From assembly GCA_029238785.1 (NCBI GenBank), contig JAQWFN010000091.1:1-34103 (forward strand): DNA of 34,103 nucleotides, written 5' to 3'. Positions 1 through 34,103 of this stretch are shown piece after piece. The DNA comes from Flavobacteriales bacterium (lineage in GTDB: Bacteria > Bacteroidota > Bacteroidia > Flavobacteriales_D > Sanyastnellaceae). A program made the position numbers and the translations under genes. The notes beneath the pieces are model-generated. The model searched no databases. It was not told where the DNA came from and saw only the letters and a program-made list of their open reading frames with translations. Within the stretch, counting starts at the first letter, position 1; each line of letters begins with the position of its first letter.

Positions 1-925
1 AATTGACAACATGGGAAACGTGATTGCCTTGAAGAAAGGAAAGTCGGAAAAAAAGGTAATGATAGGCGCTCACATGGATGAGATTGGCTTCATTATCACG
101 CATATCGACGACAAGGGTTTTGCCCGATTCCACACCTTGGGGGGGTTCGACCCAAAAACACTCACCGCTCAAAGAGTTATTGTTCACGGTAAAAAAGATT
201 TGATTGGCGTCATGGGAAGCAAGCCCATTCACATCATGAGTCCGGAAGAGCGAAATAAAGCTCCAAAAATCAGCGATTACTTCATCGACTTCGGCATGGA
301 TAAAGAAGAAGTTGAAAAATACATCCAAGTAGGTGATGCTATCACTCGAGAGCGAGGTTTAATTGAAATGGGCGATTGCGTGAATTGCAAATCAATTGAC
401 AATCGGATTTCAGTTTATATTTTGATTGAAACCTTGAGGAACTTAAAAGAAGTGCCTTACGATACCTATGCCGTTTTCACTGTACAAGAAGAAGTTGGCG
501 TACGTGGCGCAAATGTGAGCAGCTTGAAGATTCAACCTGATTTTGGATTCGGTTTAGATACCACTATTGCTTTTGATACACCAGGCGCCGCAAACCACGA
601 ACAGGTTACTGCGCTAGGTGAAGGAACAGCCATTAAAATAATGGACGCTAGAACCATTTGTGATACGCGAATGGTGCGCTTTATGAAAGAAAGAGCCGCC
701 AAGCATAAAATCAAATGGCAAGCTGAAATACTAACTGCAGGAGGAACAGATACTGCAGGAATACAACAAATGACGCCCGGTGGTAGTATTGCCGGAGCTG
801 TTAGCATACCAACAAGGCATATACACAGCGTAATTGAGATGGCGAATAAACAGGACATTAGTGCCAGTATTCAGTTACTCAGCGCTTGTTTAGAAGAACT
901 CGATGAGTTCAATTATGCTTGGTAG
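1..925 (+). CDS. M42 family metallopeptidase (glutamyl aminopeptidase/endoglucanase-like), 5' partial
   Basis: The reading frame is open from base 2 and reads I-D-N before the first Met at 11. That Met sits in the conserved N-terminal 'DxMGNV' stretch of the family, so it is internal and the gene begins before the window. M42 enzymes are usually about 350 residues; about 307 are visible. The dinuclear metal and catalytic residues of the family are all present (numbered from the Met at 11): H21 in GAHMDEIGF, D130 in SIDNR, E160-E161 in QEEVGVRGA, D183 in GLDTT and H272 in TRHIHS. The protein is a cytoplasmic aminopeptidase that should remove N-terminal residues from peptides. It has no signal peptide in the visible part and no obvious partner gene. 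The family assignment is firm; the exact substrate is not readable from sequence. Confidence 0.93.
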   Translation, partial: IDNMGNVIALKKGKSEKKVMIGAHMDEIGFIITHIDDKGFARFHTLGGFDPKTLTAQRVIVHGKKDLIGVMGSKPIHIMSPEERNKAPKISDYFIDFGMDKEEVEKYIQVGDAITRERGLIEMGDCVNCKSIDNRISVYILIETLRNLKEVPYDTYAVFTVQEEVGVRGANVSSLKIQPDFGFGLDTTIAFDTPGAANHEQVTALGEGTAIKIMDARTICDTRMVRFMKERAAKHKIKWQAEILTAGGTDTAGIQQMTPGGSIAGAVSIPTRHIHSVIEMANKQDISASIQLLSACLEELDEFNYAW

Positions 926-972
926 TGGATTACAAAACTTACTGAAACAATTAAACTAGTCTTCTCAACTTT

Positions 973-3048
973 ATGTGTAACAACTGCCTATTACACATCT
1001 TCTTTATTGCCCTGATTGGCTTCATACCCAACAGGTCTGTAGCCAATACTTCAGAAGCATTGGACGGGAGTGGTATAGCCGATTGGTTGCAAAAAAGTCG
1101 GGATGCTAGTTCCCAAGGCAAACATCAACGCAGCTTGTTGTTCGCCGATTCTGCCTTTCAGTTTATAGATCAATTATCACTAGAGGACCAAGTTGAACTT
1201 CACTTTATCCGAGGCAAATCCTTGCGTTACACAGGGCAGAACATCAAGTCCATTCAACAATTCAGTCTTGGACTTGGCAAAGCGAAGGTGCAAGAAGACC
1301 AGGCCATTGCGCATTTCGAATTGGGCGAACTCTACTTTGAAGAAAAAAGTTTGGACATCGCCTTAGCCCACTATGAGCAGGCGCTTCGCTTATTTGCCAA
1401 AAGCGATCACCTCAAACAAGTTCGAAAAACCCAGTTCAAAGCGGGAATTGTGCATGCTCAGCTGGATCATCCAAAAGCTGCAATTAGTTTATTTGAAACC
1501 GTTTTGGCCAATGGTAAGGATGATTTGGTGCAGCAAGCCCTTTGTCATGATGAGCTCGCACAAATTTATTATGTAGAAGCTAGTTTTGATTCCGCTATTA
1601 CCCATCTGACAGCTTCAAATAAGGTCTACCGTCAATTGAATTTCAGCAGTAGTTTAGCAGGAAACTTAAGCCAATTAGCACTCATTGAGAACATGCGTGG
1701 CATGCATGAAACAGCCATTTCATACCTCAACGAAGCAGCTGAACTCAATCTAAAAAATGAAGATAAACTAGGTGCTGCCGTGGCTTATGAGAGTTTAGCC
1801 AAAGCATATGAAGATTTGAAAGAGTGGATAAACGCAGTGCGTATGCAACGAAAAGCTATCGAACTCCTTCCATCACATCAAACCGAAAGCTTAGCCAATA
1901 TGAGAATTGAACTGGCTAAAATGCTCGATCGAGCAGGAGAGTCGGGCGAAGCTGAGCTCGCGTTTTACGATGCCTATGTCTTTGCTGAAAAGCATCAGCT
2001 AAACAAGCTCATGGAGAAAACCCTGCGTTATAAAGTGAGCTTCTTAGAGCGGAAGTCTGATATTCCAGCTGCACTTATTGCACTTAAGATGGCAGACAGC
2101 TTGTCTCAAATAAACCGACAATCAGAAATCGCAAGTTTGAAACGCGCTTTGAATCAGCAAAAAATAAGTACCGAAACTTATCTCAAAGAGAGTAATGATA
2201 TGCGGACAAGTACCGAAAACCGCAGCGATCAACATTACTGGAACATCATTATCATTGGAATTGTCTGTTTTGTGCTCATCATCGCCTTGTTGTTTCGAGA
2301 GTTTTCGCAAAAAAGAAAACTGAGTAAAGTGCTTGAATGGAAGGTATACAAGAGAACTCGAGAGCTCAGAAAGGCAAATAAAGAACTCAACACCTACATC
2401 TACAAGTCTTCTCACGATCTAAGAACGCCCTTAACAAGCATTAAATCCTTGCTGAGGTTACTTGATAAAGAAGAACACAATGCAGCGAGCAAGAAATACC
2501 TGGGGCTCATCGATTCTTGCTCTGAACAGATGGACGGGATCCTCGTTAACCTATCGAGGGCGGTAGATTACAAAAAAGTTGACATCAAAGTTGAGCACAT
2601 TGACTTCAACAAGTTAAAATTCGACCTTGAACAAAAAGAACTTGTTGGCAGCAGAGAGCTTAAAATGATTTGGGAAATTCAGGATTTAGCACCTTTCTAT
2701 AGCGACTTCAAACTGCTTAAAGTTATTTTAAACCGAACCATTACTAATGCCATTGATTATCGAAAAGGGAGCGAAGATGATTTCTGTAGAGTAAGTATTT
2801 TCACCGATGAACAAGGTGCAACACTTAAAGTAGAAGATAACGGCTTGGGCATCTCTGAAAAGGTACGCGATAAAGTTTTTGACATGTTTGTGAAGGGCAC
2901 CAACAAATCTAAAGGAGCCGGTTTAGGGCTTTACTTGGTAAAAATAGCAAGCGAAAAGCTACATGGGAAAATCAACCTTGAAAGAAATCAATATCAAGGT
3001 GCCACACTAACTTTTCGCTTACCAAATTTGCAGCAAAACGAGCTTTAA
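973..3048 (+). CDS. Sensor histidine kinase with periplasmic TPR domain
   Basis: 691 residues. A hydrophobic N-terminus (about residues 5-20) looks like a signal peptide. Residues about 40-390 are helical tandem repeats of TPR type, and a membrane segment lies near residues 419-440. A short charged linker leads to the HisKA domain with phosphoacceptor H481 in SSHDLRTP. The ATPase domain has N592 in the N-box, DNGLGIS (G1) and GAGLGLYLV (G2), so the kinase should be active. The TPR part is therefore predicted outside the inner membrane as the sensing or protein-binding module. There is no receiver domain and no adjacent response regulator gene, so it is an orphan kinase; the nearest regulator is the single-domain one at 6529-6936. 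Its stop codon overlaps the convergent pheS stop by four bases. The ATG at 973 is the only start that keeps the signal peptide. Confidence 0.9.
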   Translation: MCNNCLLHIFFIALIGFIPNRSVANTSEALDGSGIADWLQKSRDASSQGKHQRSLLFADSAFQFIDQLSLEDQVELHFIRGKSLRYTGQNIKSIQQFSLGLGKAKVQEDQAIAHFELGELYFEEKSLDIALAHYEQALRLFAKSDHLKQVRKTQFKAGIVHAQLDHPKAAISLFETVLANGKDDLVQQALCHDELAQIYYVEASFDSAITHLTASNKVYRQLNFSSSLAGNLSQLALIENMRGMHETAISYLNEAAELNLKNEDKLGAAVAYESLAKAYEDLKEWINAVRMQRKAIELLPSHQTESLANMRIELAKMLDRAGESGEAELAFYDAYVFAEKHQLNKLMEKTLRYKVSFLERKSDIPAALIALKMADSLSQINRQSEIASLKRALNQQKISTETYLKESNDMRTSTENRSDQHYWNIIIIGIVCFVLIIALLFREFSQKRKLSKVLEWKVYKRTRELRKANKELNTYIYKSSHDLRTPLTSIKSLLRLLDKEEHNAASKKYLGLIDSCSEQMDGILVNLSRAVDYKKVDIKVEHIDFNKLKFDLEQKELVGSRELKMIWEIQDLAPFYSDFKLLKVILNRTITNAIDYRKGSEDDFCRVSIFTDEQGATLKVEDNGLGISEKVRDKVFDMFVKGTNKSKGAGLGLYLVKIASEKLHGKINLERNQYQGATLTFRLPNLQQNEL

Positions 3049-4067
3049 AATGCGCTACTAAACTGCTTCAAAAAACGAGCATCATTCTCAAAGAAGTGGC
3101 GTAAATCACCAATTTGGTGGCGCAACATCGCAATACGCTCTATTCCCATTCCAAAAGCGTAACCAGAATAAATTTCTGGATCAATCCCTGAAGCTTTCAA
3201 CACATTTGGATCAACCATACCGCAACCCAGGATTTCCAACCATCCAGTTCCTTTGGTAATGCGGTAGTCCACCTCGGTTTTCAAACCCCAGTAAACATCA
3301 ACTTCGGCGCTTGGCTCTGTGAAAGGGAAATAGCTCGGACGGAGTCGGATCTTAGCATCTTCACCAAAAAACTCTTTCGCAAAATAGAGCAAGGTTTGTT
3401 TAAGATCGGCAAAAGAAACTCCTTTATCAATGTACAATCCTTCGATTTGATGGAAAATACAATGCGCTCTTGCCGAAATGGCTTCGTTTCTGAAAACGCG
3501 ACCAGGCATCACGATTCTAAGCGGCGGCTCTTGTGTTTCCATTGCCCTCACTTGAACTGAAGAAGTATGTGTTCTTAGCATCAAATCAGGGTTTTTCTCC
3601 ACGAAAAAGGTGTCTTGCATATCGCGAGCGGGGTGTTCTGGAGGAAAATTCAATCCTGAAAACACATGCCAATCGTCTTCGATTTCAGGACCTTCAGCCA
3701 CTGTAAAACCTATTCGATTGAAGATGTCCAGAATATCGCGTCTAACCACTGAAATTGGATGGCGAGACCCAAGAGGAACCCCACCATGTGGACGAGTGAG
3801 GTCCATTCCTTCACCTTGCGTTTCTTCGTTCTCTTCGAGCACTTCTTTGGCTGTTGCCAGTTTATTTTCGATGCTGGCCTTGAGCTCATTCAGAGCCATA
3901 CCAACTTCGCGCTTTTCAGGACCAGGAACAGTTTTAAACTCCTCCCTCAAGTCTTTCAAGATCCCTTGGCGACCTAAAAACTCAATTCTCAAGGCTTCAA
4001 GTTCCTCTGCGGAATTGATGCTTTTCTTTTCAATGTTGGCAATTAAACCAGCAATTTTATCAATCAT
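3045..4067 (-). CDS. pheS: Phenylalanine--tRNA ligase alpha subunit
   Basis: PheS is the catalytic subunit that charges tRNA-Phe, working as an alpha2beta2 tetramer with PheT. The N-terminal coiled-coil tRNA-binding arm (about 1-85) is followed by the class II synthetase core. Motif 2 is seen around RVFRNEAIS and FHQIEGLYIDK, RPSYFPFTEPSAEVDV is near-invariant in the family, and motif 3 is GMGIERIAMLRHQIGDLR near the C-terminus. I chose the ATG at 4067 (MIDKIAG, 340 residues), which matches the usual PheS N-terminus. A TTG five codons upstream (4082) would overlap the cyclophilin stop. With the ATG, the gap to the upstream cyclophilin gene is seven bases, so the two are probably co-transcribed. 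pheT is not adjacent: it lies about 4.2 kb away on the other strand. Confidence 0.96.
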   Translation of the reverse strand: MIDKIAGLIANIEKKSINSAEELEALRIEFLGRQGILKDLREEFKTVPGPEKREVGMALNELKASIENKLATAKEVLEENEETQGEGMDLTRPHGGVPLGSRHPISVVRRDILDIFNRIGFTVAEGPEIEDDWHVFSGLNFPPEHPARDMQDTFFVEKNPDLMLRTHTSSVQVRAMETQEPPLRIVMPGRVFRNEAISARAHCIFHQIEGLYIDKGVSFADLKQTLLYFAKEFFGEDAKIRLRPSYFPFTEPSAEVDVYWGLKTEVDYRITKGTGWLEILGCGMVDPNVLKASGIDPEIYSGYAFGMGIERIAMLRHQIGDLRHFFENDARFLKQFSSAF

Positions 4068-4074
4068 CTTTGCT

Positions 4075-4860
4075 TCAGTCAATAAGGGTAATGGTCATCT
4101 TAATATCTTCCAATGGACGGTCTCTTTGCGTTCTAACAACAGCAATTGCATCAATAACATCAAGTCCTTCAATTACTTCACCAAAAACAGTATAATCACC
4201 ATCCAAGAAAGGTGCGCCACCAATAGTAGAATAAGCCTCCAATTGAGCTGGTGTATAGTGAAAATGGTCAATACTGTCTTTACCAATATTTCTCTTAGCC
4301 TCCATTTGAAGTAGTTGGTTAACCGGGAAGGTTCTACCGTGAACAATATAATATTGACTTCCTGAGGATTCTTTCTTTGGGTTCACTTGATCGCCTTGTC
4401 TGGCTGCAGCAAGTGCTCCTTTTTTGTGAATCAAAGAATCTACAAATTCCGCCGGAATTGTATATCCTGGTCCGCCACCACCGAGCATTTGACCTGGAGT
4501 AGCCGTTTTTGACTCTGGGTCACCTCCTTGAATCATAAAGTTGTTCATCACTCGGTGAAAGAGTAGGCCGTCGTAAAAACCTTCTTTTGCCAGCTTGATG
4601 AAATTATCGCGGTGTTTTGGTGTTTGATCATAGAGTAAGACAATGATCTCACCCAAATCTGTCGAAATTTTCACTTTCTGACCAATGGCTTCGATAGCTA
4701 CTTCCTCCATTTCTTCACTATTTTGAGCAGGTGTTTCTAGAGAAATTATTTGCTCCTCTGCAACCTCTGCTGCACTTTCAGTGTCATTATTGCAAGCACT
4801 TGCGCTGCCGAGGACGGTAAAACTTACTAAACCGGCAATAAAAAGAAGGTATTTATTCAT
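4075..4860 (-). CDS. Cyclophilin-type peptidyl-prolyl cis-trans isomerase, lipoprotein
   Basis: 261 residues from the ATG at 4860, which begins a lipoprotein signal (MNKYLLFIAGL, then SASAC with Cys23 as the predicted lipidated residue). A longer reading from 4893 would put eleven residues before the signal and is unlikely. A low-complexity acidic stretch links it to the cyclophilin domain (about 64-261). The active-site block FHRVMNNFMIQGGD is intact, including the catalytic Arg, and GSQYYIVHG matches the family's GSQFFI block. About 40 residues rich in charged and aromatic residues are inserted before DGDYTVFGEV. The enzyme should catalyse proline isomerisation in the periplasm, anchored to a membrane. 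It precedes pheS by seven bases; that pairing has no obvious functional logic and may just be shared transcription. Confidence 0.92.
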   Translation of the reverse strand: MNKYLLFIAGLVSFTVLGSASACNNDTESAAEVAEEQIISLETPAQNSEEMEEVAIEAIGQKVKISTDLGEIIVLLYDQTPKHRDNFIKLAKEGFYDGLLFHRVMNNFMIQGGDPESKTATPGQMLGGGGPGYTIPAEFVDSLIHKKGALAAARQGDQVNPKKESSGSQYYIVHGRTFPVNQLLQMEAKRNIGKDSIDHFHYTPAQLEAYSTIGGAPFLDGDYTVFGEVIEGLDVIDAIAVVRTQRDRPLEDIKMTITLID

Positions 4861-4930
4861 AGTTATTTTTTTTGTTCCTTTGTAGTTACCCATTAACTTG
4901 GGACTACGAAATTAAGAAATTCGGTACACC

Positions 4931-5317
4931 ATGAAAAGAAAAGGAGTAAAGCTTGGTTTAGCATTGTCAATGGCGGTTTTAATGCTTGCTGGATTAAATT
5001 CATGCAAGAAAGAAGAAGATACCATTGCAACTGTTTTGGTGTTGAACTCATTTGGAGCTCCCGTTCCTGGTGCTACGGTGCGTTTGAAGGGTGAAGGCAC
5101 GACAGACGGTGACTTTGTTCCTGAGCCGCGGTTTGATACAACTCAGGTAACCAACGGTAGTGGTAAAGTATCTTTTAATTTCAGCGATTTCTATCAACAA
5201 GGTCAAGCTGGCTTTGTTGTTCTTGACATTACTGCCACCAAAGGCAATTTAGAAGGTTTTGGAATCATTAAAGTGGAAGAAGAAACCACCAACGAAGAAT
5301 CCGTTACTATAGAGTAA
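4931..5317 (+). CDS. Small lipoprotein with Ig-like (carboxypeptidase-regulatory-type) domain
   Basis: 128 residues. A signal peptide ends in the lipobox LNSC with Cys25 as the lipidated residue, followed by KKEED. Residues about 32-125 read as a single beta-sandwich: VLVLNSFGAPVPGATVRL is the typical first strand and turn of a transthyretin/carboxypeptidase-regulatory-like or Ig-like fold, and TNGSGKVSFNF is the later conserved strand. No catalytic residues are apparent. It is probably a surface or periplasmic lipoprotein; the exact role is unknown. It is transcribed divergently from the cyclophilin gene, with 70 bases between the starts, and converges on the hypothetical gene at 5336. Confidence 0.8.
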   Translation: MKRKGVKLGLALSMAVLMLAGLNSCKKEEDTIATVLVLNSFGAPVPGATVRLKGEGTTDGDFVPEPRFDTTQVTNGSGKVSFNFSDFYQQGQAGFVVLDITATKGNLEGFGIIKVEEETTNEESVTIE

Positions 5318-5328
5318 GCAGGCTTACT
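5313..5328. terminator. Small inverted repeat between convergent genes
   Basis: AGTAAGC and GCTTACT face each other with two bases between them, spanning the stop codon of the lipoprotein gene. Sterically this is about six base pairs with a four-base loop. There is no clear T-tract, so it is at best a weak bidirectional terminator between the convergent genes at 4931-5317 and 5336-5671. Confidence 0.3.
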
Positions 5329-5335
5329 TACATTT

Positions 5336-5671
5336 CTAGAAAGCGCCAGCTACGTAGTTAATCACCGCTTTCCTCATCATGATATCCTGTTCACTAGGTG
5401 GAAGGCTCGGAAGTTCCTTCACCCTTTTGAAATGCGGCCAATCGTCTTCATCTCTCCCGATGAACTCGTAGTAACCATAATCCTGAAGCAGCGTGCAAAT
5501 AGCGATGTGCAAGAGTTCTACCTTTTCATCTTTTTTGAAATTCCGGTATCCCTGCCCCAACTCTTGAACACCGATTAAAAATAAAACGGCTTGAAGGTCT
5601 AAACCACCTCCAAAAACCTGTTCAACTTTTTTTAGCGCTTGCTGCCACTCCTGTTCAAATTCGAAATCCAT
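5336..5671 (-). CDS. Conserved hypothetical protein, Bacteroidota type
   Basis: 111 residues, acidic, with no signal peptide, membrane segment or recognisable catalytic motif. The middle reads LDLQAVLFLIGVQELGQG followed by a helical stretch (VELLHIAICTLLQDYGYYEF) and ends in DDWPHFKRVKELP. I recognise this general pattern as a small protein common in Flavobacteriia genomes but know of no assigned function. The predicted helical content and the absence of export signals suggest a soluble cytoplasmic protein. The start ATG at 5671 is the first in frame. It stands alone: convergent with the lipoprotein gene (18-base gap) and divergent from the TonB-domain gene (79-base gap). Confidence 0.75.
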   Translation of the reverse strand: MDFEFEQEWQQALKKVEQVFGGGLDLQAVLFLIGVQELGQGYRNFKKDEKVELLHIAICTLLQDYGYYEFIGRDEDDWPHFKRVKELPSLPPSEQDIMMRKAVINYVAGAF

Positions 5672-5750
5672 TTCTTACTCTACATTAAGCTGTTAATAAC
5701 TGCTAGAGTCTCCCTGCCAAAGGTCGATTTGAAGCATTATTTTCGCTTAG

Positions 5751-6518
5751 ATGACCTTGGCTTCAGTTGCCTTTAACTATCCTATCTTGAAAAAATCGGT
5801 ATATCTATTCACGCTTTTAGGCCTGCCCTTATTGACTTATTCTCAAACTCAACGGGAATTACTTAGTGCGTCTCTCGATACCACCTCACTCGTTGGTCAG
5901 GCACAATACTACCGTCAAAGTGCTGCTCTAGATAATGGCAAATATAAGGCGGAAGTCTTCTTTCTTTCAGGTAAAACGAAAATGATTGGTGAGTATCTCG
6001 ACCAAGAACTTCAAATTGAAGATGGTTTTTTCCAGTTTTTTTATTGGAACGGAAACTTAGAATCTGAAGGAAGCTTTAAAGCAGGAAGGAAAGTAGGCAT
6101 TTGGAAGCGCTTTGAATCAGACGGAACACCGAAGCCAGACCGAATCTATCCTCAAGAAACACTTCAAACCTCGAGGGAAGGTCACATCCCAGCAAGTTTC
6201 CCTGGTGGTTATAGTGCTTTGATTGACTTTATTGGAGACAACACCGATTACCCTGTACCAGCGAAGATTAAAGAAATTGAGGGCACAGTAAAAATTGCCT
6301 TTAACATCAATGCTGAGGGTGAGATTCTAGACATCTCTTTAATGGAAAGTGCCCATTTTTTCCTCGATCAAGAATCAATCAAAGTGGTGCAAAGCATGCC
6401 TTTGTGGGAACCCGCTTTGTTAGGAGAAAAGGCGGTGAGTTCAACCTTTATCCTTCCCATCACATTCCAAATTTACGAGGGAAAACCTATCATTACTGTT
6501 GGAATGGGCTTTCAATAA
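5751..6518 (+). CDS. Exported protein with TonB C-terminal domain and MORN-like repeat
   Basis: 255 residues. An N-terminal hydrophobic stretch (about 12-31, ending TYSQ) looks like a signal peptide. Residues about 95-125 (FYWNGNLESEGSFKAGRKVGIWKRFESDG) resemble the MORN/toxin-antitoxin-like 'YwnGk..s.G.y..g...G.W..y...G' repeats frequent in Bacteroidota. Residues about 160-245 are a TonB_C-like domain (YPVPAKIKEIEGTVKIAFNINAEGEI, ending in LPITFQI). There is no long proline-rich spacer, no cytoplasmic start and no neighbouring exbB/exbD, so I do not call it an energy transducer for a TonB-dependent receptor. It is more likely an envelope protein that borrows the fold. The start at 5751 is the only ATG ahead of the hydrophobic segment. 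Its end is ten bases from the convergent regulator gene. Confidence 0.8.
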   Translation: MTLASVAFNYPILKKSVYLFTLLGLPLLTYSQTQRELLSASLDTTSLVGQAQYYRQSAALDNGKYKAEVFFLSGKTKMIGEYLDQELQIEDGFFQFFYWNGNLESEGSFKAGRKVGIWKRFESDGTPKPDRIYPQETLQTSREGHIPASFPGGYSALIDFIGDNTDYPVPAKIKEIEGTVKIAFNINAEGEILDISLMESAHFFLDQESIKVVQSMPLWEPALLGEKAVSSTFILPITFQIYEGKPIITVGMGFQ

Positions 6519-6528
6519 GCCATAGGAA

Positions 6529-6936
6529 TCAAGCGCTGGTTTCGAGAGAGTCGATAAGTACATTCACTTCATCCTTTTTCAAAGGCTTCGCAATAAAACT
6601 GCTCACCAAAGGATGTGCTTTTGCCCGATTATGATCATCAGGGTTAGCTGATGTTGAGATCAAAACAATCCTCATTTGTCGAATTCTAGGGTCATTCAAT
6701 GCAATCAAAGCATCCAAGAGTTCCCAACCACTCAACTTCGGCATGTTCAAATCAAGTAAGAGTGCATCTGGAAGATCATCATCAACTAAGAGTTCTTTTA
6801 TTTTATTTAAGGCAGAAAAGCCGTCCATCTCAGAACTTACCTCAATGGCAGCCGGGTGCCTTTGAAGAAAGAAGCGATGAAGGTATAGTGTCGCTTCATC
6901 GTCGTCAACTAAAAGAATTCGGAAAGGTTGTTCCAT
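6529..6936 (-). CDS. Single-domain (CheY/Spo0F-like) response regulator
   Basis: 135 residues from the ATG at 6936 (MEQPFRILLVDDDE). A longer reading would run through the terminator and the tRNA gene and has no meaning. All receiver residues are present: the acidic pocket D11-D13, phosphoacceptor D62 in LLLDLNMP, S94/T95 in LISTSAN and K117 in FIAKPL. There is no output domain, so it should act by phosphorylation-dependent protein contact, as CheY or Spo0F do, or as a phosphorelay intermediate. No kinase is adjacent. The orphan TPR kinase at 973-3048 is the nearest candidate partner in this window, but nothing in the sequence proves the pairing. Confidence 0.93.
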   Translation of the reverse strand: MEQPFRILLVDDDEATLYLHRFFLQRHPAAIEVSSEMDGFSALNKIKELLVDDDLPDALLLDLNMPKLSGWELLDALIALNDPRIRQMRIVLISTSANPDDHNRAKAHPLVSSFIAKPLKKDEVNVLIDSLETSA

Positions 6937-6963
6937 GTTGAATGCGTCGATAGATGGTTCGTC

Positions 6964-6971
6964 TAAAAGTA
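6964..6971 (-). promoter_or_regulatory. Possible -7 element for the single-domain regulator
   Basis: On the minus strand this reads TACTTTTA, one base away from the Bacteroidota -7 consensus TAnnTTTG, 27 bases before the start codon. No convincing TTG element lies at the right distance upstream, so the call is weak; read-through from the tRNA is an alternative. Confidence 0.35.
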
Positions 6972-6986
6972 CGAATTCTGTTAGAT

Positions 6987-7020
6987 AAAAAAAGCACTTC
7001 CAAAACTGAAAGTGCTTTTT
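6987..7020 (-). terminator. Intrinsic terminator after tRNA-Pro
   Basis: On the minus strand AAAAAGCACTT is followed by a short loop and the matching AAGTGCTTTTTTT, giving a stem flanked by A- and T-tracts. It lies 19 bases beyond the 3' end of the tRNA. It separates the tRNA transcript from the regulator gene further along the same strand. Confidence 0.8.
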
Positions 7021-7038
7021 AAAGAATATTATGTTTCG

Positions 7039-7113
7039 TCGGGATGAGAAGATTCGAACTTCCGGCCCCACGCCCCCCAGACGTGTACTCTAACCTGGCT
7101 GAGCTACATCCCG
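7039..7113 (-). tRNA. tRNA-Pro (anticodon GGG)
   Basis: A 75-base cloverleaf folds on the minus strand. The acceptor stem is CGGGATG with CATCCCG, and the D-arm GCTC/GAGT. The anticodon stem CACGT/GCGTG holds the loop CTGGGGG (U33, anticodon GGG), followed by a five-base variable loop. The T-arm GGAAG/CTTCT carries TTCGAAT, and the discriminator is A. It reads proline codons CCC and CCT. CCA is not encoded and must be added by the CCA-adding enzyme. It has its own promoter (7121-7151) and terminator (6987-7020), so it is a single-gene transcription unit. Confidence 0.97.
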
Positions 7114-7120
7114 ATGGGCG

Positions 7121-7151
7121 CAAATATAATCACTGTCTTTGATTCTACCAA
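7121..7151 (-). promoter_or_regulatory. Bacteroidota promoter for tRNA-Pro
   Basis: On the minus strand a TTG is followed after 20 bases by TATATTTG, an exact match to the Bacteroidota sigma-ABfr consensus TTG-N(about 19)-TAnnTTTG. The -7 element ends eight bases before the mature tRNA, which fits a short 5' leader. Confidence 0.8.
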
Positions 7152-7178
7152 CGGTGCTGTGCCTCAATAATAACGGGC

Positions 7179-8045
7179 TTAGTCTGGGAAAATCGCTCCT
7201 CTAGATTGCTCCTCCTCTGGAATCTTCATGGTAATTAGTGGTAACTCAGTGTGGTTCACTACATCTTCTGCCAAACTCTGACGAAAGAAATGGGCCAACC
7301 CTCTTCTCCCGTGAGTTTCCATCGCCAGTAAATCTGCATTCCTCGAGTTGGCAAATTCATGGATCCCCCTTTCCACAGATACTTCGTTATACACGTTCAT
7401 GGTGTAGTTCTCCAAATTATGGTGCTCAATGAAGGTCTTCATCAATTTTTCACTGTGATCTGTTGACTCAAAATTGGCCGGTGTAATCACTTTCAAGAGG
7501 TGAATTCTCGGCTTGAATAAATCAATTAAGGTCTTCATCTCAGTAAAAGCTTCTACCGTTTCCCCGTAAAAGCTCGAAGCATAAACCAACTCTTTCGGGG
7601 CAAAGTGTTCTAAACGCTTTTTAACTGTAATCACAGGGCAAGATGCCGTTCGTACAATCTTCTCTGCGTTCGAACCTACAAAAAACTCTTTAGCACCCTT
7701 AGCTCCATGAGAACCCATCACTATCAAATCAATCTCGTGTTCTTTTGATTGTTTGGTAATGGTATCATAAACGTTTTCCCATTGAACCACCTCGGCCACA
7801 TTCACCCCATCGAAAAAAGGCTGCGAAATCAATTTCTCATATTCTTTCTTCACTAATTTCATCATAAAAATACCCTCAGCAGTATTGCTCATCGTAGGGT
7901 AAGGCTCATTACTCGAATACTGAGGAACCTCCAAAGCATGCAATAAGAACACACGAGCACCTGTCTTCTTAGCAATTTGAGCTGCTACCTCCGCGGCATA
8001 GTATGAACAATCTGAAAAATCTGTTGGAACCAATATTCGTTTCAT
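7179..8045 (-). CDS. Universal stress protein with tandem UspA domains
   Basis: 288 residues from the ATG at 8045 (MKRILVPTDFSD). The longer reading from 8075 only adds ten non-conserved residues. Two UspA folds lie end to end, about 1-143 and 152-275. The first has the full ATP-binding motif G-2x-G-9x-G-S: G111, G114, G124, S125, plus D9 in VPTDFSD. In the second the corresponding stretch is E243-T-H-G246 and Q256-S257, so two of the glycines are replaced and nucleotide binding there is doubtful. Usp proteins support survival under starvation, oxygen limitation or energy stress. An FNR/CRP-like inverted repeat lies about 80 bases upstream, which would suit oxygen- or redox-linked control. 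Confidence 0.93.
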   Translation of the reverse strand: MKRILVPTDFSDCSYYAAEVAAQIAKKTGARVFLLHALEVPQYSSNEPYPTMSNTAEGIFMMKLVKKEYEKLISQPFFDGVNVAEVVQWENVYDTITKQSKEHEIDLIVMGSHGAKGAKEFFVGSNAEKIVRTASCPVITVKKRLEHFAPKELVYASSFYGETVEAFTEMKTLIDLFKPRIHLLKVITPANFESTDHSEKLMKTFIEHHNLENYTMNVYNEVSVERGIHEFANSRNADLLAMETHGRRGLAHFFRQSLAEDVVNHTELPLITMKIPEEEQSRGAIFPD

Positions 8046-8080
8046 AAAGCTGTATTTTAAATGTTTGTACTTCAAAATCA

Positions 8081-8110
8081 GACCATCACGGTCTAGACCT
8101 AAGGTCGGTC
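8081..8110. repeat. Cluster of alternating GACC/GGTC words, with a perfect 10-bp palindrome
   Basis: Within 30 bases GACC, GGTC, GACC, GGTC, GGTC occur in order. The central part GGTCTAGACC (8090-8099) is a perfect palindrome. The cluster lies 36-65 bases upstream of the UspA start codon and outside any gene. It could be an operator with more than one half-site or a hairpin in the UspA leader; I cannot tell which. Confidence 0.45.
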
Positions 8111-8126
8111 TTCCTTCTCACAAACA

Positions 8127-8144
8127 AACTGATATGCATCAGTT
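8127..8144. promoter_or_regulatory. Candidate FNR/CRP-family binding site
   Basis: AACTGAT and ATCAGTT form a perfect 7-bp inverted repeat separated by ATGC. The core CTGAT-N4-ATCAG has the spacing and near-identity of the FNR box TTGAT-N4-ATCAA. It lies 82 bases upstream of the UspA start and 137 bases upstream of pheT. No Crp/Fnr regulator is in the window. Confidence 0.5.
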
Positions 8145-8253
8145 CTTTAGCTAACAAAACACAAAAAACACTGCTCAAAGCATTATTCATGGAGCCCACA
8201 TGTAATGGTGAAATTCAATCTCTTTTGCATTAATTAAAATGCCTCAAAATTGC

Positions 8254-8261
8254 TACCTTTA
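8254..8261 (+). promoter_or_regulatory. Possible -7 element for pheT
   Basis: TACCTTTA differs from TAnnTTTG by one base and lies 19 bases before the pheT ATG. The nearest upstream TTTG (8224-8227) is 26 bases away, longer than usual, so the full promoter is uncertain. The 235-base intergenic region 8046-8280 otherwise holds the FNR-like site and the GACC/GGTC cluster. Confidence 0.4.
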
Positions 8262-8280
8262 GCTGCTTAAATTTGCACAG

Positions 8281-10722
8281 ATGAAAATCTCTTATTCGTG
8301 GTTAAAACAGTGGATAGACACCCCGCTAACAGCAGAAGAAATTTCACCAATTCTTACAGACACCGGTTTGGAAGTTGAGGGCCTTGAGGAAGTAGAAAAG
8401 GTCAAAGGTGGTTTTAAAGGTCTTGTTGTGGGTGAGGTCTTGACTTGTGTTCAGCACGAAAATGCAGATCGTCTAAGAGTAACCACGGTTAACATTGGAG
8501 AAGCAGAAGCTCTTCAAATTGTTTGCGGAGCGCCAAATGTAGCTGCCGGACAAAAAGTCATTGTAGCCACCGTAGGTACTGAACTTTTCCCAAGTGAAGG
8601 TGAGCCTTTCGTTATTAAGAAAGGAAAAATTCGGGGTGAGGTTTCATTGGGGATGATTTGTGCAGAAGACGAAATTGGACTAGGAAAAGGGCATGACGGA
8701 ATTATGGTACTCGACCAAAACGCTGTTCCTGGGACACCCGCAGCCGAATTCTTCAACCTCGCTTCAGACACCTGTATTGAAATAGGCCTCACACCAAACA
8801 GAACAGACGCCATGTCGCATTTCGGAGTTGCTAGAGACCTTCATGCAGCATTACTTCACAGTAAAAAAGCGCCAAGCACCCTTCACCCTATTCACGCCAA
8901 TGTAAAATTAGGAACGGCTCATTCCCCTATTCAAGTTACTGTAGATGAATCAGCCAACTGTCCGAAATACTTGGGCTTGTACATCAGCGATGTTGAGGTG
9001 AAAGCCAGTCCAGATTGGTTGAAACATGCCCTTACCAGCATCGGCCTAAAACCAATCAACGTCCTTGTAGACATTACGAACTATGTGATGCACGATATAG
9101 GACAAGCACTGCATGCCTTCGATGCTGATGTTTTAAAAGGAAACATTCGGGTTGGTAGCTTGGTTGATGGCACAAAATTCCAAACACTCGACGAGCTAGA
9201 GCGCGAATTATCAAGCGAAGACCTCATGATTTGTGATGATGCAGGTGGTCTTTGTTTGGCCGGTGTATTTGGCGGACTGAATTCTGGCGTAACTGAAAAC
9301 ACCAAGAACATTTTTCTCGAAAGCGCTTACTTCAATCCAGTGAAGGTGAGAAAAACAGCGAGAAGACACGGTTTGAATACCGATTCTTCTTTCCGTTTCG
9401 AACGAGGCGTTGATCCAGAACTAGCTGAAAAGGCTTTGTTACGGGCCGCAAACTTAATGGTTGAATTGGCCGGGGCGAAGCTGAACCACGCTATGATTAG
9501 TGTAATTGATGAAGATACCTTACCTGGAAAGACCATAATAGAAGTCAACAAAAAACGCATGGACCAGCTCATTGGAATGGAAATTCCCATGGACACCGTT
9601 GCCGCTATTTTGAGCTCTTTAGACATGCCGATTATTGAAAAAAATGACCCCCTTTTCAAACTCGAAGCACCCGCATACAGAGGAGATGTAACAAGAGAGG
9701 CAGACGTGGTAGAAGAAGTATTGCGCATTTATGGCTTTAATGAAGTACCATTACCAGAGCGCCTCACCTCTACCCTCTCCTACGAGAGCAAACCGAACAG
9801 GGAAAAATACAAAGAGCGTTTGTCTCAAATCCTGAGCTCTCGTGGAGCAATGGAAATGATGTCCAACTCTTTGAGTTCATCGGCATACGTCGCTTTAATG
9901 CCCGATGCTGAAAAAGCTGCCGCATCAGTGGTTAAAATGTTAAACCCTTTGAGCTCCGAGCTTGAGGTGATGCGTCAAAGTCTTTTCTTTCAAGGAATGG
10001 AGGCCATTCAACGCAATCAAAACCACCAAAATCCAAACATTTTTGCTTACGAATTTGGTAAGGTGTACAACAAGTTTGAATCGGGCTACGACGAACAAGA
10101 GCACTTATCTGTGTTTATGTCGGGCAAACAGGCTCCCCTCAATTGGAACAATCATCAAGACACTACCGGTTTTGATCAACTGAAGGCGCAAGCAGCAGTG
10201 ATTTTCGAAGTCTTGGGCTGGAATGATCAGTTGAAAGAAAAACCTGGTGAGGTGAGTTTTTGCAGTGATGGTTTACAATTTCAATTCAGAAAGAAAACCA
10301 TTGGTACTTTCGGACGAGTGAACAGCAAGATGCGCAAGCACTTTGGAATCCAAAATGAAGTTTGGTGGCTGAATTTAAACTGGGAGTTGATGTTTTCTAT
10401 GATTGGCAACAAACACTTAAAGTCGAGCGATTTGCAAAAATTCCCAGCCGTTCGTCGCGACCTTTCTTTCCTTCTCGACCAGAACGTTAGCTTTGCCGAG
10501 CTTCAAAACACGGCCTTCCAAGCAGAGCGTAAACTCTTGAAAAAAGTTGGCTTGTTTGATGTTTACGAAGGCGATAAACTAGAGGCGGGTAAGAAGTCTT
10601 ACGCTATTAGTTTGAGTCTTCAAGACGAAGAAAAAACACTTAACGACGCATTGATCGACAAGAGCGTTGAACGCATACGCACAGCAATTGAAAAAGAACA
10701 CGGAGCTGTTTTGAGATCTTAA
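8281..10722 (+). CDS. pheT: Phenylalanine--tRNA ligase beta subunit
   Basis: 813 residues, the usual full length for bacterial PheT. Domains in order: an N-terminal segment (MKISYSWLKQWID), an EMAP/OB-fold tRNA-binding domain (about 42-155, VVGEVLTCVQHENADRLRV), B3/B4 editing domain (about 215-390), B5 (about 405-475), a catalytic-like core and a C-terminal ferredoxin-fold anticodon-binding domain (about 720-812, FPAVRRDLSFLLDQNVSF). It pairs with PheS to charge tRNA-Phe and supplies the editing site that removes mischarged Tyr. Unlike the usual pheST operon, here it is separated from pheS and lies on the opposite strand. It starts a run of three genes with almost no spacing, so it is probably co-transcribed with the acyltransferase and VOC genes. 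Confidence 0.97.
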   Translation: MKISYSWLKQWIDTPLTAEEISPILTDTGLEVEGLEEVEKVKGGFKGLVVGEVLTCVQHENADRLRVTTVNIGEAEALQIVCGAPNVAAGQKVIVATVGTELFPSEGEPFVIKKGKIRGEVSLGMICAEDEIGLGKGHDGIMVLDQNAVPGTPAAEFFNLASDTCIEIGLTPNRTDAMSHFGVARDLHAALLHSKKAPSTLHPIHANVKLGTAHSPIQVTVDESANCPKYLGLYISDVEVKASPDWLKHALTSIGLKPINVLVDITNYVMHDIGQALHAFDADVLKGNIRVGSLVDGTKFQTLDELERELSSEDLMICDDAGGLCLAGVFGGLNSGVTENTKNIFLESAYFNPVKVRKTARRHGLNTDSSFRFERGVDPELAEKALLRAANLMVELAGAKLNHAMISVIDEDTLPGKTIIEVNKKRMDQLIGMEIPMDTVAAILSSLDMPIIEKNDPLFKLEAPAYRGDVTREADVVEEVLRIYGFNEVPLPERLTSTLSYESKPNREKYKERLSQILSSRGAMEMMSNSLSSSAYVALMPDAEKAAASVVKMLNPLSSELEVMRQSLFFQGMEAIQRNQNHQNPNIFAYEFGKVYNKFESGYDEQEHLSVFMSGKQAPLNWNNHQDTTGFDQLKAQAAVIFEVLGWNDQLKEKPGEVSFCSDGLQFQFRKKTIGTFGRVNSKMRKHFGIQNEVWWLNLNWELMFSMIGNKHLKSSDLQKFPAVRRDLSFLLDQNVSFAELQNTAFQAERKLLKKVGLFDVYEGDKLEAGKKSYAISLSLQDEEKTLNDALIDKSVERIRTAIEKEHGAVLRS

Positions 10723-10725
10723 TAA

Positions 10726-11994
10726 ATGAAGGTAAAAGCCACATCGGTTTTATATAGTATCCTTTTCCCTTTTGTTTGGTTAACGGCAAAGCTGTTTTAT
10801 CGAAAATACAAAGTGGAAGGGCTTCACAATTTCCCTGAACGAGGAACACCTTGCATTGTGGTTAGTAATCACCAGAATGGTTTGATGGATCCTTTGATGT
10901 GCTGTTTAAGTGCGCCGCGGCAATTACATTTCCTTACCCGTGCAGATGTTTTCAAACCTGGATTAGCTTTTCGATTTGTCAGTGCTTTGAACATGCTACC
11001 AGTATATCGCATGCACGACAGGGTAAGCGACATGACGGCAAAGAATAACGAAGTCTTTGACATCTGTGTTAAGCGCCTCAAGATAGGGGCTGTTGTGGCC
11101 CTATTTCCTGAGGGTAATCATGGCAATAGTAAAACGCTTCGACCACTAAAAAAAGGACTCGCTCGACTGGTTTACAAAGCGATAGAACAAGACCCAAGCA
11201 TGGAGAACATTCACATTGTTCCAATGGGTGTTCATTACGATAGTTACGAAGATTTTAGAGCTAGGTGCATCGTTCGAATTGGAGAAGCCATCCCATTGAA
11301 AAAGTGGCTTGCCGAGCACCCCAACACGCCAGCCAATCAAAGTGCGCTTATGGGTGAAGTAAAAAAAGGACTCCAAGAGGTGATTTTGGACCTTCAACCG
11401 AAAACAGCCTACCCTGCACTTAATGCTTACACCAGATTCATGGAGTCTCAAGGCGCTAGCTTAGATCAAGTCTTGAGCTTTGAAGCAAATTGGACCAGAG
11501 CTGGAAAGCCTTCACTAATTGAAGAATTTGAACCGCTTGCAGCAGATTTTCAAAATCAAAGCATCGATATTGAGACTTTCAACTGGTCAAAGAAACTTGG
11601 TTTTGTGAACTATATAGCATTGTTTCTCATGTTTCCTTTAGCAATCTTGGGGTACTTTATACATGCGCTACCTGCGCTGGTGAGCTCTCAAATTGTAAAA
11701 GGGAAAATCAAAGACCCGCATTTTACAAGTACGTTTAAGATGAGCTTCGGGATAATTTTAATCCCTCTTTTCACTTCAGTAATTGCCTTAGTAATTGGAA
11801 TTATTGCTTCTTGGAAATGGACCCTTTTGTTTTTGTTCGCTTCAATCGTCTTAGGTATTATTGCAGTATTGTTTTATGACCAGTTCAGTGCATTGCGTAG
11901 GAGGAACACCGAGAAAAAATTGAGATCGCTTTATCCAGTACTTTTTAAGAGATGGGATGATTGGCAATCTAAAATGAGATTAATCAAAGGATAA
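10726..11994 (+). CDS. Lysophospholipid/glycerol-phosphate acyltransferase (PlsC superfamily) with C-terminal membrane segments
   Basis: 422 residues, starting three bases after pheT. The acyltransferase domain (about 25-215) has block I SNHQNGLMDPL with H49 and D55, and block III LFPEGNHGN. The His-to-Asp spacing is five residues, not the four of the classical HX4D motif; this spacing resembles the yeast Gpt2/Sct1-like branch. After a helical region come hydrophobic segments at about 292-320, 338-365 and 367-385, which should anchor it in the inner membrane. It probably acylates a lysophospholipid or glycerol phosphate in membrane lipid synthesis; the acceptor cannot be read from sequence. 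Its stop codon abuts the ATG of the VOC gene, suggesting translational coupling. Confidence 0.85.
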   Translation: MKVKATSVLYSILFPFVWLTAKLFYRKYKVEGLHNFPERGTPCIVVSNHQNGLMDPLMCCLSAPRQLHFLTRADVFKPGLAFRFVSALNMLPVYRMHDRVSDMTAKNNEVFDICVKRLKIGAVVALFPEGNHGNSKTLRPLKKGLARLVYKAIEQDPSMENIHIVPMGVHYDSYEDFRARCIVRIGEAIPLKKWLAEHPNTPANQSALMGEVKKGLQEVILDLQPKTAYPALNAYTRFMESQGASLDQVLSFEANWTRAGKPSLIEEFEPLAADFQNQSIDIETFNWSKKLGFVNYIALFLMFPLAILGYFIHALPALVSSQIVKGKIKDPHFTSTFKMSFGIILIPLFTSVIALVIGIIASWKWTLLFLFASIVLGIIAVLFYDQFSALRRRNTEKKLRSLYPVLFKRWDDWQSKMRLIKG

Positions 11995-13062
11995 ATGAGT
12001 ACGACTTCCGCTAGAATAAATGGAATACAGCACATTGGTATCGCTGTTAACGATATGGATGCTTCTCTGAAGTATTTTAGAACCTTTTTTGGATTAGATA
12101 TTCCCTTCTTTGATGCTGTAGCTCCAGCAGACTTGATGATCAAACACACGAATGGAAATGTGATCACCAAAAGAGCTTCCATGATCATGAACTTACAAGG
12201 AGGTTGTGCCGTTGAAGTCATTCGCCCAACAACTTTTGAGCCTGTTGGTCCGAAATTCGATCTTGCCCTCGGTGATTTAGGTATTTATATCTCCTTAGTG
12301 AAATGCAAAAACCCAGAAGCAATGAGACAGTATTGCATTGATAAGGGGGCCAAAGCAGTAAGTGAATTGAAGCAACGTCCAAATGGAGAACAAACCTTCA
12401 TGATTCAAGACCTTGATGGAAATCACTACCAATATGTTCAGGGAGAGCAGTGGTTCAGTGATAACGGTCATCCATCGGGCGGAATGGCAGGCTGTAGCAT
12501 TGGCGTTAGTGACATTGAAAAAGCAAAATCCCTTTATTCAGACATTCTTGGTTACGATGAAGTGATCTATGATGAAACTTCCGTTTTTGAAGACTGGTCG
12601 CATTTACCTGGCGGAGATAGCTCCTGCAGAAGGGTCTTGCTAAGCCAATCACAGCAGCCGGGTGGCGGTTTTGCAAGAGTAACGGGGAAATCATATATCG
12701 AGTTGATTGAGCGAAAAGATTATCAAGCTACATACATTTTTAAAGACCGTATTTGGGCTGATAATGGTTTTGTTCACCTCGGTTTGGACGTGCGAGGTAT
12801 GAAAGCACTGGGCGAACAGCTAGCAAACAAAGGCTTTGGATTTACTTGTGATAGCAACGATGCTTTGGACATGGGCAATACAAAAGTACATTGCACCTAC
12901 ATTGATGATCCAGACAAAGCGTGGATAGAGTTGATTGAAGTCTATAAAGTGCCCATTATTGAAAAGTGGGGTGTGTTTTTAAATGTAGAAAAGCGCGATC
13001 CAAACAAACCATTACCGAACTTCATGCTCAAGGCGCTTCGTTTTTCTCGCATTAAAGATTAG
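11995..13062 (+). CDS. VOC superfamily protein with two glyoxalase/dioxygenase-like domains
   Basis: 355 residues made of four beta-alpha-beta-beta-beta modules arranged as two VOC domains (about 8-150 and 160-320). Module starts are IQHIGIAVNDMDASLKYF (H13), a weak second module near GIYISLVK, AGCSIGVSDIEKAKSLYSDILGY, and FVHLGLDVRGMKAL. Candidate metal ligands are H13 and the Glu of AVEVIRP in the first domain, and the His of FVHLGL and the Glu residues of YIELIE and WIELIEV in the second, where the first-module His position is Cys. The overall layout resembles type I extradiol dioxygenases and 4-hydroxyphenylpyruvate dioxygenase, but I do not see enough to name a substrate. It follows the acyltransferase gene with no gap, last in the pheT operon. 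Confidence 0.8.
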   Translation: MSTTSARINGIQHIGIAVNDMDASLKYFRTFFGLDIPFFDAVAPADLMIKHTNGNVITKRASMIMNLQGGCAVEVIRPTTFEPVGPKFDLALGDLGIYISLVKCKNPEAMRQYCIDKGAKAVSELKQRPNGEQTFMIQDLDGNHYQYVQGEQWFSDNGHPSGGMAGCSIGVSDIEKAKSLYSDILGYDEVIYDETSVFEDWSHLPGGDSSCRRVLLSQSQQPGGGFARVTGKSYIELIERKDYQATYIFKDRIWADNGFVHLGLDVRGMKALGEQLANKGFGFTCDSNDALDMGNTKVHCTYIDDPDKAWIELIEVYKVPIIEKWGVFLNVEKRDPNKPLPNFMLKALRFSRIKD

Positions 13063-13081
13063 TCTATACACCCTGTTTTTA

Positions 13082-13111
13082 TTGACCTTCTGTTCTTTGG
13101 CATAGCCTTTG
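13082..13111 (+). promoter_or_regulatory. Weak promoter candidate for the DUF4476 gene
   Basis: TTG (13082-13084) is followed after 18 bases by TAGCCTTTG, which has one base more than TAnnTTTG. Position is right (36 bases before the ATG), but the match is imperfect. Confidence 0.3.
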
Positions 13112-13147
13112 AATCTATGGAAGTATAAATCAATTAAAAACAGGCTT

Positions 13148-13942
13148 ATGAAAACGAATTTCAAGAAAAGTGAGCAAAGCCTCACTAAGTTCATTGGCAG
13201 CATCACATTTGTTGCCCTCCTTGTACTTCTTTCGGGATCTACCGTTTTCGCTGGAAGCGCTGTTCTTCAACTCACAACACCTCGTCATCAAAAGGTGATT
13301 GTGGAATTAGACCAACGAACTTACTTCAGCGATTGCGAAATCACACTGCGTTCTTTGAACCCAGGACAGCGCCGATTGAAAGTATATACAGAAGAAGCAT
13401 GCGGACCAAATGGTGGGCGTGGAACAATTCTTTTCAATGGTTTTATCACCCTTGAAAATCGCGCTAAAACCATTGCTAGTGTTCACAACAATGGCGGTTT
13501 ATGCATTGATGATGTGTTGCCTTTGGGTCGCACCATGACAACAAATCAATTTAGTGATCGTAGCCAGTCTTCTCGCAACAATCGTTACAACAGCTATGAT
13601 AATACTCCTGCGGTATGCTCTAGTTCAGCTTACACTGGAAATTCATCTACTCGTCTTCAGCCAATGTCTCATGGGGAGTTTCAACAATTAATCCATAGAA
13701 TTAAACGAGAAACATGGAGCGACGACCGGATGGAAATTGCAAAAGATGCTGTTCACCGCAAACAACTGAGCTCTCATCAAGTTAGAGACATTATGGGCTG
13801 TTTTAGTTATGGTGCACATCAGTTAGAATTTGCAAAGTTTGCTTATCCCTTTGTTTTAGATCCGCATCGTTTTGAAATTGTGGTTGATGAATTAGAGTGG
13901 AGCAGCCACCGACGAGAATTAAGAAGTTTCATTGCTCAGTAG
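13148..13942 (+). CDS. Exported protein with C-terminal DUF4476 domain
   Basis: 264 residues from the ATG at 13148. A signal peptide covers about residues 15-35 (FIGSITFVALLVLLSG, cleavage near VFAGS). A beta-rich N-terminal domain (about 36-125) is followed by a Ser/Arg/Asn-rich linker (about 135-175). The C-terminal part (about 180-264) is a helical DUF4476 domain: MSHGEFQQLIHRIKRETWSDDRM, then AVHRKQLSSHQVRDIMGCFSY and FVLDPHRFEIVVDELEW. DUF4476 is common in Bacteroidota exported proteins and has no known function. The gene stands alone: a weak promoter lies upstream and a strong intrinsic terminator follows 15 bases after the stop. Confidence 0.85.
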   Translation: MKTNFKKSEQSLTKFIGSITFVALLVLLSGSTVFAGSAVLQLTTPRHQKVIVELDQRTYFSDCEITLRSLNPGQRRLKVYTEEACGPNGGRGTILFNGFITLENRAKTIASVHNNGGLCIDDVLPLGRTMTTNQFSDRSQSSRNNRYNSYDNTPAVCSSSAYTGNSSTRLQPMSHGEFQQLIHRIKRETWSDDRMEIAKDAVHRKQLSSHQVRDIMGCFSYGAHQLEFAKFAYPFVLDPHRFEIVVDELEWSSHRRELRSFIAQ

Positions 13943-13957
13943 CATTTCACAGTTATA

Positions 13958-13990
13958 AAAAGGCCAGTAGTCCCGTTCTACTGGCCTTTT
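13958..13990 (+). terminator. Strong intrinsic terminator after the DUF4476 gene
   Basis: AAAAGGCCAGTAG and CTACTGGCCTTTT are exact inverted repeats (13 bp) around a seven-base loop, with the stem ending in a T-run. The matching A-run on the 5' side would allow it to work in both directions. Confidence 0.92.
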
Positions 13991-14059
13991 CATTTAGAAT
14001 TTAGGATAAAAAGTGAAGCTTCTTCATGAAATCGTGTCTCTTGTTAAGAAACACTTAAC

Positions 14060-14088
14060 TTTGGCTTAAAGTGATGCAGGTAGCTTTG
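14060..14088 (+). promoter_or_regulatory. Bacteroidota promoter for the PhoB/PhoR-like operon
   Basis: TTTG (14060-14063) is followed after 17 bases by TAGCTTTG (14081-14088), an exact match to the consensus. The predicted start of transcription is about 15 bases before the ATG at 14109. Confidence 0.85.
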
Positions 14089-14108
14089 CATCACAACAGA
14101 ACACAACC

Positions 14109-14786
14109 ATGAGCGCGCAAAAAATCCTATTGGTCGACGATGAACAAGACATCTTAGACCTCGTAAAGTACAATTTAGAGAAGGAAGACTTTGAAGTTCA
14201 AACTTGCAATAACGGCAAGGAAGCCATTGACCTAGCTTTGAAATTTCAACCAGACCTTATTCTGTTAGATGTCATGATGCCCCGCATGGATGGTATGGAA
14301 ACCTGCATGCAGATTAGAGAGAATAAACAACTAGAAAACGTGTTGATTGCCTTTCTTACTGCTCGTGGAGAAGACTACAGTCAGATTGCAGGCTTCGATG
14401 CTGGTGCAGACGACTACATCACCAAACCGATTAAACCTAGAGTGCTTATTAGCAGAGTAAAAGCACTACTTCGAAGAAAAGAAGCCGGAGAAAACATTGG
14501 GAGTCCGAAAGCGCTAAAAGGAATTTCAATAGACAAAGAACGGTATGTTGTTTTGAAGGACGGTGAGGAGATGACTTTGCCGAAAAAAGAATTTGAATTA
14601 CTATCTTTATTAACATCGCAGCCCGGACGTGTATTTACTCGAGAATCAATTTTGAGTAATGTTTGGGGCAATGATGTAATTGTGGGCGATCGTACCATCG
14701 ATGTTCACATTAGTAAACTACGTGAAAAATTGGGCGACAGCTTTTTCAAAACCGTTAAAGGGGTCGGCTATAAATTTGAAGAATAA
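14109..14786 (+). CDS. OmpR/PhoB-family response regulator
   Basis: 225 residues. The receiver domain (about 1-120) has the acidic pair D10-D11, phosphoacceptor D54 in ILLDVMMP, Thr in FLTARGED and Lys in YITKPIKP. The winged-helix DNA-binding domain (about 130-225) shows the family's pattern: LPKKEFELLSLLTSQPGRVFTRESIL, then DRTIDVHISKLREKLG and VKGVGYKFEE. It binds DNA as a dimer when phosphorylated. One base separates it from the histidine kinase gene, its evident partner. The pair resembles PhoB/PhoR in domain layout, but the signal is not known, and no phosphate transport genes are in the window. Confidence 0.94.
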   Translation: MSAQKILLVDDEQDILDLVKYNLEKEDFEVQTCNNGKEAIDLALKFQPDLILLDVMMPRMDGMETCMQIRENKQLENVLIAFLTARGEDYSQIAGFDAGADDYITKPIKPRVLISRVKALLRRKEAGENIGSPKALKGISIDKERYVVLKDGEEMTLPKKEFELLSLLTSQPGRVFTRESILSNVWGNDVIVGDRTIDVHISKLREKLGDSFFKTVKGVGYKFEE

Positions 14787-14787
14787 T

Positions 14788-15831
14788 ATGGCAGTAAAGA
14801 CACCGAGGGACGTTGCATTGCAGACCTCTGTGATCATTACTATCATGGTTGGATTGGGTAGCATCATTTTCATGCTTTTTGACAAACACCCAATCAACTT
14901 TTTAGGACTTGTACTCCTCTTGGCTGGAACCTTTGCTTCGGCCTACCTCACCATCTATTGGTCTGTTGAGAAGTTCATCTATCAAAAAGTAAAGATCATC
15001 TACAAAACCATTCACCGTTTTAAGAGTACGAAAGACTCTCGGCGGGACATCAAAATGAATGAAGATGTGGTGGAAAAAGTCAACCGTGATGTACTTGATT
15101 GGGCAGAGGGTAAAATTTCTGAAATCACCGCTTTAAAGCAAACCGACTCATTTCGTCGCGACTTCATTGGCAATCTTGCTCATGAGCTGAAGACCCCTAT
15201 TTTCAATATTCAGGGTTACATTCTTACACTTTTGGAAGGAGCTCTTGAAGACCCTCAGAACAACCGTAAGTTTTTGATGAAGGCAGCCAAGAGTGTTGAT
15301 CGTATTACCACCTTGATTGAAGATCTTGATGCGATCACCAAAATTGAAGATGGAAAGTATGATCTTGTTCACGCCCGTTTTGATATTGTAGAACTAGCTC
15401 TAGAGGTTATTGATTCTTTAGAGCAAAGAGCAAAAACGGCAAACATTCGATTGATCCTCAAAAACCCTAATGAGAAGTCGATTTACGTGCTAGGCGACCG
15501 TTCTAAGATTGAGCAAGTCTTAACCAACCTACTCGTTAACTCCATCAACTACGGTAAGCCCGAGGGGAGATCGATCTTCAGTTTTTACGATATGGACGAC
15601 ACCATTCTTGTTGAGGTGGCCGATACTGGAATTGGGATTAGTGAAGAAGATCTTCCGCGAATTTTCGAACGTTTTTATCGGGTTGATAAATCGCGTGCCC
15701 GCCATATTGGAGGTAGTGGTTTAGGATTGGCCATTGTGAAGCACATCATTGATGCGCACGGACAAACCATTAATGTTAGAAGTACTTCTGGCGTGGGCTC
15801 AACCTTTGCTTTTACTTTGGAAAAGGCCTGA
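14788..15831 (+). CDS. Two-component sensor histidine kinase (PhoR-like)
   Basis: 347 residues from the ATG at 14788, one base after the regulator's stop. Two membrane segments (about 13-31 and 36-58) with only a few residues between them leave almost no periplasmic sensor loop, so sensing must be in the membrane or through other proteins. A linker of about 60 residues follows. HisKA has phosphoacceptor H132 in NLAHELKTPIFNIQGY. The ATPase domain has the N-box (LVNSINYG), VADTGIGIS and GGSGLGLAIVKHI. It should phosphorylate the regulator encoded just upstream. Its last 33 bases overlap, in antisense, the end of the metallo-hydrolase gene at 15799-16476. Confidence 0.94.
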   Translation: MAVKTPRDVALQTSVIITIMVGLGSIIFMLFDKHPINFLGLVLLLAGTFASAYLTIYWSVEKFIYQKVKIIYKTIHRFKSTKDSRRDIKMNEDVVEKVNRDVLDWAEGKISEITALKQTDSFRRDFIGNLAHELKTPIFNIQGYILTLLEGALEDPQNNRKFLMKAAKSVDRITTLIEDLDAITKIEDGKYDLVHARFDIVELALEVIDSLEQRAKTANIRLILKNPNEKSIYVLGDRSKIEQVLTNLLVNSINYGKPEGRSIFSFYDMDDTILVEVADTGIGISEEDLPRIFERFYRVDKSRARHIGGSGLGLAIVKHIIDAHGQTINVRSTSGVGSTFAFTLEKA

Positions 15832-16476
15832 GTTAAATTCATTCACAAAAGGATTGCTTTTCATTTCAGAACCAATCGTGGTTTCGTCTCCGTGTCCTGA
15901 AAACACTTCCACATCTTTTGGTAAGCTCTTGTATAAACTTTCAATACTCTCTTTCAAAACTTGTTCGTCTCCACCAGGAAGGTCTGTTCTGCCCACACTT
16001 CCTTGAAACAAAACATCTCCCGAGAACAAACATTGTTCTTTTTCAAAATAGAAAGCCACATGACCCGGGGCATGTCCTGGCACAAAAAGCACTGAGGCTT
16101 CATGTTTACCAATTTGCAAAACCTCTTTTTCCGCAAGCGTGTAGGCTACTTTTGGTGGTGAAGTAAAATTAAGCTGATACATCTGTGCAGCTCTAGCCGC
16201 CATTTCCATCGTTATTTCATCTTTTGGATGACATAGCGGCACCAAACGCGCTTTTTGGAAGAGGTAATCGCAACCAAAAACATGGTCTAAATGGGCGTGT
16301 GTTAACCAGATTGCTTGGCTATTAGAGCCGAATTTTTGAAGCCATTCCCAGACGGCTGATCCTTCTTCCGCATTGTACATTCCGGGGTCGATGATTACCG
16401 CATTCCCCTCGTCGTCTGCAATCCCATATGTATTCTCAGAGAAGGGATTTAAGCTCCATTTTTGTATTGTTAACAT
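15799..16476 (-). CDS. MBL-fold metallo-hydrolase, glyoxalase II-like
   Basis: 225 residues. The metal-binding motif THAHLDHVFG (HxHxDH) lies near residue 60; the further ligands are in VPGHAPGHVAFYF, FSGDVLFQGSVGRTDLPGGD and FSGHGDETTIGSE. This set matches the YcbL/glyoxalase II-like branch of the superfamily, which hydrolyses thioesters such as S-lactoylglutathione or related compounds; the true substrate here is unknown. No signal peptide is present, so it is cytoplasmic. It converges on the sensor kinase gene and overlaps it by 33 bases. A near-consensus promoter lies just upstream. Confidence 0.92.
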   Translation of the reverse strand: MLTIQKWSLNPFSENTYGIADDEGNAVIIDPGMYNAEEGSAVWEWLQKFGSNSQAIWLTHAHLDHVFGCDYLFQKARLVPLCHPKDEITMEMAARAAQMYQLNFTSPPKVAYTLAEKEVLQIGKHEASVLFVPGHAPGHVAFYFEKEQCLFSGDVLFQGSVGRTDLPGGDEQVLKESIESLYKSLPKDVEVFSGHGDETTIGSEMKSNPFVNEFNSGLFQSKSKG

Positions 16477-16498
16477 CGCGCTTTGTTTGTTACTTGAA

Positions 16499-16530
16499 CA
16501 AAGGTGCTATTTTAAAGCTTGTTTTGGCAA
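16499..16530 (-). promoter_or_regulatory. Bacteroidota promoter for the metallo-hydrolase
   Basis: On the minus strand TTG is followed after 21 bases by CACCTTTG, one base off TAnnTTTG. The -7 element ends 22 bases before the start codon at 16476. Confidence 0.55.
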
Positions 16531-16598
16531 GTTAAACCGCACTTTTCCACAAAAAATGCCGTTGTTTTATTTATCTTTCAGATCCCACTTTTGATTGC

Positions 16599-19500
16599 AT
16601 GAAAAGAGTCATCATCCTTTTATTTATCTTACTCCTGCAGGCCATTCCGTCTGCTGTAAGTGCACAGTTTTATACTGGCGCGCAACAAGAGTTCGGTAAA
16701 AACAGGGTGCAGTACCGCGATTTCAATTGGTTATACTACCCCTACAAGCAATTTGAAGTCTACTATTACCAAGGCGGAAAAGACCTTGCGATCTATACCG
16801 TTCAAGCTGCCGATCAGCAATTAAGCGAACTTCAGGAGCTTTTCGATTACAAACTCGATGATCAAATCGAGATTGTTGTTTACAACAAAATGAGTGAGTT
16901 TCGTCAGAGCAATGTGGGCATTACCTCAGAAATTGAATCAAATATTGGCGGATCAACGAGGATTGTTGGTTCAAAGGTTTTCTTGTATTTCTCGGGCGAT
17001 TACCAAAGTTATCAGCAACAACTTCGAGCAGCACTTAGTGAAGTTTTAATAAGTCAAATGATGTTTGGCGGAAATTGGCGTCAAGTCATCAAAAATAATG
17101 CTTTGCTTCAATTACCAGATTGGTACATAAAGGGCTTGATTAAATACGCTGAAGGCGAAGAAAGTCCGGAAACAGCAGCTCGTGTTCAAGACGGAGTGCT
17201 CAATGGTGCTTTTGAAAACTTCAACCGTTTGGAAGGAGACGAGGCAGCTTATGCAGGATATGCTTTATGGAAATATGTAGCTGATGTTTATGGCGAAAAT
17301 GTTTTGCCCAACATCCTCTACATGACCAAAATTAGCCGGAACATTGAAAGCGGATTCCTCTTTGTTCTCGGAACCAGTTTGATGAGCCTCAATAGCGACT
17401 TTCTGAATTACTATGATCGCTATTATACATCAAGTGCTTCAGTTAAGCAGTTTCCGGAACTTCTTCCCCTAACTCCATCGCGAAGCAAAGAAAAAAAACA
17501 AAAGAAACAGCTTGGAGAAATCGCGGTAAAGGCTAAAAAAGACCTCGAATACGACCAATTCAAACTCAGTCCAGATCAAGAGTATGTGGCCTATACCACC
17601 AACGAACTCGGTCAGGTGAAGGTTTGGCTCTACCATATTCCAAGTGGAAAGAAGAAGCGCATTTTCAAACACGGATACCCTCTTGAAAGACTGAACGACA
17701 AAAGCTACCCTGTTTTAGCATGGCATCCTTCAAGTCTAATTTTAAGCTTTGTTTACGAAAAACAAGGGCGGGCTTTTATGGTGAATTACAACCTAGAAGA
17801 GCGAAAGAAAATTGAAAAAGAACTTTTCCGTATCGACAAGGTCATTCACATGGCCTATGCTCCAGATGGAAGGAAAATTGTTTTTTCAGGCGTGAAGGAA
17901 GGTCAGTCAGATTTGTACATGTATCAAACCATTGGAAACAATCAGACACAATTGACCAATGATATTTACGACGACCTCCAGCCTCAGTTTATTCGCAATG
18001 GAAACGCCTTGATTTTTGCTTCAAACCGTTTAGACGACACCTTGAGAACTGATGTTTCACAAGCACCATTCCCTTTGAACAAAGACATTTTTATCATGTC
18101 TTTGTCTCCCGAAAACGATGTACTGGAACGCGTCACTTCTACTGCTGATATCGACGAATACTCCCCTTTTGACTATGATGAGGAGCATTATACCTACCTC
18201 GCCTCGAAGGAAGGTTTCTCGAACCGCTATCTTGCCAAAATTGATAGCGCGATTTCAAGAATTGACACCACCATTCACTATCGCTTTTTCACGGTCAGCA
18301 ATCAAATTAGCGACTTACAGAAAAACCCAATTGCCTATGAGTACCACCCCCGCTCGGCTAGTTATTCTTTGGTGTTTTACGAAAATGGTCACCCAACTTT
18401 CTACCTTGAAGAAAAGCAGAGCAAGCCGAGTATTAATGGAAAAGGCGGTGATGGCGAAGGAATGGACAACTCACTTCCTGAGGGCATTGATGTTTTGACA
18501 CTTCCTCCGAGTAAAATCGAAGATGGTCAGATCGACATTGACGACTACGTTTTCGAGGATGACAGCCGAGACTATACCTACGAAAAACAAAGAATCAGTT
18601 TAGGTGATATTGAAACGCCTGCTGCACAAGATACCGTTAAAGCTCAAGCCTTCGAACTGCCTAAACCTAGAAATTACCGACTCAATTTTGCAACAGACTA
18701 CGTCCTTAGTCAGGTAGACAACCGCTTCAACAGCCAGTTCTACCAGAGAAATACCGGTCCTACAGCTACCTTCCCTGGCATATCTGGTTTGGTACAATTG
18801 GGGATATCAGACTTGTTTGAAGATTATAAGATTGTTGGTGGTTTCAGGATTTCGGCCTCGCTCAACAACTCAGATATTGGTTTGAGTTATGAGGATTTAT
18901 CGAAGCGCATTGACCGTCGTTTCACCATTCAACGCCAAGGAAATAGAATGGTTACTGATGATGGTTTTGGGATTACAGAAATGCAGACCTACAGTGCCGA
19001 ATATCAATACAAGTATCCGTTTACAGAGTTGGCCAGCTTGAGGATTTCTGGTACTTACCGCCTCGACCGCTCGGTGGCCTTAGCTACTGATATTTTCACC
19101 CTTGCCCAAGCAAATCAGCTCGATCATAATGTTGGGGTGAAGGTTCAATATGTTTATGACAACACCATCGGTAAAGGACTCAACCTGTATAATGGAACCC
19201 GTTACAAGATTTGGGGAGAGTACCTTCGAGATCCTTTCAACAGAGGCAGAGATGTGAAAGTTGTTGGTTTGGATTTCCGCCATTATGAGAAAATTCACCG
19301 AAGCATGATTTTGGCGCTTCGTTTGGCCGGACACACTTCTTTTGGACACCGAAACATCATTAGCTATCTCGGTGGAGTGGATAATTGGTTATTTCAGCGA
19401 ATAGATAACGAAACACCTATTCCTACTGGAGAAGACTACTTCTTTCAAGCCTTGGGTAGCCCCGTTAGAGGCTTCTTTGTGAATGCGCGGAATGGAAACA

Positions 19501-19856
19501 GTTTTGGTGTTGCCAATGCTGAAGTGCGTTGGCCTATTTTCGATTACTTCTTGAATGCGCCCATCAAGTCAGACTTCGTTCAAAACTTTCAGGTTCTTGG
19601 ATTTGCTGATGTTGGCACGGCTTGGACCGGCAGTAATCCATATGACGAAGAAAATCAATTTAACCAGGTGATTATAGAACAAAATCCCATTACCATCACC
19701 ATAGACAACAACAGGGAACCAATTATTTGGGGTTATGGATTTGGACTACGCTCTCGGGTATTGGGTTATTTTGTAAGGGCCGATTGGGCATGGGGTGTTG
19801 ACGACAATCGCGTGATGCCTCGGGTATTCCACCTTTCTCTGACTACCGACTTCTAG
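16599..19856 (+). CDS. Outer-membrane protein: peptidase-MA-like pseudoenzyme, TolB-like propeller and Omp85-like barrel
   Basis: 1085 residues with a signal peptide (about 1-22, ending VSAQ). Residues about 30-280 look like a gluzincin/peptidase MA-type domain whose motifs have decayed: the HExxH place reads AALSE (144-148), and the downstream 'W..EG.A.Y' block reads WYIKGLIKY (175-183). Residues about 310-600 carry TolB/PD40 propeller repeats such as APDGRKIVFSGVKEGQSDLYM and PQFIRNGNALIFASNR. An acidic linker (about 610-685) leads to a C-terminal barrel (about 690-1085). The barrel has VRGF at 956-959, the lumen-motif of Omp85 proteins, then VANAEVRWPIF, QVLGFADVGTAWTG and a GYGFGLR...VRADWAWG end closing in F. 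I infer an outer-membrane Omp85-type protein with periplasmic propeller instead of POTRA domains. Databases may call such proteins 'TolB-like'. Confidence 0.82.
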   Translation: MKRVIILLFILLLQAIPSAVSAQFYTGAQQEFGKNRVQYRDFNWLYYPYKQFEVYYYQGGKDLAIYTVQAADQQLSELQELFDYKLDDQIEIVVYNKMSEFRQSNVGITSEIESNIGGSTRIVGSKVFLYFSGDYQSYQQQLRAALSEVLISQMMFGGNWRQVIKNNALLQLPDWYIKGLIKYAEGEESPETAARVQDGVLNGAFENFNRLEGDEAAYAGYALWKYVADVYGENVLPNILYMTKISRNIESGFLFVLGTSLMSLNSDFLNYYDRYYTSSASVKQFPELLPLTPSRSKEKKQKKQLGEIAVKAKKDLEYDQFKLSPDQEYVAYTTNELGQVKVWLYHIPSGKKKRIFKHGYPLERLNDKSYPVLAWHPSSLILSFVYEKQGRAFMVNYNLEERKKIEKELFRIDKVIHMAYAPDGRKIVFSGVKEGQSDLYMYQTIGNNQTQLTNDIYDDLQPQFIRNGNALIFASNRLDDTLRTDVSQAPFPLNKDIFIMSLSPENDVLERVTSTADIDEYSPFDYDEEHYTYLASKEGFSNRYLAKIDSAISRIDTTIHYRFFTVSNQISDLQKNPIAYEYHPRSASYSLVFYENGHPTFYLEEKQSKPSINGKGGDGEGMDNSLPEGIDVLTLPPSKIEDGQIDIDDYVFEDDSRDYTYEKQRISLGDIETPAAQDTVKAQAFELPKPRNYRLNFATDYVLSQVDNRFNSQFYQRNTGPTATFPGISGLVQLGISDLFEDYKIVGGFRISASLNNSDIGLSYEDLSKRIDRRFTIQRQGNRMVTDDGFGITEMQTYSAEYQYKYPFTELASLRISGTYRLDRSVALATDIFTLAQANQLDHNVGVKVQYVYDNTIGKGLNLYNGTRYKIWGEYLRDPFNRGRDVKVVGLDFRHYEKIHRSMILALRLAGHTSFGHRNIISYLGGVDNWLFQRIDNETPIPTGEDYFFQALGSPVRGFFVNARNGNSFGVANAEVRWPIFDYFLNAPIKSDFVQNFQVLGFADVGTAWTGSNPYDEENQFNQVIIEQNPITITIDNNREPIIWGYGFGLRSRVLGYFVRADWAWGVDDNRVMPRVFHLSLTTDF

Positions 19857-19867
19857 TTGGATTAAAT

Positions 19868-19875
19868 TACCTTTG
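19868..19875 (+). promoter_or_regulatory. -7 promoter element ahead of the TauE-like gene
   Basis: TACCTTTG exactly matches TAnnTTTG and lies 11 bases before the ATG at 19887, so the transcript would have a very short leader. No good TTG element is seen about 19 bases upstream, within the end of the previous gene. Confidence 0.5.
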
Positions 19876-19886
19876 AAAAAAAACAC

Positions 19887-20285
19887 ATGGAAATTGGTAC
19901 AGTAATGATTCTTGTTGCCATCGGTCTTATGGCCGGAATGGTCAGTGGATTTATTGGTATTGGTGGAGGAGTAATTGTGGTTCCAGCTTTGGTATATTTT
20001 CTTGGAATGACCCAGTTTGAAGCTCAAGGAACCAGCCTTGCAATGATGATTCCCCCAATTGGTATTTTGGGTGTGATGAACTATTACAAAGGAGGCCACA
20101 TCAATGTGAATTTTGCCATTGTGATTGCCATTACCTTCGTCATTGGAGGGTATTTAGGTTCAAAACTCGCATTAAAACTGCCTCCTGTTAAGGTGAAATT
20201 TATTTTCGGATTGATCATGTTGTATGTGTCGGTTCGACTTCTTTGGACATCGGGAATCAAACTATTTGCTGGAAATGGATCTTAA
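19887..20285 (+). CDS. Half-size TauE/SafE-family (TSUP) permease
   Basis: 132 residues with about four hydrophobic segments. The N-terminal GLMAGMVSGFIGIGGGVIVVPALVYFLG is the signature repeat of the sulfite exporter TauE/SafE family, and GTSLAMMIPPIGILGVMNYYKGGHI follows it. Usual members have about 250 residues and two such halves; this one has only the first kind, with an intact stop codon and no frameshift remnant after it, so it is probably a natural half-size form working as a dimer. The family moves sulfite, sulfonates or other small anions across the inner membrane; the substrate here is unknown. The gene overlaps the following amidohydrolase gene by 11 bases, suggesting coupled translation. 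Confidence 0.88.
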   Translation: MEIGTVMILVAIGLMAGMVSGFIGIGGGVIVVPALVYFLGMTQFEAQGTSLAMMIPPIGILGVMNYYKGGHINVNFAIVIAITFVIGGYLGSKLALKLPPVKVKFIFGLIMLYVSVRLLWTSGIKLFAGNGS

Positions 20286-21456
20286 AGAACGCGTTAAGCA
20301 ACTCGCCCAAGAACACTTTGCTCAAACAAAGGCTTGGCGGCAACATTTGCATGCTCATCCTGAATTGAGTTTTGAAGAGGAGAAAACAGCGCAGTTTATT
20401 GCTGAACAGCTTGGGTTGATGGGTATACCGTTCAAAGCTGGTATTGCAGGAACAGGCATCGTGGCCTTGATTGAAGGGAATGATCCAAGTTCATCCATGA
20501 CCGCTTTGCGCGCTGATATTGATGCTTTGCCCATCCAAGAGTTGAATGAGGTGGCTTACAAATCTACCGTAGACGGTCGCATGCATGCTTGTGGCCACGA
20601 TGTACACACCTCCAGTTTACTTGGTGCCGCTAAGATTTTGAACGATTTAAAATCTGAAATCAAGGGGAGTATTCGTTTAATTTTTCAACCGGGCGAAGAA
20701 AAATTACCCGGAGGTGCTTCGCTCTTGATCAAAGAAGGTGTACTCAAAAACCCCGTTCCGAAGAAAATTTTAGGTCAGCACGTTTTTCCAGAATTACCTG
20801 CAGGCAAGGTGGGTTTCAAATCGGGGATCTACATGGCGAGTGCTGACGAAATTTACATCACCATAAAAGGAAAAGGAGGGCATGCCGCCATGCCTCATAA
20901 AAATATCGACCCCATTCTAACAGCAGCGCGGGTGATTTGTGGTTTACAAGAACTTGTAAGTAGGAAAAGCAATCCTGCTATGCCTACGGTGCTCAGTTTT
21001 GGAGCGATTAACGGTGGTTTTGCTACTAATGTCACCCCAGAAGAAGTTCAACTGCTTGGAACTTTCAGAACCTTTGATGAAACATGGCGTTTTGAGGCCC
21101 ATGAGTTCATTAAAAACTTTGTTGAAGCCACGTGTGCCGCCGTTGGCGCATCAGCCCTTGTAGACATCCGTGTGGGTTATCCTTGCCTGTATAACCATGA
21201 AGAAACCACTGAGCTAAAGAAAGCACAAGCCATTGAATTCTTGGGTGAGGAGAATGTGATTGATTTGGACATTCGAATGACCGCTGAAGACTTCGCTTAT
21301 TACACCCACGAAGTACCCGGTTGTTTTTACCGACTTGGAACAGCCGCTCCTGATGGAAGCAAATCCGCTCCTGTTCACAATCCACATTTCGACATTGATG
21401 AGCGCGCCTTAGAAACCAGTATTGGTCTTATGGCATGGCTGGCGCTCAAAGCTTAG
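20275..21456 (+). CDS. M20-family amidohydrolase (N-acyl-amino acid / hippurate hydrolase-like)
   Basis: 393 residues from the ATG at 20275, inside the end of the TauE-like gene. The metal and catalytic residues of the M20D subfamily are visible: C106 and H108 in HACGHDVH with H111, E141-E142 in FQPGEE, a His in GQHVFPELPAGKVG, and the final His near VHNPHFDIDE. The dimerisation (lid) domain is about 185-295. It should hydrolyse an N-acyl amino acid or similar amide in the cytoplasm. There is no signal peptide. Coupling to a small TSUP permease suggests uptake or export of the substrate or product, but that is inference. It ends seven bases from the convergent sterol-desaturase-family gene. 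Confidence 0.92.
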   Translation: MDLKERVKQLAQEHFAQTKAWRQHLHAHPELSFEEEKTAQFIAEQLGLMGIPFKAGIAGTGIVALIEGNDPSSSMTALRADIDALPIQELNEVAYKSTVDGRMHACGHDVHTSSLLGAAKILNDLKSEIKGSIRLIFQPGEEKLPGGASLLIKEGVLKNPVPKKILGQHVFPELPAGKVGFKSGIYMASADEIYITIKGKGGHAAMPHKNIDPILTAARVICGLQELVSRKSNPAMPTVLSFGAINGGFATNVTPEEVQLLGTFRTFDETWRFEAHEFIKNFVEATCAAVGASALVDIRVGYPCLYNHEETTELKKAQAIEFLGEENVIDLDIRMTAEDFAYYTHEVPGCFYRLGTAAPDGSKSAPVHNPHFDIDERALETSIGLMAWLALKA

Positions 21457-21463
21457 TTTTAAA

Positions 21464-22330
21464 TTAAGCCTTTGGTTTTCTGAATCCATAAACCAATTGG
21501 GCGAGGAATCCGCTTGGCATATTTTCCACGCCAGGATACCCTAGGCGAATGTGTGCATCGTCTTTTGGAATTGAAGCTGTACCGAAGATATAGTCCCAAA
21601 GGCTCAAAGAAATGCCGTAGTTCAAACCGTATTTGATTCCTTCAGGCAATTCGTAAACGTGGTGCCAAAGGTGCATAACAGGGTTATTGAAAATGTACTT
21701 AAATGGACCCCAAGTAATGTGCACGTTCGCATGGTTGAGGTGACCAATGGTGATGGCGATAAAGTGCACAACAAAGACTTGTTCTGGCCGAAAACCACCA
21801 AGTAACATGAACCCAATTGTTTTGAGTGGCTTGTAGAGGATGTTCTCCATCCAGTGGTAGCGAAGGTGAGCCGCAAAGCCCATCTCTTCAACAGAGTGAT
21901 GCACTTGATGGAATCTCCAAAAGAATTCAAAGCGGTGCAATGCCACGTGAGTGAGCCATTGAACGAAATCCAAAAGAATAAAGAAAACAATCAATTGAAG
22001 TGGTACACTCCAAGCGCTGATGTTAAAAAGTGCAATGGATTCAACAGTAATTCCATAGTTGCCTAAGCCCATTTCAATAAGTTTATAAAAACCCGAAATG
22101 GCGGCTGAGAAGAGGAAAAAGTTGAAGAACATGTAGAAGCCATCTAGGAAGAAGTCTTTTCTAAAAACACGTTGTTCCTTTCTCCAAGGAAAGATCATTT
22201 CAAGTGCCCATACAAAGAGGGAAATGATAATTAAACCCCAGAAATAGTTTTGGAACCATGGCACATCGAAGAGAATCATTTTCCCCGTCCAATTCAAACC
22301 ATCCAAAAAAGATTGCCATATCAAATTCAT
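21464..22330 (-). CDS. Sterol desaturase / fatty acid hydroxylase family membrane protein
   Basis: 288 residues with four or more hydrophobic segments. The eight-histidine di-iron motifs of the family are present: HVALH (HX3H), HQVHH (HX2HH), and NHANVH with MHLWHH in the C-terminal half. The family inserts oxygen into or desaturates lipids at the membrane (sterols, fatty acids, carotenoids, ether lipids). Nothing in the neighbourhood fixes the substrate; bacteria of this group use such proteins for several lipids. The start ATG at 22330 precedes the first hydrophobic segment. It lies 81 bases beyond the end of recQ on the same strand and may share its transcript, though I find no clear promoter or terminator in the gap. 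Confidence 0.9.
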   Translation of the reverse strand: MNLIWQSFLDGLNWTGKMILFDVPWFQNYFWGLIIISLFVWALEMIFPWRKEQRVFRKDFFLDGFYMFFNFFLFSAAISGFYKLIEMGLGNYGITVESIALFNISAWSVPLQLIVFFILLDFVQWLTHVALHRFEFFWRFHQVHHSVEEMGFAAHLRYHWMENILYKPLKTIGFMLLGGFRPEQVFVVHFIAITIGHLNHANVHITWGPFKYIFNNPVMHLWHHVYELPEGIKYGLNYGISLSLWDYIFGTASIPKDDAHIRLGYPGVENMPSGFLAQLVYGFRKPKA

Positions 22331-22411
22331 ACCAAAAGTGTTAGAAATACGAAGTTATGCAAGGAAGAAGAGTACTTAAGTAACAAAGGTCACAAAGCCC
22401 CTTTTTTGCCC

Positions 22412-24607
22412 TTAATTGCCTACTTCGCTGATGAATTTCAAACGCATCAATCTGAGCTCTTCTTCGGTAAAATCGCCGTCAAATTCTTCAACAGCGTCTT
22501 CAATACTATCTGATTCAGCCTCCATGAAGTAGCCGTAGATATCTTCTTGAGAGTCTTCATCGAGAATGTCATCGATATAATAGTCGATATTGATTTTTGT
22601 ACCTGAGGCAACAATGGTTTCGATTTGTTCGATGATGTCTTCCGTCTTTTTACCAAGTGCTTCAGCAATATCTTCAAGAGGGAGTTTTCTATCGATATTT
22701 TGGATGATGCTTACTTTGCTGCCCGACTTATTGACCATGGATTTCACCAACATGTCTTGAGCACGTTCGATGTTATTTTCGTCGACATACTTCTTAATCA
22801 CCGCAATAAATTCAGCACCAAATTTCATGGCTTTTCCTCTACCTACTCCGCCAATCATGGTGAGCTCATCTATTGTAATGGGATAGTTCACCGCCATTTC
22901 TTCTAGTGAAGGGTCTTGGAAAATAACAAAGGGAGGTAATGACCTTTCGTTGGCTACTTTTTTTCTCAAGTCTTTAAGCACAGAAAAGAGCACCGGATCA
23001 GCCGCTCCACCGCTAGGTGTTTTATTTACTGATACTGCATCATCTGTATCGATGTCAAAGTCAACTTCTTTAATGAGCTGAAACGAGGTTGGTGTTTCAA
23101 TGAACTGCTTTCCTTCAGGAGTGATTTTCAAAAGGCCATAAGATTCAACATCTTTTCTTAGCAGGCCATGAACAACGCACTGCCTAACAACAGCATGCCA
23201 AAACTTTTCTCCGTGTTCACCGCCTTGATCCCAGAAGTGGCTTTTTTCGCCTTTGTAGGTATCAACTTCGGCACTAGAAATTCCACAAAGCACATTCACG
23301 ATGTACTTGGCTTTATGCATTTCTTTTTGTTCTTTGACTAATTTAAGAAGGCGATGGACTTCTTCTTTTCCTTCGAAACGTTCTTTGGGATGTCGGGTAT
23401 TATCATCCATTTCAGCTCCTGGTCCGTTTACCTCATCAAACTCTTCACCGAAGTAATGGAGGATAAACTTTCTTCGCGACATTGATGTTTCTGCGTAGGC
23501 CATCACCTCTTGCAGGAGTTGCATTCCTACTTCTTGTTCTGCTATTGGTTTTCCTTGGAGGAATTTCTCCAACTTCTCAATGTCTTTATAGCTGTAGAAA
23601 GTGATGCAATGCCCTTCTCCTCCATCTCTTCCTGCTCTTCCTGTTTCTTGGTAGTAGCTTTCGAGTGATTTTGGCATATCGTAGTGAATAACGAAGCGCA
23701 CATCTGGCTTATCGATTCCCATTCCGAAGGCAATTGTAGCCACAATCACATCAACATCTTGCATTAGAAATTGATCTTGAATTCTTGAGCGCACATTTCC
23801 ATCCATGCCTGCGTGGTAGGCCAGGGCTTTGATTCCATTCACTTGCAATGAACCCGCTAATTCTTCAACTCGCTTTCTGCTCAAGCAGTAAATAATTCCA
23901 GATTTCCCTTCGTTCTTCTTAATGTGTTGAACGATTTGTCTGAGGACATCTTTCTTTGGACGTACTTCGTAATAGAGGTTTGGACGGTTGAATGAAGATT
24001 TAAAGAGCTTTGCATTAGACATCCCGAGGTTTTTCTGGATGTCTTGTTGCACTTTTGGAGTTGCCGTAGCTGTTAGTGCAATGATGGGTACATCAGCAAT
24101 TTCGTCAACAATGCTTTTTATTCTTCGGTATTCTGGTCTGAAATCATGCCCCCATTCAGAAATACAATGCGCTTCATCGATGGCTACAAAAGAGATGGTC
24201 ACCGCGCGGAGGAATTCAACATTTTCTGTTTTGGTAAGCGACTCCGGAGCAACGTACAAAAGTTTAGTCACGCCTGATTTCACATCGCTCAGCACCTTTT
24301 GAGTTTCTCCTTTATTCAAAGAAGAATTCAAGAAATGCGCTACTCCGTCATCTTCACTAAAACCTCGAATTGCATCCACTTGATTTTTCATCAGGGCGAT
24401 GAGGGGAGACACCACAATGGCCACACCTTCACTCATCAATGCAGGTAATTGATAACACATAGATTTACCACCACCTGTAGGCATGATCACAAAGGTGTCA
24501 TTGCCTTCCAATAAACTTTTGATGACTTCTTCTTGTTCACCTTTAAAGCTATCGAATCCGAAGTACTTCTTCAATGCCTCTTTCGGCATGAGCTCGGTTG
24601 TCGTCAT
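22412..24607 (-). CDS. recQ: ATP-dependent DNA helicase RecQ, zinc-ligand cysteines absent
   Basis: 731 residues from the ATG at 24607 (MTTTELMPKEALKKYFGFDSF); a longer reading has no conserved extension. The helicase core has Walker A (MPTGGGKSMCYQLP), DEAH in AIDEAHCISEWGHDFRPEYR, TATAT (motif III) and YYQETGRAGRDGG (motif VI). The RecQ-C-terminal zinc subdomain should follow with four cysteines, but the region from S377 (SRRKFILHYFGEEF) to N403 (GPGAEMDDN) contains none. A winged-helix part (about 465-545) and an HRDC domain (about 585-650) are present, then an acidic tail extension to 731. The enzyme unwinds DNA from 3' to 5' in repair and recombination. It is divergent from kdsD over a very short shared promoter region. 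Confidence 0.95.
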   Translation of the reverse strand: MTTTELMPKEALKKYFGFDSFKGEQEEVIKSLLEGNDTFVIMPTGGGKSMCYQLPALMSEGVAIVVSPLIALMKNQVDAIRGFSEDDGVAHFLNSSLNKGETQKVLSDVKSGVTKLLYVAPESLTKTENVEFLRAVTISFVAIDEAHCISEWGHDFRPEYRRIKSIVDEIADVPIIALTATATPKVQQDIQKNLGMSNAKLFKSSFNRPNLYYEVRPKKDVLRQIVQHIKKNEGKSGIIYCLSRKRVEELAGSLQVNGIKALAYHAGMDGNVRSRIQDQFLMQDVDVIVATIAFGMGIDKPDVRFVIHYDMPKSLESYYQETGRAGRDGGEGHCITFYSYKDIEKLEKFLQGKPIAEQEVGMQLLQEVMAYAETSMSRRKFILHYFGEEFDEVNGPGAEMDDNTRHPKERFEGKEEVHRLLKLVKEQKEMHKAKYIVNVLCGISSAEVDTYKGEKSHFWDQGGEHGEKFWHAVVRQCVVHGLLRKDVESYGLLKITPEGKQFIETPTSFQLIKEVDFDIDTDDAVSVNKTPSGGAADPVLFSVLKDLRKKVANERSLPPFVIFQDPSLEEMAVNYPITIDELTMIGGVGRGKAMKFGAEFIAVIKKYVDENNIERAQDMLVKSMVNKSGSKVSIIQNIDRKLPLEDIAEALGKKTEDIIEQIETIVASGTKINIDYYIDDILDEDSQEDIYGYFMEAESDSIEDAVEEFDGDFTEEELRLMRLKFISEVGN

Positions 24608-24626
24608 ATAGAAATTGCTACTTTTG
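24598..24626 (+). promoter_or_regulatory. Bacteroidota promoter for kdsD
   Basis: TTG (24598-24600) is followed after 18 bases by TACTTTTG (24619-24626), a consensus match. The upstream element lies inside the first codons of recQ. Transcription should start near 24633, giving a leader of about 65 bases before the GTG start. Confidence 0.75.
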
Positions 24627-24631
24627 CAGAA

Positions 24632-24661
24632 TAAATATAACTCTTTTTTCTCCGCCAAAAA
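24632..24661 (-). promoter_or_regulatory. Bacteroidota promoter for recQ
   Basis: On the minus strand TTTTTG is followed after 16 bases by TATATTTA, one base off TAnnTTTG. Transcription would start near 24625, about 18 bases before the recQ ATG. It faces the kdsD promoter, so both cannot be occupied fully at the same time. Confidence 0.6.
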
Positions 24662-24696
24662 CGGAAGCCGAAAGGAGTTTTCATCTTTTTTTCCCT

Positions 24697-25665
24697 GTGG
24701 AAGTGCAAAGCAAAATTCAATCCTTAGCAATTAAAACACTCAAACTTGAGGCTGAAAGTGTGCTTCAACTGACTGAGTTTATTGATAACCAATTTGAAAG
24801 CATTGTTGATCTCATTCATCAATCTAATGGTCGTTTAGTGGTTACTGGCATTGGAAAAAGCGCCAACATTGCACAGAAAATGGTGGCCACATTTAACTCT
24901 ACTGGCACCCCTTCTATGTTTATGCATGCCGCAGACGCTATCCATGGTGATTTGGGGATTGTACAGAAAGACGACATCGTTATTTGCATCTCAAAAAGCG
25001 GAAATTCTCCTGAGATAAAAGTACTTGCGCCATTAGTTAAGAGCATGGGAAACGTTCTGATTGGTATGGTTGGAAATCTGGGGTCTGACCTCGCGGCAAA
25101 GTCGGATTTCATACTCAATACTACCGTCAGAAAAGAAGCTTGTCCGAACAACCTTGCCCCTACCTCATCTACCACAGCTCAGCTTGCGATGGGCGATGCT
25201 TTGGCCGTTTGTCTGATGGAAAAACGGGGGTTTTCTGACAGGGACTTTGCTCGATATCACCCAGGAGGAGCACTTGGAAAACGCTTGTTTGTTAAAATGA
25301 GTGACCTTCTTCCAGCAGAAAAGGCGCCGGCAGTTGATGTTTCTGCAAGCATCCAGGAAGCCATTGTTGAAATTTCAGCAAAAAGACAAGGTGCTACCGC
25401 GGTGATTGAATCGGGAAATCTGCTTGGAATTGTTACCGATGGAGATTTGCGACGAATGCTGCACGCGGGTAAAAACATGAGTGAATTGAGCCTTGTTGAG
25501 ATCATGACGCGCTCCCCGAAGAGCATTTCGGGCGATGAACTTGCGGTAGTGGGCTTTGAATTAATGGAAAAGCACAGCATTACTCAACTTATTGTTACTG
25601 ATGAGCAAGGCAAGTATTCGGGAATCGTACATTTACATGACATTCTAAGAGAAGGTATTTTTTAA
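24697..25665 (+). CDS. kdsD: Arabinose-5-phosphate isomerase (KdsD/KpsF/GutQ family)
   Basis: 322 residues. It converts ribulose 5-phosphate to arabinose 5-phosphate, the first step toward Kdo in lipopolysaccharide. The SIS domain (about 25-185) has GIGKSANIAQKMVATFNSTGTP with K54, the stretch MHAADAIHGDLG with H83, and CISKSGNSPEI with E106; ALGKRL precedes the CBS pair (about 205-322: MSDLLPAEKAPAV and IMTRSPKSISGDELAVVG). There is no in-frame ATG at the right place; the GTG at 24697 gives the usual family length, and a second GTG lies at 24703. An AAAGGAG at 24671 is too far away to act as a ribosome site. Its stop codon overlaps the tatC start by one base (TAATG), so the two are translationally coupled. 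Confidence 0.95.
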   Translation: MEVQSKIQSLAIKTLKLEAESVLQLTEFIDNQFESIVDLIHQSNGRLVVTGIGKSANIAQKMVATFNSTGTPSMFMHAADAIHGDLGIVQKDDIVICISKSGNSPEIKVLAPLVKSMGNVLIGMVGNLGSDLAAKSDFILNTTVRKEACPNNLAPTSSTTAQLAMGDALAVCLMEKRGFSDRDFARYHPGGALGKRLFVKMSDLLPAEKAPAVDVSASIQEAIVEISAKRQGATAVIESGNLLGIVTDGDLRRMLHAGKNMSELSLVEIMTRSPKSISGDELAVVGFELMEKHSITQLIVTDEQGKYSGIVHLHDILREGIF

Positions 25666-26474
25666 TGAGCGAAGAGAAAGACATGGGATTCCTCGACCAT
25701 TTGGAGGAGTTGAGAATGAGAATCATCCGTTCGATGATTGCTGTTTTTGTTGTGGCGATGGCTGTTTTTAGTGCCAAAGAAATTGTTTTTGACAAAATCA
25801 TCTTTGGTCCGCATAAAACATCTTTCCTCACTTTTAGAGCCCTGTGTAAGCTTTCAGACTTGCTTGGTTTGAACGACAAACTCTGTGTTACTGAAATCAA
25901 TTACGAGATCATTAACACCACCATGGTTGGGAATTTCACTGCTCACATCATTGTGAGTTTGATTGGTGGATTTATTGTTGCCTTTCCCTTCCTGTACTAT
26001 CAAGCTTGGGCATTTGTAAAGCCGGGCTTGAAGCAAAAGGAAGTACAAAATGTACGTGGTGTTGTGTTTTGGGCTTCGTTCTTGTTTTTTTCTGGAGTGC
26101 TTTTCGGCTACTTCATCATTTCGCCCCTTTCTTTACAATTCCTAGGGAACTATACGCTTGGTGAGGTATTGACGAAAACCACGGTGATGTCGTACATGAA
26201 AACGGTAGCCAGCATTACCTTGGCTGCAGGACTTATCTTTCAGTTGCCCGTTTTGGTTTACTTTCTTACCAAGATTGGCATCGTAACGCCTGATCTTTTG
26301 AAGAAATTCAGAAAACATGCACTTGTTGGGGTTTTAATTCTTTCAGCCATCATCACACCTCCTGATGTTGCGAGCCAAGTGCTTGTAGCTGTTCCTGTTC
26401 TCTTTTTATATGAAATCAGCATTGTGATTTCGAGAAGAGTGCTTCGCCGAAAAACAGCTTTAGCAAAGGTATAA
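25665..26474 (+). CDS. tatC: Twin-arginine translocase subunit TatC
   Basis: 269 residues with six hydrophobic segments. The conserved N-terminus FLDHLEELRMRIIRS, which receives the twin-arginine signal, is intact, as are FPFLYYQAWAFVKPGLKQKE and the C-terminal region ITPPDVASQVLVAVPVLFLYEISI. TatC is the substrate receptor of the Tat pathway, which exports folded proteins across the inner membrane. A stretch of about 45 residues between the first and second membrane segments is longer than in E. coli, as is usual in Bacteroidota. tatA/tatB are not in the window. It overlaps kdsD by one base. Ninety bases separate it from the next gene, in which I see no strong promoter or terminator. Confidence 0.97.
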   Translation: MSEEKDMGFLDHLEELRMRIIRSMIAVFVVAMAVFSAKEIVFDKIIFGPHKTSFLTFRALCKLSDLLGLNDKLCVTEINYEIINTTMVGNFTAHIIVSLIGGFIVAFPFLYYQAWAFVKPGLKQKEVQNVRGVVFWASFLFFSGVLFGYFIISPLSLQFLGNYTLGEVLTKTTVMSYMKTVASITLAAGLIFQLPVLVYFLTKIGIVTPDLLKKFRKHALVGVLILSAIITPPDVASQVLVAVPVLFLYEISIVISRRVLRRKTALAKV

Positions 26475-26564
26475 TCACACAAAGATTGTGGATAAATGAC
26501 TTGATTATAAGGCATAAAACCAACCAATCTTGCCGTTCTTCGTAAATTGTCATAGGATCAACAC

Positions 26565-29048
26565 ATGCCAAGGCTTCATTCCATAACCCGTTTTCTCCTT
26601 CTTACGAGCATTTTGCTTGCGGGCTTAAATGCGCTAGGTCAGAAAACCAAGGTAAGTGGTAAGGTAACAGATGCAAGCACTGGAGAAGCGCTTCCTTTTG
26701 TGAACATCCTTTTTGTAGGGACCAAATCCGGCACCATTACCGACCTTGATGGAAATTACAGCATAGAAACCTATTACGCCTCAGACAGCCTAAGAGCCTC
26801 TTTTATTGGTTATAAAAGCCAAGCCTTAAAGGTGAGAAGAGATCAAGAACAGGTGTTGAACTTCAAATTAGAGATGTCTTCAATCCAGCTTGAGGTGGCT
26901 GAAATTAGACCCGACGAGGCAGAAAACCCCGCTTTCGCAATTGTTCGCGGCATTCTGAATAACAAGGACATCAACAACAGAGAAAAACTCGAAGCTTACG
27001 AATACGAAGTGTACAACAAGGTGGAGTTTGACCTCAATAACCTCACGGAAGAATTCATGGAGCGGAAGATTTTCAAACCCTTCCAGTTTGCTTTCGACAA
27101 CCTTGATAGCTCCGAGGAAAAGGTATATCTGCCTATTTTCATGACGGAAAACCTCTCTAACTTCTATTACAGAAAGAATCCAAAAACGAGCAAAGAAGTC
27201 ATCAATGCAGCCCAAGTTTCGGGTATTGAAAATAATTCGGTGAATCAGTTTTTGGGTGATATGTACCAAAACGTTAACATTTACGAGAATAACATTATTG
27301 TTTTTGGAAAGAGCTTTGTTAGTCCGGTTTCCAACTCCGGATTTGCCTTTTACGATTACTACCTTTTAGACAGCACCTTCATCGACAACAAGTGGTGCTA
27401 TCAGATTAAATTTCAGCCAAAAAGAAAACAAGAGCTCACATTTAACGGCGACTTTTGGGTGAACGACACCACTTACGCCATTAAGCAAGTAGACGCGCGC
27501 ATTGCGGATGACGCCAACATTAACTGGATCTATGGTTTACAAGTGAAGCAGAGCTACGACGAAGTTGAAGAAGAAGTTTGGATGCTCACCAAAGACCAAC
27601 TGGTGGTTGATTTTAATGTGGCCGATAAGACCATGGGCTTCTATGGCCGAAAGACCACAACGTATAAGAACTTCGTCATCAACAAACCCAAAAGCGAGGA
27701 GTTTTACAAAGGGATTTCAGACATCATTGTCAGTGATGGCGCTGGAGATAAGGATGATGAATTTTGGGAGAGTCACCGGCACATCAACCTAAGTGAAAAT
27801 GAAAAATCCGTCTATCAATTGGTAGACAGTATTCAGAACATCCCTCAGTTTAGGACCATTGCCGACATCATCACCCTTTTTGTTTCTGGTTATAAACAAG
27901 TGGGCAAGTTTGAAATTGGTCCGTACTACACCTTGTATAGTTTCAACCCAGTTGAGGGCCATCGTTTTCGTTTAGGAGGAAGAACTTCCAATTCGTTTAG
28001 CAAGCGCGTAATGCTTGAGGGTTATACGGCTTACGGCTTACGAGATCAACGATTCAAATATGGAGCAGGTGTTTGGTTGATGCTCTCAAAGCAACCCAGG
28101 ATGCTCCTTCGTTTAGAAGGCAAGAAAGACGTAGAACAATTGGGGGCATCATCTGGTGCATTCAGGGAAGACAATGTTCTGAGTTCGCTTTTTAGACGAA
28201 ACCCTGCCAATAAGCTCACCAATGTTTTGGAAGGTAAAGTTACTTTTGAGCGCGAGTGGTTTTATGGTTTGAGCAATCAAATCATCTTCAATCACCGTGT
28301 ACTTCGCCCATTGGGCGCTTTGAATTACGAGCGTTTTGACGACTCTAATAAAACACTTGTACTTCCCGTAGGAAGGCTCACCACAAGTGAAATCACCTTA
28401 TACACGCGATTTGCTTACAAAGAGAAATACGTTTCGGGAGAATTCGAGCGCGTTAGCTTGGGAACCAAATACCCAACCATAGAATTGGCTTTGAGTAGTG
28501 GATTACAAGGGGTGTTAGGCGCCGATTATGACTACCGAAAAATTGTTTTCCGTGTTCGCGACAAACTGCGCTTTGGTCCGTTTGGTTATGCTAAACTAGG
28601 CGTTGAAGCGGGTAAATTCTTTGGCCAATTGCCTTATCCATTGCTACAACTTCATCAAGGAAATGAAACCTTCTTTTACGATGAAACCGCATTCAACACC
28701 ATGAACTTCTTTGAATTTGTAAGTGATGAGTGGGTGAGCGCTAGCATTTCATATCACTTGGAGGGCCTTGTTTTAAACAAAATACCATTGTTCAGAAAAC
28801 TCAAATGGAGGGAAGTTGTTAGCGCCAAGGGAGTTATTGGCCGATTCGACGAGCGTAATTTGGACGAGCTGCTGCTACCTGAAACCACTTATACTTTCAG
28901 CGGGAATAAGCCGTTTATGGAGGGAGCTATCGGTATCGAAAACATCTTCAAAGTACTTCGAATTGATGGTTTATGGCGTTTGTCTTACCTCGACAATCCA
29001 GACATTGTAAAATTCGGTATTCGTGCCAAACTACAAATCGACTTTTAA
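26565..29048 (+). CDS. Outer-membrane protein with CarboxypepD_reg-like and DUF5686 domains
   Basis: 827 residues. The signal peptide (about 1-25, ending NALGQ) is followed by a carboxypeptidase-regulatory-like beta-sandwich (about 28-110: [20 protein letters not shown], then [13 protein letters not shown]). The remainder matches the DUF5686 pattern: [31 protein letters not shown], a lipoprotein-sorting-like beta sheet, and a long C-terminal barrel with alternating strands ([18 protein letters not shown]) ending in aromatic F (LQIDF), as expected for a BAM substrate. Function is not known. Its stop codon overlaps the lptB start by one base (TAATG), so the barrel protein and the LPS-transport ATPase are co-translated. 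That, and kdsD nearby, suggests a role in LPS or outer-membrane assembly, which is inference. Confidence 0.88.
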
Positions 29049-29782
29049 TGCAGTTACGAGCAGAGAACATAGTTAAGAAATACGGGAAGAGAACGGTGGT
29101 AAAAGGAGTTTCTTACCATGTCAATCGCGGAGAAATTGTGGGATTACTTGGTCCAAACGGCGCCGGTAAAACCACCTCTTTTTACATGACTGTTGGTTTG
29201 GTAACACCCAATGAGGGGCATGTTTTTTTGGATGATCGCGAGATTACGCAGGAACCGATGTACCGCAGGGCTCAACTTGGTTTGGGTTATTTACCTCAGG
29301 AGCCGAGTGTGTTTAGAAAGTTGAGCGTAGAAGAGAACATCTTAGCGGTGCTTCAGATGACCAAATTAAGCAAGAAGGAACAGCGCGAGAAGCTCGAAAC
29401 CCTGATTGATGAGTTCAGCTTGGGTCATGTTCGCAAGAATAAAGGAGATTCCTTGAGTGGTGGTGAACGAAGAAGAACAGAAATTGCTCGTGCCTTGGCC
29501 ACAGACCCCAACTTCATCCTTTTGGACGAACCATTTGCAGGTGTTGACCCAATTGCAGTTGAAGACATTCAAGGCATTGTAGCCCGCTTAAAGGACCGCA
29601 ACATTGGCATCCTCATTACCGACCATAATGTTCAAGAAACCTTGAGCATTACGGACAGGGCCTATTTGCTTTTTGAAGGGAATATTTTGCGTGAAGGCAG
29701 CGCCGAAGAACTTGCTGCCGATGAGCAAGTTCGTCGGGTTTACCTTGGTCAGAACTTTGAATTGCGCAGAAAAACCTTCTGA
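29048..29782 (+). CDS. lptB: LPS export ABC transporter ATP-binding protein LptB
   Basis: 244 residues from the ATG at 29048, overlapping the preceding stop by one base. Walker A is GPNGAGKTT (35-43), the Q-loop is Q84 in [11 protein letters not shown], the signature is [15 protein letters not shown] (136-150), Walker B is [13 protein letters not shown] and the H-loop is H193 in [27 protein letters not shown] and [12 protein letters not shown] are typical of LptB over other ABC ATPases. LptB powers extraction of LPS from the inner membrane by LptF/LptG. Those subunits are not in the window. The gene ends where the convergent ribE gene ends, with no spacing base. Confidence 0.96.
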
Positions 29783-30373
29783 TTAATCGCGCAGTTCGAG
29801 TAGTTTCTTTACGTATTTGCCTACGATATCAAACTCAATATTTGCTGTACTTCCCGGCTGAAAAGCATGAAAGTTGGTTTCTTCCCAAGTATAAGGGATG
29901 ATGGCCACACTGAAACCGTTTTTATGCGAATCAACAACCGTTAAACTAACGCCATTCACAGTGATTGACCCTTTTTCTACTGTTACTTGATTCACGCCTT
30001 CAGCGTATTCGAAGTGCACTTTCCAGCTGCCTTCTTCGTTTTCGATTTTCACCACTTTTGCGGTTGAATCTACGTGGCCTTGAACGATGTGTCCATCTAA
30101 GCGCCCGTTCATTTGTGTGCAACGCTCCACATTCACTTTATCGCCTACCTTCCATTCGCCTAAGTTGGTTCTCACCATGGTTTCTTTGATGGCTGTTACC
30201 ACATATTCATCCCCTTGAATACCTACAACAGTTAGGCAGCAACCGTTATGAGCAACACTTTGGTCGATCTTAAGCTCGTGGGTAAGCGATGATTTGATAG
30301 TGAAATGAACGTTCTCTTGGTCTTTTTCAATGGCTTTAACCTCGCCAAGCGTTTCTATAATTCCTGTAAACAT
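29783..30373 (-). CDS. ribE: Riboflavin synthase (alpha subunit)
   Basis: 196 residues, the usual size. Two lumazine-binding barrels repeat in tandem: MFTGIIETLGEV at the N-terminus with NGCCLTVV, and GHIVQGHVDSTAKVV with NGVSLTVVD in the second half. The C-terminal helix mediates the trimer. The enzyme dismutates two 6,7-dimethyl-8-ribityllumazine molecules into riboflavin and a pyrimidine product, in the cytoplasm. The start ATG at 30373 lies three bases after the stop of the large adhesin-like gene, so it depends on that gene's promoter unless an internal one exists. No FMN riboswitch is seen ahead of it. Confidence 0.97.
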   Translation of the reverse strand: MFTGIIETLGEVKAIEKDQENVHFTIKSSLTHELKIDQSVAHNGCCLTVVGIQGDEYVVTAIKETMVRTNLGEWKVGDKVNVERCTQMNGRLDGHIVQGHVDSTAKVVKIENEEGSWKVHFEYAEGVNQVTVEKGSITVNGVSLTVVDSHKNGFSVAIIPYTWEETNFHAFQPGSTANIEFDIVGKYVKKLLELRD

Positions 30374-30376
30374 CTT

Positions 30377-33055
30377 CTAGTTTGTGCTTTGATTGGACCC
30401 TCCTAACACTTGAATGTGTCCGCTTGTTTCCTCGGGTTCAATTCCACTTAACCTAATCGTGTTAATTTTGATGGTGTAATAGTACACACCGTCGTTCACT
30501 ACCTCGCCAGATTCATTGTCTTTCCCGTCCCATAATATCTCAGGATCGGTGGTTTCAAAAACAAGTCCTCCCCAGCGATTAAAAATCTTCAAATCGATGC
30601 TTTCAACAAATTTGAAAGGGAAAGGCTGAAAGAGATCATTTTGTCCATCGTTATTTGGGGTGAAAACGTTTGGCAGCACGTAGAACGGACAATTATCTGC
30701 ACACTGTACATTTGAGAATGCACTTTCATTTTGGTTCAGGATACCATCAATATCTGGAAGCAATGAATCAAGTGCTGTGATGGCAAAACAACCTGCAATA
30801 CTTCCTTCTAAACCTTCTGCATTGAAGGTAAATGACGTGTCGTTTGGACTAAAATACGAAGCTAAAAGTTCGAGTTCGTTTTCTGGCGTTGGGGCGTAAT
30901 AAATGTTGTAGCCCGTTACATCGTCTGCACAAGTATTATTAGGATTGTTCCAGGTGAGCTCCGTTGTTTCTGCCGAGCAGTCGGCATTGATTTCCAGTAC
31001 AGGCGCACAAGGAGGTGTAAGATCAATCGGTTTACCACATGCTTCTTGAGAATTGTTCAAGAGGGGATCGATAATGGATGGGTCTCCGTATGTTCCTGTT
31101 GACTGAACGTAATAGCAGTAGACCACGTTGTTTACTAATCCTGTGTCGGTATAGAAAGGTTCCGTTGAGTTCCCTATCAGTTCAAAATCACTCAAATCAT
31201 TATTGAACCTAAACACGTCGTACTGCATGTTCATCCAAGGCACCGCAAGATTAATAGCAATCGTTAACTCGTTATCGTCTGGAATGAGTTCAAGGAACAT
31301 GCTTGAAGCCGTTGAGCTCGATTGTACAAGTTCTTCGTCACTCCACATTTCAACTCGGTAGGCGTGTGCTGTAGATGCAGTATTGATGTTAAGGTGGGTG
31401 AAAATGGTATCGGGATTGAGTACTTCGAGTTGCGGTAAGGTTTCTAAAATAAGGTTTTGAGGATTACCGAATCCTTCGCTGTGGTAGATTAAGTAGCGGT
31501 ATGGCCCGGGAAACACTTCTGTATCCAGTTCCCCTGGTGGCGACCAAGCGATGTAAATTTCACCATTTGAGAGGTCAGTTGCCTCTACAGACACATTAGT
31601 AATCACAGGTGCTTCTTTGTTCAAGAAACCACAGAACTCTTCACTTGCTAAGGAAATGGCACCATTTGGGAAACAAGTTACCACCATGTAGCAATACTGT
31701 CCGCCAAAGAACACTTCATTGTCAACAAAAGCTGTTGAATTCAAGCCATTCACTTCACCTATCAATGAATAGCCCGTGTATTCTGGCACACCTATTTCGC
31801 AGTTTTCAGGCTCAAATCCATACTCTCCTACTCTTCTGTATATTTTATAACTCCCTTGGTTGATTTCACTTTGCGTGAAGATGTCTAGACATGGAGTTGA
31901 ATCCCAAGAAAGTTCAAATGAATTTCCTGAGGGAGTAGCTAAAGGGTTTTCTACTGGAGGACCAACAACCGTGATGTTCCATGTTTCGAGATCTGTTAAT
32001 GGCACTTGGTTTCCGGTATCTTCTGCTCTAAACAACACTTGGTATGGACCTGGTCTTACCTCTTCGCAACGCGGCAACCAGGTGAAGGTACCGTTATTGT
32101 TTCCGTTGAATGAAAAAGAGGCTACATGCACAGTTTCCGTCATTGGTCCGCCCACCGCTGAAAGTAGTACTGGATCGTTATCAGGGTCTGAGGCATTCAC
32201 ATCGATACTCACAACATTTCCTGCTTCAACACAGACATCGTTTAATGCTTCAATTTCTGGCGGATTGTTATCGCAAAGTTCCACCGTGATTTGCATATCG
32301 CGCACAACGTCACCCACCTTAATCAACACCCCATTAACCAAGCGCCATTCTTCAATCAGGATACCAATGTTATATTCACCAATTTGGAGGGGAAATTCCC
32401 AAACCACATCACCTGTATTTGGATCAATGGTAAAGCTGTCGTTTCCGGGGTTGACTTCATCTGGGTAGGTAAATCCGAAAACAGGTTCATAATCTTGACC
32501 CAAGCAAGGCACCAAACTATAGCTCAGGATGTCTCCATCGGGGTCATAGGCTCCTGGATTGTGAATCCAGCGTTTATTCAAACAGGCCCTTTCAATTGCC
32601 GGGTTGAGCAAGGCCACACTGCTGTTGTGGCCGGTTTGTGGATTGATGATTAGTGTGCTTTCAATCGTGAAAGGAACTTGCACAGAACCCGGGATGTTTA
32701 AAACGTTTTCGTTTCTGTTTGGGTCAAGCACTGAAATACTATAGATTCCCGGGCCACCATAGGTATGCACTCCTTTGTAGGTATTGATTTGCACATCGTT
32801 TTGAAGAAACTGAATGGGCAGTTGTCTTGGTAGGCTGTCAAGCTCTGCTCCCACAGGAATGTCTCCCCAATTGATCTCTAGCCAAGGACGGTCTGCAATA
32901 ACAGAGGTTTTGGTGTAGGTTGTAATGGTGATTTCATAGGTGAATCCCGAAACGTGCTCATAGGTGATTTCGCCCGCTCTGTTGTGGGTTGCCGATGCTT
33001 CATTAAAGGCGAAAATGCCCAGCAAAAACAGGAATATGCGGGTAAGAAACTTCAT
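30377..33055 (-). CDS. Large exported protein with gliding-motility-associated C-terminal (type IX, type B sorting) domain
   Basis: 892 residues from the ATG at 33055 (MKFLTRIFLFLLGIFAF signal peptide, cleaved near ASATH); a TTG three codons upstream is not needed. The N-terminal part (HNRAGEITYEHVSGFTYEITI) is typical of gliding-motility-associated proteins. It is followed by an Ig/cadherin-like segment (PPEIEALNDVCVEAGNVVSID) and several fibronectin type III-like modules. The last 85 residues hold the sorting domain: LPNVFTPNNDGQNDLFQPF, LKIFNRWGGLVFETTD, WDGKDNESGEVVNDGVYYY. Type B domains direct export through the outer membrane by the type IX system and attachment to the surface. No catalytic motif is seen, so adhesion or a gliding-related role is likely. 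Confidence 0.93.
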   Translation of the reverse strand: MKFLTRIFLFLLGIFAFNEASATHNRAGEITYEHVSGFTYEITITTYTKTSVIADRPWLEINWGDIPVGAELDSLPRQLPIQFLQNDVQINTYKGVHTYGGPGIYSISVLDPNRNENVLNIPGSVQVPFTIESTLIINPQTGHNSSVALLNPAIERACLNKRWIHNPGAYDPDGDILSYSLVPCLGQDYEPVFGFTYPDEVNPGNDSFTIDPNTGDVVWEFPLQIGEYNIGILIEEWRLVNGVLIKVGDVVRDMQITVELCDNNPPEIEALNDVCVEAGNVVSIDVNASDPDNDPVLLSAVGGPMTETVHVASFSFNGNNNGTFTWLPRCEEVRPGPYQVLFRAEDTGNQVPLTDLETWNITVVGPPVENPLATPSGNSFELSWDSTPCLDIFTQSEINQGSYKIYRRVGEYGFEPENCEIGVPEYTGYSLIGEVNGLNSTAFVDNEVFFGGQYCYMVVTCFPNGAISLASEEFCGFLNKEAPVITNVSVEATDLSNGEIYIAWSPPGELDTEVFPGPYRYLIYHSEGFGNPQNLILETLPQLEVLNPDTIFTHLNINTASTAHAYRVEMWSDEELVQSSSTASSMFLELIPDDNELTIAINLAVPWMNMQYDVFRFNNDLSDFELIGNSTEPFYTDTGLVNNVVYCYYVQSTGTYGDPSIIDPLLNNSQEACGKPIDLTPPCAPVLEINADCSAETTELTWNNPNNTCADDVTGYNIYYAPTPENELELLASYFSPNDTSFTFNAEGLEGSIAGCFAITALDSLLPDIDGILNQNESAFSNVQCADNCPFYVLPNVFTPNNDGQNDLFQPFPFKFVESIDLKIFNRWGGLVFETTDPEILWDGKDNESGEVVNDGVYYYTIKINTIRLSGIEPEETSGHIQVLGGSNQSTN

Positions 33056-33138
33056 AACTAACAATATACATTTTTTGAAGGGGCTACCCTCAAAGAAGAA
33101 AACAAAAATGCGTTAAAAATATTATCCCAAGGGTTGAA

Positions 33139-33171
33139 TTTGTTTCGGTTGTCACAATTAGACTAATTTTA
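33139..33171 (+). promoter_or_regulatory. Promoter candidate for the M17 aminopeptidase
   Basis: TTTG (33139-33142) is followed after 21 bases by TAATTTTA (33164-33171), one base off the -7 consensus, 17 bases before the ATG. The intergenic region 33056-33188 also holds an imperfect inverted repeat (TTTGAAGGG/CCCTCAAA, 33074-33094) ahead of the divergent gene. Confidence 0.45.
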
Positions 33172-33188
33172 ACCCAAAATGTTTACCC

Positions 33189-34103
33189 ATGGGAGTAATT
33201 TTTAAGAAAGTTAAGGAGTCGAAAGCAGGATTTGATTTGTATTTATTGAGTGCCAAAAGCGCTTGGAAAAGCGTATTGTCAGGACACAAAGCAAGCATTG
33301 AGGGGGGAATAGAAAAGAAAAGACAAGTGTTAACGCTCGCTAAGGGAGACCGATTGATTTATGTGGGCATTGTAAGCGAAGAGCTCAAAAGCGCAGAAGA
33401 CAGTGAAGCCATCAGAAACTTGGCTCATAGCGTTTTTAACATGGCCAAAGCAGAAGAAAGCAAAAGGGTGAACCTACATAACTTGTGCAAATCGAATGAA
33501 ATCAGCGCTTTATTTGCTGAAGGTTTTGGCTTGAGTACTTATGAGTTTCTTCATCACAGAAAGGACCAAGAGAAAGTGGCTCATCAGCTTGAAGAACTGT
33601 GTTTTGTGGATGACGCTATCAGTGCGAAAAAAATAAAAGAACTCAATGCACAGCTCGACGCCACGATGTGGGCAAGAGATTTAGTGAATGAACCCTTATC
33701 GCACATGACCGCGATGGATTTAGCCAAAGCCTTTGAAGCAAAAGGCAAGCAAAGTGGTTTCAGCGTTGATGTGTTGAGTAAGAAAAAAATTCAATCGCTC
33801 AAGATGGGCGGATTGCTTGCCGTAAACAAAGGCAGTATTGACCCTCCAACCTTCAGTATTCTTGAGTGTAAGCCGAAAAAAGCTCGAAACAAGAAACCCA
33901 TCGTGCTTGTAGGAAAGGGAGTAGTTTATGACACCGGTGGATTGAGTTTGAAGCCCACACCAAACAGCATGGACCTCATGAAAAGCGACATGGCCGGTGC
34001 AGCAATGATGGCCGGTGTAATTTCTGCAGTTGCTCAGGCTGATTTGGACGTTCATGTGATTGCTTTGATCCCTGCTTCGGATAACAGACCGGGCGGCAAT
34101 GCT
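33189..34103 (+). CDS. M17-family leucyl aminopeptidase, 3' partial
   Basis: The frame is open from the ATG at 33189 to the window end (305 residues); full members have about 460-500. The N-terminal domain (about 1-150) is poorly conserved, as usual in the family. The catalytic domain begins near WARDLVNEPLSHMTAMDLA and shows VGKGVVYDTGGLSLKP with K243 and D248, then MKSDMAGAA with D267; these correspond to the Lys and Asp ligands of the two-metal site. The window ends in NRPGGNA, just before the block carrying the remaining ligands and catalytic Arg. It should release N-terminal residues from peptides in the cytoplasm. 'KGVVYDTGG' replaces the commoner 'KGVTFDTGG'. Confidence 0.93.
   Translation, partial: MGVIFKKVKESKAGFDLYLLSAKSAWKSVLSGHKASIEGGIEKKRQVLTLAKGDRLIYVGIVSEELKSAEDSEAIRNLAHSVFNMAKAEESKRVNLHNLCKSNEISALFAEGFGLSTYEFLHHRKDQEKVAHQLEELCFVDDAISAKKIKELNAQLDATMWARDLVNEPLSHMTAMDLAKAFEAKGKQSGFSVDVLSKKKIQSLKMGGLLAVNKGSIDPPTFSILECKPKKARNKKPIVLVGKGVVYDTGGLSLKPTPNSMDLMKSDMAGAAMMAGVISAVAQADLDVHVIALIPASDNRPGGNA

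Follow-up and report, generated by a model that had tools for sequence, protein, structure and literature searches.

Gene and domain architecture

The window analyzed here, a stretch of 34,103 nucleotides, is contig C31 of a 3.1 Mb genome in 132 contigs. An intact open reading frame at 16599-19856 on the forward strand encodes a protein of 1085 residues. The closest named relatives of the window are Flavobacteriales metagenome-assembled genomes, and on the basis of these relatives we take the window's class to be Bacteroidia. From the N to the C terminus, the protein consists of a signal peptide, a gluzincin-like domain, a TolB-like propeller, a low-confidence linker, and an Omp85 barrel. The first-pass annotation of this DNA had proposed the same three-part anatomy behind a signal peptide, and its proposal holds, as do the residues it had placed at AALSE (144-148), VRGF (956-959), and the terminal Phe. 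The features are as follows.

16599-16664, + strand: signal peptide (residues 1-22), signal peptidase I type, cleaved between VSA and QF, without a lipobox; recognized by eye from the sequence
16728-17438, + strand: gluzincin-like (Peptidase MA) pseudopeptidase domain (residues about 44-280); from hhalign against active relatives, PF13485 in an active relative, and AF2 helices
17028-17042, + strand: AALSE (residues 144-148), where active relatives have HELVH; from alignments
17121-17147, + strand: WYIKGLIKY (residues 175-183), at the W-x-N-E-G-L-A-E-Y position in active relatives; from alignments
17505-18413, + strand: TolB-like beta-propeller (residues about 303-605); from NCBIfam TIGR02800, PD40, and AF2 strands
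18414-18668, + strand: low-confidence linker (residues 606-690), pLDDT mostly <50 and the least conserved part (pN)
18531-18563, + strand: short conserved linker motif IDIDDYVFEDD (residues 645-655); family consensus VD[IF]RNYVFSDE
18669-19853, + strand: Omp85-type beta-barrel (residues 691-1085), ending in Phe; from VIA, Foldseek, and PF01103 in a homologue
19464-19475, + strand: VRGF (residues 956-959), in the long loop preceding the last five barrel strands

Profile searches of each segment recovered Peptidase_MA_2, TolB/PD40, and PF01103, partly via relatives. The three-part architecture is kept end to end in dozens of genomes and is therefore not a product of chance; the protein is a conserved Bacteroidota outer-membrane protein in which a propeller and a peptidase-like domain are fused to an Omp85 insertion barrel. 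The alignments behind our structure models were restricted to related loci and hence of limited depth, and the full-length AF2 model (mean pLDDT 58) is too weak for inter-domain geometry.

An Omp85 barrel without POTRA domains

The evidence for an Omp85-like barrel, as had been claimed, comes from fold and from homologues. The predicted barrel aligns to F. johnsoniae BamA (9n2f_A) with a VIA Z of 23.3 (rmsd 4.2, 305 aligned residues), to FhaC with Z 22.8, to CdiB with Z 22.7, and to E. coli TamA with Z 20.4, so that the comparison with BamA and TamA suggested at the outset yields clear matches to both. Foldseek places the predicted barrel on the BamA barrel at E 5e-11, and the structure matches listed for it are all of this one kind (BamA, FhaC, CdiB, TamA). 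Pfam gives no direct PF01103 match in the 1085-residue protein; the homologue at L038 matches this Omp85 family at 6.2e-12. A PDB sequence-profile search with the barrel returned no match. Fold and homologues together place the protein in the Omp85 superfamily, and a barrel-only classification of Omp85 proteins that admits POTRA-less members is already published (PMC4104836). Pfam finds no POTRA domain in the 1085-residue protein.

Strand number is modeled less firmly. The barrel-only AF2 model, of moderate confidence (pLDDT 66, pTM 0.68), has 15 clear strands, its first 43 residues being low-confidence; the full AF2 model has 16 barrel strands only if a three-residue strand at 703-705 is counted. 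These models make a 16-strand barrel likely. The VRGF loop lies where loop 6 sits in Omp85 proteins, with loop pLDDT <50, and R957 and G958 are invariant across 29 barrels.

Propeller and linker

The propeller matches NCBIfam TolB (TIGR02800) at 3.5e-14, with its best stretch at residues 375-478. Its PD40 match in Pfam is weak (0.0018), and the active relative at L126 matches PD40 at 1.7e-16. The first-pass suggestion that the propeller is a docking platform is, on this evidence, speculative.

Within the otherwise variable linker, both dead and active members retain the short motif with consensus VD[IF]RNYVFSDE, 407-460 residues from the C terminus. A loose pattern finds it in 75 of 109 members; a strict pattern finds it in the linker of 59 of 115, against 0 of 232 background windows. 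It also occurs in L036 (in two copies), L037, L055, L074, L083, and others. Possibly it serves as a docking or plug segment. Searched across the protein's own genome, the motif has eight matches, compared with one for a reversed control, and the seven outside the 1085-residue gene look unrelated.

A peptidase-like domain that has lost its active site

Peptidase_MA_2 is sub-threshold in the 1085-residue protein itself (Pfam, E 0.07). The active relative at L126, by contrast with this, matches PF13485 at 2.9e-15 over model positions 4-200 of 201, and hhalign joins five dead to five active N-terminal domains at probability 100 and E 3e-47 over 253 columns, which supports the peptidase ancestry that had been suspected. 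The decay that the first-pass annotation located at AALSE and WYIKGLIKY falls at exactly those positions in the alignments: A144, A145, and E148 align without a gap on the H, E, and H of HELVH, WYIKGLIKY falls on WFEEGLAEY-type sequence of active relatives, and K178 and K182 align on both Glu residues of E-G-L-A-E, each Glu being replaced by Lys. A PDB sequence-profile search with the active peptidase domain returned only chance-level matches (0.25 and 0.43). The AF2 helices of the N-terminal domain have pLDDT mostly of 65-87, falling low at 102-124.

HExxH defines active peptidases of the gluzincin clan. Because both HExxH and the downstream Glu are absent here (AALSE, IKGLIKY), the N-terminal domain is homologous to the Peptidase MA clan but, judged from its sequence, is not an active member of it.

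Conservation is distributed unevenly over this domain. Active rows uniformly (100%) have H, E, H, E, and E at columns 144, 145, 148, 178, and 182, where the commonest residue in dead rows reaches only 27-48%; at W44, N105, P173, W175, G179, and G220 dead and active rows are alike 100% identical. Compared with a same-genus copy, the N-terminal domain has a pN of 0.109 and a pS of 0.767, a synonymous change so saturated that no rate ratio can be drawn; pN is 0.036 in the barrel and 0.245 in the linker. The low pN of the N-terminal domain argues that it is kept under constraint and is not eroding freely.

A single loss within a widespread family

We read family members from the genomes of many family groups sampled across the phylum, and the three-part architecture, whose taxonomic spread had been posed as a question, extends through most of Bacteroidota. 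Among the members of this protein's subfamily read in the window's class, none carries HExxH, and members in other classes have HELVH or a close variant; the member at L096, which the motif scan passed over on account of its extended open reading frame, has HELVH by alignment. In a quick, unrooted tree of 72 rows and 517 columns with the active-site columns removed, all 33 dead rows lie on one side of a single fully supported branch, such that the state changes once, and architecture follows family groups. Where labeled, the dead members all come from the window's class. We read the change as a loss rather than a gain on the ground that HExxH defines active peptidases of the MA clan, the tree itself being unrooted. 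These alignments and the tree argue that a single loss of the peptidase site took place in the common ancestor of the clade that, inside the window's class, includes this protein, and that the decay is an old clade-wide feature and not a peculiarity of the gene at 16599-19856.

Other forms of the protein exist. A second intact form, with GHELVH, occurs both in other classes and, within the window's class, in family f13; a third, with RHE[LM]VH, is found in other classes, and L038 lies near it on the tree. Some genomes carry two forms together. Death of the peptidase is thus a property of one subfamily in the window's class and not of every such protein there. The statement that all peptidase-Omp85 proteins of the window's class are dead is wrong, given the intact paralogue in f13.

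The f13 paralogue, with an intact G-H-E-[LM]-V-H, was seen at L143, L146, L149, and L148, and f13 yielded nothing close to the dead form. Families f15, f16, and f21 of the window's class and f27 of another class gave no match, or short or weak propeller-type matches only. At L038, from about 10820 and directly downstream of the divergent HELTH homologue, lies a gene whose product, a lipoprotein-like repeat protein, reads from its sequence like a BamB/PQQ-type propeller.

Intact relatives often lie near tamB

In other classes, the gene frequently comes straight after rnr and a gene for a protein of 1490-1570 residues; upstream lie heptose genes of the rfaE type or genes resembling those of the shikimate pathway (neighbor names other than rnr and tamB were read from sequence). 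The large neighbor is TamB: at L131 it matches PF04357 at 1e-35, and a profile of seven other such neighbors matches it at 4.9e-150. Scored by PF04357 coordinates, tamB lies within a few kb of the intact-form gene in 17 of the 53 other-class genomes that have both, in 10 family groups, the genomes being related and the counts therefore not independent. These genomes form a first set (G280, G157, G118, G162, G040, G161, G141) and a second (G050, G055, G265, G070, G088, G092, G061, G149, G273, G260); G102 and G115 are two further cases by a TamB-like neighbor below Pfam detection. In most loci read, rnr lies between tamB and the gene, and in G162 the gene order is divergent. In 12 of the 17, no tamB was detected other than the one near this gene. 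G118 carries a pair of tamB genes, of which the first adjoins this gene and the second a different Omp85 protein, a situation that G115 and G102 resemble if the undetected TamB-like neighbor is counted. About two thirds of sampled active-form genomes are without tamB adjacency.

In at least 7 of the 15 genomes searched in the window's class (G140, G060, G051, G227, G072, G203, G136), tamB adjoins an Omp85 protein other than this one, an arrangement published for TamL-TamB (PMC4494059). The gene in the window is not adjacent to tamB, which in its genome is on contig C46. Besides the 1085-residue protein, this genome encodes a BamA-like protein in which POTRA matches four times, two smaller Omp85-type proteins, and a separate POTRA-Omp85 protein that could be TamL.

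Relation to known systems

WD40-Omp85 is one of ten Omp85 subfamilies in the published classification, which noted its TolB similarity and likened it to a BamA-BamB fusion (PMC4104836, Heinz and Lithgow 2014). Like WD40-Omp85, the 1085-residue protein has a TolB-like propeller ahead of an Omp85 barrel and no POTRA domains. However, its architecture spans most of a phylum, whereas the minor subfamilies of that classification are conserved only at the genus level, and the word "peptidase" is absent from the text of that paper (PMC4104836). TamA and TamL, which act with TamB (PMC4494059, PMC12045153), share the Omp85 barrel, and in many genomes the active relatives have tamB nearby; unlike TamA/TamL, the protein described here is without POTRA domains and a lipobox, has a peptidase-like domain and a propeller in addition, and is not in an operon with tamB. 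Its N-terminal domain is homologous to Peptidase_MA_2 (PF13485) gluzincin-like peptidases but in the dead clade has lost HExxH and both downstream Glu residues. PlpD-type patatin-Omp85 proteins likewise fuse an enzyme domain to an Omp85 barrel, with a different enzyme and no propeller.

In the open-access literature we searched, we found no description of a peptidase-propeller-Omp85 protein beyond the WD40-Omp85 class, nor of the dead peptidase, its single inactivation, the phylum-wide spread, or the tamB synteny. WD40-Omp85 is thus already known as a subfamily; the peptidase part, the single loss, the wide spread, and the tamB link are apparently new, as none was found in open-access papers. 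The family provides a natural experiment, in which an outer-membrane assembly-type protein lost its peptidase site once in an ancestor and intact relatives survive for comparison. It further suggests a candidate Omp85 partner for TamB in lineages whose only detected tamB adjoins this gene, which has a bearing on the requirements of TamB at the outer membrane.

A possible role in the envelope

We tentatively favor, at somewhat less than even confidence, an explanation in which this is a POTRA-less Omp85 protein derived from a TamB-linked peptidase that lost catalysis once and kept a binding domain. The gluzincin-derived domain and the TolB-like propeller would sit in the periplasm, replacing POTRA domains. 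Ancestrally, the protein was probably an active zinc peptidase joined to a barrel for insertion or translocation at the outer membrane that served the TamB envelope bridge, and the peptidase might have trimmed or cleared faulty substrates on arrival. In the ancestor of the clade, the catalytic residues would have been lost once with the fold kept under selection, so that the dead domain now most likely binds only, whether a substrate, a partner, or a bridge of the TamB type, and insertion or lipid handling may fall to the barrel and its VRGF loop.

With tamB close to the intact form in 17 of 53 genomes from other classes, our best guess from gene order is a TamA-like role, least secure for the dead form. 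Insertion or movement of lipid or protein is a plausible activity, which the tamB synteny of active relatives supports indirectly. We infer the periplasmic side, the TamB partnership, the transport or insertion activity, and the retention of that partnership by the dead form, which may have changed partners; the synteny could also be inherited gene order without interaction. In a bolder version that we regard as doubtful, Bacteroidota would have a second, POTRA-less TAM, in which TamB docks on the peptidase-propeller Omp85 protein and delivery is coupled to proteolytic quality control; in the window's class, the peptidase would have been switched off and reused for binding, with TamL as the partner encoded beside TamB.

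Surface display in the manner of PlpD seems to us improbable. Here the barrel would export its own N-terminal domains, the active form cleaving external proteins and the dead form binding ligands, and the closeness of the barrel to FhaC and CdiB (Z 22.8 and 22.7), together with known Omp85 fusions carrying a translocated enzyme (PlpD, discussed in PMC4104836), is consistent with this. The domain order and the long linker fit either side of the membrane, however, and the active form often has tamB and heptose genes, not surface enzymes, as its neighbors. We give a similarly low rating to a Bacteroidota-specific BAM accessory, in which the propeller replaces BamB and the protein joins BamA. The TolB-like propeller and the published comparison of WD40-Omp85 to a BamA-BamB fusion (PMC4104836) speak for it, but a word search of two Bacteroidota BAM structure papers (PMC12611786, PMC12578637) turned up no propeller-Omp85 subunit. 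A cell-division or envelope tether acting like TolB with Pal, the barrel being a mere membrane anchor, is very unlikely: TolB is the propeller's best sequence match, but at 52.6 bits it scores far below the equivalog cut-off of 343, and a barrel that is the most constrained part of the protein (pN 0.036), with an invariant RG in its functional loop, exceeds what an anchor needs.

Other genes of the window

The order-level neighborhood of the gene is conserved but uninformative, with a metallo-beta-lactamase-fold gene upstream on the opposite strand and TauE and then M20 genes downstream. The first of these downstream genes, at 19887-20285 and about 30 bp away, encodes a half-length, 132-residue transporter of the TauE/SafE type whose PF01925 match covers the second half alone; it occupies the same place in many order-level relatives and overlaps the M20 peptidase gene at 20224-21456. 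Farther along, 26565-29048 encodes a CarboxypepD_reg and DUF5686 protein, another likely outer-membrane protein, whose gene adjoins an lptB-like ABC gene at 28973-29782 in a local order that is conserved in relatives.
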